Positions 1 to 64,000 of a stretch of 64,000 bases of DNA are shown in pieces. Source of the stretch: Marinicella meishanensis (lineage in GTDB: Bacteria > Pseudomonadota > Gammaproteobacteria > Xanthomonadales > Marinicellaceae). How positions within the stretch are numbered: position 1 is the first letter of the stretch; each line of letters opens with the position of its first letter. The DNA is taken from assembly GCF_019931145.1 (NCBI RefSeq), contig NZ_JAIOUV010000002.1, positions 310,001-374,000 of the forward strand, written 5' to 3'. A model generated the notes under the pieces. The model saw only the letters and a program-made list of their open reading frames with translations, did not search any database and was not told where the DNA came from. The position numbers and the translations under genes are program-made.

Positions 1-435
1 ATGGGTTGTTTGCGCCGTCAGGGCAACCTGAATCAAATCAGCCAACAAAATGTGCCCGTGCTGTTGTTGTTGGACAATGATCAGCTGGCCTTGCTCAAAG
101 CCCAGCGCAATGGACAATGGTTGGTCGGCACCGCTGCCGGTGATCGTTGGGTGACAGCACAAGCCATCAATCAACGCTGGTTGGGCAGTTATTTCATCCT
201 CTGGCCAATGGCAGTTGAACTGATTAATGATACAATCGGCGCTGCCACCCAGGATTGGGCATTGAATGTGGCACAAGTGATTGACAATGACCCCAGCATC
301 CAAGCCGATGGGTTGACCGATTGGGTCACCGAATTCCAACAACGCAATGGTTTGGTGGCTGATGGCATCATTGGCAAAGAAACCCAAATGGCGCTGTCAT
401 TGCACGCCTATCACGGACCCAAATTAGTTGAGTAA
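1..435 (+). CDS. gspA: GspA/ExeA C-terminal part (type II secretion, partial)
   Basis: Only the last 144 residues are present; the frame is open from base 1, so the first ATG is probably internal and the AAA+ ATPase half lies upstream of the window. Residues about 15-70 resemble the ExeA periplasmic C39-peptidase-like fold. Residues about 88-135 resemble a PG_binding_1 peptidoglycan-binding domain, with DGIIGKET near its end. In characterised systems GspA (ExeA) is an inner-membrane ATPase that works with GspB to bind and remodel peptidoglycan so that the GspD secretin can assemble. The next gene, gspB, starts three bases after the stop, which strongly supports the call. The rest of the type II apparatus is not in this window. 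Confidence 0.85.
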   Translation: MGCLRRQGNLNQISQQNVPVLLLLDNDQLALLKAQRNGQWLVGTAAGDRWVTAQAINQRWLGSYFILWPMAVELINDTIGAATQDWALNVAQVIDNDPSIQADGLTDWVTEFQQRNGLVADGIIGKETQMALSLHAYHGPKLVE

Positions 436-438
436 GAC

Positions 439-1269
439 ATGTCTTCCATCATTGATGCATTGAAAAAATCTGCGCAAAACCGCTCATCTCAGCAAGAGTC
501 AGCGGCCAACACCATCAACTTCAGTCAAGAGTCACCACCCCAAAGCCGCCGCGGCTTTTGGTTGTTGGTGCTGCTGTTGTTGCTGGTCGTCGGCGGCCTG
601 TTGGCATGGCAACAAGGTTGGCACCATGCCGTGATGGCCCAAGCCCAAAGCTGGCTGGGCTCGACACCAGAGCAACCGGCGGCAGCGACCCAAACAAACG
701 AGCCAACCGAACCACCCGCTGCCAGACCCGGGCCCACAGCCAAACCGGCAACCCCACCAACGACCCGTTTAACGCCACCCAAAGCGGCTGAAGTCAAAGC
801 CCAAAGCGCGGCCGAGAAAAGCCGCAACGACACCCCAACAACAACCGCAGAGCAAGCCACGCAATCCAATCCGGAGCCGGCTGCAGAGCGACCACCAGCG
901 GTACCCAGCGAACCGGTGGCAGAAGACACCATCACCGTGGTGGAAAACCGCAACAGCAGCGAAACCGAAACGGCCCCTGAGACACCCACCGAAGAACCGG
1001 CGGCCGATGACCGCATGATGTTACAACCCCAATTGCAACAAGATTATTTGTTAATCCATCAGATCGATTTTGCGATTCGCAAAAACATCCCGCCGATTAA
1101 ACTCAACATCCACATTTTTGATCCCGATCCAGACAAACGCATGGTGATCTTGAATGGGGTGAAATTTTTGACCGGTGATGTCATTGAGGAGTTGGTGACG
1201 GTGGATGAAATCGTCAAAGAAGGGGTGGTGTTGAAATTTGAAAACATCCGCTTTCTTGTGCCCAAGTGA
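439..1269 (+). CDS. gspB: GspB, type II secretion assembly protein
   Basis: 276 residues. A short cytoplasmic start (SSIIDALKKS, typical of GspB/ExeB) is followed by one membrane segment at residues about 39-58. Next comes a long Pro/Ala/Thr/Glu-rich periplasmic linker (about 65-185), then a compact C-terminal domain (about 195-276) ending in the usual GspB beta-rich segment. GspB partners GspA in placing the secretin across the cell wall. It directly follows gspA, and its stop overlaps the GTG start of the rhomboid gene (GTGA), so the genes are translationally coupled. The low-complexity linker is expected for the family. Confidence is high from both sequence layout and synteny. Confidence 0.88.
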   Translation: MSSIIDALKKSAQNRSSQQESAANTINFSQESPPQSRRGFWLLVLLLLLVVGGLLAWQQGWHHAVMAQAQSWLGSTPEQPAAATQTNEPTEPPAARPGPTAKPATPPTTRLTPPKAAEVKAQSAAEKSRNDTPTTTAEQATQSNPEPAAERPPAVPSEPVAEDTITVVENRNSSETETAPETPTEEPAADDRMMLQPQLQQDYLLIHQIDFAIRKNIPPIKLNIHIFDPDPDKRMVILNGVKFLTGDVIEELVTVDEIVKEGVVLKFENIRFLVPK

Positions 1270-1898
1270 TCAACTTTTCCAACCTCAAGCCCAGCCATTT
1301 TCCCTACGTTTCGTTGGTCTTGTTGTTGCTGTTTTTGCTGTTTTTGGTGTTGTCCGAAATGAGCCCTTACCGGGATCATCTGCTGAACCAGTATGCGATC
1401 AACACCGCAGCCTACTGGCAGGTCATCCAACAACAACCGATCGAAACGGTGCGCTTGATCACGGCGTTGTTTTTACACGGCAACATCCTGCATTGGGTGA
1501 TCAACAATTCGGTGTTTTTGTTGTTGGCCTTTGCCATTGAGCGGGTCATTGGCTGGCAAAAATTCCTCGCGGTGTTTTTGTTGTCAGGGGTGGTGGGCAA
1601 CTTATTTGCCTGCTACTTTTTGCAAGAACAAGACAACTTATTGCTTGGCGCCAGCGGCGCGGTGTCGGGCTTAATCGGCCTGTGGCTGGTGCTGTTTCCA
1701 CAAAAAAAAATCAACTTCATCCTGCCCATCGGCTTGTATTTACAAAAAACGTCGATGCCAATTGCGGTGGTCATCATTCTGTGGCTGATCATCCAGATCA
1801 TTCTGCAATTTCAGCCCAATCCGTCTTATGACATCGCCTGGATCAGTCACATCATGGGCTTTACAACTGGTTTTTTGTTGGCTTGGTTTGTAAAATAA
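1266..1898 (+). CDS. Rhomboid-family intramembrane serine protease
   Basis: 210 residues with about six hydrophobic segments. The rhomboid landmarks are visible: HGNILHWVINN at residues 71-81 (HxxxHxxxN element), catalytic serine 130 in GASGAVSG, and histidine 195 in ISHIMGF, forming a Ser/His dyad within the membrane. The start is GTG at 1266 inside the gspB stop codon. Known rhomboids cut membrane segments; the rhombosortase subgroup trims GlyGly-CTERM tails from type II secretion substrates. The position directly behind gspAB makes that role plausible here, but this is inference from context. No protein in the window has an obvious GlyGly-CTERM tail. Confidence 0.82.
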   Translation: MINFSNLKPSHFPYVSLVLLLLFLLFLVLSEMSPYRDHLLNQYAINTAAYWQVIQQQPIETVRLITALFLHGNILHWVINNSVFLLLAFAIERVIGWQKFLAVFLLSGVVGNLFACYFLQEQDNLLLGASGAVSGLIGLWLVLFPQKKINFILPIGLYLQKTSMPIAVVIILWLIIQIILQFQPNPSYDIAWISHIMGFTTGFLLAWFVK

Positions 1899-1925
1899 GA
1901 TCACCCAAGGCCCTCATCACCGGAC

Positions 1926-2249
1926 ATGAAAACCAAGAGTTTGTACCGCATCAACTACATCACCAATGCCGATGTTTACGAGTTGTATGCCCAATCCGTC
2001 AGCAGCCAGGACATGTTGGGCTTCATCACGCTGTCGGACTTGCTGTTCGAAGTGAACACCCAGGTGGTCATTGACCCGGTTGAGGAACGTTTAAAAACGG
2101 AATTTGAAGGTGTCAAAACCCTGCACATCCCGCTGCACAATGTTTTGAAGATTGAAGAAGTTGAACAGAAACAATCGTGTAAAATCAAAGCATTGAAAGC
2201 CCACAACAACATCACGACACTGTCACCACAACCAGGAACCAAGCCATGA
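1926..2249 (+). CDS. DUF1820 family protein
   Basis: 107 residues, no signal peptide or membrane segment. The pattern YRINY...VYELYAQSV, then a VIDPVEERLKTEF segment and IPLHNVLKIEEV, fits the DUF1820 family, which is small, cytoplasmic, of unknown function and common in Gammaproteobacteria. The gene is followed with ATGA overlap by the NtrX-like regulator, so they are probably cotranscribed. No catalytic residues can be proposed. The family assignment is from remembered pattern, not a search. Confidence 0.75.
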   Translation: MKTKSLYRINYITNADVYELYAQSVSSQDMLGFITLSDLLFEVNTQVVIDPVEERLKTEFEGVKTLHIPLHNVLKIEEVEQKQSCKIKALKAHNNITTLSPQPGTKP

Positions 2250-3577
2250 GTCAATCACACATACTCATCGTTGATGATGAACCAGACATCCGCAATTTGA
2301 TATCGGAGATCCTCACCGATGAAGGATATCAGGTGTCCACCGCTGAAGGCGGTCAAGACGCCAACAAACAATTGGAGGACTTGGCCCCCGATCTGGTGTT
2401 GTTGGACATTTGGATGCCTGACATTGACGGCATCAGCTTGCTGAAGTCTTGGAACCGCAATGCCAACATGCCCTTTTCGGTGGTGATGATGTCGGGCCAT
2501 GGCACCATCGAAACCGCCATCGAAGCAACCAAAATGGGCGCCCGTGATTTTGTCGAAAAACCGATTTCCTTGGCCAAGCTGCTGCAAACCATTGAACAAA
2601 CCCTGGCCCACGCCCCCAGCGAACAGGCCCAACCCGAACAAAAACACGAGTGGCAAATGCTCGAGCCGATTGGTAACTCGCCGGCAGCCCAAGAACTGCG
2701 CTCCTGCATTGAAAAGCTCAGCAAAACCAGCACCAACACGGTGTTCGTCGGAGACAGTGGCACCGGCAAGCTGACCCTGGCTTTGCTGCTCCACCACCAC
2801 CGCCACCATGACCCCCAAGCCGCCATCATCATCGACAGCTTGACTTTGACCGACAGCAACATCAATGACCTGTTGGAGTCACACCATCAGCACCTGTCGC
2901 AGAAACACCCAGCGGGCTCCATCATCCTGACCAACATCGATTGTTTGACCCCGTCCTTGCAAAACAAGTTATTGGTGCACGTCAAACAATGGCAAATGCC
3001 GAATCAAAACAACGCGGTGCAGTTGTTATCAACCACCCAGCAAGACCTCAAAGTGATGGTGGCTAATGACGAATTCGATCGCGAGCTGTATGAATTCGTG
3101 GCCGAATTCGCGGTACCGGTGTGCTCGCTGAACGAACGCGCTGAGGACGTGCCTGAACTGCTCAACTTTTACATCAACTTCCTGCCAGACCAGGAACAAA
3201 CCCCGTATCGCAAAATGTCCTTCGCGGCGCAAAACCACTTACGCAACTACGCCTGGCCCGGCAACCTCAGGGAGCTGAAAAACCTGGTGCGACAACTGCA
3301 ACTGCAACCCGGCGAGGCCGAAATTCAGTTGGACGAAGTGTTCGAACTGCTGAAACAAACCCAACAAGCCCAAAGCAATTCATCGCCCAGCACCCGCTAT
3401 GATTTGGAATTGCGCGAAGCCCGCGAGGAATTCGAGCGGGATTATCTGCTGTACCATTTGCGCAAAGTCGACGGCAAAGTCGGTGATCTGGCGAAAATAT
3501 CTGGCATGGAACGCACCAACTTGTACCGCAAGTTGCGGGCCTTGAACATCAACCCGAAAAACGCGGACCAGTCATGA
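2246..3577 (+). CDS. ntrX: NtrX-like response regulator with degenerate AAA+ domain
   Basis: 443 residues. The receiver domain (1-115) keeps the acidic pair D10-D11, phosphoacceptor D54 and K105. The central region (about 140-365) is of the NtrC/AAA+ type, with Walker A GDSGTGK at 169-175. The GAFTGA sigma-54 contact loop is missing, and the Walker B region reads SIILTNID (225-232), where DE would be expected. The C-terminus (about 405-443) is a Fis-type helix-turn-helix. It therefore looks like a phosphorylation-controlled DNA-binding protein that can no longer hydrolyse ATP or open sigma-54 promoters. No NtrY-type kinase lies beside it. It overlaps DUF1820 and trkA by ATGA at both ends, an order resembling the ntrX-trkA-trkH arrangement seen in related bacteria. 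Confidence 0.82.
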   Translation: MSQSHILIVDDEPDIRNLISEILTDEGYQVSTAEGGQDANKQLEDLAPDLVLLDIWMPDIDGISLLKSWNRNANMPFSVVMMSGHGTIETAIEATKMGARDFVEKPISLAKLLQTIEQTLAHAPSEQAQPEQKHEWQMLEPIGNSPAAQELRSCIEKLSKTSTNTVFVGDSGTGKLTLALLLHHHRHHDPQAAIIIDSLTLTDSNINDLLESHHQHLSQKHPAGSIILTNIDCLTPSLQNKLLVHVKQWQMPNQNNAVQLLSTTQQDLKVMVANDEFDRELYEFVAEFAVPVCSLNERAEDVPELLNFYINFLPDQEQTPYRKMSFAAQNHLRNYAWPGNLRELKNLVRQLQLQPGEAEIQLDEVFELLKQTQQAQSNSSPSTRYDLELREAREEFERDYLLYHLRKVDGKVGDLAKISGMERTNLYRKLRALNINPKNADQS

Positions 3578-4950
3578 AAATCATCATCCTCGGGGCCGGT
3601 CAAGTGGGCGCATCCATCGCTGAGCACCTGTCGCATGAAAACAATGACGTAACGGTGGTCGATACCGACTCCGAGCGTTTGAGTGACATGCAAAACAAAT
3701 TCGACATCCGCACCGTGCACGGCCATGCATCGCACCCATCGGTGTTGATCCGGGCCGGGGCCAATGACGCCGACATGGTGGTGGCACTGACCAATTCAGA
3801 TGAGGTGAACATGGTGGCTTGTCAGGTGTGCTACAGCATATTCAACACCCCCACCAAAATTGCCCGCATCCGTGAAGCGGAGTATGCTTCGCACCCAGAG
3901 ATGTTCGAGCACGAACACGTGCCGATTGATTTTCACATTTCACCCGAGCAGTTGGTGACCCGACACATCCAGGGTTTGATCGAATACCCCGGAGCGCTGC
4001 AGGTGATGGATTTTGCCCAAGGTCAGGCGCAACTGGTGACCATCAAAGTGAAACAAAAAGGACCGCTGACCGACCAGCAGCTGCGGGAGTTCGATCATTT
4101 GCTGCCCGAAGGGGTCGATGCCCGCATTGCCGCCATCTTCCGCAACAACAAATCGGTGTTTCCCAGCGGTGATGCGGTGCTCAAAGCCGGCGACCTGGTG
4201 TTTTTGTTGGCCGCTCGCAAGCACATCACCAAGATCATGGAAGCCTGGCACAAGAGTGACAAAACCAGCTACAAAATCATCCTCGCCGGCGGCGGTAACA
4301 TCGGCTTTAATCTGGCCAAATCTTTGGAACGTCAGCATTCGGTCAAGATCATTGAATACAACAAAGCCCGGTCCCGCTTCATTGCCGAAGAGTTGACCAA
4401 AGCCTTGGTGATCCGCGGCGATTGCACCTCTGAGGAGTTGTTGAATGAGGAAAACATCAACCACACCGACATCTTCTGTGCCTTGACCAATGACGATCAA
4501 GCCAATTTGTTGTCGGCCTTGATGGCCAAGAAAATGGGGGCCAAAAAAGTCCTGACCTTGATCAACAAACAAAACTACGCGCAGTTGATTGAAAAAGACA
4601 CCATCGACATCGCCATCTCACCCCAGCACATCACCATGGGTGGCATCCTGGCCCACGTCCGTGGTGATTACACCGCCCGGGTTCATTCCTTGCGTTCGGG
4701 TGACGCCGAAGCCATTGAAGTGGAAGTCACCGGCGACAGCACCTCATCCAAAGTGGTCGGCAAAATGATCAAAGAAATCAATTTGCCGCCAGGCTGCAAC
4801 ATCGGCGGCATCATCCGCCAGGATCAGGTGATGATGGCCCACCGCAATGTGGTGATCGAAAGCAAGGACCACCTGATCATGTTTGTTACCGACAAACGCA
4901 ACATCAATGACTTGAAGCGTTTGTTCGAAGTCGACGCTTCTTTCTTGTGA
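3574..4950 (+). CDS. trkA: Trk potassium uptake protein TrkA
   Basis: 458 residues, the usual TrkA length. Two RCK repeats are visible, each with a Rossmann NAD-binding motif (ILGAGQVGASIAEHL at the N-terminus and LAGGGNIGFNLAKSL near residue 236), and each is followed by a TrkA-C domain. TrkA is the cytoplasmic nucleotide-sensing ring that gates the TrkH channel. It starts by ATGA overlap with the upstream regulator, and trkH begins four bases after its stop, so the pair is in one transcript. No anomalies seen. Confidence 0.96.
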   Translation: MKIIILGAGQVGASIAEHLSHENNDVTVVDTDSERLSDMQNKFDIRTVHGHASHPSVLIRAGANDADMVVALTNSDEVNMVACQVCYSIFNTPTKIARIREAEYASHPEMFEHEHVPIDFHISPEQLVTRHIQGLIEYPGALQVMDFAQGQAQLVTIKVKQKGPLTDQQLREFDHLLPEGVDARIAAIFRNNKSVFPSGDAVLKAGDLVFLLAARKHITKIMEAWHKSDKTSYKIILAGGGNIGFNLAKSLERQHSVKIIEYNKARSRFIAEELTKALVIRGDCTSEELLNEENINHTDIFCALTNDDQANLLSALMAKKMGAKKVLTLINKQNYAQLIEKDTIDIAISPQHITMGGILAHVRGDYTARVHSLRSGDAEAIEVEVTGDSTSSKVVGKMIKEINLPPGCNIGGIIRQDQVMMAHRNVVIESKDHLIMFVTDKRNINDLKRLFEVDASFL

Positions 4951-4954
4951 TGCC

Positions 4955-6406
4955 ATGAACCCCAGACTGATCGCCAAAATCATCGGCCTGCTGCTCCTGG
5001 TTTCCAGTTTCATGATGCTGCCGCCTGCACTGGTTGGCTTCATCTATCAGGATGGTGACATCTGGCCTTTCCTGGAAGGTTTTGCCACTTTGGCCTTGTT
5101 GGGTGCGATTCCCTTTTTCATGTACCGCAAAATCGATGCCGAGCTAAAAATCCGCAGTGGCTTTTTGGTGGTCGGTGCTTCTTGGTGGATCGTCGGGCTG
5201 GCCGGGGCCTTGCCCTTGTTTTTGTCCGATCACATGAACCTGTCGGTGACCGATGCCATCTTTGAATCGATCTCTGGATTAACCACCACCGGTGCCACCA
5301 TCCTCACTAACATCGATGACTTGCCGCATTCGGTGAAATACTACCGCCAGCAGCTGCAATGGTTTGGCGGCATGGGCATCATCGTACTGGCCGTGGCGGT
5401 GTTGCCGATGTTGCGCATTGGTGGCATGCAGATCTTTCGGGCCGAAACCCCTGGCCCCATGAAGGACCAAAAACTGACCCCCCGCATCACCGAAACCGCC
5501 AAAGCCTTGTGGTTTATTTATTTGGGCATCACGGTGATGTGCGCCTTGAGCTATTTCATGGCCGGCATGAATGTGTTTGATGCCATTTGCCATGCCTTCA
5601 CCACCATTTCCATCGGCGGCTTTTCGACCTACGATGAATCACTGGGGCATTTCAACAATTCGCTGATTGAATTGATCGCGGTGATCTTCATGATCATCGC
5701 CGGGATCAATTTTGCCTCGCACTTTCTGGCCTGGAAAACCGCCTCCATCCGCACTTATTTGGTGGACACCGAAGTCAAAGTTTTTTTGGGATTTTTGGCC
5801 GCCGCTTCGGCCATCACTTCTTTCCAACTGTACGTTTCAGGCACCTCCGGCTCCTTGTATGAGTCGATCCGCCAAGGCACCTTTCAGGCGGTGTCGGTCG
5901 GCACCACCACCGGCTTCACCACCGAATCATTTCATTTGTGGCCCGGGGCCTTGCCCTTGCTGTTGATATTGTTCAGCACCATCGGCGCCTGCGCCGGTTC
6001 CACCGGTGGCGGTTTCAAAGTCATCCGCATGATCCTGTTGTTCAAGATGAGCATGCGTGAACTGCACCGACTGATCCACCCACACGGTAAATACCTGGTC
6101 AAAATCAACGGCAAAACCGTCAACTACCGGGTGCTGGATTCGGTCTCGGCCTTTTTCGTGCAATTCTTGTTTTTGTGGTGTGTGTTCACTCTGTTGCTGG
6201 CCGGTTTTGGCGAAAACATCACCACCGCCTTCTCCGCGTCTTTGGCCTGCTTGACCAATTTGGGTCCGGCTTTGGGCGACGCCGGCGCCAACTATGCCAA
6301 CGTCTCTGATGGCGCCAAGTCGGTGTTGTCGGTGGCCATGATTTTTGGCCGCTTGGAGCTGTTCACCCTGTTTATTTTGTTGATCCCGGCCTATTGGGAA
6401 TATTGA
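4955..6406 (+). CDS. trkH: Trk potassium transporter TrkH
   Basis: 483 residues, strongly hydrophobic. The four pore-loop filters of the Trk/Ktr superfamily can be read: GLTTTGATIL, TTISIGGFST, GTTTGFTTES and CLTNLGPALG, each supplying the glycine that lines the potassium filter. It is the membrane subunit of the Trk system and works with TrkA encoded immediately upstream. The stop codon is directly followed (zero bases) by the stop of convergent comF, so no terminator fits between them; transcripts may run into one another. Confidence 0.96.
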   Translation: MNPRLIAKIIGLLLLVSSFMMLPPALVGFIYQDGDIWPFLEGFATLALLGAIPFFMYRKIDAELKIRSGFLVVGASWWIVGLAGALPLFLSDHMNLSVTDAIFESISGLTTTGATILTNIDDLPHSVKYYRQQLQWFGGMGIIVLAVAVLPMLRIGGMQIFRAETPGPMKDQKLTPRITETAKALWFIYLGITVMCALSYFMAGMNVFDAICHAFTTISIGGFSTYDESLGHFNNSLIELIAVIFMIIAGINFASHFLAWKTASIRTYLVDTEVKVFLGFLAAASAITSFQLYVSGTSGSLYESIRQGTFQAVSVGTTTGFTTESFHLWPGALPLLLILFSTIGACAGSTGGGFKVIRMILLFKMSMRELHRLIHPHGKYLVKINGKTVNYRVLDSVSAFFVQFLFLWCVFTLLLAGFGENITTAFSASLACLTNLGPALGDAGANYANVSDGAKSVLSVAMIFGRLELFTLFILLIPAYWEY

Positions 6407-7060
6407 TCAATGGGCGGCGCCCGAACGGGCAAACACCACCGCGATGACCTTGGCCACCCCGGCCTGTTTCAGGCATTGGGCGGCGGCCCGCATGGTTTGT
6501 CCGGTGGTCATCACATCATCCAGCAGCAACACGGTGGTCGCTGTGATGGGTTTAACCACGGTGAACGCGGCGCGCACATTGGCTGCCCTTTGACGCTCAC
6601 TCAGTTCGGCTTGCATGGCGGTGTTTTTGACCCGCTGCAGGTGCCGATCCAGCAGCGGCCTGGCTTGGGCCTTGGCCAGCAAGCGGGCGATTTCTTGGGC
6701 TTGGTTGAAACCGCGTGACAGCAACCGGCGACGGTGCAGCGGCAGCGGCACCAAGGGCACGGTTGGATCCAACCCTTGTACCAACGGCATCAGGCATTCG
6801 GCCATCACCCGGGCGCGATCCAAACGCTCGCCAAACTTCAGTTGTTGCACCCAAGTGCTGACCGGTGCTTGGTAGAGTGTGGCACACAAGGTGCGGCTGA
6901 AGGCGGGGGGATCGCTGCGGCACTCACCGCACAAGCTGTCGGCTTGGGGCATGGGTTTGGCGCAACTGACACAGGGGTTGGCTGGGGCTTGGATCAGCGT
7001 CTGACAGCCGACACACAAGCTGTCGGGGGTGTGGACTTGACAGACCACACAGCGGCGCAT
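6407..7060 (-). CDS. comF: ComF family phosphoribosyltransferase-like protein
   Basis: 217 residues. The N-terminus carries three CxxC-type pairs (CVVC, CVGC, then CVSC and CGEC), consistent with zinc binding. The C-terminal half ends with the PRPP-binding loop VLLLDDVMTTGQT. ComF/GntX proteins are type I phosphoribosyltransferase homologues needed for handling incoming single-stranded DNA in competent bacteria; the substrate is unknown. It lies 20 bases downstream of smc on the same strand and converges on trkH. No other competence genes are in the window, so a role in uptake is only by family. Confidence 0.88.
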   Translation of the reverse strand: MRRCVVCQVHTPDSLCVGCQTLIQAPANPCVSCAKPMPQADSLCGECRSDPPAFSRTLCATLYQAPVSTWVQQLKFGERLDRARVMAECLMPLVQGLDPTVPLVPLPLHRRRLLSRGFNQAQEIARLLAKAQARPLLDRHLQRVKNTAMQAELSERQRAANVRAAFTVVKPITATTVLLLDDVMTTGQTMRAAAQCLKQAGVAKVIAVVFARSGAAH

Positions 7061-7080
7061 GTCAATTCACCCACTGCCGA

Positions 7081-10000
7081 TCATTCATTGGCCATTTGGG
7101 CCGCTTCGGCCAAATCCACACTGACCAGTCGGGACACGCCCGGCTCGCGCATGGTCACGCCCATCAACTGGTGCGCAATTTCCATGGTGACTTTGTTGTG
7201 CGAGACAAACAGGAACTGAACTTTCTCAGACATCTCCGCCACCATCTGCGAGAAACGCCCAACATTGGCATCATCCAAGGGTGCATCCACCTCGTCCAAC
7301 ATACAGAATGGGGCTGGGTTGAGGTTGAAGATGGCGAACACCAGTGACACCGCAGTCAACGCCTTTTCACCACCTGATAACAACTGGATGCTGGATACCC
7401 GTTTGCCCGGTGGTCGGGCCATGATCGACACCCCGGTGGTCAGCAAGTCATTGCCGGTCAATTCCAAGTAGGCATGACCACCACCAAACAGGCGGGGGAA
7501 CAGTTGTTTGATGTTGGTGTTGACCGCTTCAAAAGTTTCTTTGAACAGGGTGCGGGTGTCTTTGTCGATGCGCGCAATGGCTTGTTCCAAAGTGGCCAGC
7601 GCTTGTTCCAAATCGTCATTTTGCTCGTCCAAATATTGTTTGCGTTTGGACTCTTCTTCAAATTCTTCGATGGCGGCCAAATTCACCGGCTCCAGACGCA
7701 GGATGCTGCGGTGTAAGCCCTCGGTTTGTGACTCCTTGCGCTCGATCAATTGGGGCAAGGAAGCCGGGGTGATTTCACCCACGGTGGTCAACAACTCTGC
7801 GGCGTCGTGCCCCAAGTCTTGCAATTGTTCGGCAAAGCCATTGGCCCTCAGTTCATTGGATTGGAACTCCAATTTGGCCGCTTCCAGTGCATTGCGCGCT
7901 TCGTCGATTTGCTGTTGGTGTTGATGACGCAGGCGCTCCAATTCATCCAGTTGGCTTTGTGCCGCCACCACCTGCTCGCGCATGGCATCGCGTTGTTTCT
8001 CCACCGCCACCCGCTGGGTGATCAATCCATCCAGGGCTTGCTTTTGCCCGGCCACCGGGTCCATATCGGCACTGAGCTGCTGCAGCAAGTGGTCTTTGCG
8101 GCTGACCAAGGATTGCAGGCTTTCCTGGGTGCGCTGGATGTTTTGTTGCAATGATTCGATTTTGTTGCTGGTGGCCGACAAGCCCATCTTGTGCTGGTAG
8201 TACTGGTTGGAGATGTCATTCAACTGGGCTTTGGTTTGGTGGTAGGTTTGCTGCAGGGTTTGTTGTTGATCCAACAACTCGATTTTGCTTTGCTCGTACT
8301 TGGCCAGTTCATTGATGGCCGCTTCCAAGGTGGCCCGAGATTGTTTGACTTGCGCCTCGTCTTCGGCCAATTGCTGTTGGATTTGTTCGGTTTCGGCGGC
8401 TTTTAGTTGGTCCTGCTGCAGCTCCCGTTCGATCAACTGTTGTTTGTTCATGATCAAGCCGTTCAATTCCGACAGCTTGCGGTGCGACATGTTGACATCC
8501 AACTGCAACTGATCGACCCCGGTTTCGGCCGTGACCCGATCGGCTTTGAGTTGTTGCAGTGTGTCTTGCAGCTCGGCCAATTGGGCTTCATCGGCGTCGA
8601 TTTCCTGGTGCAAAGACTTCAGCTCTTTTTGCCGCAACAAGAAGCCTTCGGCTTGTTCGCCGCGATTGATGTGCAGCCAATGGCGGCCCAGCCACTCCCC
8701 TTGTTGGGTCACCACCGACTCGCCCGCCGCCAGTTGATCTACCATGGCTTGCGCCGCTGTCAAATCGTTACAAATGCGCACTTGGTTGAACCAGGCCAAC
8801 ACCGCATCCGGTGCCTTCACGCATTCGGCCAAGGTGCCGGCTAGGGCCGCCACTTGTCCGCGGGCATCGTGCACCAAATTCAAAGCGCCAAACGACCAAT
8901 CTGTCATCACCGCAGGCAGGTCTGGGTTGCTGGTGACCCAGGCTTGTAAGCGGTCTTTGAGCACGGTTTCCACCGCCACTTCCCAACCGGCTTCCACTTC
9001 CAGTTGTTCGGCCAAGCGCTTGGCTTGGATGTCACCGTTCTGAGCCAACCACTGCTGCAGTTGTTCATTGTCTTCGGCTTGGGCGGCTTGTTGTAAGGCC
9101 AACAAAGACCCCCGACGGCCTTTGTGTTGGTGCAAACGTTGTTGCCGTTCATCGATTTGTTGGCGCACTTGCTGGGTTTGTTCAGCCACGGTGCCCACCT
9201 GTTCTTTTTGCTCAGCCAGCAACTGTTCGCTGGTGTCGTGTTTGGCTTGCTGGGTGTCCAATTGTTGTTGCAAAGCCTCGGCTTCTGACTGCAACTTGCT
9301 GACCAGCTCATTGTTGTCGCCAGGGGCCACCGCTTTGAGCCGCTCGGACTGACGCATCATGTGTGATTCCAGTGACGCAATGCGGGTTTTTTCCACATCA
9401 ATGGTGCGCGCGTGTTCGGCGATGTACTGGTTGTTGGTTTCCCAGGCGGTGCGCCATTCGTCTTGCGCCGCTTCACTGCTTTCATTCAGGCTTTGCGCCT
9501 CTTCCAACTGCATGGCCAGGGCCTCTTCTTGTGGCTTACCGGTCTCGAACAAGGCCTTGTGTTCTTGCAGTTGTTGCTCATCCTGGGACAGGCGGTCTTG
9601 CGCTGTTTTCAGGTTGTCTTCGGTTTGCTGCAGGTCTTTCTGGTGCCGTTCGGACAAGGACTTGGAATGGGCGATGGCTTGTTCGATTTTGCCGATTTCG
9701 GCGTTGATTTGATACAACTGTTCTTGCAGCTGGTTGTTTTCATCGGACAAAGTTTGGTGCACCACCCGGTGCTCTTCGATGCGTTTTTCGCCATCGGTTT
9801 GCCCCGCTTTGGCCTGTTCCACTTGGGTATTCAGTTTGGCCACCTGCCCTTGGCCCAATTCCGCTTGGGTGTGCCACTGCTGCCAGCGCAAGGCCAGTAC
9901 TTCGGCTTTGATCAACTTGAACTGGTCTTTCAGCTGGGTGTAACGTTCGGCATTTTTTGCCTGGCGTTGCAAATGTTGAATGTGTTTGCCCACTTCGGTG

Positions 10001-10593
10001 CGCAGGTCATCCAAGCGTTCCAGGTTTTCCTTGGTGCGCTTGATGCGACGCTCGGTTTCTCGCCGCCGTTCGCGGTATTTGGAAACCCCTGCGGCCTCTT
10101 CGATGTAACCCCTGAGGTCTTCGGGCTTGGATTCCACGATGTTGGAAATCATGCCCTGTTCAATGATGGAATAGCTGCGTGGCCCCAGGCCGGTGCCCAA
10201 AAACAAGTCCACGATGTCTTTTTTGCGGCATTTGCTGCCGTTGAGGAAATAACTGGATTGGCCATCCCGGCTGACCTGTCGTTTGACCGACACCTCATTG
10301 TATTGGGCATACTCGCCTTTGAGCTGTCCATCGGAGTTATCAAAGATCAATTCCACCGTGGCCATGCCCACCGGTTTGCGGGTCGATGAACCGGAAAAAA
10401 TCACATCGGTCATCGACGCCCCACGCAGCATCTTGGCTGAGGTTTCTCCCATCACCCATCGCACCGCATCGATGATGTTGGATTTGCCACAGCCATTGGG
10501 ACCCACCACACCGATCAAATTGCTGGGCAACAAAACTTCGGTCGGATCCACAAACGATTTGAAGCCGGCTATTTTTATCTTTGATAGTTTCAT
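7081..10593 (-). CDS. smc: Chromosome segregation protein SMC
   Basis: 1170 residues, normal for bacterial SMC. The N-terminal head has Walker [10 protein letters not shown] (about residue 32). Long coiled coils (about 170-500 and 660-990) flank a hinge near 510-640. The C-terminal head carries the signature LSGGEKAL and Walker [17 protein letters not shown] is the DNA-entrapping ATPase of the condensin complex, normally with ScpA and ScpB, which are not here. In Gammaproteobacteria SMC is used by lineages that lack MukB, so its presence argues against an enterobacterial or Vibrio-type host. The region is GC-rich on the reverse strand and generates many spurious antisense frames. It is divergent from queF across 104 bases. 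Confidence 0.97.
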
Positions 10594-10659
10594 CTTATTG
10601 TGTAATTTGCTTGATAAATCTTCCTTTTTTGGGTATTGTTCCGCCCTTGAAAGAACCGA

Positions 10660-10678
10660 GCCTCAGCACACTTGAGGC
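10660..10678 (+). other. Small perfect hairpin upstream of queF
   Basis: GCCTCA (10660-10665) and TGAGGC (10673-10678) form a six-base stem with a seven-base loop, 20 bases before the queF start. It could sit in the 5' leader of the queF message. It does not match the preQ1 riboswitch pattern that controls queF in some bacteria, and no function is assigned. Confidence 0.35.
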
Positions 10679-10697
10679 CCACCAACCAGAGAATAAC

Positions 10698-11051
10698 ATG
10701 TCCACACATCCCACCAAAGACCTCGAAACATTTGTTAACCCCAATCAGGAACGGGATTATACCATCATTATCGACATTCCTGAATTCACCTGTCTGTGTC
10801 CCAAAACCGGCCAACCTGACTTTGCCACCATCAAGCTGGAATACCAGCCAGATGAGCTGTGTGTGGAGCTCAAAGCCTTGAAATTGTACATGTGGACCTT
10901 CCGTGAACGCGGCGCCTTCCACGAAGCCGTGACCAATGAAATCCTCGATGATTTGATCGCAGCGGTTGATCCCAAATGGATGAAAATCACCATGAAGTTT
11001 AACGTCCGTGGCGGCATCTACACCGACGTGGTGATCGAACACCGAAAATAA
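10698..11051 (+). CDS. queF: 7-cyano-7-deazaguanine (preQ0) reductase, QueF type I
   Basis: 117 residues, the length of the unimodular (type I) QueF. It reduces the nitrile of preQ0 to the amine preQ1 with NADPH, a step in queuosine tRNA modification. The active-site cysteine lies in [11 protein letters not shown], whose final Asp is the proton donor. The substrate motif is [10 protein letters not shown], and FRERGAFHE follows. A longer in-frame extension exists upstream, but the ATG at 10698 gives the conserved family start and follows a purine-rich stretch (AGAGAATAAC). The serine hydrolase gene follows 16 bases after the stop. Confidence 0.95.
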
Positions 11052-11067
11052 AAACACCAAGCCGGCC

Positions 11068-12054
11068 ATGGATGATCACGCCAAGACCCAATTGAACGAA
11101 TTGCTGCGGCACTACTTTTGGCCTGATGGCCCAGGTTGTGCCGCAGTGGTCCACCAACGCGGCCAACTGTTGTTTGAATCAGCCGTGGGCATGAGCCATG
11201 GCCCCCAACCCAGCCCATTGCGGTTGACTGATCGCATTGATCTGGCCAGCTGCAGCAAAATGTTCACCGCCACCGCCATCATGCAATTGGTGGAACAAGG
11301 GCGGTTGCGCTTGGCAGACCCCATCAGTCAGTGGTTTGATATTCCCAGCAACCCCGAGCACCGACCCATTCAGGTGATCGATTGCATGCGCCACACCAGC
11401 GGCATCGAGGACTACCTCCAAGCCGGGATGTACACCGAACCGGCAGCCTTGACCCAAACCGGCATCCAGCAAACCCTGATGAACGCCTTGATTGAAGCGG
11501 TTCCTGGTGTTGCACACCATTACAGCAACAGCAACTATGTGTTGTTGGCGCAAATCATTGAACAGGTCACCCAAGACAGCTACACCGACCACTTGCAACA
11601 TCATCAATTTCAACCGCTTGGCATTGATGCTGAGTTTTTACCGCAACATGATGGCTGGGTGTTGGCCGGCAGTGGGTTTGCCGAGTTGGTGCCCTCTGAT
11701 CACATCTGGGTTGAGGTTTTGGGCGATGGTGGGATTGGGTTGTCAGCACCCGCCGCTGCTGCTTGGTTTCAAGCCTTGATCGGTGGCCGGCTGGTACAGC
11801 AACAAACCTTCAAACAGATGACCCAACAGCAATGCCTGGATGATGGCACCCCCTTCGATTATGGATTGGGGCTGTTGCTTGAGTCTGATCAACGGGGCCA
11901 ATGGTTCGGTCACAACGGCAGTTGGACCGGCAGCACCTGTGTGATGGGTCACTACCCAACAGACGATTTGTCGGTGGTGATTCTGGCCAACGAATTCATG
12001 GCCCCGGTGGAGCGATTGGGCATGCAAATGCATCGCTTATTGACCGACAATTGA
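11068..12054 (+). CDS. Beta-lactamase-family serine hydrolase (class C/PBP fold)
   Basis: 328 residues. It has the PF00144 motif set: SxxK as SCSK (in LASCSKMFTATAI, near residue 53), YxN as YSNSNY (near 151), and a C-terminal HNG in GHNGSW replacing KTG. Members are esterases, D-aminopeptidases or penicillin-binding-like hydrolases; the substrate cannot be read from sequence. There is no signal peptide, which argues against a periplasmic cell-wall or antibiotic role and favours a cytoplasmic esterase or peptidase. Only 16 bases separate it from queF, so it may be cotranscribed. It converges on the symporter gene. Confidence 0.85.
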   Translation: MDDHAKTQLNELLRHYFWPDGPGCAAVVHQRGQLLFESAVGMSHGPQPSPLRLTDRIDLASCSKMFTATAIMQLVEQGRLRLADPISQWFDIPSNPEHRPIQVIDCMRHTSGIEDYLQAGMYTEPAALTQTGIQQTLMNALIEAVPGVAHHYSNSNYVLLAQIIEQVTQDSYTDHLQHHQFQPLGIDAEFLPQHDGWVLAGSGFAELVPSDHIWVEVLGDGGIGLSAPAAAAWFQALIGGRLVQQQTFKQMTQQQCLDDGTPFDYGLGLLLESDQRGQWFGHNGSWTGSTCVMGHYPTDDLSVVILANEFMAPVERLGMQMHRLLTDN

Positions 12055-12081
12055 TCGCTGTCTGCCTGATGGGGTCAGTCA

Positions 12082-13557
12082 TCATGATGTCGGTCGTTTT
12101 AAGGCAATGTCGCTGTTCTTGAAGCGCTTGATGGAACTGCCGATCAGCATGCCCAAAATGGCCATCAGCAAGCCAGCCAATTGCGGCGGCACCAACAAGG
12201 CATCACCCTGTTCTGCCAGCTTGATGTTGACGATTTCCAGCGCCGCCCAACTGATGACGCCCATGGCGATCGACAACAGCGCGCCGGTGTTGTTGGCCCG
12301 TTGCCAATACACCCCAAAGGCCAGGGGCACAAAGGCCCCCACCAGGGTGATCAAATAGGCATTTTCCACCATCTCAAAAATGCTCAAGCCCACCGCGGTG
12401 CTCAAATAGGCATAACAGAACACCAACAAGCCAAAACCCAACACCGTCAGGCGCAAGGCCACCAACAGTTGCTGGTCATTCAAATTCAACCAATGCCTCA
12501 GGATGTTTTTGGCAAAGATGGCCGAAGGGGCCAACAAGGTGCCTGAAGCGGTGGACATGATGGCCGATAATAAGGCGCCGAAGAACATCACCTGCACCCA
12601 AATTGGCACCGATTGTAAGATGAACTCAGGCAGGATCCGTTGTGGGTCACCGCCCTCAGCCAGGTGGGTGGTGGCCAACGAAGGCTCCAACAGGGTGGCC
12701 CCATAGACGATGAAAATTGGCACGAAACTGAACAACAGGTAAAACAGCCCACCGAGTATGGTGCCGCGTACCGCCACCTGTTCATTCTTGGCCGCCATCA
12801 CCCGTTGAAACACATCTTGTTGTGGAATTGAGCCCAGGGCCAGGGTCACAAAGGCGCCGATGAAACCCAGGATGGCGCCGGCGTTCCAGTCGGGCCAAAA
12901 TTCAAACTTACCCGCGGCGTTGGCATGCTCAACCACCGTCATCACCCCGCCATCCAAACGACCGGAGACCAACCAGGCCACCACCAACATGCCAGCCAAC
13001 ACCGCCATCATTTGGATGAAGTCCATGATCGCCACCGACCACATGCCACCAAACACGGTGTAAATCAACACCACCGACAGACCAATGAACATACCCAATT
13101 CGAAACCCACCGCACCATAGGTCACCAGGTGGATGGTCAAACCCAAAGCGACGATTTGGGCCGCCACCCAACCCAGGTAAGAGATGCACACCGCCACCGA
13201 CACCAAAACTTCCACCAAGCGGCTGTAACGCTGGCGGTAAAAATCACCGATGGTCATCAACTTCATGCGGTACAAACGGGCGGCAAAAAACACACCCACG
13301 AAAACCAAACAGAAACTGGCGCCAAACGGATCAGCGACGATACCAGCCATGCCTTCTTCGATGAAAGTGGCGGGAATGCCCAGCACCGCTTCGGAGCCAA
13401 ACCAAGTGGCAAACACGGTGGCGATGGTGATGTAAATCGGTAAAGAACGACCGGCCAATATGAAATCAGAGGAATTGTTGACTTTGCGGGCTGCCGCCAA
13501 GCCAATCAAAATGGAAACCACCACATAAATGACGATGAACAAACCCAAAATACCCAT
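12082..13557 (-). CDS. Sodium:solute symporter (SSF family)
   Basis: 491 residues with about 13 membrane segments. The N-terminal pattern GRSLPIYITIATVFATWFG and the SYLGWVAAQ segment are typical of the SSF family (PutP/PanF/SglT), which couples sodium entry to uptake of sugars, amino acids, vitamins or organic acids. The substrate is not identifiable. An upstream in-frame extension of 19 polar residues is open, but the ATG at 13557 has a purine-rich ribosome site (GCAGGGGTGGG) and starts directly with the first membrane helix, so it is preferred. The gene stands alone and converges on the serine hydrolase. Confidence 0.88.
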   Translation of the reverse strand: MGILGLFIVIYVVVSILIGLAAARKVNNSSDFILAGRSLPIYITIATVFATWFGSEAVLGIPATFIEEGMAGIVADPFGASFCLVFVGVFFAARLYRMKLMTIGDFYRQRYSRLVEVLVSVAVCISYLGWVAAQIVALGLTIHLVTYGAVGFELGMFIGLSVVLIYTVFGGMWSVAIMDFIQMMAVLAGMLVVAWLVSGRLDGGVMTVVEHANAAGKFEFWPDWNAGAILGFIGAFVTLALGSIPQQDVFQRVMAAKNEQVAVRGTILGGLFYLLFSFVPIFIVYGATLLEPSLATTHLAEGGDPQRILPEFILQSVPIWVQVMFFGALLSAIMSTASGTLLAPSAIFAKNILRHWLNLNDQQLLVALRLTVLGFGLLVFCYAYLSTAVGLSIFEMVENAYLITLVGAFVPLAFGVYWQRANNTGALLSIAMGVISWAALEIVNIKLAEQGDALLVPPQLAGLLMAILGMLIGSSIKRFKNSDIALKRPTS

Positions 13558-13751
13558 AACCCACCCCTGCCGAGCACGGCGAACAGTGAACAATAACAAG
13601 TCAGGACTGACCAATCCCCAAGCGAATTTTTGGCTGGCTTTGATCGACCAGTAAAGTCGCTATTAAATCCGCAAATGCAGACAAATGCAAAACAATAATG
13701 AAATTATTTAAGGGCTGTCAAAAGCCTTGAAAATAAGGCGTTTGGGATGGA

Positions 13752-13970
13752 TCAGGCGGGTATGGATTCGCGCTGAGGAATGATTTGCAGAAAATCAGGC
13801 AAGGTCGGGCTGCGGTTGGCATCCAGCACATCCAAAGCCACATCCAAACAAGATCCGCAGCCGGAAGTGGCGCCGGTTTTTGCGCGCAAGGCGTCGATGC
13901 TGTCGGCCCCTTGTTTGACCGCTTGTTGGATGTCTTTTTCAGTCACACCGTGACAAATGCAAACGTACAT
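13752..13970 (-). CDS. bfd: Bacterioferritin-associated ferredoxin (BFD-like [2Fe-2S] protein)
   Basis: 72 residues. Four cysteines, C4 and C6 (CIC) with C38 and C41 (CGSC), match the BFD-like [2Fe-2S] domain. Bfd docks on bacterioferritin and reduces its ferric core so iron can be released when iron is scarce. Regulation fits: a strong promoter with an embedded Fur-type site lies 40-55 bases upstream. No bacterioferritin gene is adjacent. Other BFD-domain proteins include nitrite reductase and NifU fragments, but the standalone length favours Bfd. Confidence 0.9.
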   Translation of the reverse strand: MYVCICHGVTEKDIQQAVKQGADSIDALRAKTGATSGCGSCLDVALDVLDANRSPTLPDFLQIIPQRESIPA

Positions 13971-13998
13971 AATGAATGGAATGAATCAATACAGCGAA

Positions 13999-14027
13999 AG
14001 AATAACGCTAATGAGAATGATTGTCAA
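13999..14027 (-). promoter_or_regulatory. Promoter of bfd with overlapping Fur box
   Basis: On the minus strand TTGACA (14022-14027) is followed, after exactly 17 bases, by TATTCT (13999-14004): a near-ideal sigma-70 promoter pointing at bfd. On the plus strand 14012-14026 reads TGAGAATGATTGTCA, which matches 12 of 14 defined positions of the Fur 7-1-7 consensus TGATAATNATTATCA. The site overlaps the -35 end and spacer, so Fe-Fur binding should block polymerase. Confidence 0.82.
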
Positions 14028-14121
14028 TAACTTTTTAATGTATCAGCTTATTTAATCTGTCATTCATCAAAAATAAGAATCTACTGAAATCAAGGGCAAC
14101 GCATGGCGTTTGTATGTTGAT

Positions 14122-14811
14122 TTATATGCCAATGATCCATGAATTGTATTTTGAAACCGCAATCATATTGGTTTTTGTTTTGACCCATTCGTCTATTGGT
14201 GCTCTGTCTTCCCATTCATTGATCACCCAATAATCTGGTGCTCGCTCAGTTCCAAGGGTTTCATATAAGTTGGGCTTGCCCAATACAAGCACTTGACTCA
14301 CTGGACTGTTAGTTTCATATGACTCCTCAGCAAAATTGAGGAAGTCTTGCTTAAAGTCTTGGTTTATCCAAAACGCTTCAACTTGATATAATTTTTCAGA
14401 ATTTAGCTCAAGCATTATGTCTTCAGAAGCTTCATAATCTGCAATGCGCAACTCATTCCATATAGTCGGCCTCATTCTGCGCAGATGCAGCCAATCATCA
14501 ATCCTGTCCACATTGATAGATTGTTTGACTCCCGTATTTGGAATTTTGAGTACATCAAAACCAATGGTGTCATGTTCTGATGTTAAGTTTTCAACCACTC
14601 TTAGTGTGCCCATTTGCTGAATGTCATGCTTCACCAATATGGGAAATATACCCATGAAATACGCTTGCTTCATTTGAAAGCTGTTTTCTTTCTCAACAGC
14701 ACTGATCAGGGAAATCATTTCTCCTTCATTAAACTCCATTCGCAAGGTCTTTGTACAAGAACTCAGTGGAATTAACAACAACAGAACCACACCTGTTTTT
14801 TTTAAGAACAC
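14122..14811 (-). CDS. Putative lipoprotein of unknown function
   Basis: 229 residues starting with GTG at 14811, supported by AGGAG at 14819-14823 seven bases away. The signal sequence ends in the lipobox LSSC (cysteine near residue 19), so it is probably anchored in the outer or inner membrane facing the periplasm. The rest is soluble and acidic, with no family I recognise; two segments (about 40-120 and 130-225) may be related alpha/beta halves, but this is uncertain. It follows the VOC gene by 44 bases in an AT-rich group with the amidohydrolase. Confidence 0.6.
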   Translation of the reverse strand: MFLKKTGVVLLLLIPLSSCTKTLRMEFNEGEMISLISAVEKENSFQMKQAYFMGIFPILVKHDIQQMGTLRVVENLTSEHDTIGFDVLKIPNTGVKQSINVDRIDDWLHLRRMRPTIWNELRIADYEASEDIMLELNSEKLYQVEAFWINQDFKQDFLNFAEESYETNSPVSQVLVLGKPNLYETLGTERAPDYWVINEWEDRAPIDEWVKTKTNMIAVSKYNSWIIGI

Positions 14812-14855
14812 GACTCATCTCCTCAATCAATAATTGTTTATTGCACAACAAGTGA

Positions 14856-15233
14856 TCAATCTGGTTTCTGATAGTGAACAAAATCAATGCTTACACCATT
14901 TGGGTCCTGGACTGCAAAATGCCTGTCGCCCCAAGGTTCGTCTCTCAGTTCAACCGCAATGGCAACCCCCTTATTACTGATTTTTGAATAAAGTTCATCC
15001 ACATCATCAACTTCAAAAGTCAGGTAAATGCCATGACCATTGAATGGACTTTGAAATATTTCATTTTGAGTTGGGTGGTTTGGTAATAAGAAACTAATCA
15101 AGTCAGTTGAGTCTTTGAGTTTCATTAAGAGATAGAATTCATTTTCATAAGCAACTTCAAAATTCAATACCTCTGAATAGAAATGCTTGGTTTGCTTCAT
15201 TTTGCTGGTGACGATCCCGACATTAAACTTCAT
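14856..15233 (-). CDS. VOC (glyoxalase/bleomycin resistance) family protein
   Basis: 125 residues with one vicinal-oxygen-chelate module: N-terminal FNVGIVTSKMKQTKHFYSEV, then GIYLTFEVDDVDELYSKI and the C-terminal AVQDPNGVSIDFV. Such proteins bind a metal and act as lyases, dioxygenases or antibiotic-binding proteins; the role cannot be fixed from sequence. The ATG at 15233 is chosen because GGAG lies six bases before it; a TTG four codons upstream is less likely. It sits between the amidohydrolase and the lipoprotein and may share their transcript. Confidence 0.8.
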   Translation of the reverse strand: MKFNVGIVTSKMKQTKHFYSEVLNFEVAYENEFYLLMKLKDSTDLISFLLPNHPTQNEIFQSPFNGHGIYLTFEVDDVDELYSKISNKGVAIAVELRDEPWGDRHFAVQDPNGVSIDFVHYQKPD

Positions 15234-15304
15234 GGGTTTCTCCAAAAAATTGTATTTTTATTGATTGAATTCATGTCTGGCTTTAAGTTTTGATTAACTA
15301 TTTA

Positions 15305-16573
15305 TTAAATTTTGCTGTCTGATAATTTCAGGATCCTTCCTTCCTTTATTACCACATGTATTGATTTCGTTTGGCTGATATCCTTAAGTGGATTCTCATC
15401 AAACACAACCATGTCGGCTTTGTAACCCACGCTGATTTTTCCCAAAGAATTTTCTAAGCCAAGGCTGATTGCCCCATTCAATGTTGCACCGCGTAAAACC
15501 GTTGTTGCATTGAGACCACATGTATTCACCAATACACTCATCTCTTTGTGAATATTTGATGTTCTTTGATCGTGATTAATCATGTTGTCTGTTCCTATCA
15601 CTAAAGGCACTTTTTTTTCTTCAGCCAATCTCAATGATTCACAAACCCATTGGGTAATTCTGGTTGGTTGGCTGTTATTTTCACTGTGAAATAAACTGAT
15701 GGTAGGCTCGAGAAAAATACCCTTTTGAGCCATGTCAGCAAATAACTCCTCAAACTGAGGTGCCCTGGGATCTACATGCTCGTTTGGAAACCGGGGCCTT
15801 GAGTGGTATTGTTCTTTGACTTTGCGTGAACCTTCCCAAGGTAACAAAGCCGCATGTACCAAAGTCTCAACTCCGGCATTCACTAAATCAGAGGGTTTGC
15901 TTGGAAAAACAGTTGCATGAGAATAGATAGGAATTTGGTGATTTCTGGCAACTTCTGTGATTTTTTTGATGTGAAGAGGAGCAATATTGGCGTACAGTTT
16001 TATGCCATGGGTATGACTGTTCTTTAATTTTAGTTCAAAATCTTTGTGGTTAAAATCACTGCCAACCTGGTATTGCCAAGGGGCTTCACCTGGCTGGTAT
16101 GGCATTGAAGCGAACTTGACTCTTGGGTCAGTAAAAAAAGACTTTCCAGCCACTAAAAAGCTTTGATAAATATCAGGACCCTCGGCTTGGATGTCACTAA
16201 TTAATTGATTGTTTCCAGCCATATCTCTGACAGATGTCACTCCATCAAGTAACACATCATTCAAAGCCTCTGGCACGCGCTTTGTGTCTGATTCCGACAT
16301 CAACAAATGTACATGAGTGTCGATTAATCCTGGAGTTAAAAATTTTCCACTCAGGTCTAACAATTCACTACCATGTAGCCTTTTTTCCCCCATGCTGTGA
16401 ATAATTCCACTGTCTAAATTTAAAAATTTTACATGCCTGAACTTCATGGAAGTTGTGTCTAAATACTGGACATTTGCCAGGGTAATTTGTCCATTCTCAT
16501 TGTTCGCATACGCGACAAAGAAAACTTGGGCAAACATGATGAGAGTGACCATTGAGTTTTTGAAACTTTTCAT
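15305..16573 (-). CDS. Exported amidohydrolase family protein
   Basis: 422 residues with a signal peptide (about 1-24, ending FVAYA). It has the amidohydrolase TIM-barrel landmarks: metal-binding DTHVHLL after TPGLIDT, a YSHATVFPS histidine, a later VHAALLP histidine, and the catalytic aspartate in VIGTDN. It ends with the small C-terminal composite domain common to imidazolonepropionase/prolidase-like members. These periplasmic enzymes hydrolyse amide or ester bonds; the substrate is unknown. In this neighbourhood, beside a TonB receptor and oxidoreductases, it could process an imported organic molecule, which is inference. Composition is AT-rich like its neighbours. Confidence 0.82.
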   Translation of the reverse strand: MKSFKNSMVTLIMFAQVFFVAYANNENGQITLANVQYLDTTSMKFRHVKFLNLDSGIIHSMGEKRLHGSELLDLSGKFLTPGLIDTHVHLLMSESDTKRVPEALNDVLLDGVTSVRDMAGNNQLISDIQAEGPDIYQSFLVAGKSFFTDPRVKFASMPYQPGEAPWQYQVGSDFNHKDFELKLKNSHTHGIKLYANIAPLHIKKITEVARNHQIPIYSHATVFPSKPSDLVNAGVETLVHAALLPWEGSRKVKEQYHSRPRFPNEHVDPRAPQFEELFADMAQKGIFLEPTISLFHSENNSQPTRITQWVCESLRLAEEKKVPLVIGTDNMINHDQRTSNIHKEMSVLVNTCGLNATTVLRGATLNGAISLGLENSLGKISVGYKADMVVFDENPLKDISQTKSIHVVIKEGRILKLSDSKI

Positions 16574-16823
16574 GTCAAATTTTCCTAAAAAAGAACAATT
16601 TTAGAAAAACATTCAGACGGCTTCTTGACCACAGGATGTGAATTCATACCCCGAAAAGACAAAACAGGCCAAAGTTATACTCATCAAGGTCTGTTGAATT
16701 AACACAAATACTGAAGAAACCGCTCAGGTGTTTAGTGACCAGGAACCAGAGGATTTGACAATAAAAAGCAAAACGACACAATTGGCCTGATTTGACTTTT
16801 GAAATGGAAAAAGGTAAGAACCA

Positions 16824-17552
16824 CTATCTTAAATAATTTACCAGTTTGTTTTTATATTCCTTGAAGAAGTTTCTTGAGATTGGAATGTTCAAACCACCTT
16901 CCAGAATCGCGCATTTGGTTGAACCTGAAGGGATGATCTTTTTTATTTTATTGATATTGACAATACAAGTTCTGTGGCACCTGACAAACTCTGTTTGATT
17001 TAATTTCTTTGCCAAGTTGATTAAACTGTTCTTCAATATGTATTCCCTGGCTGTGGTCATGATGGTTACGTGGTTATTATCTGACCGAACACACAATATT
17101 TCTGAAAATTCAACTTTATAAACATTTCCACCATTCTTAATGTTTAAATAAGTGAATTCAGGCTTAATTGATTTCAGGTTAATGTATTTAAGCCATTCAG
17201 CCGCCTTGCAGATTGCTTGATTCAACCTAAGCTGAGAAATTGGCTTTACCAAGTAATCAATGGCATTGACATCGAATGCATCTACTGCATATCTGGAGTA
17301 CGCAGTGGTGAACACAACAGCCTGATTTTTACGGATAACTTCAGCAAATTCGATGCCATTAATGCCAGGAAGATTGATATCTAAGATCAATAAGTCAGCT
17401 TGTTGAAGTGCTGATTCATTGATAATTTGCTCAGCATATTCAAACTCGCCGAGTATACAGATACGATGATTATTTTTTAACAACCGAACAATCCGCCTTC
17501 TCGACAACACCTCATCCTCAACAACAATGGCTTTTATTTTATTTTCAATCAT
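16824..17552 (-). CDS. LytTR-family response regulator
   Basis: 242 residues. The receiver domain (1-115) has the acidic pair VEDE, phosphoacceptor in LILDINLPG and the Thr/Lys switch (FTTAYS, DYLVKP). The C-terminal LytTR DNA-binding domain (about 145-240) includes FVRCHRTCIVNINKI, a strong family signature. LytTR proteins bind pairs of 9-base direct repeats about 21 bases apart, and two such pairs occur just upstream of this operon. It overlaps its sensor kinase by ATGA, so the two form one two-component system. Confidence 0.9.
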   Translation of the reverse strand: MIENKIKAIVVEDEVLSRRRIVRLLKNNHRICILGEFEYAEQIINESALQQADLLILDINLPGINGIEFAEVIRKNQAVVFTTAYSRYAVDAFDVNAIDYLVKPISQLRLNQAICKAAEWLKYINLKSIKPEFTYLNIKNGGNVYKVEFSEILCVRSDNNHVTIMTTAREYILKNSLINLAKKLNQTEFVRCHRTCIVNINKIKKIIPSGSTKCAILEGGLNIPISRNFFKEYKNKLVNYLR

Positions 17553-18637
17553 ATCAATATTGCGAGATGAGATTGATAGCCAGGCTTACCCAATAAAGTT
17601 TTTCGAGTAAACCCATGTGAAAATTTCATTTGATTAAAAACGGAATGTAATCTCGATTTTAATAAATGAATGCCATGACCTGATTCGGCATCATCTGTAT
17701 TCTCTGAACCACTGTCACAGACAATGATATTGAGCACATTATTCACACAATTGACATTCACTTTGATTTCAATTTTTTCAGAAATTTCAAAGCGATTGAA
17801 GGCATGATGAAAAGAATTTTCCACCAGCAATTGAATCGTCAATACAGGTATCTGTACCGACAGAAATTTTTCATCTACTTCCGCTGAATATTGAAACCTT
17901 GACCCATGCCTGAGTTTTTGTAAATCGACATAATTATGAGTCAGTTCCAGTTCTGACTCTAAACTGTGCGACTGTTTTTTGGTGTCGATTAAGTATCTCA
18001 GTATGTCACTTAATTTATTCAATGCCTCATCTGCCTTACGTGGACTGATGTGGATTAACTCGCTGATTGAACTGATACAATTGAAGAAAAAATGCGGTTG
18101 CATGTAGTTCATCATGGCCTTCATTTTCATTTTGTTTGCAAGTTCAGTAGCCAGCTTCTCTTTTTTTAAGGCTGCTTTGTGTTCTGAAAAATAAAACATC
18201 GCATAAGATAATCCAGTGTAAGTAGCAAAAAGGAACAAACCACTGTGCAATCGACCCGTGTTATTTATAAACTCAGAAACTACGCTCCAAACCCAACCTA
18301 CTTTCAAGCCTTCATCAAACCAATAATTCAGCAAAATCGCCTCTGTCAGCAGAAGCCACAAAATAACAAAAACCAAAATAACGAACAGTTCTTTCAAAAT
18401 AAGAGCCACTATATTTTGATTGTTCTGTTTGACAGAGCACACCCTCAGGAATATCAACAACCCCAAGAGTGTTGAAATACCAACCACAATCGACGAGTAC
18501 TGCAAAGACTCGACAAAAGTCAGTTTTAATCCAGTCCAATTTTTATAACTGGCATACATCAATAATGCATATGCCAATGACAATGGAAAAAATGTAAGTG
18601 CAAAAACCAAGGCTTTTGCTGCAATCACTTTTCTCAT
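17549..18637 (-). CDS. LytS/YehU-type sensor histidine kinase
   Basis: 362 residues. Four hydrophobic segments occupy about residues 1-155. The His_kinase (PF06580) box QPHFFFNCISSISELI holds the phosphorylated histidine, and a reduced HATPase domain with LLVENSFHHAFN and GHGIHLLKSRL follows. There is no periplasmic sensor domain of any size, so it likely senses a signal in or near the membrane. It is cotranscribed with the LytTR regulator and divergent from the TonB-dependent receptor across 414 bases. Confidence 0.88.
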   Translation of the reverse strand: MRKVIAAKALVFALTFFPLSLAYALLMYASYKNWTGLKLTFVESLQYSSIVVGISTLLGLLIFLRVCSVKQNNQNIVALILKELFVILVFVILWLLLTEAILLNYWFDEGLKVGWVWSVVSEFINNTGRLHSGLFLFATYTGLSYAMFYFSEHKAALKKEKLATELANKMKMKAMMNYMQPHFFFNCISSISELIHISPRKADEALNKLSDILRYLIDTKKQSHSLESELELTHNYVDLQKLRHGSRFQYSAEVDEKFLSVQIPVLTIQLLVENSFHHAFNRFEISEKIEIKVNVNCVNNVLNIIVCDSGSENTDDAESGHGIHLLKSRLHSVFNQMKFSHGFTRKTLLGKPGYQSHLAILI

Positions 18638-18694
18638 GTAATGATATTAAAGAAAATTAGAATCCATTCTACTTGATTTAATACAATCGCTTGA

Positions 18695-18724
18695 ACCGTT
18701 CACCACCCTATTTCAACCATTAAC
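18695..18724 (+). promoter_or_regulatory. LytTR-type operator, copy 1
   Basis: ACCGTTCAC (18695-18703) and ACCATTAAC (18716-18724) are imperfect 9-base direct repeats whose starts are 21 bases apart, the geometry LytTR domains recognise on one DNA face. The spacer contains CTATTTC, also present in copy 2. It lies about 60-85 bases from the sensor kinase start. Confidence 0.65.
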
Positions 18725-18813
18725 ATCATGTTGATGTGTTAGTTTTCACAAGGTTCACCTCACAGCATCGGATTAAATTATGCAAAAAAACAAAGCGTAG
18801 ATCACAAGCTTTG

Positions 18814-18843
18814 ACCGTTTACAAATCTATTTCGACCATTCAC
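18814..18843 (+). promoter_or_regulatory. LytTR-type operator, copy 2
   Basis: ACCGTTTAC (18814-18822) and ACCATTCAC (18835-18843) repeat the architecture of copy 1, again 21 bases start to start and with the same CTATTTC in the spacer. Conservation of both half-sites and spacer, while the DNA between copies is unrelated, argues for selection. It lies about 210 bases from the TonB receptor start. Confidence 0.65.
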
Positions 18844-19051
18844 AGCATTTAATTCAAAACCCCAGCACAAGTTTCTATATGATTTTCATCGTGCATTTAT
18901 CAAATTGTTAAATATCTATTAAATACATAATTTTTTTGACATTCAGATGCCCGAAAATTTTGTTTGTCAAACAATGAACATTCATTTACTGAGTGTACCT
19001 TGATTGATGCACTGTTACTTATTAATGAGATTAAATTTGGAGAACAATTCA

Positions 19052-21643
19052 ATGAATATGAAACGCAATCCCATTGCTGATGCTGTGCGAAAGGCATTAT
19101 TTACGGGTTTTATCGCTTCTTCTGCGTTCGGAACCGCCGCTCTTGCGCAAGACAGTGATGACGAGTCAGTAGAAGACCAAGGTAAAATCACTGTAACAGG
19201 ATCACGCATTAAACGCTCTGACGTCGAGGGTGCACTGCCAATTACAGTCATCACACGTGAACAAATCGAGTTGAGTGGTGAATCAAACGCCGCCGACTTC
19301 ATCCGTAACCTGACTTTCAACAGTGCCGGTTCTTTCAGGCCTAGATCGGGTAGTTCTGCACAAGGTGACTCAACTGTGTCACTGCGTGCTTTGGGTGCTG
19401 GCCGTACTTTGGTACTGATCGACAACCGACGTCTGCCTGTTTCACCTTCAACCGGTTCATCACAAAACTTGAGCACCTTGCCTATGGGTGCGATTGAGCG
19501 TATCGAGGTTTTGACTGATGGTGCATCAGCGATCTACGGTTCTGACGCGATTGGTGGTGTGATCAACGTGATCACCCGTGATGACTACCAAGGCGCTGAA
19601 ATCATGTTGGGTGCTGCAGAAGTTTCGATTCCTGCCAACGGCGGTGAGCGTGAAGAAGGTTCGATCGTCTTCGGTGCTTCATCTGACCGTTCCAGCTTGC
19701 TGGCTGGTGTTTCATGGAACGACCGTGAGATCATTTTTCAAAGGGATTTACCCTGGAGAATACCAGGTGCTTCGATTTACGGTAACAGCTTCACCACCAT
19801 CACCGAAGGTTTTGATAACTTTGACTGGGCTTCATTCATCACTGGTTGTGATTTCCCTGGCACAGGGTATTTCACAATCTCAAACTCAAACTCACCCAAT
19901 GGCACACGATGTGCCTATGACTTCACTTTGGTATCAGCCGATGAGGCTTCAGCAGAAAACAAGTCTTTCTATGCCAAGGCTTCGCATGAAATCAATGACA
20001 ATTGGGAATTGTGGGCCAACACCACTTTCTCTCAAGCAGAATCTTTCGGTCGTTATGCGCCGGTTCCTGATTCTTCATTCTTCTCTACGCCATTGACTGC
20101 CAACAGTCCTAACAACCCAACCAACCCCAACAGCCCGTTGTACGATCCTTCTTTGGGATTGGATCCACAGGCGGTTAACTGGTGGCACCGTTTTGATGCC
20201 TTGGGCAACAGAGACAGCATTTCAACGAATCAAGTTCTGGACTTTCTGGTTGGAACCACCGGACAAATTGGCAACGCTGAAGTTGAGTTTGGCTTGCGTC
20301 ACACCGACAACAGAACTTCTACGGTTGGAAAAAATTACTTATTGCGTTCTGCGGCAGCCGCTTTGATTGAATCAGGTGCTTATGACTTGGCCAATCCTTA
20401 TGCCAACCCGTCAAACGTGTTGAACCAAATGAGAATCACCATTTTCCGTGATTCCAAGTACGATCAAGACGAGCTGTTTGGTTCGGTTGCCTTCGACATG
20501 TTTGACATGGACGGTGGCCCAGCTTCGATTTATATCGGTGCTGAGCACAGACAAGAGAAATACGCTGACTTGTACGATCCTCAATCTGAGGCTGGACAAG
20601 TGGGTGGTTCTGCCGGTAACTCGGCTGCTGGTGACCGTGACGTGACTGCTGTTTTCTTCGAGGCTTTGTTCCCATTCATGGACAACTTGGAAGTGAACTT
20701 GGCCGGTCGTTACGATGACTATTCAGACTTTGGTGACAACTTTGCTCCTAAACTGTCTGTGCGTTATCAGCCACTGGACAACCTGACCCTGCGTGCTTCG
20801 TATGGCCAAGGTTTCCGTGCACCGACTCTGGACATTTTGACTCAACAAACCACCTTTTCATCAACCAATGTTCGTGATCCACAATCTTGTATTGGGCAAG
20901 GACAAGATCCTGGATGCACACTTCAGATCAACGACTTCCAACAAGCCAACTCCTTGTTGCAACCAGAAGATTCAGACCAGTGGTCTGTCGGCTTGGCTTA
21001 CGAGCCAGTTGATTGGTTCAACTTCACGTTGGATTACTACAACATTGAAATCACCAATCGCATTCGACAGTTTTCTGCACAAACAGTCATTAATAATGAA
21101 GTCAACGGTTTACCCAACCCCCCAGGTTTATTTTGCCAACGGTCACCTAACGGATCAATTGTCCAGTGTTTCACTGGATTCGGAAACGACGGTGAAGTGG
21201 AAACTTCTGGTTTGGACTTGAATGCTCGCTTCAACTACGAGTTGTTGGGTGGCAACATGACCACTCAATTCCAGTTGTCTCACATTCTGGATTATTCTGT
21301 TGACGGTGGACCTGAACTGGTAAAAACCCCGGGGTTACCTGAGCAACGTGCGGTTCTTTCTAATCAGTACTCTTACGGTGATTGGTCACTGGCCTACAAC
21401 ATCAACTACATTGGCGATCAAGATCCAGACGCAGTGGACTCATCTGCACCCTCTTGGACAACCCACGATGTGCAGTTGAATTACCACGCTCCTTGGGATG
21501 GTCGTTTCACTGTAGGGGTTCGTAACGCTGGCGAGAAATTGCCGCCAGTAGGAAGAGGAGCTGTAGGTTCACGTGATTACGACTTCAACCTGTATGATGG
21601 ATATGGTCGTATCACCTATTTCCGATACACCCAGACATTCTGA
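19052..21643 (+). CDS. TonB-dependent outer-membrane receptor
   Basis: 863 residues from the ATG at 19052, which has GGAG ten bases upstream; a 16-residue extension is open but lacks a ribosome site. A signal peptide ends at about ALAQ. The plug domain follows (ITVTGSRIKRSD as the TonB-box region, then LIDNRRLP, IERIEVLTDGASAIYGSDAIGGVINVI in part). A 22-strand-type barrel ends in a terminal Phe (YTQTF). It imports a bulky substrate using the proton-motive force via TonB. The plug resembles the large Xanthomonas/Sphingomonas-type receptors used for sugars, peptides or aromatic compounds rather than classic siderophore receptors, but the ligand cannot be read. Expression is likely linked to the divergent LytS/LytT-type pair. 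Confidence 0.93.
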   Translation: MNMKRNPIADAVRKALFTGFIASSAFGTAALAQDSDDESVEDQGKITVTGSRIKRSDVEGALPITVITREQIELSGESNAADFIRNLTFNSAGSFRPRSGSSAQGDSTVSLRALGAGRTLVLIDNRRLPVSPSTGSSQNLSTLPMGAIERIEVLTDGASAIYGSDAIGGVINVITRDDYQGAEIMLGAAEVSIPANGGEREEGSIVFGASSDRSSLLAGVSWNDREIIFQRDLPWRIPGASIYGNSFTTITEGFDNFDWASFITGCDFPGTGYFTISNSNSPNGTRCAYDFTLVSADEASAENKSFYAKASHEINDNWELWANTTFSQAESFGRYAPVPDSSFFSTPLTANSPNNPTNPNSPLYDPSLGLDPQAVNWWHRFDALGNRDSISTNQVLDFLVGTTGQIGNAEVEFGLRHTDNRTSTVGKNYLLRSAAAALIESGAYDLANPYANPSNVLNQMRITIFRDSKYDQDELFGSVAFDMFDMDGGPASIYIGAEHRQEKYADLYDPQSEAGQVGGSAGNSAAGDRDVTAVFFEALFPFMDNLEVNLAGRYDDYSDFGDNFAPKLSVRYQPLDNLTLRASYGQGFRAPTLDILTQQTTFSSTNVRDPQSCIGQGQDPGCTLQINDFQQANSLLQPEDSDQWSVGLAYEPVDWFNFTLDYYNIEITNRIRQFSAQTVINNEVNGLPNPPGLFCQRSPNGSIVQCFTGFGNDGEVETSGLDLNARFNYELLGGNMTTQFQLSHILDYSVDGGPELVKTPGLPEQRAVLSNQYSYGDWSLAYNINYIGDQDPDAVDSSAPSWTTHDVQLNYHAPWDGRFTVGVRNAGEKLPPVGRGAVGSRDYDFNLYDGYGRITYFRYTQTF

Positions 21644-21962
21644 TGATAATGGGTTAATGAAACTGGACACTGTTTATTAAGCGTGTGCTCTGAACGGTGC
21701 CCAAGAACCAGGTTTGTATCATCACTTAACACATTTAATGATATGTTTTATTAATTGTTATATGTTCGCTCTCCAAAAAATGCATCTATATAGTGAATAT
21801 TAAAGTGATGATACAACTTATTAAGTCTTCAACAGCACAATTACTAAACTGGCAACCATTCTAATCGGTGGTAAGATAAATCATTAATTCATCACTGAGT
21901 AAAAAGTTTGCTTATCCATGCAATTATTTCAGTGAGATTAAAAATTGCTGTGAGGATCGATC
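21644..21962. other. 319-base gap with a 14-base perfect inverted repeat
   Basis: TTGTATCATCACTT (21714-21727) and its exact reverse complement AAGTGATGATACAA (21803-21816) enclose a 75-base AT-rich stretch. No T-run follows, so it is not a simple terminator of the receptor gene. It may be a pair of operator half-sites for the AraC-type regulator downstream, or the base of a long RNA stem. No reading frame seen. Confidence 0.5.
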
Positions 21963-22976
21963 ATGTCCAATGATGGTAAAACCATATCTGTGATTTTTTT
22001 GAATGCATTGATTCAATATCTCTACAAACACCAAGTTGATGTCGATGATTTTCTCATCAAACACAGCACATCTTTACAAGTCATTGAAGATGTGAACACC
22101 AGAATTCCAATCAATACTTATCGAGATTTGTACCACGACGCGGCTGAAATACTCAATGAAGATTTATTGGGGTTTAACATAGGAAAATCTATAAAGCCCA
22201 GATTCCTTGGTGTTTTGGGTTTTGCAATGATTACTGCAAAGAATCTCTATGAAGCTATGAATCTGCACCTCAGGTTCAACAATGTCATTGGAACTTATGC
22301 TGATTCTGAAATCATTACTGGGAAAAACCACGTTGAAATCATATACCGGGATTCCAACTCCTCATACAGCCAAATAATCAATGAAAAAAGCATAACTTCT
22401 TGGATTGCTTTTGGAAGACAAATAATAGGCAATGAATATTCACCCATCGTGATCAACTTTCGATTTCCCAACAATGGTTTTAAGGAGACTTACCAAAATT
22501 ATTTTCAATGTAAAGTCAATTTTAATGCCAGTGAATCATCAATTGTTATTGATAAGAACTTATTGGAGTTGCCCAACATCGAATATGAACCACTGTCTCA
22601 CAATGTTTTAAAAAATAAAGTGAGTGAAGACTCTAACAAAATACATGCAAAAGATGCTTTCTTTAAGCAATTGGATTTAATCGTTATCAACCAATTAAAG
22701 TATGGAGAGCCAAATCTGGAAGACCTTTCGAAACGCCTCAAAGTCAATCAAGATCAAATCCAAAAAAAACTCAAGAATTATGATCTTACCTATTCAGCTT
22801 ATCTTGAATCCCTGAGAAAAAATTTATCATTGAGGTATATTAAGAACAAAAATATGTCAATGTGTGAAATTGCTTTCTCACTTGGATTTGCTGAACAAAG
22901 CAGTTTTACCAGAGCCTTCAGAAGGTGGTTTGGTATGTCGCCAACTTCTTACATTAAGAACCAATGCCAGATGTGA
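21963..22976 (+). CDS. AraC-family transcriptional regulator
   Basis: 337 residues. The N-terminal part (about 1-200) resembles the AraC-type arabinose-binding-like domain (PF12625) found in OruR/ArgR-type regulators. The C-terminal HTH_18 domain (about 235-335) contains CEIAFSLGFAEQSSFTRAFR and FGMSPTSYI. The ATG at 21963 follows GTGAGGATCGATC, a good ribosome site. It lies in the acquired AT-rich block between the TonB receptor and the DUF5916/Ior genes and probably activates one of them in response to a small molecule; which one is inference. Confidence 0.88.
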   Translation: MSNDGKTISVIFLNALIQYLYKHQVDVDDFLIKHSTSLQVIEDVNTRIPINTYRDLYHDAAEILNEDLLGFNIGKSIKPRFLGVLGFAMITAKNLYEAMNLHLRFNNVIGTYADSEIITGKNHVEIIYRDSNSSYSQIINEKSITSWIAFGRQIIGNEYSPIVINFRFPNNGFKETYQNYFQCKVNFNASESSIVIDKNLLELPNIEYEPLSHNVLKNKVSEDSNKIHAKDAFFKQLDLIVINQLKYGEPNLEDLSKRLKVNQDQIQKKLKNYDLTYSAYLESLRKNLSLRYIKNKNMSMCEIAFSLGFAEQSSFTRAFRRWFGMSPTSYIKNQCQM

Positions 22977-23021
22977 ATTTCCAGAAAATTGTCAATTAAA
23001 TAACGATGCTCAACTCGATGA

Positions 23022-25304
23022 TTAAAATCTGAATCTGATTTTTGCAGAGAATGCATTAGACGTCTTTGAATTGAACGCATCAGACAGCATGTCGTAAGGG
23101 TTCGTTCTGTCGTTTTCTAGGGCATCATCAACAAAACCAGCCCTACCAAAAACCAAAAACAAATCTGACAATGGGGCAAACTCATACTTATATCTGATCT
23201 GAAAATTTACCCTTGAAATTGAAAAATCATTATCAAGCGTTTCTTGAGTTTTGACCAGTGTTCTGTTTTGGATTCGGTATGAGGCCGAATCCATTGCAAT
23301 GATGCCTAACCATTGCAGACCAAACCTGACTTCGTGTTTTGGTGCAATCAACCAATTAGACCTTAACGTAATACTTGATTCTTCCATGTCGTATCCATCC
23401 ATGCGATTGGCGTCCACATGAATGATCGCATTCGTCCTGTGCGCATAAGTCATCTCAATTTCATTGGTTAATGAGTCGTTTGGTGACCATTTGAATTCAC
23501 CGCCCCACTCCCACTCTCTGCCACCAACGAATTCTGGGTTGTATTCCAAGAAATGTTCTTGAACGAATGATTTGGAGTTATCTGAACCCCAACCAAATCT
23601 AATGATTGGCGTGTTATTTTTTTTGAATGAGCCATTTCCTCTTGACCTCCTGTCTTCGAAGTTATCCCGATCCACTCCGATAGTCCAGCTGAACCTGTTT
23701 AATGAATTCATGACAACTGAACCAACAATGAATGGGTTGTTATTGAGCTCTTCTCCCTGAGTGTTTCTTTGATAAAACCACCTGAAGTCATTTTCAAGCT
23801 GCTGCCAAAACCTCGAATTGGTTGAAAAAAATGTGAACCGGTAATAGTGCTCAATCAAGTCATTCCTTCCTAAAAACCCCATGTCATTTATATTAAAATC
23901 ATCGGAGTAGTACCTAAACCTGAGTCGATGAAGGAACCTTTCATTTTGTCTGTATGTCAACCTTGCTTGTGATCCGAAACCATGCACAGCACCGACTTCA
24001 CTGGTAATCAAACTGCTGTCAAACAGAAGTTTTCCATTGCCTGAGACATACCTGTTATCTAGTGCCAAAACGCTTGCTTCGGTCTCTTGATTAACATATG
24101 TCATCAAACCTCCTATGGCCCATTGAGTTCCATCTGGAGTTACTTTTTCGTAATTACTTCTCAACGCATAGAATTTTCCACCATCAACTTTCGCTGATTG
24201 CCCATCTGAATACTTGAATGAAACATCATCTTCAAGTGCAGCAAACACTCCATACCTCATGTCATTCCATTGGCCAACCAGTTTAATGGCAGACAAAATA
24301 TCAGTTTGAATTAAATTGCGGTCCGCTTCTGCGCCGCTGACCAATGGAGCTGTGGTGCTGTCACCGATTCTTCTTGTGTACAATAAGTTGGGGCCCTGGA
24401 TTCTGAAAATGTCTTGGTTCTCCAAAAAAAATGGACGTTTCTCAGGAAAGAAGATCGCGTTATCAGTGAAGTTGACAATGATTTCATCATTTTCTATTTG
24501 TCCAAAGTCAGGATTAATTGTTGCTGAGAATTGGTTGCTGTCATTGAATTGCCAATAAACATCCGTACCCACATTTTCAGCATTGACATTACGAACAGTG
24601 TCTTTGCTATAAGACACATAGGGATAAAAATACACATTGTCTTCTGGGTGATTGATCACCACCCCAACTTTCTCAAACGCGGATAAAAACAATTGGCTGT
24701 TTTCTCCAATATGGGGAAAACCAACTTTTTCTCCAGCATGCGCAATTTGTCTTTCTAAACTGATTCCGATTTGATTGTTAACTTTTGAAGAAGGGATTTG
24801 CATGACTGCCCATGGAATGAAAGTTTCCGCAGTCCATACACCGTTGCCTAATGCAGTTTGAAAATCAATCGGCGCATCCCACTGTGGCAACCTTTCCTTT
24901 TCAGGCAACAAAGTACCATCATTAATAGAGCCGCCAGAAAAAATAGTGAAGTAGTAACCATATTTACCTTCTCCTGAAGTGTCTAGGTTTATGGTGATGT
25001 GATCTCCCAACTCACCCTGATCTCTGGCACTGAATCTGGCAACAATTGAATCATTTGGCTGATGGTTTTCAGCAGCAACGTACAATCCTCGTTGATTTGA
25101 AATCAAATAAAATTTTGACATGTACTTTGCAGGTTCATTGTTATCGGGTGCGACGGTGGTAAAATTTTCTATGATCAGCGCCTGATCCCATGATGTTTCG
25201 TCAATAAAGCCATCAATCGAAATATTGGGCTCAGAATCAAATGGAATATCAATGGAATTTGTTGTGAACGGTGTGAGCAAAAGAATCAAAAAAAGTAAAG
25301 GCAT
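23022..25304 (-). CDS. DUF5916 protein with N-terminal CBM9-like domain (outer membrane)
   Basis: 760 residues. After a signal peptide (about 1-17), a domain at about 20-210 has the CBM9-like pattern IDGFIDETSWDQA, GLYVAAENH, NLDTSGEGKYGYYF and WTAETFIPW. The remainder, about 225-760, is rich in alternating aromatic strands and ends in RFRF, as expected for an outer-membrane beta barrel. The architecture matches DUF5916 proteins of Bacteroidetes and Gammaproteobacteria, often near TonB systems; biochemical function is unknown. It is encoded opposite to its neighbours, with 45 bases separating its stop from that of the AraC gene. Confidence 0.8.
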   Translation of the reverse strand: MPLLFLILLLTPFTTNSIDIPFDSEPNISIDGFIDETSWDQALIIENFTTVAPDNNEPAKYMSKFYLISNQRGLYVAAENHQPNDSIVARFSARDQGELGDHITINLDTSGEGKYGYYFTIFSGGSINDGTLLPEKERLPQWDAPIDFQTALGNGVWTAETFIPWAVMQIPSSKVNNQIGISLERQIAHAGEKVGFPHIGENSQLFLSAFEKVGVVINHPEDNVYFYPYVSYSKDTVRNVNAENVGTDVYWQFNDSNQFSATINPDFGQIENDEIIVNFTDNAIFFPEKRPFFLENQDIFRIQGPNLLYTRRIGDSTTAPLVSGAEADRNLIQTDILSAIKLVGQWNDMRYGVFAALEDDVSFKYSDGQSAKVDGGKFYALRSNYEKVTPDGTQWAIGGLMTYVNQETEASVLALDNRYVSGNGKLLFDSSLITSEVGAVHGFGSQARLTYRQNERFLHRLRFRYYSDDFNINDMGFLGRNDLIEHYYRFTFFSTNSRFWQQLENDFRWFYQRNTQGEELNNNPFIVGSVVMNSLNRFSWTIGVDRDNFEDRRSRGNGSFKKNNTPIIRFGWGSDNSKSFVQEHFLEYNPEFVGGREWEWGGEFKWSPNDSLTNEIEMTYAHRTNAIIHVDANRMDGYDMEESSITLRSNWLIAPKHEVRFGLQWLGIIAMDSASYRIQNRTLVKTQETLDNDFSISRVNFQIRYKYEFAPLSDLFLVFGRAGFVDDALENDRTNPYDMLSDAFNSKTSNAFSAKIRFRF

Positions 25305-25562
25305 GGCTAATCAGATTGTTAAAAGTGACTGTTATTTATCCATCCTCACAATCCAATAACTTTATGAAAACCATAACAAGTTATAAATTTTTATTACCTT
25401 GCTCTGTTTTCTACCAAGTTTTGAATGAAAAGTTAGATAGAATGAACCAAAACCAATCAGGTAATCGATTTCATGTAAAAACTTAAGAATTGATTTCTTT
25501 TTCTTAAAGAATTTATTCTTGCCCTGGATTAAATTTGACTTGGTTCAGAAAGGAAAGCAAAT

Positions 25563-26036
25563 TTGACCATAAAATTATTCATCAACCACAAGACCCTTCA
25601 TTTTGATGGCGATGAAAACACACCATTACTCTGGTACTTAAGAGATGAGATGAGTTTGACAGCCACCAGATTTGGCTGTGGCAAAGGACTGTGTGGTACT
25701 TGTTCAGTAATCCTTGATGGAAAAGTTGTCAGAAGCTGTATTACCCCATTGAAAATACTTCACAACAGAAAAATCATCACATTAGAGGGCATCATGCATA
25801 CCAAGCAATTTTTACTGATTGCTGATGCGTGGGTTTCTGAAAATGTGCCACAATGCGGTTATTGCCAGTCTGGGCAACTCATATCTGCATATCATCTTTT
25901 GAATGATGTCTCAAATCCCTCTCTGAGCGAAGTTAAGAACCGGTTGAATAACATTTGTCGCTGTGGCACTTATCCATTTATTCATGATGCCATCATCAAA
26001 GTGTCAAAGGTCATTGCAGGTCTCAGCGATGAATAG
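25563..26036 (+). CDS. Molybdenum hydroxylase [2Fe-2S] subunit (IorA-like)
   Basis: 157 residues. Plant-type [2Fe-2S] site: CGKGLCGTC with a following VVRSC. Second, helical [2Fe-2S] site: CGYCQSG and CRCGTYP. This is the layout of the small subunit of isoquinoline 1-oxidoreductase and related aldehyde oxidases, passing electrons from the molybdenum site. The start is TTG at 25563 with AGGA at 25551-25554; no ATG fits. It overlaps the large-subunit gene by 8 bases. It has no export signal itself, so it would be carried out with the Tat-signal-bearing partner. Confidence 0.9.
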   Translation: MTIKLFINHKTLHFDGDENTPLLWYLRDEMSLTATRFGCGKGLCGTCSVILDGKVVRSCITPLKILHNRKIITLEGIMHTKQFLLIADAWVSENVPQCGYCQSGQLISAYHLLNDVSNPSLSEVKNRLNNICRCGTYPFIHDAIIKVSKVIAGLSDE

Positions 26037-28233
26037 AAGAGAATTTTTTTTGGCTGGAGCAGCAATAACCGGTGGTATGGTTTTTTACGCTCAATTCCCA
26101 GCTGGTGTGGCCGCCAAAGAAAACAATAACATCAAACAGATTTCAGATTTTGTTCAAATAATGTGTGATGGAAGGGTCTTGGTTGGTTGCAACCAACCTG
26201 AAATGGGACAAGACATCACAACGTGTATGATCATGTGCATAGCAGAGGAACTTGAAGTCGATTGGCAATCCATCGAATATACCAGAATGCCATTGGGGCT
26301 GAAAAAAGCTTATGAGCAAATTTTGTGGAAGTATGGTCCTCAGTTGTCCAGTGGAAGCGCCACTACTCGAAGAAATTGGGAATACATGAGGGAAGTCGGC
26401 GCACAAGCCAGAAACTTTCTTGTTAGCAGCGCCGCAAAAATTCTCAACGCTGATGTGAAGGATTGTTCAGTTCAATCTGGGGTAGTTAAACATTTGCCTT
26501 CAAACAATCAATTATCTTATTACGACATTGTAAAACTGAACAGCTCAGTTGAGCCATCAGATTTCAAAAGTCCACAATTGAGTCCAAGCAAAAAATTCAC
26601 CATTCTAGGAAAGGATTTACCCAGTCTCAATACCCCAAACATTGTCTATGGCAAAAAAATCTATTGCGCAGATATACGCCACCCCAATATGAAGTTTGCG
26701 GCCATCTTGAGGTGTCCATACTTTGATGGAAAGCTGAAGAATTTTGACGGTGAAAAAGCCATGGCCATAAACGGTGTATCACATGTGTTTGAACTGATAT
26801 CACGCAAAAGCCCAGAACCATTCACTATAATCAATGATGGCGTTGCAGTGGTTGCCAATTCCACTTGGGCAGCCATCAAAGGCAAAGATGCCCTGAAGAC
26901 AGAGTGGGAACATCACTCAAACAAAATTGAATCCTCTCTTTCGATCAAGCAAAGTATGGAGCAGCAACTTGCCGGTCAAGGACTTCTTGTCAGAAATGAT
27001 GGCAACTTCAACCAATCATTCGCTCAATCAGAGAAAAAGATTAAATTAAGGTATGAAGTCCCATTAATAGCTCACATACCAATGGAACCACCCTCATGTT
27101 ATGCCTTTGTTCAAGATCACAGTGTTCATGTCACAGCACCGGTTCAAAGACCAAGACAAGTGGCCCATGACATTTCGACTTTTTTAGGCATAGATATCAT
27201 TGACGTATCCATCAATTTGCCTGTTCTCGGAGGTAGTTTCGGAAGAAAGTTAACCAGCGACTTCGTATTAGAGGCCGTCATGATTTCAAAAAAAATCAGG
27301 CGTCCTGTCTTACTACAGTGGTCAAGAGAAGATGACATCAAACATGACTTTTACCGCCCATCAAGTTTGCATGAAATCCAAGCTGGAATACAAAACAATC
27401 AAATTATTGCTTGGAAGCATTCCATGGCCTCAACCAGTAAATTTTACAGGCGGAAAAATATAAAAATTGAAGACTACTGGAAATCTGAATTTTATCCTGA
27501 TGACTTCCCGGCAAACATCATTCCTAACTACCAATTGGAATACCATTCGGTGGATTCCAAAGTGCCAAGAGGGTCTCTGAGGGCACCTGGACATAACAGC
27601 AACGCTTTTGTTGTTCAAAGCTTTATAGCAGAGCTAGCAGGTTTATTGGGAAAGGACCATTTTTCATTTTTACATGACCTTTTGAACACAAATAAATCCT
27701 TCCCTTACAGCAGTTTTGGTTCTGAATTATTTGAGCCAAAAAGATTGGCGAAATGTCTTCAAGCCTTGAATAATTCCCCAAGTAAAAGCAATCATACGGG
27801 AGTGGGTTACGCCACTCATTTCACGTTTGGCAGTTACTGTGCCCACAAAATTGAAGTGGAGTACATCAACAATTCGATTAAGATTAAAAAGATAAGCATT
27901 GCTGTAGACTGTGGTCTACCAATTCATCCAAGAGGCATTGAATCTCAAATTATTGGTGGAACCATTGATGCGTTAAGTGCAGCGATGTTTCAGGAAATTA
28001 CAATCGATAATGATGCGATCCTACAGAGTAACTTTCATGATTACAAGGTCATCAACCATCACCTCATTCCTGATGACATCAAAGTAATCATCATTCCAAA
28101 CGGAAACCAACCAGAAGGCGTGGGAGAAATTGCTTATTCCTCAGCTGCTCCAGCACTTGCAAACGCCATTGACAAAGCGTGTGGTATCAGGCTCAGATCA
28201 ATGCCATTCAGTAAAGACATTTCATTTGTGTGA
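26029..28233 (+). CDS. Molybdenum hydroxylase large subunit (IorB-like), Tat-exported
   Basis: 734 residues from the ATG at 26029, chosen because it begins with the twin-arginine motif NRREFF and a short hydrophobic stretch. Xanthine-oxidase-family motifs: GGSFGRK, LRAPGHNS after VPRGS, and the catalytic glutamate in QPEGVGEIA. It would bind the molybdenum cytosine-dinucleotide cofactor and hydroxylate an aldehyde or N-heterocycle with water as oxygen source. The FAD subunit is absent and no cytochrome c subunit lies nearby, so the electron acceptor is unknown. It is probably cotranscribed with the [2Fe-2S] subunit; the substrate is unknown. Confidence 0.88.
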   Translation: MNRREFFLAGAAITGGMVFYAQFPAGVAAKENNNIKQISDFVQIMCDGRVLVGCNQPEMGQDITTCMIMCIAEELEVDWQSIEYTRMPLGLKKAYEQILWKYGPQLSSGSATTRRNWEYMREVGAQARNFLVSSAAKILNADVKDCSVQSGVVKHLPSNNQLSYYDIVKLNSSVEPSDFKSPQLSPSKKFTILGKDLPSLNTPNIVYGKKIYCADIRHPNMKFAAILRCPYFDGKLKNFDGEKAMAINGVSHVFELISRKSPEPFTIINDGVAVVANSTWAAIKGKDALKTEWEHHSNKIESSLSIKQSMEQQLAGQGLLVRNDGNFNQSFAQSEKKIKLRYEVPLIAHIPMEPPSCYAFVQDHSVHVTAPVQRPRQVAHDISTFLGIDIIDVSINLPVLGGSFGRKLTSDFVLEAVMISKKIRRPVLLQWSREDDIKHDFYRPSSLHEIQAGIQNNQIIAWKHSMASTSKFYRRKNIKIEDYWKSEFYPDDFPANIIPNYQLEYHSVDSKVPRGSLRAPGHNSNAFVVQSFIAELAGLLGKDHFSFLHDLLNTNKSFPYSSFGSELFEPKRLAKCLQALNNSPSKSNHTGVGYATHFTFGSYCAHKIEVEYINNSIKIKKISIAVDCGLPIHPRGIESQIIGGTIDALSAAMFQEITIDNDAILQSNFHDYKVINHHLIPDDIKVIIIPNGNQPEGVGEIAYSSAAPALANAIDKACGIRLRSMPFSKDISFV

Positions 28234-28261
28234 TAAAGACATTTTTGAACCGGGCTCTGAT

Positions 28262-30046
28262 CTAGTCACTGGCAATGGATAAACTGTTCCGATTATTCAA
28301 CAATTGTATGTTTTTCAACCAAATCAAGTTGTTGTTTTCATATTCAGCAGCCAATTGTAAGTTGCGATTTGATTCTTCATAGTTACCAAAATACGCATAA
28401 AGTAGTGCCTTATGAATAGGCCAGTATCCATTATTCATGTCAACTGTTGATGAGGAAATAATCTCCAGGGCCAATTCAAGACCATGCTGAAAATCGGTCA
28501 CAGTTTTAAACTTCTCGTATGGCTGGCTTTCTGAAAGCTTGAGTACTTCCTCCAGCTCAATGAAAATATCCTTATACAGTCGATAAGCCCCCTCAGAATC
28601 ATGATTTGATAAAAGGATCGTGGCATATTTAAAAGAGTCTGTTCTTGGGTGAAACCGTTTTGCTTCTTTGGCAATCTGATGTGCTTTTGAAGAGTATCCA
28701 GAAACAAAGTATATCCAAGCCCTATCCCACATTAATTTTGGAGAGAGGGGGCTGAGCTTGAGAGCAAAATCGATGTTTTTAATGGCTCTTTCTGGGTACC
28801 CCAGAGCAGTCTCAATCATGGCAGTGATGTGTAGAATTTCTGAAGAGTTCGGTATTCTATTCAGTAAACTTTTGGCCATTTCATACGCTTTTTCCAGGTC
28901 CTTTAACTGGTAAAAGTTTAGTATGACCAAGGATATCCTGGCTTGTATATTATCAGGATCTATTTGTAATGCCTTTCCCAGAGCTTCCTGGGCATATGTT
29001 CTTGATTCTGCAGGCGTCAATTCAACGTAATACCCTTTCTTATAAGAATAAACATCTGCAATGCCAGCATAAGCTTCAGAAAATTCTGGGTATTCTTCAA
29101 TGGCGTCATGATAGTAACTGAATGCCATTATGCTGTTTTCTTTTCCGCCCAAGCTTTGATAATAACGACCTTTTAAGTACAGTTGATACGCCATTTCAGG
29201 AACCACGTTCTTAAGTTTTGCTTCAACTGCATATTCGGGATTTGTTATTTTGAAAATATCAGAAATAACTTTGTTTTGTCCAGTTTGAAACTGATCTTCA
29301 AAAAAAGTATATGTTCCTGCCCATAGCGTGGAACCGTTCTGAGTGATTCTTACGGTCCTCTCAAAACCCTGACCATATTTCAGAAGTGACCCTTCGACGA
29401 TTAGTGTATTGGATTTGATTTTGTTCTTTTCATCGAGTTTTTGGCTTAACAAATGAACATTGCTGTTCGACTTGGATAACTTTGTTATCAGTCGATCTGA
29501 AATTGAATAGGCCAAAAACGCATTGTTCTCATTACCCGTCAAATTCTTAGGTTCTTGAACATAAATACTGTGAGTGAATTCAGTTTCTGCTTTTATCATA
29601 CTTCCGAAAAATATGATTAATGAAGTCACTGACATCAAAACCACCAAAGCTGAAATCATTGGTTTGGTTAAATACCTGAAAGTTTTTCCAACAACAGATT
29701 TGGTTGACCCGACGGGTAATTCTGAAACTTCAGCAACCAATTGATAACCCTTTTTGGGATAAGTTTTTATGTAACTGCATTTTTTGGCATCATCACCCAA
29801 AAGTTTCCTCAAAGTGCTTACCAACATCGTGACAGAGTTATCGGTTGAAAACTTATTATCCCATACCGCTGTTACAATCAAATCCTTCGATATGACCTGG
29901 TTTGAATTTTCAGCAAACAAAACCAGAAGTCTCATAACCCTGGGTTCTAATTGCACGACAACATCTTCCTTTGATATCTGATTTTTATTGGGATCAACAA
30001 CCCAATCTTTGACTAAGAACTTCTTCATGATCTGTTGATATGGCAT
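28262..30046 (-). CDS. CadC-like regulator: winged helix, membrane segment, TPR
   Basis: About 594 residues. The N-terminal OmpR/PhoB-type winged helix (about 10-105) includes VVDPNKNQ, LEPRVMRLL, VTMLVSTLRKLLGDD and the wing IKTYPKKGYQLV. One membrane segment follows at about 130-155. A periplasmic part with tetratricopeptide-like repeats (about 280-540) contains AYAGIADVYSYKKG, GKALQIDPDNIQA and similar units. Such one-component regulators read a periplasmic signal and bind DNA from the membrane. The start is uncertain: ATGs at 30046 and 30028 are both possible and neither has a clear ribosome site. It is divergent from the dioxygenase and converges on the Ior genes. Confidence 0.83.
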   Translation of the reverse strand: MPYQQIMKKFLVKDWVVDPNKNQISKEDVVVQLEPRVMRLLVLFAENSNQVISKDLIVTAVWDNKFSTDNSVTMLVSTLRKLLGDDAKKCSYIKTYPKKGYQLVAEVSELPVGSTKSVVGKTFRYLTKPMISALVVLMSVTSLIIFFGSMIKAETEFTHSIYVQEPKNLTGNENNAFLAYSISDRLITKLSKSNSNVHLLSQKLDEKNKIKSNTLIVEGSLLKYGQGFERTVRITQNGSTLWAGTYTFFEDQFQTGQNKVISDIFKITNPEYAVEAKLKNVVPEMAYQLYLKGRYYQSLGGKENSIMAFSYYHDAIEEYPEFSEAYAGIADVYSYKKGYYVELTPAESRTYAQEALGKALQIDPDNIQARISLVILNFYQLKDLEKAYEMAKSLLNRIPNSSEILHITAMIETALGYPERAIKNIDFALKLSPLSPKLMWDRAWIYFVSGYSSKAHQIAKEAKRFHPRTDSFKYATILLSNHDSEGAYRLYKDIFIELEEVLKLSESQPYEKFKTVTDFQHGLELALEIISSSTVDMNNGYWPIHKALLYAYFGNYEESNRNLQLAAEYENNNLIWLKNIQLLNNRNSLSIASD

Positions 30047-30134
30047 AAATCTAATCAATCAAATATTAATTAAAATCAACCGCATATTAATCTGACAATG
30101 GTAATGTGAATTTGTATTTTAATTGTATTCTGTG

Positions 30135-30149
30135 AGTTGAAGTTCAACT
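30135..30149. promoter_or_regulatory. Palindrome in the CadC-like/dioxygenase intergenic region
   Basis: AGTTGAAgTTCAACT is a perfect 7-1-7 palindrome midway between the divergent regulator and dioxygenase genes. The position suits an operator for the CadC-like regulator, but there is no direct proof. The surrounding DNA also has two copies of ATATTAAT (about 30062-30070 and 30083-30090). Confidence 0.4.
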
Positions 30150-30272
30150 ATATCTGACCAAAACCGGAATTTCATTATTTGCACAAGTTCTTAATGAATT
30201 CTTATTATTTTCGAAAGCTGAATCTAATTTCACTCAGTTAATGTATTGATTCATTGTCAATCATTTGTTTAT

Positions 30273-30908
30273 ATGAAAATAATTAACAGAAGAAAATTTT
30301 TTACTCGATCGGTTTTGATTGGTGGCTCTCTTGCTGTTTGTAACTTAACTCTGGCAGAAAAACTGTATAAAACAGCTCAGCAAACTCAAGGTCCATTTTA
30401 TCCAGATATTTTACCGTTGGATAAAGACAATGATCTCATTGTTGTGAATGAAAACATTACCCCCGCGATAGGCGATGTCATCAATTTACATGGGACAGTT
30501 TACGATCAAAAGTTAAGGCCAGTAAAAAACGCTGTTATAGAGATATGGCAAGTTGACAGCAATGGAGCTTATTTGCATACTCAATCTGCAAATAGAATGA
30601 ATCGTGATCGAAACTTTCAGGGATATGGAAAATTCACAACTGCATCAGATGGCAGATATAGATTCAGAACCATTAAACCCGTTCCTTACCCAATGCGTGC
30701 CCCACACATTCATGTTGCCGTTAATCTCAAAGGAAGACTTGTCTTGACCACTCAATGCTACGTAAAGGGGGAACCGCTTAACCAGTATGATAGAATTTTG
30801 AAAAGCATTGTTAACATTTCTCAACGCAATAATGTGATCGTTGATTTCGTTAAACAGGACAATTCGATGATCGAAGAACTGAACGGCGAGTTCAACATAT
30901 ATCTGTAG
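30273..30908 (+). CDS. Tat-exported intradiol ring-cleavage dioxygenase
   Basis: 211 residues from the ATG at 30273, which opens with the twin-arginine motif NRRKFF and a hydrophobic stretch; a TTG nine codons earlier is less likely. The fold is that of protocatechuate 3,4-dioxygenase/catechol dioxygenase. The four iron ligands of the family appear conserved: Tyr in SNGAYLHT, Tyr in PVPYP, and the two histidines in HIH. GPFYP near the N-terminus and FRTIKP are typical. It should cleave an ortho-diphenol between the hydroxyls using O2. Export is unusual for catabolic dioxygenases and matches the exported hydroxylase nearby. Confidence 0.88.
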   Translation: MKIINRRKFFTRSVLIGGSLAVCNLTLAEKLYKTAQQTQGPFYPDILPLDKDNDLIVVNENITPAIGDVINLHGTVYDQKLRPVKNAVIEIWQVDSNGAYLHTQSANRMNRDRNFQGYGKFTTASDGRYRFRTIKPVPYPMRAPHIHVAVNLKGRLVLTTQCYVKGEPLNQYDRILKSIVNISQRNNVIVDFVKQDNSMIEELNGEFNIYL

Positions 30909-31105
30909 CTAACTTAAGATTTGCTTTTATTCTCACATGATTTTTGTGGTCTAAGAACTGGATGAAAAATTGAACTCAAGGTGACCGTCATTCAATCCAT
31001 AAGAATTGTATTCAATCATATGTCACAACCCAAATCGAGGACTTGGTTGAGAAATCAACTCAGATGTGGACTTAATCCCTGTTGCGAACTAATTAGTAAA
31101 CTTAA

Positions 31106-32365
31106 TCACTCGCGAATTACGCCGGCTGCCGGATCATTATAGGTGTTTTGATCCATCTTACCCTGTGATTTGGCCACAATGCAGGTGACGGTGGCATCAC
31201 CGGTGATGTTGACGGCGGTGCGGGTCATGTCCAGCAAGCGGTCGATGCCCAAAATCAAGCCGATGCCTTCAATCGGCAAGCCGGCTTGTAACAACACCCC
31301 TTGCAGCATCACCAGACCGGCGCTGGGCACCCCGGCCGAACCAATTGAGGCCAAGGTGGCCATCAACACCACCATCATGATTTGGGTGGTGGACAGGTCC
31401 ACGCCATAGGCATTGGCAATGAACACAGTGGCCACCCCTTGCATGATGGCGGTGCCATCCATGTTGATGGTGGCGCCAAATGGAATGGTGAACGAGGCGA
31501 CCGAACGGTCCACACCGAGCCGTTCGGTGGCGGTGCGCAAGGTCACTGGAATGGTGGCGTTGGAACTGGAAGTACCAAAGGCAAACGACACGGCGCCTTC
31601 CATTTTTTTCAAGAAAGTCAAAGGGCTCAAACCCGACAACAACTTCAACAACAAGGGATACACCACCAGGGCATGGAAGATCAACAAGCCCAACACAGTG
31701 AAGAAATAGCCGGATAAAGTTTTGATCGCATCCACGCCCAACTCGGCAAACACTTTGGCCAAGATGGCAAACACCGCATACGGGGCGAAGTGCATGATCA
31801 GCATCACCAGTTTCATGATCACTTCATTGAAGGCTTTGAAGAAATCAATGACCTGCTCGCCGGCTTTACCGGCCAAGGTGGCACTCAATCCCAACAAAAT
31901 GGCAAACACAATGACCGCCAACAAGTTGCCCTCAGCCATGGCATTGATGGGGTTGTCAATCAGGCTCAGCAGCACCTCAATGAAGGTCTTGCCCTCTTTG
32001 GCCACATAGCCTGGGTTGGTGGAAATGTCGGCACCTGAGCCCACCCCGATCAACAAGGCAAAAGTCAGGGCAATGCCCAAGGCAATGGCGGTGGTCAGTA
32101 AGTAAAAAGCCAGGGTGCGACCACCGATGGAACCCAACATGGCCGGTTCCCGCAGCGCCGTGGTGCCGCAGAATAAGGACACAAAAACCAACGGCACCAC
32201 CAGCATCTTCAACGCTTGGATGAACAGTTGGCCGATGACATGAAACAGGCCATTGACCACATACACATCAACGGCTTGTTGTGCATTCAGATCGGTGAGG
32301 TTGAGGATGAGGCCCAACAATGCCCCAGCCACCATGGCAATGATGATCTTTTTGGTGAGTGTCAT
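31106..32365 (-). CDS. Dicarboxylate/amino acid:cation symporter (DAACS, GltP/DctA type)
   Basis: 419 residues. DAACS signatures: the serine-rich re-entrant loop FGTSSSNATIPVTL and the substrate/cation-binding TIPFGATINMDGTAI, with the ion-site helix DRLLDMTRTAVNITGDA near the C-terminus. It imports glutamate, aspartate or C4-dicarboxylates with sodium or protons; which one cannot be decided here. Base composition returns to the GC-richer background, marking the right edge of the AT-rich block at about 31.1 kb. It is a monocistronic minus-strand gene, 57 bases after the glutamate synthase-like gene. Confidence 0.92.
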   Translation of the reverse strand: MTLTKKIIIAMVAGALLGLILNLTDLNAQQAVDVYVVNGLFHVIGQLFIQALKMLVVPLVFVSLFCGTTALREPAMLGSIGGRTLAFYLLTTAIALGIALTFALLIGVGSGADISTNPGYVAKEGKTFIEVLLSLIDNPINAMAEGNLLAVIVFAILLGLSATLAGKAGEQVIDFFKAFNEVIMKLVMLIMHFAPYAVFAILAKVFAELGVDAIKTLSGYFFTVLGLLIFHALVVYPLLLKLLSGLSPLTFLKKMEGAVSFAFGTSSSNATIPVTLRTATERLGVDRSVASFTIPFGATINMDGTAIMQGVATVFIANAYGVDLSTTQIMMVVLMATLASIGSAGVPSAGLVMLQGVLLQAGLPIEGIGLILGIDRLLDMTRTAVNITGDATVTCIVAKSQGKMDQNTYNDPAAGVIRE

Positions 32366-32422
32366 GTGCTTGTGCAGAATGAAGAATGGATCATGATAGC
32401 TGATCCTTCAGAGAATTGCACC

Positions 32423-34006
32423 TCACCAATGTGTGGCATCCGCGGCTTGCCAGTCGGCTGCCCAGGCGGTCGGGCGCGTCTCATCATTCAGCAACACCCC
32501 TGGTGCCAGGGTGGGAAACATTTGTTCATAAGACTTCACCACCGTGCCCTGATAGCGGTGCATGATGTGCGCCGGGGTCAGCTGCGACAAGGATTTCAGC
32601 CCGGCGGCACCCAACAATTCGGCCAGATTTTTCATCATTTGTTGGTGGTAGCGGGCCACCCGATTGGCTTTGTTCTCCACATCCAAAGCCACCACCCGCG
32701 CTGGATCCTGGGTGGCGATGCCGGTGGGACAGTGGTCGGTGTTACAAGCCCGTGACTGGATGCAACCCAAAGCAAACATCATGCCCCGGGCTGAATTGAC
32801 CGCATCGGCGCCCAACGCCAGGGCCTTGATCAAATGGAAGGCCGAAATGATTTTGCCGGCGGCGATGATTTTGATGTCATCGCGCAAACCGGTGCCAATC
32901 AAGGCATTGTTGACGATGATCAAAGCGTCTTTCAATGGGGTGCCGACCGAATTGGTGAATTCGATGGGCGCGGCGCCGGTGCCGCCTTCACTGCCGTCGA
33001 TGGTGATGAAGTCCGGCTGGATGCCGGTGGTCAACATGGCCTTACAAATGGCCAAGAATTCACTGCGGCGACCGATACAGAGTTTAAAACCGATTGGTTT
33101 ACCGCCAGACAACTCCCGCAGCTGTTGCACGAATTGCAACAAGCCGGTGGGCGAATCAAAGGCGGTGTGGTGCGCCGGCGAGAGCACGTCCTGGCCCATC
33201 GGTACGTGTCGAATCTCGGCAATTTCAGCGGTCAGTTTCACCGCCGGCAAAATCCCCCCATGACCGGGTTTGGCACCTTGGGACAGTTTGATTTCAATCA
33301 TCTTGACCTGGTCCAAAGCGGCTTTTTGTTGGAACAACTGGGGATCAAAGCCCCCTTGGGCATTGCGGCAGCCGAAATAACCCGTGCCAAATTGAAAAAT
33401 CAAATCACCGCCGTGTTTGATGTGATAGGGACTGATGCCCCCTTCCCCGGTGTTGTGTGCAAATCCATCCCGCTTGGCCCCCAGGTTCAAGGCCTCGATG
33501 GCGTTCTTGCTCAAGGAACCATAACTCATGGCGGAAATGTTCAATGGCGAACCCACATGGGGTTGTTCACAGGCCGGACCGCCGAAAGTCACCTGCAAAT
33601 CTGACCGTTCGACATGCACCGGTGCCACCGTGTGGTTGATCCATTCATAACCGTCTTGGTTGACGTCCATGATGGTGCCAAACGGGCGGGTGTCCTTTTC
33701 CCCTTTGGCCCGTTGGTAAACCAGCGACCTGAATTCTCGTGGCACCGGGGTGCCGTTCAAATCAGACTCAATGAAATATTGTTGGATTTCCACCCGAAAT
33801 GACTCCAAAGTGTAGCGAAAATGACCCAACACCGGATACAAGCGCAAAATCGAGCGTTTGCGTTGCAGCATGTCATACAAGCCCAAGGCGGCCAAGGGTC
33901 CGATCACCACAAAGGCCCACCAAGCCGGTGGCCAATGCCAGGCCCACCAGCCCACCAGGGCTGGAACCACCACCACGGCCACCATGAATTGCTGTCTGAC
34001 CGTCAT
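32423..34006 (-). CDS. FMN-binding glutamate synthase family protein
   Basis: 527 residues. Two N-terminal hydrophobic segments (about 8-45) precede a GltS/alpha-like TIM barrel (about 80-500). This has GSLSKNAIEALNLGAK, the FMN-binding ITIDGSEGGTGAAP and the [3Fe-4S] motif CIQSRACNTDHCPTG. It is the family of standalone, membrane-anchored glutamate-synthase-domain proteins lacking the amidotransferase domain, whose true reaction is not settled. The upstream neighbour in the same direction is a DUF2782 gene four bases away. Confidence 0.88.
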   Translation of the reverse strand: MTVRQQFMVAVVVVPALVGWWAWHWPPAWWAFVVIGPLAALGLYDMLQRKRSILRLYPVLGHFRYTLESFRVEIQQYFIESDLNGTPVPREFRSLVYQRAKGEKDTRPFGTIMDVNQDGYEWINHTVAPVHVERSDLQVTFGGPACEQPHVGSPLNISAMSYGSLSKNAIEALNLGAKRDGFAHNTGEGGISPYHIKHGGDLIFQFGTGYFGCRNAQGGFDPQLFQQKAALDQVKMIEIKLSQGAKPGHGGILPAVKLTAEIAEIRHVPMGQDVLSPAHHTAFDSPTGLLQFVQQLRELSGGKPIGFKLCIGRRSEFLAICKAMLTTGIQPDFITIDGSEGGTGAAPIEFTNSVGTPLKDALIIVNNALIGTGLRDDIKIIAAGKIISAFHLIKALALGADAVNSARGMMFALGCIQSRACNTDHCPTGIATQDPARVVALDVENKANRVARYHQQMMKNLAELLGAAGLKSLSQLTPAHIMHRYQGTVVKSYEQMFPTLAPGVLLNDETRPTAWAADWQAADATHW

Positions 34007-34010
34007 GGTA

Positions 34011-34436
34011 TCAAAACTCCTTCAACACCCAGCGCACCGGCTTGACCCCGGAATTGAGCAGGTCCTTGCCAGAAGCGTTTTCTTTGTCACGCTCCAATGG
34101 ATCGATGTAATACGGCACCCCGTCATTGGGGATCACTTTGACCAGCACCAACTCACCGCGCTGGCGGTATTCCTCAATGGTCTGCTTTTTTTGCACAATC
34201 ACTTTGACACTGGTGGCATCCGGCGCTGGTTGGGTCAATTGGGCCAAGGTTTCTGGTGCCGATGGCTGTTCAGGCACCTTGATGGTGGGTAATTCAGCGG
34301 GTTCTTCGGTGGCGGCTGCCAGGCTTGGGTTCGCCGTTTGGATTTTGCTGTCAGCCTCACTCTGCGGCTCCATTTGGGCCCAGCCAGTGGCACTGGTGCA
34401 AGCCAAAGCCAAGTCCAACAAGATTCGTTGTTTCAT
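34011..34436 (-). CDS. DUF2782 family exported protein
   Basis: 141 residues from the ATG at 34436, which has AGAGGAG eight bases upstream; the longer open frame has no ribosome site. A signal peptide ends at about GWAQ, then a Pro/Glu-rich linker. The DUF2782 core (about 85-141) has IEEYRQRGELVLVKVIPNDG, PYYIDP and the terminal PVRWVLKEF. The function is unknown; the family is a small periplasmic protein common in Gammaproteobacteria. It is probably cotranscribed with the glutamate synthase-like gene. Confidence 0.75.
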   Translation of the reverse strand: MKQRILLDLALACTSATGWAQMEPQSEADSKIQTANPSLAAATEEPAELPTIKVPEQPSAPETLAQLTQPAPDATSVKVIVQKKQTIEEYRQRGELVLVKVIPNDGVPYYIDPLERDKENASGKDLLNSGVKPVRWVLKEF

Positions 34437-34633
34437 GATACGCTCCTCTATTTGGTTGTGCCATTCCAGATGTTCAGGCACCGCGCTGGCGGCACCCAAC
34501 ATGCAGTTGGCAAGTAATCGACCCCGACAAAGCGCTTGTGCTGACAAATTTCTGCCCAACCACCTTGAACCCTCAAGAACAATGATACAATGACTGGTGA
34601 CTTTTGAGAATCTGTTTTTTGAGCACCCCACCC

Positions 34634-35116
34634 ATGTCATTGATCCGATCCATCACTTTGTTCACCCCCCTGTTGCTGCTGTTGGCCGCTTGTTCCGGTG
34701 AGCCACCCATGGACAAAAAAACCCAATTGATGACCACCCTACAAAACCTGGAGGCGGCGATTGAAAAAAAAGGCGTGGATGAATTTTTCAGCCAGGTCAG
34801 TGATGATTTCAAAGTGTCCGAACGCGGCTGGAACAAAAAAGACGCCGAACGCTTTTTGCGCATTCGCTTAATGAAAAACAAAACCGTGCACGTGCATCAA
34901 ATGGTCAAACGCATCGACTGGCAGAATGACGGTGATCAACAAGCCGAAGTGGAAGTGGTGGCGGCCATGGCCGGCACCGACATCAGTTTGGATGAACTGC
35001 CGTCCTTTCGTGGCGACATGGCCAAATTCGTGGTCACTTTCAACAAAATTGACGACCAATACATCATCACCCACGCCAGCTGGCAACGCGCCACACCCGC
35101 CGATTTCGTGTTCTGA
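34634..35116 (+). CDS. Putative lipoprotein with NTF2/nuclear-transport-like character
   Basis: 160 residues from the ATG at 34634. The signal ends in lipobox LAAC. The mature part has an N-terminal helix pair (LMTTLQNLEAAIEKKGVDEF), then a DDFKVSERGWNKKDAERFL segment and two beta-rich stretches. This resembles SnoaL/DUF4440-like cone folds that bind small ligands, a weak fold guess. It stands alone and divergent from the DUF2782 gene. Confidence 0.6.
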   Translation: MSLIRSITLFTPLLLLLAACSGEPPMDKKTQLMTTLQNLEAAIEKKGVDEFFSQVSDDFKVSERGWNKKDAERFLRIRLMKNKTVHVHQMVKRIDWQNDGDQQAEVEVVAAMAGTDISLDELPSFRGDMAKFVVTFNKIDDQYIITHASWQRATPADFVF

Positions 35117-35130
35117 ACCCTAAACCCAAC

Positions 35131-35214
35131 ATTCCAATCAAAATTCCTTCGTCATCCTCGGGCTTAACCCTGAAATCCAATTTAAAAAACGCTGATGATT
35201 GCTGTGATTGGAAT
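35131..35214. repeat. 84-base element with terminal inverted repeats and REP-like core
   Basis: ATTCCAATCA (35131-35140) and TGATTGGAAT (35205-35214) are perfect 10-base inverted ends. Between them 35150-35178 resembles a degenerate REP sequence (GTCATCC ... GGGCTTAACCC ... AATCC). It could be a small non-autonomous element or a long hairpin. It lies between a lipoprotein gene and the hemD stop, next to the anomalous hemD tail. Confidence 0.45.
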
Positions 35215-35265
35215 TGAGATTAATTCCTAAACCAGACCAACTGGCATAAGCTCAATGAAATCGTC

Positions 35266-36192
35266 TTAACCTTTTTTTATAGAAGAAATTTGATCTGTTT
35301 CTGACCCATCCCAATAACACTTTTTGCATCTTCCTTTGGCGAAATTGTGATCACAATTTTCATGACCATACAGCCAATGCGCACATTCAGGGCATAACAG
35401 AGTCATCTTGGATGATTGTTCATAAAATTCACTTTGGCATTCATCACAAACAGCAATGCGATTTAGAGACTCTTTGGCAGCCAACACCGCCTGACACATG
35501 TGGGCATCACGCGGACTGGCAGCCTGCTTGATGACACTGAATCCCATCTGTTCGGCCGCCTGAGCGATGCGTTTGGAACCCACCACCAACGGCCAAGTCA
35601 ACACCATCGCCCACAAGGATTCGGACAGACTCGCCTGCAACTGCTGCAAAATACCCACACTGGTGGCGGTCAGCACCGGGGCATTTGAGGGGTCATCAAA
35701 GGCAGGCCTGAGCGCTGCCTCCACCGGCAATGGAGCCAATAAATAGGTGTTGACTTGGTGGTAGCTGATGGCATCGGCCATGCAATGTTGGCGAATGGCT
35801 TCCCGGCCACCCAAAGTGGTGAGGATTTTCACCGACTGCGGTTGAGCCGCTTGCAACAATTCGATCACCCCTTCAGAGTTCATCGCTGGGTGGCAGTCAA
35901 TGGGGTGAGAGAACCGTTGTTGCCAAGCCTGGACCACCGCCGGCCCCACTGCGATGACCCGTGTGGCTGCAGGTGGTTGCCAGTCGGGTGCCAGTTGCAG
36001 GGCATGGGTCATGGCATGCACACTGAGGATCACCCACACATCGGCCGGCAAGCGCAACCACTCGGCCCGCACAGATGGGTTGGTCACCACGTCGAAGCAC
36101 GGGGCCTGCACCGCTTGCAGGCCGGCGGCTTGGTACACGGCGGCGGCTTGGGCGACCACCGGCTGGGGCCGGGTGATGATGACGGTGGTCAT
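35266..36192 (-). CDS. hemD: Uroporphyrinogen-III synthase with C-terminal zinc-ribbon extension
   Basis: 308 residues, about 55-65 longer than usual. Residues 1-240 are HemD-like (ITRPQP start, VIAVGPAVVQAW, TATSVGILQQL, VVGSKRIAQAAEQMG) and should cyclise hydroxymethylbilane to uroporphyrinogen III. Residues about 245-308 form a separate cysteine-rich module: CDEC (249/252), CPEC (267/270), HENCDH (277-282) and CKKC (289/292), resembling a double zinc ribbon. DNA coding for the tail (about 35266-35463) is visibly AT-richer than the rest, which suggests a recent fusion. It follows hemC by 3 bases. The tail's function is unknown; either a standalone zinc-ribbon gene was captured or the hemD stop was lost. 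Confidence 0.85.
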   Translation of the reverse strand: MTTVIITRPQPVVAQAAAVYQAAGLQAVQAPCFDVVTNPSVRAEWLRLPADVWVILSVHAMTHALQLAPDWQPPAATRVIAVGPAVVQAWQQRFSHPIDCHPAMNSEGVIELLQAAQPQSVKILTTLGGREAIRQHCMADAISYHQVNTYLLAPLPVEAALRPAFDDPSNAPVLTATSVGILQQLQASLSESLWAMVLTWPLVVGSKRIAQAAEQMGFSVIKQAASPRDAHMCQAVLAAKESLNRIAVCDECQSEFYEQSSKMTLLCPECAHWLYGHENCDHNFAKGRCKKCYWDGSETDQISSIKKG

Positions 36193-36195
36193 TGA

Positions 36196-37110
36196 TCAAC
36201 CAGCCATGGCCAGGATCGCGGCCGCGCCTTGGGCCTGCAAATCTTCGGCCACCACAGCACCCAGTTTTTCCGGGTCGTAGCCTTGTTGGCGGGCGGTGAT
36301 GTGGCGGCTGCCATCGGGGGCGAACACGCCAGCCCGCAGCACCAGCGAATCATCGGCCAATTGCATGGCCAACGCGCCGATGGCCACTGAACAAGAACCA
36401 CCCAGGCGTTGATTCAAGGCCCGCTCTGCACGCACACATTGCCAAGTGCGTTGATCACTCAGCGGCGCCAACAATGCGGCCAGGTCTGGGCGGTCAGCAC
36501 GGCATTCCACACCCACCGCACCTTGGGCCACAGCCGGCAACCACTGGGGTGCGGTCAGGCGACTTTTGATGCGTTCATCAAAGCCCAAACGCAACAAACC
36601 AGCAGACGCCAAAATGATGGCATCGTAGTGCCCATCATCCAGCTTTTGCAGGCGGGTGTTGACGTTGCCACGCAAGGGCTCCACCTTTAAATCGGGTCGC
36701 AGTGAGAGCAACTGGGCTTGGCGCCGGAGGCTGGATGTGCCCACCACCGCCCCGGCTGGCAGGTCGGCCAGTTGAGGGAATTGGTTGGACACCCAGGCGT
36801 CGCTTTCATCGGCCCGCTCAAACACCGCACAAATCTGAAACTCTGACGGCAAATCGGCCGGCACGTCCTTCATTGAATGCACCGCGATGTCGGCTTGTCC
36901 TGCCAGCATGGCTTGTTCCAACTCTTTCAAAAACAAACCCTTGCCGCCAATTTTATTCAACGACACTTCCAAGCGCTGGTCCCCTTCGGTGGTCATCGGC
37001 AACAACTGGGTCACATGGTCGGTCTGGGTTTCTATGAGTTCGGCCACAAAGCGGCTCTGCCACAGGGCCAAGGCTGACTCCCGGGTGGCGATGGTGATGG
37101 TTTTGTTCAT
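36196..37110 (-). CDS. hemC: Porphobilinogen deaminase (hydroxymethylbilane synthase)
   Basis: 304 residues. GTSSLRRQAQL and the cofactor-binding cysteine in LGGSCSVAIGA identify HemC, which links four porphobilinogens into hydroxymethylbilane on a dipyrromethane cofactor. It starts by ATGA overlap with algR and precedes hemD, so heme genes are driven from the algZR transcript, an arrangement also known in Pseudomonas. No anomaly seen. Confidence 0.96.
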   Translation of the reverse strand: MNKTITIATRESALALWQSRFVAELIETQTDHVTQLLPMTTEGDQRLEVSLNKIGGKGLFLKELEQAMLAGQADIAVHSMKDVPADLPSEFQICAVFERADESDAWVSNQFPQLADLPAGAVVGTSSLRRQAQLLSLRPDLKVEPLRGNVNTRLQKLDDGHYDAIILASAGLLRLGFDERIKSRLTAPQWLPAVAQGAVGVECRADRPDLAALLAPLSDQRTWQCVRAERALNQRLGGSCSVAIGALAMQLADDSLVLRAGVFAPDGSRHITARQQGYDPEKLGAVVAEDLQAQGAAAILAMAG

Positions 37111-37790
37111 AATTCCTTCAATAATTTTTTCACCGCGGGCAATTGCCGCCTGCTGATCACCGGCTGGATGGTGACATTTTCCAGCATGGCCTGGGGTGAT
37201 TGGCCGGGACTGAGGTGGATGCCTTTGAGGTATTGGGTGTTGATCAAAGCATTGCGGTGCACCCGCAAAAACACCGGGTGGCTGTTTTCGATTTCCGCCA
37301 GGCTCTGATCCAGCAACAGCGTTTGATCGCTCAAGTGGGCCGTGACGTATTTATCTTCGGCCATCAAACAAACGATGTCATTGACACTGACCATAATCAC
37401 GTCATTGCCACGCTTGACCCGTATTTTATCATGACTGCAATCCAATCCCACTTTTTCCATGGCCTGTTTCAGCCGCTCCAAAGACAAAGGCTTCATCAAG
37501 TAATCGACGGCCGACAAATCAAAAGCTTGCAAAGCAAATTCATCGTGGGCGGTGGAAAAAATGATGGGGATGCTGGGGTGCTGTTGTTTGATCAAAGCGG
37601 CGGCTTTGGTGCCACTCATTTCGGGCATTTCAATGTCCAAGAACACCAAATCGGGCAGGTGCTTGCTGACCATGGCCACCCCTTCGGCCCCATGGTTGGC
37701 CTCCAGCACTTGTTCAAACGCCAGTTGTTTCAACATCGACTTCAAGCGCATGCGGGCCAATGGTTCATCATCAACGATCAATATTTTCAT
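37107..37790 (-). CDS. algR: AlgR-type LytTR response regulator
   Basis: 227 residues. The receiver domain has VDDEPLARMRL, phosphoacceptor LVFLDIEMPEMSG and DYLMKPLS. The LytTR domain (about 130-225) has the HRNALIN motif (FLRVHRNALINTQYL). The context algZ-algR-hemC-hemD matches the Pseudomonas locus, where AlgR controls alginate, pili and virulence traits; targets here are unknown. ATGA overlaps on both sides couple it to algZ and hemC. Confidence 0.88.
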   Translation of the reverse strand: MKILIVDDEPLARMRLKSMLKQLAFEQVLEANHGAEGVAMVSKHLPDLVFLDIEMPEMSGTKAAALIKQQHPSIPIIFSTAHDEFALQAFDLSAVDYLMKPLSLERLKQAMEKVGLDCSHDKIRVKRGNDVIMVSVNDIVCLMAEDKYVTAHLSDQTLLLDQSLAEIENSHPVFLRVHRNALINTQYLKGIHLSPGQSPQAMLENVTIQPVISRRQLPAVKKLLKEL

Positions 37791-38812
37791 GTGTTCACTT
37801 CCCAGCTGGCAGTGAACAGCTCACCGGCGTCCACTTGCATGTTCACTTGGTTGCCATAGGTCAAGGCCAACCGTTGGCGGATGTTGTCCAAACCGGTTTG
37901 GGAGCCCGATTGGACAGATCCCGGGCGATAGGGGTTGGTGACCTGAACCTTGAACCCCTGCTCGGTGCGCCTGACCTGGATGTCTATGGTGCCCCCCTCG
38001 GTCAGGTGGGCAATGCCATGAATCACGGCGTTCTCCACCAAGGGCTGGATTGACAACAACGGCACCATCTCATATTCCAAGCCCTCATCCACCGTCAGGC
38101 GGTGGTCTAAACGATCCATCAGCCGCAACTTTTCGATGGCCAAATACTGGTTGATCCATTCCAGTTCCTGATGCAAAGGGGTTTGGCTTTGTTCGGTGTG
38201 GGTGAAGGCTTTGCGAAACAGGCCCGACAAATTCAACACCGCTTGTTCAGCCGCTGCCTGATCCAACGGAATCAAAGATGCGATTGAATTGAGTGAATTG
38301 TACAAAAAATGGGGCTTGATGCGGGCTTGTAAGGCATTCATTTGCGCCTGGGCCAAGGCTTCGATTTGGCGACTCCATTGGTCTTGCACAAAGAAATACC
38401 GCAACAAGGCCAGCAAGGTCATGCCCGTGGCGACACTGATTTTCAAGGCCGTCAATCGGTTGTCAGAGATCAGGTCAAACATCAAAGCCTGATCAATCCA
38501 CCCCAACAGCACCGTGTATGTGGCCGCCAACAACACCGTCAGCAACAACAACAGCATCAAGCCGAGCAACACCGGCAGGCGATTGAAAAACGGCCGCATC
38601 AGGGTCAACAGCAGGATCACACTGATGGCGATCAACTGCGCCAACAAACTCAACACCGCCAATCGATTGAGGTAGGAAAAATCAAAACTGAGGAAGCTCA
38701 GTGAATACACCAACACCATCATTTCGGCCACCACAATGACGGTGAAAATGCGCACGGGATCAGAAAAATCTGACAACCAAGGCGTGGATTTGGGGTGGTT
38801 TTGTGTATTCAT
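37787..38812 (-). CDS. algZ: AlgZ/FimS-type sensor histidine kinase
   Basis: About 341 residues from the ATG at 38812; a further 26 residues upstream are open but lack hydrophobic or conserved character. Four membrane segments (about 20-130) precede the His_kinase box KPHFLYNSLNSIASLI, then LLSIQPLVENAVIHG and GLDNIRQRL of the ATPase domain. The phosphorylatable histidine is present, as in LytS-type kinases. It is cotranscribed with algR. This is the second LytS/LytTR-type pair in the window, sharing architecture but not close sequence with the one at 16.8-18.6 kb. Confidence 0.85.
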   Translation of the reverse strand: MNTQNHPKSTPWLSDFSDPVRIFTVIVVAEMMVLVYSLSFLSFDFSYLNRLAVLSLLAQLIAISVILLLTLMRPFFNRLPVLLGLMLLLLLTVLLAATYTVLLGWIDQALMFDLISDNRLTALKISVATGMTLLALLRYFFVQDQWSRQIEALAQAQMNALQARIKPHFLYNSLNSIASLIPLDQAAAEQAVLNLSGLFRKAFTHTEQSQTPLHQELEWINQYLAIEKLRLMDRLDHRLTVDEGLEYEMVPLLSIQPLVENAVIHGIAHLTEGGTIDIQVRRTEQGFKVQVTNPYRPGSVQSGSQTGLDNIRQRLALTYGNQVNMQVDAGELFTASWEVNT

Positions 38813-38919
38813 GTGCAAACTAATTTCAGGTTTTGCATCAATTTCTCGTCGTTTTGGTTGATTTATCAAGCATTTTATAGAAAAATTCAAACTGTTTAAG
38901 CAGTCATTTTGGATTTTAT

Positions 38920-39279
38920 ATGAAAGTGGGCCTCTTCATCACCCTTCTGTTGTTGGCATTTGGCATGGCCAAAGCCGGTGATGTGTCCTGCCAAGCTGAT
39001 TTGCTGAAACCCAAATTCAAGGCCCCGGTGATTGAAGAAGAAGATCACAAGCCTGGCTCATTGACCTTGGCCGAAGCGCGTTTGCGGTTGCAACAAAGCC
39101 GCCAGGAAATAGCGGCCATCGATGCGGCCAAAACCAGCCCCCAAACCCCGACCGAAGAAGAAGAGCCCACGCCCGAAGAGGACAGTGAAGTCACCAACAA
39201 GTCGGCCAAAAAAGAATCTCGCATGGGTGGATTGTTTGACATCCTGTTGCCATCGAAACTGAGAAACCCGGTCAAATAA
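38920..39279 (+). CDS. Small exported protein of unknown function
   Basis: 119 residues. A signal peptide (about 1-19, ending KAG) is followed by a charged, probably helical segment (SLTLAEARLRLQQSRQEIAAI) and an acidic Glu/Pro-rich stretch (about 85-100). A basic tail ends the protein. One cysteine is near the mature N-terminus. No family recognised. It is divergent from algZ and 28 bases before the thioesterase gene, with which it may be cotranscribed. Confidence 0.6.
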   Translation: MKVGLFITLLLLAFGMAKAGDVSCQADLLKPKFKAPVIEEEDHKPGSLTLAEARLRLQQSRQEIAAIDAAKTSPQTPTEEEEPTPEEDSEVTNKSAKKESRMGGLFDILLPSKLRNPVK

Positions 39280-39307
39280 AACCAACCTTTATTGCCCCAC
39301 ACCCACC

Positions 39308-39772
39308 ATGGACCAGCCAACCGGCGCATTGCGCACGTTTCAAGCCTTCATTGATCAACACATACCGCTGGTGCCGCACATGCAATGGCGGCTGCAAAAC
39401 ATCAATGCCGAATCGTTGTCGGCCAGCGCCCCATTGACGCCCAACATCAACGACAAGGGCACGGTGTTCGGGGGCTCAAGCGCCGCCTTGATGACCATTT
39501 GTGGTTGGTCCCTGATCAAGTTCAACCTGGAACAACAAGGGCTGCATAACGACGTGGTGATTCACCGCACGCAAATCGATTGGCAACTAGCCCAAAGCGA
39601 TGACCTGCGACTGCAGGCCCGCTTGGAAAAACCCATCGACTGGACCGCATTGTGTCAACAATTACAAACCAAAAATCGGCCACAAAAAATCAATGTTCAC
39701 ATCCAATCATTGAATCAAGCCGGCGTCCCCTGCAGCCAAATGCAGGGACGTTATGTGATCCTCAAGCAATGA
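39308..39772 (+). CDS. YiiD C-terminal-type hot-dog thioesterase domain protein
   Basis: 154 residues, a single hot-dog domain. The segment APLTPNINDKGTVFGGS, then ALMTICGWSLI, matches the YiiD_C putative thioesterase family, in which the conserved Asn/Gly region forms the acyl-CoA site. The GNAT domain that precedes it in E. coli YiiD is absent, so this is the standalone form. The substrate is unknown. It lies between small exported proteins with no metabolic clue. Confidence 0.75.
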   Translation: MDQPTGALRTFQAFIDQHIPLVPHMQWRLQNINAESLSASAPLTPNINDKGTVFGGSSAALMTICGWSLIKFNLEQQGLHNDVVIHRTQIDWQLAQSDDLRLQARLEKPIDWTALCQQLQTKNRPQKINVHIQSLNQAGVPCSQMQGRYVILKQ

Positions 39773-39858
39773 GACCTCGCCTGAAAAATTAATTCTTTTT
39801 TAATGTTTGTTGTGTCATACTCATGACCACTTGGATCGCAACCCGTTGGGAAAACCGC

Positions 39859-40266
39859 ATGAAAAAGATCACCATCATCATTTTAATTGGCGTGCTGTTG
39901 ACCGCTTGTGGCGGCCGCATGAGCAAGAAACAATCCTTGGACCACACCCTCTATCAATACGCCAAAGTGATGCGCTGGGCCGATTTCAACACCGCCATGA
40001 CCTTCTTCAGTCCAGACATGGAACCGGCCAACAAACCTTCCAATACCGACATCGAACGCCTGAAACAATTCGGCGTGAGTTCTTATGTGTCCTCACCCAT
40101 CTTGCCGGGTGAGACCGAGAACCAAATCATCCAAGACGTCCAGATCAAGTTTTACAACCTCCACACCAAACGCGAGAAAGTGGTGATCGATCGACAGGTG
40201 TGGGAATACGATGACGAAAACAAGCGTTGGTTGCTGGTCAGTGGCCTGCCCAGAATCGTGAACTGA
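39859..40266 (+). CDS. Putative lipoprotein of unknown function
   Basis: 135 residues from the ATG at 39859 (GGGA eight bases upstream; a 12-residue extension is open but polar). Lipobox LTAC. The mature domain has LYQYAKVMRWADFNTAMTFF, FGVSSYVSSPILPG and the paired basic segment TKREKVVIDRQVWEYDDENKRW. It is a small periplasmic domain often found as an uncharacterised lipoprotein in Gammaproteobacteria. It precedes folB by 30 bases. Confidence 0.65.
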   Translation: MKKITIIILIGVLLTACGGRMSKKQSLDHTLYQYAKVMRWADFNTAMTFFSPDMEPANKPSNTDIERLKQFGVSSYVSSPILPGETENQIIQDVQIKFYNLHTKREKVVIDRQVWEYDDENKRWLLVSGLPRIVN

Positions 40267-40296
40267 ATCACCCCGTTCGTACTCCAACCGCCGAAG

Positions 40297-40653
40297 ATGG
40301 CTGATCAAATCCTCATCAGACAATTGCGCGCCGATGCCGTCATCGGCATTCATGATTGGGAAAAACGCCACCCCCAACCGCTGTATTTCGACTTGGACTT
40401 GAACACCGATTGTGCCCGCGCGGCTGCCAGTGATGACATCGCCGATGCGCTGGACTATTTTGCCGTGTGTGCCGACATCCAAACGTGGGTCAGCCACAGC
40501 CGTTGTGAATTGATTGAGACCCTGGCCGAACACATTTGCCAACGCCTGTTGGCCCATTACCCCATCGACCAAGTGCAATTGACCTTGCGCAAACCGCAGG
40601 CGGTCGAGGATGCCCAAACCGTGGGTTTGCGCATCACCCGCCGCCGTTCGTAA
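40297..40653 (+). CDS. folB: Dihydroneopterin aldolase
   Basis: 118 residues, the family length. RADAVIGIHDWEKRHPQP is the conserved N-terminal motif with the catalytic glutamate, DALDYFAVC and ETLAEHICQRLL follow, and RKPQAVEDAQTVGLRI ends it. FolB splits dihydroneopterin to hydroxymethyl-dihydropterin and glycolaldehyde in folate synthesis. It converges on the AbgT gene, whose substrate (p-aminobenzoyl-glutamate) is a folate fragment, an interesting but unproven link. Confidence 0.93.
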   Translation: MADQILIRQLRADAVIGIHDWEKRHPQPLYFDLDLNTDCARAAASDDIADALDYFAVCADIQTWVSHSRCELIETLAEHICQRLLAHYPIDQVQLTLRKPQAVEDAQTVGLRITRRRS

Positions 40654-40663
40654 AGCTCCGCAA

Positions 40664-42268
40664 TCAGGGGTTGTAATAAGTCGCCGCGCCGGGGCCGACC
40701 GGGAAGCCCATAACGAACACCCACAAATAGAACAACAGGGTCCAGCCGACAAAAAAGATCATGCTGTAAGGCAGCATCGTAGCGATCAATGTACCGATAC
40801 CCAGGTTCTTCTTGTATTGAGTTGCCACCGCCAAGATCAAGCCAAAATAACTCATCATCGGGGTGATGACATTGGTCACCGAATCACCAATCCGGTACGC
40901 CGCCTGGATGGTTTCAGGGGCATAACCAATCAACATCAGCATCGGCACAAAGATCGGGGCCGTCACCGCCCACTGGGCCGAAGCACTGCCTAAGGACAGG
41001 TTCACCATGCCACAGACCATGATGAAGAAGACAAAAATCATCGGCCCATCCAGGCCCAGCATTTGCAGCATGGCCGCCCCTTTGACCGCCATCACCGTGC
41101 CCAGGTTGGTCCACTTGAAGAAGGCCACAAACTGCGATGCAAAAAACACCAGCACGATGTACATGCCCATGCTGCTCATGCCTTTGCTCATGGCATCGAT
41201 CACGTCGCGGTCATTTTTCATGGTGCCAGCGAATTTACCGTAAACAAAACCGGGGATGGCAAAGGTGATGAAGATGTACACCACGATGCCTTTGAGGAAC
41301 GGTGAATTCTTCACCGCACCGGTCTCTGGGTGGCGCAACACGCCCCATTCTGGCACCACCGTCAGCGCCAGGATACCACAGATGATCAAAAAGGTCAGTC
41401 CGGCCATGCGCAGGCCTTTCTTCTCGGCCGCGGTGACTTCATCCACCGTTTGCTGCCCCAGTTCAATGCTGGCTTCTTTGGGGTTGTAAGGCCCCAATCG
41501 AGGCTCCACGATTTTTTCGGTCACAAAAGCGCCCATGAGGACGATCAAAAAGGTACTGGCCATCATGAAATACCAGTTGACTTCGGCCCCGACCAAATAA
41601 GTTGGATCGAGCATTTGTGCCGCCTCTTGGGTGATGCCTGACAACAAAGGGTCCACAGTGCCGATCAACAGATTGGCGCTGTAACCCGCCGAAACTCCGG
41701 CAAAAGCTGCGGCCAGACCGGCCAACGGGTGCCGGCCAAGGGAATGAAAGATCAGGGCCGCCATCGGAATCAACACCACATAACCCAACTCGGAAGCGGT
41801 GTTGGACACCACCCCGGCGAACACAATCATCACCGTCACCATGCGCTTGGAAGCACCGATCACCAAGGACCGCATCAAGGCCGACAGCATGCCAGAGTGT
41901 TCAGCCACTGACACCCCAAGCAAGGCCACCAACACCGTGCCCAGTGGCGTGAAGCCGGTGAAGTTGGTCACCAGGTTCTGCACAATCCAGCGCAAACCCT
42001 CGGCCGACATCAGGGAATTGACCTCGATCAGACCATCCAACTCACGTTTCGATGAGCCCTCGGGTCGGGGGTCGGGCACGCTCATACCGATCCATTCGGC
42101 GAAGCCACTGAACAGCACAATGAACACACAGAACAGGGCAAACAAGGTGATCGGATGCGGCAATAAATTACCCAACCATTCCACGGTGGCCAAGAAACGG
42201 GCAAACCAGCCACTGGATTGTTCGGGATTTTGCTGCGGTGACGGATTGGGGGTTTCGGTGGTGGTCAA
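40664..42268 (-). CDS. abgT: AbgT family p-aminobenzoyl-glutamate transporter
   Basis: 534 residues from a TTG start at 42268, chosen because AAGGAG (42275-42280) lies six bases upstream; no ATG near the conserved start exists, and the longer open frame reads through non-coding-looking sequence. The protein has about 13 membrane segments, with LLPHPITLFALFCVF, EHSGMLSALMR and SLGSASAQWAV typical of AbgT. Family members import p-aminobenzoyl-glutamate or export sulfonamides. No abgA/abgB hydrolase genes are nearby, so use of the imported compound for folate would need another hydrolase. Confidence 0.88.
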   Translation of the reverse strand: MTTTETPNPSPQQNPEQSSGWFARFLATVEWLGNLLPHPITLFALFCVFIVLFSGFAEWIGMSVPDPRPEGSSKRELDGLIEVNSLMSAEGLRWIVQNLVTNFTGFTPLGTVLVALLGVSVAEHSGMLSALMRSLVIGASKRMVTVMIVFAGVVSNTASELGYVVLIPMAALIFHSLGRHPLAGLAAAFAGVSAGYSANLLIGTVDPLLSGITQEAAQMLDPTYLVGAEVNWYFMMASTFLIVLMGAFVTEKIVEPRLGPYNPKEASIELGQQTVDEVTAAEKKGLRMAGLTFLIICGILALTVVPEWGVLRHPETGAVKNSPFLKGIVVYIFITFAIPGFVYGKFAGTMKNDRDVIDAMSKGMSSMGMYIVLVFFASQFVAFFKWTNLGTVMAVKGAAMLQMLGLDGPMIFVFFIMVCGMVNLSLGSASAQWAVTAPIFVPMLMLIGYAPETIQAAYRIGDSVTNVITPMMSYFGLILAVATQYKKNLGIGTLIATMLPYSMIFFVGWTLLFYLWVFVMGFPVGPGAATYYNP

Positions 42269-42462
42269 AGTCTTCTCCTTATATATGGGCGACAAAAACC
42301 AGTCATTTTCCCCCAAAGTCTGCGTTTTTACAACCGCCTGCCCACAGCCCTGGGCCAGGTTCCGCACAATCGAATGGAACCCCACCCCAAAGCTGCGGTC
42401 AGAAATGACAACCCCAGCACCCAGCTGGCATTGATAAAACAACCGCAAAAGAGGAGCACATC

Positions 42463-43236
42463 ATGCAACACAAGACCCGCTTTGGCTGGCTGGCTGTCAT
42501 CAGCCTGTCCTGGTCATTCAACGGCCAAGCCGCCCCATCAGAGGCACCCGAAAATTGGCGTACACTGCCACAGTACCAACCACTGATTCAACAATTAACC
42601 CAACAAAACATGACCATCAAAAGCATCGAGGACAGCGCGGTTGATGGCCTCAAAGAAGTGGTGATTCAGTCCGGACCCAACCAACAAGTGATCTACCTCA
42701 CCGCCGATGGCGAACACCTGTTGGACGGTCAAATGATGCACCTGAAGAGCAAACAAAACCTGACCGAAATGACCCAACGCAGCCTGCGCAAAGAATTGAT
42801 GGATTCGTTCAAAAAAGACCACAGCAGCATCGACTTTTTGCCCCAGGAAATGACCGATCACATCACCGTGTTTACGGACATTGATTGTGGCTATTGCCGC
42901 AAGCTGCACTCGGAAGTGGCGGCGTACAATGAACTGGGCATCGGGGTGTCCTATTTGTTTTTCCCCCGCGGTGGCTTGCACTCACCTTCACACCAAAAAG
43001 CGGTGAATGTGTGGTGTGCCGATGACCAACAAGCGGCCATGACTGCCGCCAAAAGCGGTCAAGAGCTGCCGGTGTTGATGTGCCCCAACCCCATCGAATC
43101 ACAATTCAACCTCGGTATCGGCGCCGGGGTTCACCAGGTCGGCACCCCTTCGGTGGTGTTCGCCGATGGCACCTTGATCCCTGGCTACTTGCCACCTGAG
43201 CGCATGAAACAACGCTTGGATGCGATGAAAAAATAA
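42463..43236 (+). CDS. DsbC-like periplasmic disulfide isomerase
   Basis: 257 residues with a signal peptide (to about GQAA, residue 24). An N-terminal dimerisation-type region (about 35-115) has the DsbC pattern (IKSIEDSAVDGLKEVVI). The thioredoxin domain has active site CGYC at 142-145 and cis-proline GTPSVV. It should shuffle disulfides in exported proteins and be kept reduced by DsbD. A strong ribosome site AGAGGAG precedes it. The neighbouring secreted cysteine proteins could be clients, which is speculation. Confidence 0.88.
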   Translation: MQHKTRFGWLAVISLSWSFNGQAAPSEAPENWRTLPQYQPLIQQLTQQNMTIKSIEDSAVDGLKEVVIQSGPNQQVIYLTADGEHLLDGQMMHLKSKQNLTEMTQRSLRKELMDSFKKDHSSIDFLPQEMTDHITVFTDIDCGYCRKLHSEVAAYNELGIGVSYLFFPRGGLHSPSHQKAVNVWCADDQQAAMTAAKSGQELPVLMCPNPIESQFNLGIGAGVHQVGTPSVVFADGTLIPGYLPPERMKQRLDAMKK

Positions 43237-43250
43237 CGGCCTAATCGCAG

Positions 43251-43286
43251 CCCTGGCAGCGCCGCATGCTCATGGTGCGGCCAGGG
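43251..43286 (+). terminator. GC-rich stem downstream of the DsbC-like gene
   Basis: GCCGCA/TGCGGC, extended outward by CCCTG/CAGGG with a small bulge, forms a strong stem 14 bases after the stop. There is no T-run behind it, so it may be an mRNA 3'-end stabiliser or Rho-linked rather than an intrinsic terminator. Confidence 0.35.
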
Positions 43287-43379
43287 CCGCCGAATCGGCA
43301 CACATAGTTGCGGATTTTTCGGGCCAATTGCGGTACCATAGCGCACTTGATTGCAACCGGCACCCAATATTAGCGACCC

Positions 43380-43550
43380 ATGGCCTTGTCTGAAGACCCC
43401 AACATCAAGATGCTGCAGCAAACCATTTACAACATGGAACTGGAATTGTCGGCCGCGTCCTTCGGCGGTGACCGCAAAAAAATCCCCCTGCTGATGAAGC
43501 AACTCAAAGAAGCCCGCAAAATCCTGGCCAAGATGACTGGGGAGTATTGA
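43380..43550 (+). CDS. Small 56-residue protein of unknown function
   Basis: ATG at 43380 to TGA at 43550. The product is mostly amphipathic helix: it starts MALSEDPNIKMLQQ and has a middle SAASFGGDRKKIPLL and a basic end (KQLKEARKILAKM). Codon use (GCC, CTG, GAA, AAA) fits the local genes, and third positions are GC-rich. There is no strong ribosome site and no recognised family. I judge it likely real from composition, lack of a competing frame, and the 240-base gap it fills. Confidence 0.5.
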   Translation: MALSEDPNIKMLQQTIYNMELELSAASFGGDRKKIPLLMKQLKEARKILAKMTGEY

Positions 43551-43608
43551 AGGCGAAGCATCATGAATGCAACCGAAGCTTTGATTCATTTCCTGTCGCA
43601 AACTTTAG

Positions 43609-43932
43609 TTAAAAAAACATCGCCTGATCGGATTTGCGCAAAAACCCAAATCCCAGGCCAAATTTTTACAAGCCATTTACCATGATCTTGAGGGGTGTTG
43701 GGACCCTGCCAAAATAATCCACTCTTTGCCCGATGGCCTGTAACCATTAAAAGGCCATCTCTTTCAGCCACCACAGACTTTCGGTGAATCAATCAACGAC
43801 TTGGGTGATTATGCCGAGTCGTTAGATCACTCGTTTCTGGTTGTCTCTGAAGATGGGAAATTGGCCATATACAGCCCTGAAACATTCATCGATTCTCGTG
43901 TGATCATAGCCACTCAATACACCCTGACTTAA
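43609..43932 (+). pseudogene. Decayed gene fragment with an in-frame stop
   Basis: From 43609 (after a TAG) to TAA at 43930-43932 one frame reads as a plausible protein: KKHRLIGFAQKPKSQ, FLQAIYHDLEGCWDP, KIIHSLPDG. It is broken by TAA at 43741-43743 and resumes as FGESINDLGDYAESL, DHSFLVVSEDGKLAIYS and TFIDSRVIIATQYTLT. Composition on both sides of the stop matches, and no start codon with a ribosome site is seen. It is most likely the remnant of a single gene that lost its 5' end, lying at the edge of the repeat region. The family is not recognised. Confidence 0.5.
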
Positions 43933-44235
43933 AAACACATTCAATTTTTTGACGTCATCCTGCGGCTGGACCGCAGATTGAAATGCATGGACTGCTTTTC
44001 AACCACGCGAAGCAGCGCCTACAGGGATGTGGGTGTGCCGAGCAAGCATGGAGCAATATCGGCCAAGAAGGGTTGAGTGCAGGGGCACGAAATCAATCCA
44101 GGTGTGTGATGTCTCCCCAGCTCGAGAATCTTTGAAAAACACATTAAGTGCTGCCTGGATGATCCGGTCAAGCCGGATCATGACGTCATAAGTTGGGTGA
44201 CTGATTTTCGTGACATGAACGCAAAAAGTATTCAT
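43933..44235. repeat. REP-like remnants and repeat copy A
   Basis: No gene. It contains a hairpin CTGCGGctggaCCGCAG (about 43961-43976), repeat copy A (43977-44096), which recurs in shortened form at 44438-44509, and a stem ATGATCCGG/CCGGATCAT (44159-44167 and 44173-44181). These are typical palindromic intergenic elements at the left side of the tandem array. Confidence 0.6.
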
Positions 44236-45005
44236 CGTCATTCCCGACCCCAATCGGGAATCTTGGCAATTCAGCGCCGCATGGGGATTCCTGCCTGCGC
44301 AGGAATGACGTGCCCTGCCCCCAGCCGTCATTCTCGACCCCGATCGGGAATCTTGGCAATTCAGCGCCACATGCGGATTCCTGCCTGCGCAGGAATGACG
44401 TGCCCTGTCCCCAGCCGTCATTCTCGACCCCGATCGGATTGAAATGCATGGACAGCATTTCAACCACGCGAAGCGACCCGTAGGGTTGAGTGCAGGAGCA
44501 CGAAATCAAATCTGATCAGCGCCACATGCGGATTCCTGCCTGCGCAGGAATGACGTGCCCTGCCACCAGCCGTCATTCCCGACCCCGATCGGGAATCTTG
44601 GCAATTCAGCGCCGCATGGGGTTTCCTGCCTGCGCAGGAATGACGTGCCCTGCCCCCAGCCGTCATTCTCGACCCCGATCGGGAATCTTGGCAATTCAGC
44701 GCCACATGTGGATTCCTGCCTGCGCAGGTATGACGTGCCCTGCCCCCAGCCGTCATTCCTGACCCCGATCGGGAATCTTGGCAATTCAGCGCCACATGGG
44801 GATTCCTGCCTGCGCAGGTATGACGTGCCCTGCCCCCAACCGTCATTCCCGACCCCGATCAGGAATCTTGGCAATTCAGCGCCACATGCGGATTCCTGCC
44901 TGCGCAGGAATGACGTGCCCTGCCCCCAGCCGTCATTCTCGACCCCGATCGGGAATCTTGGCAATTCAGCGCCGCATGGGGATTCCTGCCTGAGCAGGAA
45001 TGACA
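44236..45005. repeat. Tandem array of eight 90-base REP-like units
   Basis: Units begin with CGTCATTC at 44236, 44326, 44416, 44571, 44661, 44751, 44841 and 44931. The period is exactly 90 except for the third, which is 155 because a 72-base insert replaces part of it. Each unit has two inverted repeats, around CCGATCGGGAATC and around TTCCTGCCTGCGCAGGAA, the latter followed by TGACG. The outer CGTCATTC and GGAATGACG ends are themselves complementary. The motifs resemble widespread proteobacterial REP/palindromic elements. Because the period is a multiple of three, long but meaningless frames run through on both strands. Confidence 0.9.
44438..44509. repeat. Repeat copy B inside the tandem array
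   Basis: It starts with ATTGAAATGCATGGAC, continues with a segment TTTCAACCACGCGAAGC and ends with GGTTGAGTGCAGG and CACGAAATCAA. These match copy A at 43977-44096, but about 50 central bases of copy A are missing. It interrupts unit three of the array, replacing the GAATCTTGGCAATT part. It therefore arrived by insertion or recombination with copy A. Confidence 0.75.
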
Positions 45006-45105
45006 TATTCTTAAATGAATGGATTGAGGGGATGGGTATTGAGGCCATCCTTGGCCTCTGCAGTTGGTTCCTGATTGAATTCCTGTTTATCGATACCGGT
45101 CTGTT

Positions 45106-45384
45106 TTACATCACGCCGGCTTCTTCGGCACATGCTTGTGCATTTTTGATGGCGTCGGCCTGGACCTGCTCGGTCTTGCCGGCCAGAACCGCCGCATAAT
45201 CGGTTTTCTTGACGGTGCATTGACACGTCTCCAGGGCCAGTTTGCGGTGTGCCTCAGGCACTTGCTCCATGGACGTTTCACAGGCTTTCAAGGCCTGCTC
45301 TTTCAAATCTTCAGCACTCATGGACCAGGCAGGCATCACCGGCACAGTGGCCATTAAAGCGATCAGTTTGATTGAATTTTTCAT
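45106..45384 (-). CDS. Small secreted four-cysteine protein (paralogue 1)
   Basis: 92 residues. A signal peptide ends near WSMS. The mature protein is helical and carries four cysteines: KACET, the CQC pair before TVKKTDY, and NAQACAEEA. A second copy of the family lies at 62157-62432 with the same cysteine positions and the shared strings LKE, KACET, VKKTDY and QADAIKNA. Ribosome site GGAGAG is eight bases upstream. The function is unknown; two disulfides in the periplasm are likely. The stop lies about 100 bases from the repeat array. Confidence 0.75.
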   Translation of the reverse strand: MKNSIKLIALMATVPVMPAWSMSAEDLKEQALKACETSMEQVPEAHRKLALETCQCTVKKTDYAAVLAGKTEQVQADAIKNAQACAEEAGVM

Positions 45385-45435
45385 GTGTTCTCTCCGAAAA
45401 GTAATTGTGATTAAATGAATCGATGGTCTTTCACA

Positions 45436-45834
45436 TCAAAGGATGCGGATCAAAGCCCAAATGCTCAGGCCGATCAACACCAGGCCCAATATACCTTGAA
45501 AGCCAGACAGTTTGGCGCGCAGGGCTTCGCCTTTTTCCAAAGCCGCTGGCGACTTTGAAAAAACAAATTGGCTCAACAAGCCAAAACTCAACAAAAATCC
45601 CACCACCAACATCAGCGCCACCGTCAGCACTGACATCAGATCAAAATAGCCGTGCAGCAAAACCCGAATCAGTTGGATCAAGCTGTATACCCCCCAACCG
45701 AGCAAGACCAACCCAATGATGCCTTGGTACGGCGTCAGCTTGTCGATCAGGTTTTTGCTGTCTGGTTTGAAGTTGACGATCAATGAGGCGGCAGCGGCGA
45801 CGCCACCGAACAGTGCAATGATGATTCCCAGCAT
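45436..45834 (-). CDS. Small integral membrane protein of unknown function
   Basis: 132 residues, four hydrophobic segments (about 1-20, 38-62, 65-92 and 108-132). Two related halves can be seen: YQGIIGLVLLGWGVYSLIQLIRV and FQGILGLVLIGLSIWALIRIL share the pattern xQGIxGLVLxGxxxxxLIR, pointing to an internal duplication. Ribosome site GGGAG is ten bases before the ATG. It is cotranscribed with the secreted cysteine protein at most by readthrough (51-base gap). Family not recognised. Confidence 0.65.
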   Translation of the reverse strand: MLGIIIALFGGVAAAASLIVNFKPDSKNLIDKLTPYQGIIGLVLLGWGVYSLIQLIRVLLHGYFDLMSVLTVALMLVVGFLLSFGLLSQFVFSKSPAALEKGEALRAKLSGFQGILGLVLIGLSIWALIRIL

Positions 45835-45981
45835 GTGTGTTCTCCCAAATGGTTATAATTAATGTGCCGCTCATGGTATCAGGCCGCATTTAACCCAAAC
45901 TGAACTGATCGCGAGGGGTTTTTGTGACTGGGTTCAAATTTGGGCACGCCGAAGCCACCGGCGCAGGTGGCATGGGGTTGG

Positions 45982-47211
45982 TCATTGGGTGACTGTTTCA
46001 AACAAGTATGCAGCACCCGACTCTTGGCCTGCTTGGTCATGCCGGGTGGCGCCGACCAACCAGCCTTGGCCAGACATCGACACCGCCCAACCAAACAAAT
46101 CACCGGCCGCGCCATCACTGGCTGTGTGCTTGGATTGAAATTGCCAAACACCCTGCTGATGGACATAGACATAGACAGCACCCGAATTGGCTCCCAGGTC
46201 GTCCTGATGCATGGCGCTGATCACGGCTTGGTCTCCTTCGATGGCCACCGCCTGCCCAAAGCGATCATCGGCGGCACCGTCAGGCGCCGTGAGTTTGGCT
46301 TGTTGCTGCCATTGGTCGCCTTGGCGCACAAAGACATAAGCGGAACCGGCATCCACGCCCATGCGTTCATCGTCATCGCGGCGCGCGGAGATCAAGGCCG
46401 TGTCGCCAGACAAGGCCACCCGCACCCCGAACAGGTCTGTTTGACCACCATCATCAGCCATGAGCTTGTCCTGCAACCGCCATGTGTCAACATCACGCAC
46501 AAAAACATAGGCCGCTCCGGCATCCATGGCTTGTGCATCATGCAAATCGGCGCCAATCAACAGCGTGTCACCATCCAGATCCAAGCTGATGCCGAAGACA
46601 TCCCCAGCCGCGCCATCAGGAGCAGTTAATTTCATGTGTTGTTGCCAGCTGCCAGCCACTCGATTGAACAGATAAACAGATCCAGAACTTTCGCCATGCA
46701 CGTCATCATGGGGTGCACCAATAACCAAGGTGTCACCAGCAATGGCCAGGCTTTGACCAAAAGCATCCCCGGCTGCACCATCAGTGGCCAATAGTTTGGC
46801 TTGTTGCTTCCAGCTGGAACCGGCACGGTTGAACACATACACCGCACCGGCATCTGGTCCCACCGCACCGTGGCCAATGGCCCCTATGGCCGCCACATGA
46901 CCAGACAAAGCCACCCGGCCCCCAAAAGAATCACCGGCCAAACCATCAGCGGTCATCAGCTTGGCTTGTGGTTGCCATCCTTGTTGGGTTCGGGCATAAA
47001 CATAAGCCGCTCCGACATCTGCAGCCCCAGATGGATGATCCGCTTTGAACGCACCAACCAATGCCGTGTTGCCATCGATGGCCACATCGAAACCAAAAAA
47101 ATCTTTACCAGCCCCATCATCGGCTAACAACTTGTATTGAGTGTAATCAGTTTCAACTTGGGCAAATGCCGAGTTGATCAACAAGACAGCTGGAACAAGC
47201 AACCATTTCAT
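45982..47211 (-). CDS. Secreted FG-GAP repeat protein (beta propeller)
   Basis: 409 residues from the ATG at 47211, directly starting a signal peptide (to about AFAQ, residue 18). Seven repeats of about 52 residues follow, each with DGAAGDxFGxxVAIxGDTxLIGA then GSAYVFxR, which would close a seven-bladed integrin-like propeller. There is no catalytic or anchor domain; it may bind ligands or be surface-exposed. Export could use the type II system. No operon partner. Confidence 0.85.
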   Translation of the reverse strand: MKWLLVPAVLLINSAFAQVETDYTQYKLLADDGAGKDFFGFDVAIDGNTALVGAFKADHPSGAADVGAAYVYARTQQGWQPQAKLMTADGLAGDSFGGRVALSGHVAAIGAIGHGAVGPDAGAVYVFNRAGSSWKQQAKLLATDGAAGDAFGQSLAIAGDTLVIGAPHDDVHGESSGSVYLFNRVAGSWQQHMKLTAPDGAAGDVFGISLDLDGDTLLIGADLHDAQAMDAGAAYVFVRDVDTWRLQDKLMADDGGQTDLFGVRVALSGDTALISARRDDDERMGVDAGSAYVFVRQGDQWQQQAKLTAPDGAADDRFGQAVAIEGDQAVISAMHQDDLGANSGAVYVYVHQQGVWQFQSKHTASDGAAGDLFGWAVSMSGQGWLVGATRHDQAGQESGAAYLFETVTQ

Positions 47212-47421
47212 GCGCACATGCGAATTGTGAGAAGTGAACATCTGTGGTTATAAAACATGACTCAATTTGGTTCAAGCACGGTCAGACTGAATGGTCATTT
47301 CATGCGACGAAAAGACGGTCAATTTGATGACCCAATAGGACATGAACAAAAATAGGCAACAAAGAATAACCAGCAAGTGAGATAATGCTTTTATCAAACT
47401 CATGATTCATTTGTTTTGTTA

Positions 47422-47832
47422 ATGAAGGTATTTCTTATTTTAATATTCTTTTTCTTGTTAAGTTCATGTGCAGCAAGAATCAGCCAAACTCCAACCATGA
47501 AGAATGCCGCTTCACTCAAAGCAGCTCTTTGTGATTCTGGTGAATCAGCCGTGGATTTTTGGCGCATTCAGTCAACAGGATTGATCGTCCAATCTTTACA
47601 ACAACCAAAATTTGAAGCGACCCCTATTGTTTATTTAAGGCGAGGAAGCCATGTCATCGACGTTGGATGTAACCGCAGCCTCAACAAATGTGGTCAAAAG
47701 CTGGGTTGGGCCTATGTAGATAATGCCCCCAGTTACGAAGTTAAATTTGCTGATGGAGATGAGGTAGAAGTTGATTGTATTGGAGAATCAGGTGTCGCCA
47801 CATTCAACAAAATCAATGAATCAAATTTTTAA
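47422..47832 (+). CDS. Putative lipoprotein with SH3-like domain
   Basis: 136 residues from the ATG at 47422. Lipobox LLSSC. The mature part ends in a compact beta domain with YLRRGSHVIDVGC, CGQKLGWAYVDNAPSYEVKF and DGDEVEVDCIG, resembling bacterial SH3-like modules; three further cysteines suggest a disulfide. The composition is AT-rich compared with neighbours. It stands alone. Confidence 0.55.
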   Translation: MKVFLILIFFFLLSSCAARISQTPTMKNAASLKAALCDSGESAVDFWRIQSTGLIVQSLQQPKFEATPIVYLRRGSHVIDVGCNRSLNKCGQKLGWAYVDNAPSYEVKFADGDEVEVDCIGESGVATFNKINESNF

Positions 47833-47873
47833 CTTCTAACGACAGTATTTGGTTGCGGGAATTCATTGATATA

Positions 47874-47975
47874 TTGAGCTTTTCTGTATGGATCCCCGGG
47901 TCACGATCTCAGATCCCGTCTCGATGTTAGGACTGACATCCATGTCAGACAAACCCGTGGATGACGAAATCAAGT
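47874..47975. repeat. Degenerate REP-like palindrome
   Basis: GGATCCCCGGGTC near 47889 and ACCCGTGGATGACG near 47955 form an imperfect inverted repeat of the common GGATCCCCGGG...GGATGACG type, downstream of both the lipoprotein gene and the end of the ilv operon. Confidence 0.4.
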
Positions 47976-47993
47976 TTTCGGTTGTTTTTTTAT

Positions 47994-49271
47994 TCACAAC
48001 AACATCGAAAACAATTCGGGTTGGTCGTTGAGGTAGTCGTTGAAGAAGCCGCCGGCTTTCATGCGCTGTAACAAGGGGTCGAAATCGGCGCGGTTTTGCA
48101 GTTCAATGCCGACCACCGCCGGACCGTGTTCGCGGTTGTGTTTCTTTTGGTATTGGAAATAGGTGATGTCATCGGCCGGACCCAACACCTCGGCAACAAA
48201 TTCCTTCAGTGCCCCAGCGCGTTGCGGAAAGCGCACCAGAAAATAATGTTTCTGCCCACCCCACAGCAAGGCACGCTCGCGGATTTCTTCGATGCGGGTG
48301 ATGTCGTTGTTGCTGCCACTGAGCAGGCAAACCACCCGTTTGCCTAGCAGTTTTGGTCCCAGGCTGTGTAGGCCAGCCAAGGCCAAGGCACCCGCCGGTT
48401 CCACCACAATGGCGTCCTTATTATATAGGTTCAATATGGTTTGGCAGATCAAGCCATCGGGCACTTGAATCACCTCATCCAAACCATCGCGACACAACTG
48501 GAAGGTCAATTGCCCCACTTCTTGCACCGCCGCGCCATCAACAAATCGATCAATGTGCGCCAGTCGCGTGGTATGCCCGCATTGCAATGCGGCGGTCATT
48601 GACGCCGCACCGGCTGGTTCCACCCCAATGACGCGGGTCTGCGGCGACTGTTGCTTGAACACCGTGAGCAAACCGGAGGCCAAGCCCCCGCCACCAATTG
48701 GCACCAACAGGTAATCAATGGGGGCCGTCGTTTGGGCCAAAATCTCCTGCGCAATGGTGGCCTGTCCGGCGATGATGTCGGGATCATCAAACGGGTGAAT
48801 GAACGGGTGGCCATGCTGTTCACTGCAGGCCAGGGCCTCTTGTTGGGCTTGGTCAAAAGTGTCGCCCACCAGCACCAACTCGACCTGTCCGCCGCCGAAC
48901 ATTTTGACCTGTTCGATCTTTTGTTGTGGGGTGGTGACCGGCATGTAGATCGATGCTTTGATGCCCAAACGCTGGCAACTGTGCGCCACCCCTTGGGCGT
49001 GGTTGCCGGCGCTGGCGCAGACCACGTGTTGCAGCCCGGGCTGCTGTTCCAACAGTGCCGCCATTTTGTTGTGGGCGCCGCGGATTTTATACGAGCGAAC
49101 CGTCTGCAGGTCCTCGCGCTTGAGCCACACCTCGGCTTGCAGCAGCTCACTGTAAGTCACATTGGGCAACAAGGGGGTTTGGTTGACCACCCCCTTGAGG
49201 CGTCGCTGGGCCGCGGCCACGTCAATGGCCAACGGCGTGGCAAAGTGTTGGGCGGTGGCACTCATCGACAA
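47994..49271 (-). CDS. ilvA: Threonine dehydratase (biosynthetic)
   Basis: 425 residues. PLP lysine 62 is in RSYKIRGAHNKM, the glycine loop is GGGGLASG, and the C-terminal regulatory ACT-like domain (about 335-425) includes FLVRFPQRAGALKEF. IlvA deaminates threonine to 2-oxobutyrate, the entry to isoleucine, and is inhibited by isoleucine. The single short regulatory domain is the type found in many bacteria, versus the double domain in E. coli. It is last in the six-gene ilv operon, 3 bases after ilvC. Confidence 0.94.
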   Translation of the reverse strand: MSMSATAQHFATPLAIDVAAAQRRLKGVVNQTPLLPNVTYSELLQAEVWLKREDLQTVRSYKIRGAHNKMAALLEQQPGLQHVVCASAGNHAQGVAHSCQRLGIKASIYMPVTTPQQKIEQVKMFGGGQVELVLVGDTFDQAQQEALACSEQHGHPFIHPFDDPDIIAGQATIAQEILAQTTAPIDYLLVPIGGGGLASGLLTVFKQQSPQTRVIGVEPAGAASMTAALQCGHTTRLAHIDRFVDGAAVQEVGQLTFQLCRDGLDEVIQVPDGLICQTILNLYNKDAIVVEPAGALALAGLHSLGPKLLGKRVVCLLSGSNNDITRIEEIRERALLWGGQKHYFLVRFPQRAGALKEFVAEVLGPADDITYFQYQKKHNREHGPAVVGIELQNRADFDPLLQRMKAGGFFNDYLNDQPELFSMLL

Positions 49272-49274
49272 ACC

Positions 49275-50321
49275 TCAGGCGTTTTCTGGACGCAGTTTGC
49301 GGACCTGTTGCCCGGTTTGCCACAACTCGGATTCACGCAGTTCTGCCAATTCCTGGTTGAGCTTTTCCCGGTAATCCACTTTTTGGTTGGCGGCGATCAC
49401 CACCCGGGCCTCTTCACCACTGGCCACGCTGTCATACAGTTCTTCAAACAACGGGGTGTTGGCTTCGCGAAACTTGTGGCGCCAATCCAAGGCTCCGCGT
49501 TGGGCGGTGGTGGAGGTGTTGGCATACATCCAATCCATGCCGTTGTCCGCCACCAAGGGCATCAAACTTTGGGTCAGCTCCTCGACCGTTTCATTGAAAG
49601 CCTCCGAGGGTGAATGGCCGTGTTTGCGCAGCACGTTGTATTGGGCCTCGAACAAACCGGCGATGGCCCCCATCAAGATGCCCCGTTCGCCGGTGAGGTC
49701 CGAGTACACCTCTTTTTTGAAATCGGTTTCAAACAAATACCCCGAACCGACGCCGATGCCCAGGGCTTTGGCGGTTTCACGGGCCTGGCCGGTGACGTCC
49801 TGGAAGATGGCGTAGCTGGAATTCAAGCCTTTGCCTTGCTGAAACAAGGTGCGCAAAGAGCGGCCTGAACCCTTGGGCGCCACCAACACCACATCGACAT
49901 CGGCCGGTGGCACGATGCCGGTTTGTTCATTGAAGGTGACCCCAAAGCCGTGGGAAAAATACAAGGTGTCTCCGGCATTAAGGTTCGCTTTGACGGTGGG
50001 CCAGGCGGCGATTTGGCCAGCATCGGACAGCAGGTACATGACCACATCCGCCCGCTGGGTGGCGCTGGCCAGGTCGAACAAGTTCTCACCTTCCACCCAG
50101 CCATCAGCCAGGGCCTTGTCCCAGGAGGCCGAACCTTGGCGTTGACCGACGATGACTTGAAAGCCGTTGTCACGCAGGTTCAAAGCCTGACCGGGCCCTT
50201 GCACCCCATAGCCGAGCACCGCAATGGTTTTGTTATGTAAAAAGGATTGGGCTTGGGTCAAAGGGTATTCGTCGCGGGTCACGACTTCTTCCCAAGTGCC
50301 GCCAAAATTCAATTGAGCCAT
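49275..50321 (-). CDS. ilvC: Ketol-acid reductoisomerase
   Basis: 348 residues from the ATG at 50321 with AGGAG eight bases upstream. Rossmann motif GYGVQGPGQALNLRDNG, followed by VIVGQR, and APKGSGRSLR. A class I-like C-terminal knot domain has EVYSDLTGERG and AFNETVEELTQ. The enzyme converts acetolactate and acetohydroxybutyrate to dihydroxy acids. NFGG at the start and GPGQA rather than GSQGHA place it with the Xanthomonas/Bacteroidetes-like branch. It lies between ilvN and ilvA in the operon. Confidence 0.93.
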   Translation of the reverse strand: MAQLNFGGTWEEVVTRDEYPLTQAQSFLHNKTIAVLGYGVQGPGQALNLRDNGFQVIVGQRQGSASWDKALADGWVEGENLFDLASATQRADVVMYLLSDAGQIAAWPTVKANLNAGDTLYFSHGFGVTFNEQTGIVPPADVDVVLVAPKGSGRSLRTLFQQGKGLNSSYAIFQDVTGQARETAKALGIGVGSGYLFETDFKKEVYSDLTGERGILMGAIAGLFEAQYNVLRKHGHSPSEAFNETVEELTQSLMPLVADNGMDWMYANTSTTAQRGALDWRHKFREANTPLFEELYDSVASGEEARVVIAANQKVDYREKLNQELAELRESELWQTGQQVRKLRPENA

Positions 50322-50361
50322 GTGGTTCTCCTGTAGTGTTGATTTAATTGTGCCAAGTGGG

Positions 50362-50928
50362 TCATTGCTCGACCTCACAGGTGGCGTGTTGTTTGTGAAA
50401 TGACATGTCGGCTGTGGTGGCCAGCGCTGGGTGGCCCTGTGTGGCGTTGGGTTTGCCGATGCTGACGGGGCCAGAACGCACGAACTCCATCACACCCACC
50501 ACCGCCAGGTCCTCGTACAAGGCTTGGCTTTCGGCCCGACTGCCGGTTTTTTCAATCACCGTGTAATCGCTGTTCATGCTCAGCACCCGGGCATGGTGGC
50601 GGTGAATCACCTGTTCGGTCACGGCCTGTTCCAGCATTGATGAGGAGGCAATCTTGTACAGCGCCACCTCTTGCTGGATCGAATCTGCAGCAGTGCGAAA
50701 CTCGGCGCGAATCACTTCTATTTGCCGCCCCAGTTGTTGCGCCAAACGGTTCGCGGTGGGGTGGTCGCAGCGGACTTGCACGCTGTGTCTGAACACACCC
50801 GGCTCAGCCGATTCACACACCGACAAGGCATCGATGTTGAGGTTGATCCGGGAAAACACCGCAGTGATGCGGTTGAGGATGCCGGTTTGGTTGCTGGAAT
50901 AAATCGCAAAGTCATGGATTGTGGTCAT
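50362..50928 (-). CDS. ilvN: Acetolactate synthase regulatory (small) subunit
   Basis: 188 residues from the ATG at 50928, which overlaps the end of ilvB by 17 bases. The N-terminal ACT domain has the pattern IYSSNQTGILNRITAVFSRINLNIDALSVC, shown here only in part as GILNRITAVFSRINLNID, then EPGVFRHSVQV. A C-terminal IlvH-type domain follows. The subunit binds valine and feeds back on IlvB. An open extension reaching further upstream lies within ilvB and is not translated separately. Confidence 0.9.
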   Translation of the reverse strand: MTTIHDFAIYSSNQTGILNRITAVFSRINLNIDALSVCESAEPGVFRHSVQVRCDHPTANRLAQQLGRQIEVIRAEFRTAADSIQQEVALYKIASSSMLEQAVTEQVIHRHHARVLSMNSDYTVIEKTGSRAESQALYEDLAVVGVMEFVRSGPVSIGKPNATQGHPALATTADMSFHKQHATCEVEQ

Positions 50929-52732
50929 GGTCTTTGACTCCTTCGTTGGTGGATTGCTCGGCGTCTGCTTCGACGGCTGCTTCGACCCCAAGGCACATGT
51001 CGGCCACCGAGGCCCCCGGGGTGATGATCGGAAATACGTTGTCTTGTTGTGCCACGCGGACCTCCAGCACATAAGCACCGGGGTGCTGCAGCATGGTTTG
51101 GATGGCGCCGGGTAATGCTTGGCGCTCGCTGACGCATTGATTGGCGATGCCATAACCATCGGCCAGGATGCCAAAATCGGGATTGTGCAGCTCGGTGGCG
51201 GCATATCGGCGGTCAAAATACAGTTCCTGCCACTGCCGGACCATGCCCAAAAATTGGTTGTTGAGGATGATCACTTTGACCGGCAATTGGTGTTGCATCA
51301 TCACCCCAAGCTCTTGGATGGTCATTTGCACCCCACCATCACCGACGATGCCCACCACGGTCTGTTCCGGACAGGCAAACTGGGCGCCAATGGCCGCCGG
51401 CAAACAAAAGCCCATGGTGCCTAAACCACCGGAAGTGATGAGGCCGCGGCTGTGTGTGAATTGGCGGTAGCGACAGGCCACCATTTGGTGTTGGCCAACG
51501 TCGGTAACGATGATGGCATCGGGGTCTTGTTGGTTGAGGCATTGGATCACTTCGGCCATGTTGATGGCGGCGGTGGCCGGCTGCAAATCGGCATCAATGA
51601 TCAACCGCTGTTCGGTGCGGTGCAGGGCGGCAAAGCGCTGCAACCACCGGTCATGGCGCCGGTGATCCAAGCGTTTCATCACCGCCGCCAAGGTTTGTTT
51701 CACATCACCCAACACCGCCACATCGGCCCGCACATTCTTGTTGATTTCACTGGGATCAATCTCGAAATGCACCACTTGGGCTTGTTTGGCGTAATGCGCC
51801 AGATTGCTGGTCACCCGATCATCAAAACGCATGCCAATGGCGATCAGCACATCGCATTCGTTGGTCAGGGTGTTCGGCGCGTAGTTGCCATGCATGCCCA
51901 ACATGCCGACATACTGGGGGTGGTCAGTGGGCAAAGCCGACAGCCCGAGGACGGTGGCCGCCAAAGGTGCGCCAATGCGCTCAGCGAAAGCTTTGAATTC
52001 GGCTTCTGCTCGACCCAAGATCACCCCTTGTCCAAACAACACCAAGGGCCGTTTGGCGGCATTGATCAAACTGGCCGCTTGGAGCAGGGCCTGCTGACTG
52101 GGGGTCGGATTGGGCTCATAACTGCTGACCTGGTCACAGCTTTGGTAAACAAAATCCAAGGTATCGACCTGGGCATTCTTGGTGATGTCGATCAACACCG
52201 GTCCCGGTCGGCCGCTGCGGGCCAGGTAAAAAGCCTTGGCCAGGGCGGTGGGAATCTCCCCCGCTTCGGTCACTTTGTAATTCCACTTGGTCACCGGCAT
52301 GGAAATGTCCAGGATGTCGATTTCCTGAAAGGCATCGCTGCCCAACAGGTGGGCAAACACCTGCCCGGTGATGCACACCAACGGGGTCGAATCCAGATAG
52401 GCATCGGCGATGCCGGTGATCAGGTTGGTGGCCCCAGGACCCGATGTGGCGATGCAAACACCCACTTCGCCGGTGGCCCGGGCATGGCCTTGGGCCGCAT
52501 GCACCGCGCCTTGTTCATGGCGCATCAACACGTGCTGCAGCCGGTCCTCATGATCCATCATGGCATCGTAGGTGGGCATGATGGCGCCACCCGGATAGCC
52601 GAACACCCGCCGCACCCCTTCGGCCAATAAACTCATGATGATGGCTTCCGATCCGGTCACTTGTTGGCTGTTACTGACCGGCTGAGCAACATCGACCGCT
52701 GTGTGATCGGCGCTCAAGCCCACGGATTTCAT
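50912..52732 (-). CDS. ilvB: Acetolactate synthase catalytic subunit
   Basis: 606 residues. The TPP-enzyme layout is clear: [17 protein letters not shown], the catalytic glutamate in [34 protein letters not shown], and in the C-terminal domain [17 protein letters not shown] with the ThDP-binding GDG...N motif. It joins pyruvate to pyruvate or 2-oxobutyrate. It starts by ATGA overlap with the ilvD stop. About 30 extra N-terminal residues precede the family core. Confidence 0.95.
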
Positions 52733-54543
52733 GACGGGGCTCCTTTGCTGGCCAATGGCTGTTGGCTGAAATTGGCCGCCACATCTTCAGCAATCAAATT
52801 CAATTCAATGCGTTTGTCTGGCTTGGCTGTGGCCGCTGACTCTCCGGCGTCGCTGCCCTCGGCTGGCGGCAAATCGGTCAAACAGCCGGTCGAAGCAGAG
52901 GACACCACCCGGGCATACTTGCCCAAGGCACCGCGCTGGTGGGCCGATTTGGGTGCCTGCCAAGCGGCCCGTCGTTGGGCCAGTTCATGCGCTTCGACGT
53001 GCAAAGTCAATTGCTTGTTTTGGGCATCAATGGTGATCAAATCACCATCAGCCACCAAGGCCAGCTGACCACCCACCTGGGCTTCAGGGGTCACGTGCCC
53101 CACCACAAAACCGTGGGTGCCACCAGAAAACCGGCCATCGGTGATCAAAGCCACCGAGTCACCCAAACCGGCACCGATGATCGCCGCCGTGGGCTTCAGC
53201 ATTTCTGGCATGCCCGGGCCACCTTTGGGTCCGACATAACGGATCACCACCACATCTCCGGCTTTGACCCGGCCGGCGGCAATGCCTTGGTTCAAGGCCT
53301 GTTCGCTGTCAAAAGTCACCGCCGGACCATGGAAGTACTCACCTTCTTTGCCGGTGATTTTGGCCACCGCCCCCTCGGGTGCCAGGTTGCCCTTGAGGAT
53401 TTGGATGTGGCCGGTGCTTTTGATCGGCTGCTGGCGCATGCGCAACACATCCTGGCTGGCGTCCAGTGGCTTGACCCTTTCGAGGTTGGTCGCCAGGGTT
53501 TGACCGGTGACCGTCATGCAGTCACCATCCAACCAGCCCTGGTCCAGCATGTAGCGCAGCACCGCCGGTACCCCGCCCACCCGATGCAAGTCTTCCATCA
53601 GATAGCGGCCACTGGGTTTCAGGTCAGCCAAATAAGGCGTCTGTTCAGAAATGGCTTGGAAATCATCCAAAGTGAAATCGATGCCGGCGGCATCGGCAAT
53701 GGCCAAAAAGTGCAACACCGCATTGGTTGATCCACCCAGCACCGTGACCAATTTGAAGGCGTTGGTCAAAGCGGCTTTGGTGACGATGTCCCTGGGTTTC
53801 AAATCCAGTTCAAGCAAGCGCTGCATGGCCTGGGCCACCTGGCTCATTTCGTCCAATTTGTCTTGGCTGATCGCGGGGTTGGAGGACGAATGCGGCAAGC
53901 TCATGCCCATCGCTTCAATGGCCGAAGCCATGGTGTTGGCGGTGTACATGCCACCGCAGGCACCGGCCCCGGGACAGGCTTTTTGGATCACTTGCTGGTA
54001 TTCGGGTTCATCGATTTGACCGGTGACTTTCTGGCCCCAGGCTTCGAAGGCTGAGACCACATCCAGCTTGCGTCCGGCATGGCAGCCGGCGGCAATGGTA
54101 CCGCCATAGACCAACAGCGCGGGCCGGTTCAGGCGCAGCATGGCCATCATCGCACCCGGCATGTTTTTGTCACAACCGACCACCGTCACCAGTGCATCGT
54201 AATGCATACCGGCGACCACCGTTTCCATCGAATCGGCGATCAGATCCCGCGAAGGCAAGGAATAATGCATGCCATTGGTGCCCATGGCGATGCCATCAGA
54301 AATGCCGATGGTGTTAAAAATCAATCCGTTCATGGGGTATTGATTAACCGCTTGCTTGATGTGGCCGGCCAAATCATTCAAGTGCATGTTGCAGGGGTTG
54401 CCGTCATAACCGGTGGAAGCGATGCCCACAAACGGTTGCTTCAATTGTTCAGCGCTCAAACCGATGGCGTGCAACATGGCTTTGGCCGCTGGCTGCGAGT
54501 CATCCTGGGTCACCGCTCGGGAATATGGATTCATGGGTTTCAT
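52729..54543 (-). CDS. ilvD: Dihydroxy-acid dehydratase
   Basis: 604 residues from the ATG at 54543 (start [11 protein letters not shown]). Iron-sulfur ligands sit in GCDKNMPG and [25 protein letters not shown] and [17 protein letters not shown] are family signatures. It dehydrates the dihydroxy acids of valine and isoleucine synthesis. The length is intermediate between short and long IlvD forms. A 45-residue upstream extension overlaps ilvE and is rejected. It begins 7 bases after the ilvE stop. Confidence 0.95.
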
Positions 54544-54550
54544 GCTGGTA

Positions 54551-55447
54551 TCAGGCCGCCTTGGTTTTTTTGAAATTGATTTTCTCTTCGCGCACCAGCT
54601 GTTTGAATTGCCGTTGCAACAATGCCCCATGCGTTTCCGCCCATGGCCGGCTGAAAGGCTCGTCATTGACCGTGCCAATGGCTTGGACTTCCACCGCTGT
54701 ACCGGTCAGAAAAGCCCCTTCGGCGCCGCGGATGGCATCCGGGGTGAAATGTTTTTGCACCACCCGAATGCCATTGGCCGCGGCCAATTCCATCACCACC
54801 GAACGGGTGATGCCAGGCAGGATGTTGCCCTCAGGCGGGGTGTACAGCACGCCGTCTTGTTGCAGGAAGAAGTTGGCCCCACTGGCTTCGGCCACAAAGC
54901 CCTTTTGATCCAGCAACAAGGCATCATCGTAGCCCGCCACCTGCGCTTCTTTCATGGCCAAGATCGAATTGACGTAATGGCCGGACACTTTGGCATCCAC
55001 ATGGCACGAGTTGGGATCCGGACGGCAATAAGGCGACACTTTCATGCGCAGCTCACCGGCGGCAAAATACTGGCTCCAATCCCAGGCACACAGGAACACA
55101 TGGCTGCGGCTTTCGGCTTGCAGACCCAGGCGTTCGGTGGGGTAAACCAAGGGCCTGATGTAGGCATCTTGCAAACCATTTCTGGCCAGCAATTCATAAC
55201 TCAAGTCGATCAGTTCAGCGACCGACAGGCCCACTTCCAGGTGCATGGTTTGGGCTGAATACAACAGCCGTTCATAATGTTCTTGGGCGCGCAAGATCTT
55301 TGGTCCCTGATCGGTGGCGTAGGCGCGAATCCCCTCAAACACCGCATTGCCGTAGTGGAAGGATTGTTGATACAAACCGCCCATGCTGGCTTTGGCCAAG
55401 GGCCATTGGCCATCGAGGTAGGTCACTGTGTTGTCGTCGTAATACAT
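54551..55447 (-). CDS. ilvE: Branched-chain amino acid aminotransferase
   Basis: 298 residues, class IV PLP fold. [16 protein letters not shown], the PLP lysine region [16 protein letters not shown], and EASGANFFL with [11 protein letters not shown] are visible. It makes Ile, Val and Leu from the oxo acids with glutamate. It is the first structural gene of the ilv operon and follows the leader peptide and attenuator-like hairpin. The ribosome site is GAGTGAAG. Confidence 0.94.
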
Positions 55448-55509
55448 GGCTTCACTCTTTTTTTGCTGGTTGTTTTTTCCCGTTTCACACTGACTGAAAA
55501 TCCGCAGGT

Positions 55510-55546
55510 AAAAAAAAAGCCCTTCTTGGTGAGAAGGGCTTTTTTT
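55510..55546 (-). terminator. Attenuator-type intrinsic terminator upstream of ilvE
   Basis: GCCCTTCT (55519-55526) and AGAAGGGC (55532-55539) form a perfect eight-base stem with a 5-base loop. Read on the minus strand it ends in a run of nine T (55510-55518); A/T runs on both sides make it able to work both ways. It lies between the ilv leader peptide stop and ilvE, exactly where an attenuator terminator is expected. Confidence 0.88.
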
Positions 55547-55570
55547 GGATTGACCAATTGTTTGCCGAAC

Positions 55571-55648
55571 TCACCACACACGTGGGCCGATAATCACGAG
55601 AATGACCACGACGACGTTGATGTTGATGATGTTGGCAATGCAGTTCAT
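55571..55648 (-). CDS. ilvL: ilv operon leader peptide
   Basis: 25 codons from ATG (55648) to TGA (55571-55573). The peptide starts MNCIANIIN and has a core NVVVVILVIIG. It carries seven Ile, six Val and one Leu, a composition found only in attenuation leaders such as E. coli IlvL. The following terminator at 55510-55546 and then ilvE complete the arrangement. The expected logic is that shortage of charged Ile/Val/Leu tRNA stalls ribosomes and prevents termination. It has not been possible to identify a convincing antiterminator arm by eye. The leader has no strong Shine-Dalgarno sequence (GAAAAATCC upstream). Confidence 0.88.
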   Translation of the reverse strand: MNCIANIININVVVVILVIIGPRVW

Positions 55649-56132
55649 GTTTGGATTTTTCAGTCTTTGCTCAGTTCAAATTGGTACTATTCAGCGGTGA
55701 CAAACACCGCGCTGTTTCGGCGTATGTTTCCGCAAAAAAAAAGGCTTGTCAACCCTTATGCCGAAAAGTTATTGATCGAGGTGCCAACCTGCCGGCCCCC
55801 AAACGCATTCAGAATGAATATGATTTTATGCTGCTTAATCAATGACATAGCCACCACCTGGCAGGAGACATTCTGCCGTCAATTTGGCACCCAAAAAAAA
55901 TCAAAAAAAACCTGGCGGTCATCCAACGGTCACATTCGACCCCAAAAAATCCCGTGCTTTGAACCGAACTTAAACGGCGGCCGTTGCCAGCCCATAGAAC
56001 AAAATGATCTAGCAAAAAAACTTTTCAAAAGCCATTGGACTGTGCTAGCTTAAAAAAAGGCGTTGTTATTTGGCCATCCAAATACAGCTGCCAACCGATC
56101 ATATTATTAGCAACCAAACCAGGAGCAGCGTC
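55649..56132. promoter_or_regulatory. Divergent ilv/leu control region
   Basis: This 484-base AT-rich gap has several A-runs (for example 55734-55742, 55895-55902, 55907-55914, 56012-56018 and 56052-56058). On the minus strand TTGACA at 55747-55752 is a good -35 for the ilv operon; the -10 is poor (AAACAT at 17 bases, other choices no better). No clear promoter for leu was found. No gene; one open frame near 55651-55845 has no coding character. Confidence 0.55.
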
Positions 56133-56255
56133 ATGCATCGACCCGATTCTCACACCAGCCATTCGCCGGGAGCCACCGGCCGCCATTCCGTGTTTCCCGT
56201 TACCACCCTCCCCACCCACCTCCTCCTCGGCCTCATTATTCTGATCATTCTCTGA
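56133..56255 (+). CDS. leuL: leu operon leader peptide
   Basis: 40 codons from ATG (56133) to TGA (56253-56255), with a good ribosome site AGGAG at 56121-56125 seven bases before the start. The C-terminal dozen residues read HLLLGLIILIIL, six Leu and four Ile codons among the last twelve, just before the stop. The N-terminal part is His/Ser/Thr/Pro-rich and carries no signal. Position 143 bases before leuA and codon content identify a leucine-responsive leader. The downstream hairpin TGTTCTGC/GCAGAACA (56279-56297) lacks a T-run, so how stalling is converted into control is unclear. Confidence 0.82.
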   Translation: MHRPDSHTSHSPGATGRHSVFPVTTLPTHLLLGLIILIIL

Positions 56256-56278
56256 TCTTCGAAGTTCACCACTAGGCC

Positions 56279-56297
56279 TGTTCTGCTCCGCAGAACA
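56279..56297 (+). promoter_or_regulatory. Hairpin between leu leader peptide and leuA
   Basis: Perfect eight-base stem TGTTCTGC (56279-56286) and GCAGAACA (56290-56297) with three-base loop TCC, starting 23 bases after the leader stop. It is followed by ACCCAAAAAACC and not T-rich, so it is not an intrinsic terminator by itself; it may be one member of a set of alternative structures including CTTCGAAG (56257-56264). Confidence 0.55.
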
Positions 56298-56398
56298 ACC
56301 CAAAAAACCAACAATCAACAAAGCCCAAGGCGAGCATTCGAAGTGTGACTGCTTGATGCAGCGTGCTTGTTTTGTCATGACCTTGGCATGAGAACACC

Positions 56399-58039
56399 AT
56401 GAGTAACCAGAAGCAAACAAACAAAAAACACATCAAAATTTTTGACACCACTTTGCGTGATGGCCAGCAGTGCCCCGGCGCCGGCATGAGTCACAGTGAA
56501 AACATTGAATACGCCCAATTGGCCAGTTTGATCAAGGTGGATGTGTTGGAGGCTGGCTTCCCAGCGGCCAGTGAGCAAGACCACGCCATTGTCAGCCAGA
56601 TCGCGCGGATGTATGCCCAGCAAAACCGCAGCCCGAAAGTGGCGGCCTTGAGTCAATTGCGCGAAGCCCAAGTGGTCCAAACCATTGAAGCCTTGGCGCC
56701 CTTGGCCAAAACCAAACGGGGCATCGTTCACCTGTACATGCCGGTGGCTCCGGAATTGATGGCCGCTTCACTGGGCAGCTATGCCAACGACAAAGAACGC
56801 ATCTTGCATGATGTCGAACGCCTGATCCAACTGGCGGTGACTGCTGGCATGGACGTTGAGTTCAGCCCTGAGGCCTATTCACAAATGGGCACCCATTTCG
56901 ACTTCACCACCGACTTGATCAGCACCGCGATAGCCGCGGGAGCCAACACCATCAATTGTCCCGACACCATTGGCCGGGCGTGCTATTTGCAGGGTGATGA
57001 TTACTTTGTTAACCACATGAACCAACACGCCGCCATCATGCGTGAGCGGTTTCCAGACCGCGACATCACTTGGTCGGTGCATTGTCACAACGATTTTGGG
57101 TTGGCTTTGCAAAACAGCATGCACGCGGTGTTCCATGGCCCTGCCACGCAAATCGAAGGTTGTTTCAACGGCATCGGGGAGCGGGCCGGGAACGTCGCTT
57201 TGGAGCAGTGCATCATGTATTTGAATGCCTTTGGGCACAGTCAGCCGGGTCAGGCCTATGGCACCGGCTGCCGCGCCAAACACATCCGCCGCATTTCTGA
57301 TTTTGTCGCCCAACACATGCTGCCACGCCAACCGCATTGGCCCATTGGTGGCGACAATGCGGCCAAACATTCATCCGGCGGCCACACCAACGCGATCCTG
57401 AAAGACGCCCACATTTATCAGCCATTCAATCCCAGCGAAGTGGGGCAGCAAGTGAGCTTTTTGTTTGGTCCTTTGAGTGGCAGCAACCACGCCCAATCAA
57501 TCATCCACAAACACGGTTATGTGTGTGAAGACCATGAGCGCCAGGCCATCATGCAATTCATCAAAGACCACCACAAAGACCGACGCAAAGGCCTGACCGA
57601 CGAAGAGTTCATGGCCGCCTACAAAGCCTACCGGCAGCCGATCAAAGTGACTCAAATTGGTTTTGAACGCACCGGCAACAAAAAACACTTTGCCATGCAA
57701 GCCACCGTCTTTGGACAAGCGGAGGACATCAACTTCATCTGTCAAGACAGCGACACCGCCACCACGGCCCTGCATGAATACCTGGGCCAACGCTTTGGCT
57801 CCTGTGAAATCCAATCCTACCGCAGCGAATCCAAAATGCCTGGGCGTGATGCCCCGGCCCATGCCACCATCACGGTGGCAGCCGAAGGCGAATACCACCA
57901 AGGCAAAGGCCAGGACCATGACATCGAAACCGCTGCCTTACTGGCTTTGGTCGACGCCTACAACCAGCTGTTGACCGCGCGTCATTACCGGCATCAGCCT
58001 GAACCAGAAACCCATGTCGCCGTGGGCTTGAGGGACTGA
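56399..58039 (+). CDS. leuA: 2-isopropylmalate synthase
   Basis: 546 residues. The catalytic barrel has DTTLRDGQQCPGAGM near residue 17, and metal ligands in HCHNDFGLALQNS with HSSGGHTNAIL following. A C-terminal LeuA dimer domain (about 400-530) includes FAMQATVFGQAEDI. It condenses 2-oxoisovalerate with acetyl-CoA and is feedback-inhibited by leucine. The length is slightly above the 515-520 of E. coli LeuA. It is first in leuACDB; leuC follows after one base. Confidence 0.94.
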   Translation: MSNQKQTNKKHIKIFDTTLRDGQQCPGAGMSHSENIEYAQLASLIKVDVLEAGFPAASEQDHAIVSQIARMYAQQNRSPKVAALSQLREAQVVQTIEALAPLAKTKRGIVHLYMPVAPELMAASLGSYANDKERILHDVERLIQLAVTAGMDVEFSPEAYSQMGTHFDFTTDLISTAIAAGANTINCPDTIGRACYLQGDDYFVNHMNQHAAIMRERFPDRDITWSVHCHNDFGLALQNSMHAVFHGPATQIEGCFNGIGERAGNVALEQCIMYLNAFGHSQPGQAYGTGCRAKHIRRISDFVAQHMLPRQPHWPIGGDNAAKHSSGGHTNAILKDAHIYQPFNPSEVGQQVSFLFGPLSGSNHAQSIIHKHGYVCEDHERQAIMQFIKDHHKDRRKGLTDEEFMAAYKAYRQPIKVTQIGFERTGNKKHFAMQATVFGQAEDINFICQDSDTATTALHEYLGQRFGSCEIQSYRSESKMPGRDAPAHATITVAAEGEYHQGKGQDHDIETAALLALVDAYNQLLTARHYRHQPEPETHVAVGLRD

Positions 58040-58040
58040 C

Positions 58041-59435
58041 ATGAGCCACAACATCGTAGAAAAAATATGGCAACAGCATGTGGTCCAGCGGCAAGCGGGG
58101 TTTCCGGATGTGTTGGCCATCGATTTTGCCTTGTTGCATGAAGTCACATCAGCGCAAGCCTTTGCCGAATTGGATCGACGGGGCCTGCCGGTGCATGACC
58201 CCAAGCGTTTTTTGGCCACCATCGATCACAGCATCCCGACCCGCGAAGACCGCCATCAGGTGCATGACCCCCAGGCCCTCAAACAAATGACGGCCTTGCG
58301 AGAGAATTGCCAACAACACGGCATTGCTTTGTGTGATGTGGGCAGCCAAAAGCAAGGCATTGTCCATGTCATCGGGCCGGAATTGGGCTTGACCCAACCG
58401 GGCATGACTTTGGTTTGTGGTGATTCTCACACCGCCACCCATGGTGCCTTTGGCGCCTTGGCTTTTGGCATTGGCACCTCCACTTTGGCCCATGTCATGG
58501 CCACTGGCGCCTTGTTGATGAACCCACCGCGCGTGATGCAGGTGCAATTCAATGGCCAACTGCCCCAAGGGGTGTACGCCAAAGACATGATCATGCACTT
58601 GATCGCCCAAATTGGCGTCGATGGGGGCACTGGATTGGTGCTTGAATACACCGGCCAGGCGGTGCGGGACTTGTCCATGGAACAACGCATGACCTTGTGC
58701 AACATGAGCATCGAATGTGGCGCCGTGGCAGGTCTGGTGGCGCCCGACCAGACCACTTTTGAATACTTGCAAGGCCGCCCCCATGCCCCGCAAGGAGCCG
58801 AATGGGACGCCGCGGTCAAGCATTGGCAAACGCTGGTCAGTGACCCAGGATGCCGGTATGACCGCAGTGTCACCCTGGACATTGGTCAATTGGCACCCAT
58901 GGTCAGTTGGGGCACCAATCCGGAACAAGCCATTCCCATCAATCAATCCATACCCCATGCCGCCAGAGACCAAGCAGATGCCCTGAACTATGTCGGCATG
59001 ACCGTCGAGCAAGCGGTTCAAGGGGTACCGATTGATTGGGCTTTTGTGGGCTCCTGCACCAACGGCCGCATTGAAGACCTCAGGGTGGTGGCCGACATTT
59101 TGCGACATCGGGTCATCGATCCCCGGGTCACCATGTATGTGGTGCCAGGCTCAGAAGCGGTGCGCCAACAAGCCATAGACGAAGGCCTGGATCGCATCTT
59201 TCAACAGGCCGGCGCCGAGTTCCGCCAGCCGGGATGCTCCATGTGCCTGGGCATGAATGATGACCGGGTACCAGTTGGGGCCCGCTGCATCAGCACCACC
59301 AACCGCAACTTCATTGGCCGCCAAGGCACCGGTAGCATCACCCACTTGGCCTCGCCGGCCACGGTGGCCCACAGCGCCTTGGCCGGATACATCACCCACC
59401 CAATTAGCCCCATGGCTCAACAGGAGGCTTCATGA
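58041..59435 (+). CDS. leuC: 3-isopropylmalate dehydratase large subunit
   Basis: 464 residues. Aconitase-type iron-sulfur ligands are in FVGSCTNGR and the GCSMCLGMN pair; CGDSHTATHGAFGALAFGIGTS is the family signature. With LeuD it isomerises 2-isopropylmalate to 3-isopropylmalate. ATGA overlap couples it to leuD. Confidence 0.96.
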   Translation: MSHNIVEKIWQQHVVQRQAGFPDVLAIDFALLHEVTSAQAFAELDRRGLPVHDPKRFLATIDHSIPTREDRHQVHDPQALKQMTALRENCQQHGIALCDVGSQKQGIVHVIGPELGLTQPGMTLVCGDSHTATHGAFGALAFGIGTSTLAHVMATGALLMNPPRVMQVQFNGQLPQGVYAKDMIMHLIAQIGVDGGTGLVLEYTGQAVRDLSMEQRMTLCNMSIECGAVAGLVAPDQTTFEYLQGRPHAPQGAEWDAAVKHWQTLVSDPGCRYDRSVTLDIGQLAPMVSWGTNPEQAIPINQSIPHAARDQADALNYVGMTVEQAVQGVPIDWAFVGSCTNGRIEDLRVVADILRHRVIDPRVTMYVVPGSEAVRQQAIDEGLDRIFQQAGAEFRQPGCSMCLGMNDDRVPVGARCISTTNRNFIGRQGTGSITHLASPATVAHSALAGYITHPISPMAQQEAS

Positions 59436-60034
59436 AATCAGCCATAAAAACCGTTCGCGGTCGCAGTGTGCCCATGCTGTTGGATGACATCGACACCGAC
59501 ATCATCATTCCGGCCCAGTACCTGACCCAAACGTCGAAATCGGGTTACGGCCAACATGCCTTTGCCCGCCTGCGCCAAGCCGATCCAGATTTCGTGCTTA
59601 ACCAACCGGCCTACCAAGGGGCCAAGGTGCTGCTCGCTGGGGCCAATTTTGGTTGTGGTTCCTCGCGAGAACATGCGGTTTGGGCCATCCAAGAAATGGG
59701 CATTGAAGCAGTGATTGCCCCTTCTTTTGCCGACATTTTCAGCAACAACGCCCAGAAAAACCACCTGCCTTTGATCACCCTGTCGGCCGCTGACTGTCAA
59801 CGCCTGGCCCAGCTGCCACCGGCCCAAGCCATCGAGATTGATTTGCTGCGATGCACCATTGCGGCAGGTGATGCCGTCATGAGCTTTGCCATCAACCCGT
59901 TTTTTCAGCACGTGTTGACTGCCGGGATTGATGAATTGGATCATTTGTTGGCGCAGCAGGCGGCGATTCAACGGTTTCATGCCCAACAGCAACGGCGTCA
60001 GTACTTTGTGCGCATGCCCAGGGGGTCGGCATGA
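59432..60034 (+). CDS. leuD: 3-isopropylmalate dehydratase small subunit
   Basis: 200 residues, usual size. DDIDTDIIIPAQYL near the N-terminus and the swivel-domain signature NFGCGSSREHAVWAIQ identify LeuD, which closes the active site of LeuC. The ATG overlaps the leuC stop, and its own stop overlaps the leuB ATG. Confidence 0.96.
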   Translation: MKSAIKTVRGRSVPMLLDDIDTDIIIPAQYLTQTSKSGYGQHAFARLRQADPDFVLNQPAYQGAKVLLAGANFGCGSSREHAVWAIQEMGIEAVIAPSFADIFSNNAQKNHLPLITLSAADCQRLAQLPPAQAIEIDLLRCTIAAGDAVMSFAINPFFQHVLTAGIDELDHLLAQQAAIQRFHAQQQRRQYFVRMPRGSA

Positions 60035-61101
60035 GTCGGCCACGCATCGCCGTATTACCAGGCGATGGCATTGGCCCCGAAGTCATGCAACAAACCCTGC
60101 GTTTATTGGCAGCGGTGGCCCCCGATGTTGAGCCCATCATGGGCTTGATTGGTGGGGCGGCCTATGTCAAGCATCAGGCCCATTTTCCAGCCGCCACCCG
60201 GGATCTGATTGATGACAGTGACGCGGTGTTGTTTGGTTCTGTTGGCGGCCCCATAGAACAGGCACACCTGCCCCAATGGCGGGGCTGTGAGGTGAATTCG
60301 ATCTTGGCTTTGCGCCAGCACCTGGGGGTGTTCATCAACCACCGACCGGCCCGCATATTTCCGGCCTTGCGGGCGCTGTCCCCACTGAAAAACGAACGCC
60401 TCGAAGCCTGTGGCGAGGTGCTGATATTGCGTGAATTGTTGGGCGATGTGTATTTTGGCAAAAAACGAACATTCAAAGAAAATGGCTGCATGATCGCCGA
60501 AGATGTCGCCACTTACACCGAACATCAAATCACCCAAATGGCCCATCAGGCGTTCCAAACGGCCGCTGCCCGCGGGGGTCAGTTGTGTTCGGTGGACAAA
60601 GCCAATGTGCTGGACACCTCACGCCTGTGGCGGCAGGTGTTCACCGCAGTGGCCACAGACTACCCAACTGTACAATTGCAGCACATGTTGGTGGACAATT
60701 GCGCCATGCAGTTGATCCTCAACCCGGCGCAGTTTTCGGTGATTGCCACCAGCAATTTGTTTGGTGACATCTTGTCTGACGCGGCCAGCGCGTTGCCCGG
60801 TTCCCTGGGTATGATGCCCTCGGCCAGTTTCAACGCCACCGGTTTCGGTTTGTATGAACCGGCCGGGGGCTCAGCCCCGGAACTGACCGGCAAAGACGTG
60901 GCCAATCCCATGGCCCAGATGTTGTCATTGGCCATGCTGCTGCGCCACTCATTGGACCGACCGGCGGCCGCCGCTGCCATTGAGCAAGCCATTGAGGCCA
61001 CACTGGACCAAGGACATCGCACTCCCGACCTGATGGCTGCGGGCGGTCAGCCGGTCGGGACCACAGGTTTCACCGATCAGGTGTTGCGGCATTTACCATA
61101 A
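60031..61101 (+). CDS. leuB: 3-isopropylmalate dehydrogenase
   Basis: 356 residues. PGDGIGPEV at the N-terminus, the catalytic tyrosine in LLGDVYFGKKR, lysine and aspartate in SVDKANVLDTSRLWR, and NLFGDILSDAASALPGSLG. It oxidises and decarboxylates 3-isopropylmalate to 2-oxoisocaproate with NAD. Last gene of leuACDB. No T-rich terminator follows directly; a weak imperfect stem near 61104-61128 may serve. Confidence 0.95.
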   Translation: MSRPRIAVLPGDGIGPEVMQQTLRLLAAVAPDVEPIMGLIGGAAYVKHQAHFPAATRDLIDDSDAVLFGSVGGPIEQAHLPQWRGCEVNSILALRQHLGVFINHRPARIFPALRALSPLKNERLEACGEVLILRELLGDVYFGKKRTFKENGCMIAEDVATYTEHQITQMAHQAFQTAAARGGQLCSVDKANVLDTSRLWRQVFTAVATDYPTVQLQHMLVDNCAMQLILNPAQFSVIATSNLFGDILSDAASALPGSLGMMPSASFNATGFGLYEPAGGSAPELTGKDVANPMAQMLSLAMLLRHSLDRPAAAAAIEQAIEATLDQGHRTPDLMAAGGQPVGTTGFTDQVLRHLP

Positions 61102-61153
61102 AAAAGGGGTGTGGCATGCGCCCACCACTTTGGGGTTGATACCTGGCTCAAGC

Positions 61154-61951
61154 CTAAGGCAAGGTCACCGTTAAATACACGGTGCCGCCTTGGGCAATGT
61201 CTAAGGTTTTGCCCTCGACTGCAAAATCAAGCAACAGCCACCCCGCCAACACAGGGCTGCTGAAAAACTGATGGTTGTTACCGTTACCACGGGCCTGCAA
61301 CATGGCCACAGGATCACCGTTAACCAACAATTCATAAGTTCCTGCAGGTAAATCTTTGTACCAAACTTTTAATTTGGTGAACTGTGAATTGATTTCCAGC
61401 TTGACCCGACCCGATGCATCGTCATCGGCTCCGGTGTTGGTGAATTCATACTGGGCATCCATTGCCGGGTCGGTTGGGGGGCGGTTATCCGAAATACCGC
61501 CACTGCAATGAGACCCGATGGTGCGGCTTAATCGTTTTATGGTGTGTGAGCCCGACCCAATGGTGGCATCATAAGCGGCATAAGTGGCGGTGCCCTTGTT
61601 ACAGTTTTGAAAGGTCAGGGTCAAGGTACCCCAGGCTTCGGCTGAGATACCAGTGGTGTTGATGACACCAGCACTCATTTCACCACCCGTGTGTTCCAAC
61701 AATTCCATGGTCACAGATTCACCTTCCACTTCCCCCAGACCATTGAGCCAGGTCTGATTACCTTGTGCGTCATATGTGAACCAAAAAACCATGGCAATGT
61801 CGTTACCATCTTGTTCGAGAATTTGCAATAAATAGCCGTGACCGGCATTTTCATCATCATACCAAGCGCCGGTAAAAGAGCCTGTAATGAGGATGGCCTG
61901 AGAAGAATGACTGAGCAGACTTAAACACAACAAAACAAATAATTTTTTCAT
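61154..61951 (-). CDS. Secreted beta-rich protein of unknown function
   Basis: 265 residues with a signal peptide (to about SQA, residue 19). Residues about 25-140 carry the pattern GSFTGAWYDDENAGHGYLLQ, MVFWFTYDAQGNQTWL and WGTLTLTFQNCNKGTATYA. I recall this as a repeated domain found in many secreted proteins of Xanthomonadales-like marine bacteria. Residues about 165-265 form a second beta domain without clear relatives. Two cysteines may pair. It converges on leuB. Confidence 0.65.
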   Translation of the reverse strand: MKKLFVLLCLSLLSHSSQAILITGSFTGAWYDDENAGHGYLLQILEQDGNDIAMVFWFTYDAQGNQTWLNGLGEVEGESVTMELLEHTGGEMSAGVINTTGISAEAWGTLTLTFQNCNKGTATYAAYDATIGSGSHTIKRLSRTIGSHCSGGISDNRPPTDPAMDAQYEFTNTGADDDASGRVKLEINSQFTKLKVWYKDLPAGTYELLVNGDPVAMLQARGNGNNHQFFSSPVLAGWLLLDFAVEGKTLDIAQGGTVYLTVTLP

Positions 61952-62101
61952 GGCTTAAACCAAATTTAGAAAATGCAATTAATATTACAAATTTGGTTTT
62001 TAAAGATTGTTAGCCCCATCACATAAGTTGGAATATCTTCATATCAACAACCAAATCCCCGTGACTGGCATCACAATTCAGTGAATTGATTTACCACACC
62101 C

Positions 62102-62127
62102 AAAAAAAAGAGGCCTTATCAGACCCC
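62102..62127 (-). terminator. Intrinsic terminator of the secreted cysteine protein gene
   Basis: On the minus strand GGGGTCT, loop GATA, AGGCCTC (arms 62121-62127 and 62110-62116, seven pairs with two G-U wobbles) is followed by eight T (62102-62109), 30 bases after the stop at 62157. Confidence 0.7.
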
Positions 62128-62156
62128 TTTTTAATGTGACTAAAATTTCGTTTTGT

Positions 62157-62432
62157 TCACATCGCTTCGGCCGCACAGGCTTCGGCGTTTTTGATCGCAT
62201 CGGCTTGGATTTTCTCCATATCGCCCGATTGTTGCGCATCGATCACAGCTTGGTAGTCGGTTTTTTTGACATTACACAAGCACACTTTTTTGCTTTTTTC
62301 GCGCATTTCAGCGGGCACCGCTTCCATTTGTGTTTCGCAGGCTTTAACGGCCGCTTCTTTCAATTGATCGGCGTCCATGGCCTGACCGACAGCGGCCAAC
62401 ATCAACAACACAATGATCATTATTTTCTTCAT
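62157..62432 (-). CDS. Small secreted four-cysteine protein (paralogue 2)
   Basis: 91 residues with a signal peptide (about 1-18). It shares with the protein at 45106-45384 the strings KACET, CxC before VKKTDY, and QADAIKNAxACA, with all four cysteines at equivalent positions. The region between (about 55-72) differs by a short insertion. Ribosome site GGGAGC precedes the ATG. The function is unknown; a small periplasmic protein with probable disulfides. It has its own terminator. Confidence 0.75.
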   Translation of the reverse strand: MKKIMIIVLLMLAAVGQAMDADQLKEAAVKACETQMEAVPAEMREKSKKVCLCNVKKTDYQAVIDAQQSGDMEKIQADAIKNAEACAAEAM

Positions 62433-62587
62433 ATTAAGCTCCCAGATACTTGGCTTATTAAAAGGACGTTCACCGTATCACAGGGCTTCTGCCAGAAAGC
62501 TTGATCGGCGTCACAGTTTGTGTCATTGCACCGACACTTAACCGCTAACACACTGAATATTAATGAAATTCTAATGAATGGGCGCCA

Positions 62588-63046
62588 TCACCCAAAGCGG
62601 TGACAATCGGTCACTGGTGCGTCTTGTTGGCAGGCCTCTAAATATTGTTGACGCACAATGGCCACCGCTTCATCAAAGCGATCATCCAGGTAATGCATGA
62701 TTTTTTCTGACAAGATCGAATTGGGATCATGGTGTCCACTCCATTTCACCAATTGCAAGATGGACGGGATCAAATCCAAACCTTTGTCGGTCAGGTGGTA
62801 CAGTTTTTGTCGGCCGTTTTGTGGGTCTTTGCATTGGGTGATCAAGCCATGGTTGGTCAGGCTTTTCAGGCGGTTGGCCAAAATGTTGGTGGCCACCCCT
62901 TCTTCACTCTCTATGAAATGTTTGTAACGACAACAGCCGCGAAACAGCATGTCTCTGATGATCAGGAAACTCCACTTGTCACCCAATATTTCCAACACAT
63001 AGGTCATGGGACAAACGGTCATTTTGTAGGTTTTATTTTGTGTCAT
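62588..63046 (-). CDS. HxlR-family transcriptional regulator
   Basis: 152 residues from the ATG at 63046; the 22-residue extension upstream would run through the operator DNA and lacks a ribosome site. HxlR landmarks: CPMTYVLEILGDKWSFLIIRDMLF near the N-terminus (given in part as CPMTYVLEILGDKWSF), then GVATNILANRLKSLTNHGLI and the wing KLYHLTDKG. The cysteine of the family is present in CPM. HxlR proteins sense aldehydes, quinones or redox state. Two matching 20-base operator candidates lie in the divergent intergenic region. Confidence 0.9.
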   Translation of the reverse strand: MTQNKTYKMTVCPMTYVLEILGDKWSFLIIRDMLFRGCCRYKHFIESEEGVATNILANRLKSLTNHGLITQCKDPQNGRQKLYHLTDKGLDLIPSILQLVKWSGHHDPNSILSEKIMHYLDDRFDEAVAIVRQQYLEACQQDAPVTDCHRFG

Positions 63047-63065
63047 GGGTGAAATTCTAAACAAA

Positions 63066-63085
63066 TAGCTTGCATTTTGCAAGTT
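63066..63085. promoter_or_regulatory. HxlR operator candidate 1
   Basis: TAGCTTGCATTTTGCAAGTT contains the inverted repeat CTTGC-attt-tGCAAG. Its reverse complement matches operator candidate 2 at 16 of 20 positions. It lies 20 bases before the regulator start, so binding should repress the regulator itself. Confidence 0.7.
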
Positions 63086-63103
63086 TATCAGTAAACTGGG
63101 AAT

Positions 63104-63123
63104 TACTTTCAAATTGCAAGTTA
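63104..63123. promoter_or_regulatory. HxlR operator candidate 2
   Basis: TACTTTCAAATTGCAAGTTA is the partner of candidate 1, 38 bases away start to start and in opposite orientation. It ends 12 bases before the membrane protein gene, so occupancy would cover its translation or transcription start. Confidence 0.7.
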
Positions 63124-63135
63124 TAGAGAATCACC

Positions 63136-63588
63136 ATGAAACCCTACCTCACCTTCACCACTTTGTCATTCATTATGGTTTCCTTCTTGGTGGAGATCAT
63201 GATGTCAACCCAGCCCGGCTTCATCACCTATGCCGGCTTCAGTTGGTTCATCAGCACCGACCTGATCAACTTCAATTACCTGTTGGTCTGGACCCTGGAG
63301 GGATTGGTGCTGGGGACAGCGGCCTTCGCCTACATCAACCCCAAATCCGCCTTACAAGACGGTTTCCGCTTTGGCTTGATGACCGGTTTCTTGTTCACCT
63401 TGATGGTGTTGTTCAACGTGATGTGGCAGATCGACCACAGCCATTACCCGTTTTTGGCTGAGTCCTTGTTGTCCTTAACCCTGATTCAAGTGTTGGGCTT
63501 TGCCCTCAGTGGTTGGCTGTTTGGACTGTTGTATGAAATTACGGCACCCCGATTTCCCAACATCAAAAGCCTCTGGTCTCTGGCTTAA
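63136..63588 (+). CDS. Four-segment membrane protein, probable HxlR target
   Basis: 150 residues with four hydrophobic segments (about 5-25, 48-66, 80-100 and 112-132). Short polar loops contain NPKSALQDG and QIDHSHYP. It is not clearly related to DoxX or other HxlR-controlled families that I know. It is divergent from the HxlR gene, with operators between, so expression is probably induced by the HxlR ligand. Function unknown. Confidence 0.6.
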   Translation: MKPYLTFTTLSFIMVSFLVEIMMSTQPGFITYAGFSWFISTDLINFNYLLVWTLEGLVLGTAAFAYINPKSALQDGFRFGLMTGFLFTLMVLFNVMWQIDHSHYPFLAESLLSLTLIQVLGFALSGWLFGLLYEITAPRFPNIKSLWSLA

Positions 63589-63736
63589 TGAGACCCCATG
63601 TTTTGCCTCGCAGCACCCCAGGTCAGTCCCCCCAAAATAAATAACACCTGGCCGGTGCTGTGAGGTGGACTTGAGCCACCTCAAAAGGGCGCAATGCGGC
63701 ATGCTATGATCCAAACTTTCTGCAAGACACCACACC

Positions 63737-64000
63737 ATGAACCCGCCCCACACCTGCAGACCCATGCAAATTATCGACATACCGGCGGTGTTTGCCGTCA
63801 GGACCGACACCCGAGAGAATCGCATCAGCATGGTCCAAGGCCGCTTATGGCATCACGCCGCCGACGATGGCGCAACAATTGGCCGCTGATGTTCGTGGCT
63901 GGGTGGCGGTGTATCGGGATGACATCGTGGGTTTTTGTATGGGTCAAAAAACCACCGGTGATAATGTTGGTGCTGGCGCTGCTGCCAGATCACGCAGGTC
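63737..64000 (+). pseudogene. GNAT acetyltransferase gene with two frameshifts (partial)
   Basis: From ATG 63737 the frame encodes a GNAT-like start (CRPMQIIDIPAVFAVRTDTR, ENRISM) but reaches a stop at about 63888. Shifting frame near 63839 gives AAYGITPPTMAQQLAADVRG, then WVAVYRDDIVGFCMGQKTTGD. A second shift near 63963 restores MLVLALLPDHAG, the acetyl-CoA-binding beta strand region. Two one-base changes therefore break an otherwise normal gene. It continues past the window edge. Either it is a true pseudogene or there are local base-calling errors. Confidence 0.65.

Follow-up and report, generated by a model that had tools for sequence, protein, structure and literature searches.

Uroporphyrinogen-III synthase (HemD) is represented by the HEM4 model (PF02602), and fusions of this enzyme are known as a kind, the HemD-HemX fusion (NF005411) being an example. 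Small zinc ribbons have been described separately, among them the archaeal Zn-ribbon RNA-binding proteins (NF011481/PRK14890; PDB 6sw9 chain C, 6skf and 9fny) and the HVO_2753 family (NF041909), of which HVO_2753 itself binds only one zinc according to PMC11241148. A union of HemD with a zinc ribbon is contained in none of the Pfam and NCBIfam models matched here, and neither this fusion nor the tail family described below was found in literature searches. We report such a union in Marinicella meishanensis, in a stretch of 64,000 nucleotides that is called the window throughout.

The fused gene (35266-36192, minus strand) reads through 308 codons as one open frame without internal stop, and no frameshift restoring a HemD stop was seen, in agreement with the preliminary description of HemD and tail as one frame. 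Residues 1-243 (35464..36192, minus strand) form the uroporphyrinogen-III synthase part, in which PF02602 matches residues 17-233 with an E-value of 6e-17 and 62 bits against a gathering cut-off of 27.5, so that the HemD domain is intact as judged by the profile. This is the only HemD found in the window's genome, and hemC, encoding porphobilinogen deaminase, lies directly upstream (36196..37110, minus strand; gene name tested by search). The zinc-ribbon tail comprises the 65 residues 244-308 (35269..35463, minus strand) with a WDGS motif at 294-297, and the junction zone at about residues 234-246 (35455..35493, minus strand) contains both the ends of the congener HemD proteins and a drop in GC content. 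The GC content falls from 61.2% in residues 1-243 to 36.4% in the tail, and third-position GC from 71.6% to 25.8%, with the step near residues 240-245. The tail DNA had been noted before as richer in AT than the HemD part, and these values bear this out; since 8.5% of the 198-nt windows across the 64 kb are as AT-rich as the tail, however, composition is supportive and not extreme.

The tail contains eight likely metal ligands, which are predicted to be seven Cys and one His (C249, C252, C267, C270, C280, H282, C289 and C292). All seven Cys positions had been named correctly in the preliminary description, which also proposed H277 and H282; H282 is invariant among the 12 aligned members and likely the eighth ligand, while H277 is replaced by Tyr in 10 of the 11 other members and was given up. 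Fifteen columns are invariant among the 12 members (C6, E8, C9, S11, C24, C27, Y32, G33, C37, H39, C46, C49, W51, D52 and G53 in tail numbering), including the eight ligands, and every conserved ligand position is retained in the window's tail. Since these eight positions are common to the window and to 11 relatives from other genomes or records, chance is excluded as their origin. Together with WDG they define the family that we name here by its pattern CxEC-CPEC-CxH-CxxCxWDG, to which the window's tail conforms. Of 30 columns common to at least nine of the 11 other members, the window's tail keeps 25, and the five deviating positions may point to early decay.

Searching with the tail alone for standalone homologues gave 11 further intact relatives with 45-54% identity to the window's tail, and nine of these are standalone genes. 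They come from records named Cyanobacteria bacterium, Hymenobacter, Planctomycetota bacterium and Arsenicitalea, from a member of the same family as the window's genome (G031), from Acinetobacter and Subdoligranulum records, from genomes G468, G711 and G827, and from the viral contig L065. Two decayed copies, one in G111 with two stops and one in the viral contig L066 with stops just before and inside it, were left out of the alignments. Intact and decayed copies together span five phyla, as counted from record names and taxonomy lines; the records with cyanobacterial and planctomycete names come from metagenome bins and are possibly misassigned. Two other candidates were dropped, namely a 27-residue match inside a larger unrelated ORF of the viral contig L041 and a match over 38 residues in L010 (E 1.5e-4), which belongs to a different protein of 111 amino acids.

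The family is rare. The tail was detected in 3 of 61 relatives at E-values up to 1e-3, the window's own genome included, and one of these three (G050) was a partial match that was dropped. It occurred in 2 of 369 genomes of the class, again with the own genome included and with a decayed copy as the other, and in 3 of 151 genomes of the family of G468, from which the window's genome was excluded. In the phylum it was present in 3 of 398 genomes including the own one, a scan in which at most 15 first-look candidates were scored per genome and misses are possible. With the window's tail, every Pfam and NCBIfam model stays below its cut-off, and the other members were compared by E-values only. 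Based on these observations, we suggest that the tail belongs to a new family of sporadic small zinc ribbons that carries no name in the curated libraries searched, as checked against their cut-offs for the window's tail.

To place the fusion within the genus, HemD was matched in 16 of 17 other genomes, with identities to the window's protein of 50-56% for the nine nearest and 34-40% for the other seven. As the preliminary description had asked whether hemD of close relatives ends near residue 242, we compared the C-termini: all 16 end at most seven residues past the position aligned to residue 243, without any Cys beyond that position, indicating that none carries the tail. The fused form is thus found in 1 of the 17 genus genomes in which HemD was found, the window's own included. 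Downstream of the fused ORF lies an AT-rich spacer (35117..35265, 39.6% GC), which is probably part of the inserted segment, followed by a convergent gene (34604..35116, plus strand) without a Pfam match, whose start looks lipoprotein-like to us. In several congeners hemD ends within tens of bases of what seems to be the same convergent gene, as judged by eye on the DNA, and for this reason about 350 bases of AT-rich DNA look inserted here. The boundaries of the insertion are approximate, the nearest HemD proteins being 50-56% identical.

The other copies of the zinc ribbon occupy diverse contexts. In G827 it makes up the C-terminal end of a protein of 260 aa that contains a GNAT acetyltransferase at residues 26-156, which is a second C-terminal fusion; only one other genome of that genus was available and it had no GNAT match, so that there is no close control for an empty site. 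In Subdoligranulum the zinc ribbon is fused N-terminally to DUF4241, and the record shows a row of immunity-type genes there (L051:2518-5698) with DUF1963, the zinc ribbon-DUF4241 fusion and Imm51. In G711 the zinc-ribbon gene follows tyrS at a distance of 25 nt, provided that its TTG start is correct. None of six other genomes of this genus, the closest of which is 99% identical in TyrS, has a copy in the stretch of DNA compared around tyrS, which gives an empty site. At the end of a contig, the Hymenobacter copy precedes a DDE transposase ORF by 22 nt, and the Acinetobacter copy is flanked by direct repeats of about 207 nt. At this Acinetobacter locus, represented by two Acinetobacter baumannii records (L050:2532-4403 and L082:915-3207), the repeats separate single exchangeable genes: DUF4126 is present in both strains, whereas one has the zinc ribbon and the other GNAT and Nudix. 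In the plasmid collection, 373 records match part of the repeat; 352 of these are from Acinetobacter, and in 42 the match extends over 80% or more of the query. None of the papers listed by literature searches showed such an array. A shared GNAT partner was considered, and the GNAT domain of G827 is distantly like the GNAT neighbouring the copy in G031 (24%, E 3e-9) and unlike that of the Acinetobacter array, which gives no firm pairing. All eight standalone copies with an upstream ORF of at least 95 aa have it on the same strand, 1-295 nt away, although opposite-strand ORFs overlap some of these upstream ORFs and the same-strand evidence is thus weak. For the ninth, from Hymenobacter, the 180 bases available contain no upstream ORF of at least 95 aa.

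An inverted repeat near the gene had been taken in the preliminary description as a sign of capture. The repeat itself is real, with 10-nt arms at 35131-35140 and 35205-35214 (span 35131..35214), but its link to the capture is not supported, as it overlaps a degenerate copy (35119..35183) of a repeat dispersed through the genome. Partial or complete matches to this copy occur at 10 further genomic places, most of them restricted to the inner 30-40 bases (about 35146-35183); several are tandem or clustered, and the repeat was rejected as a tail-specific vehicle. Two loci of the own genome carry the dispersed palindrome in tandem or inverted pairs. At L055:1632-2577 on contig C7, two 34-nt inverted copies flank 878 bases, and at L053:1830-2733 on contig C9 there is a repeat array around the same palindrome with spacings of 82, 39 and 104 nt. 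Elsewhere in the genome, an exact direct repeat, 300 nt or more in length and with a 451-nt spacing, is found at L054:1710-2460 on contig C1, less than 1 kb from the contig end.

A phage or plasmid origin was also considered and rejected. The tail has no match in 50,697 phage records, and in five viral-contig scans the intact copy L065 was found twice and the decayed L066 once, apart from the dropped L041, while two scans were empty. Nothing in PHROGs matches the window's tail under E 0.2, and among the anti-phage models one of 12 members gives a weak match (E 0.083). The DNA from 34700 to 37200 is without near match in the plasmid collection, in which the tail itself matches two records; one of these, of 3.97 Mb, is probably a chromosome.

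A rival explanation is that two genes merely seem to be joined. If a one-base error were present, HemD would stop near residue 243 and the zinc ribbon would be a separate, overlapping and translationally coupled gene; a stop occurs in frame 1 at codon 243, the place at which the congener HemD proteins end, TTG codon 237 could start a separate tail, and the eight standalone copies with an upstream ORF follow it on the same strand. A stop at the junction in one of the two other frames is unsurprising by chance, however, and the tail frame has no ATG, GTG or TTG in codons 238-262. The only possible starts, GTG 236 and TTG 237 just before this stretch, have no clear ribosome site by eye, codons 234-252 contain no single-base run longer than 3, and the assembly consists of 15 contigs and is 98% complete. 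We consider such an error unlikely and hold that the fusion is probably genuine and recent and arose by capture. An arrival of the tail as an integron gene cassette at a secondary site is very improbable. It draws on the decayed relative in G111, which is embedded among small genes in an integron-like array (L058:1-6144). The genome of G111 has three places at which an integron integrase exceeds the cut-off, none of them on the 6-kb contig of the array. Palindromes of this array, which we read ourselves as putative attC sites, gave z values of -4.99, -4.37 and -1.92, two of the three folding far better than shuffles, whereas the 149 nt behind the window's tail show no unusual fold (z -1.15 and 0.18). 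In the window's genome, 98% complete, no integrase exceeds the TIGR02249 cut-off, and matches below it occur also in 14 of 14 control genomes; integron insertion at hemD is thus unsupported. As a separate observation, an ORF at the contig end of the array matches Y1_Tnp with 21.5 bits, slightly below the cut-off of 23.

With respect to function, the tail might be a working regulator, sensing metal or redox state or serving as a tether, and might in this way tune HemD activity or bring the enzyme close to a partner. All eight ligands are intact, and it is plausible that heme synthesis is controlled by metals or redox state. On the other side, the same domain is joined to the unrelated GNAT and DUF4241, only one of the 17 genus genomes with HemD has the tail, and no heme gene was seen beside the other copies, most of whose neighbours were not named by the search. 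A regulatory role appears improbable to us.

We favour instead the explanation that a standalone zinc-ribbon gene was captured and is now a tolerated tail on an intact HemD, to which we give a probability of about 0.72 as a whole. It is weakened by the fact that a single genome is known to carry the fusion. Capture of a standalone gene, already proposed in the preliminary description, is well supported by the nine standalone genes among the 11 relatives and by the tail-free HemD of all 16 congeners, in a family that is sporadic and mostly standalone and also occurs in the GNAT and DUF4241 fusions. A small standalone zinc-ribbon gene with AT-rich flanks would have come to the 3' end of hemD by horizontal transfer, the insertion being placed between hemD and the convergent gene, and illegitimate recombination in this convergent intergenic region would fit best as the route. 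Removal of the hemD stop would have continued the frame, so that HemD would be made with a 65-residue tail. The tail would fold on its own, bind one or two metal ions and be expressed only with HemD, whose catalysis would be unchanged. In the simplest mechanism it is probably a tolerated, still folded passenger that would keep whatever binding the free protein has.

A broader and much more tentative idea is that the zinc ribbon is a mobile promoterless gene that travels as cargo of several unrelated cassette-like systems, settles on the same strand behind host genes and sometimes fuses C-terminally, to HemD here and to GNAT in another family of the phylum, acting as a recurrent natural tagging module. 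Were this so, these loci would give a natural view of small mobile genes becoming protein domains. The proposed capture itself matters because the fusion, on an enzyme of the heme pathway, is so young that its donor and recipient can still be distinguished, and because it uncovers a small zinc-ribbon family scattered over distant phyla.

When the fused protein is compared with known systems, its HemD part agrees with PF02602 over a nearly full-length domain directly behind hemC, while the HemD-HemX model is matched only via the HemD part (residues 2-244) with 47 of 414 bits. An AlphaFold model of the tail was mediocre (pLDDT 72.7, pTM 0.53; six sequences) and no structural match was found for it (best Foldseek E 1.2; no Z of 2 in VIA-align), so that the proposed double-ribbon fold is drawn from the sequence. 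At E-values up to 0.1, NF011481 is matched by 11 of 12 members (best 1e-5) and the HVO_2753 family by eight of 12 (best 2.6e-5). The latter resembles the tail in being a small protein with four Cys pairs, but two queries from the window score 9.5 and 12.5 bits against its cut-off of 80, placing the tail outside that family, and the single zinc of HVO_2753 makes two metals in the tail uncertain. The archaeal Zn-ribbon RNA-binding proteins share about 60 residues and similarly spaced Cys pairs, and the family profile aligns with 6sw9 chain C over nearly the whole domain at E 4e-4, including a C-terminal CxxCxWxG like that of the tail family. The remote similarity to these small archaeal zinc ribbons, which are seen in ribosome structures, is a hint of RNA or ribosome binding. 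The tail nevertheless scores 19.7 bits against the NF011481 cut-off of 61 and falls outside that family as well, and its own family has C-x-H replacing one Cys pair and is bacterial and sporadic. The novelty lies less in HemD than in this family and in the fact that it has been joined to other proteins repeatedly.
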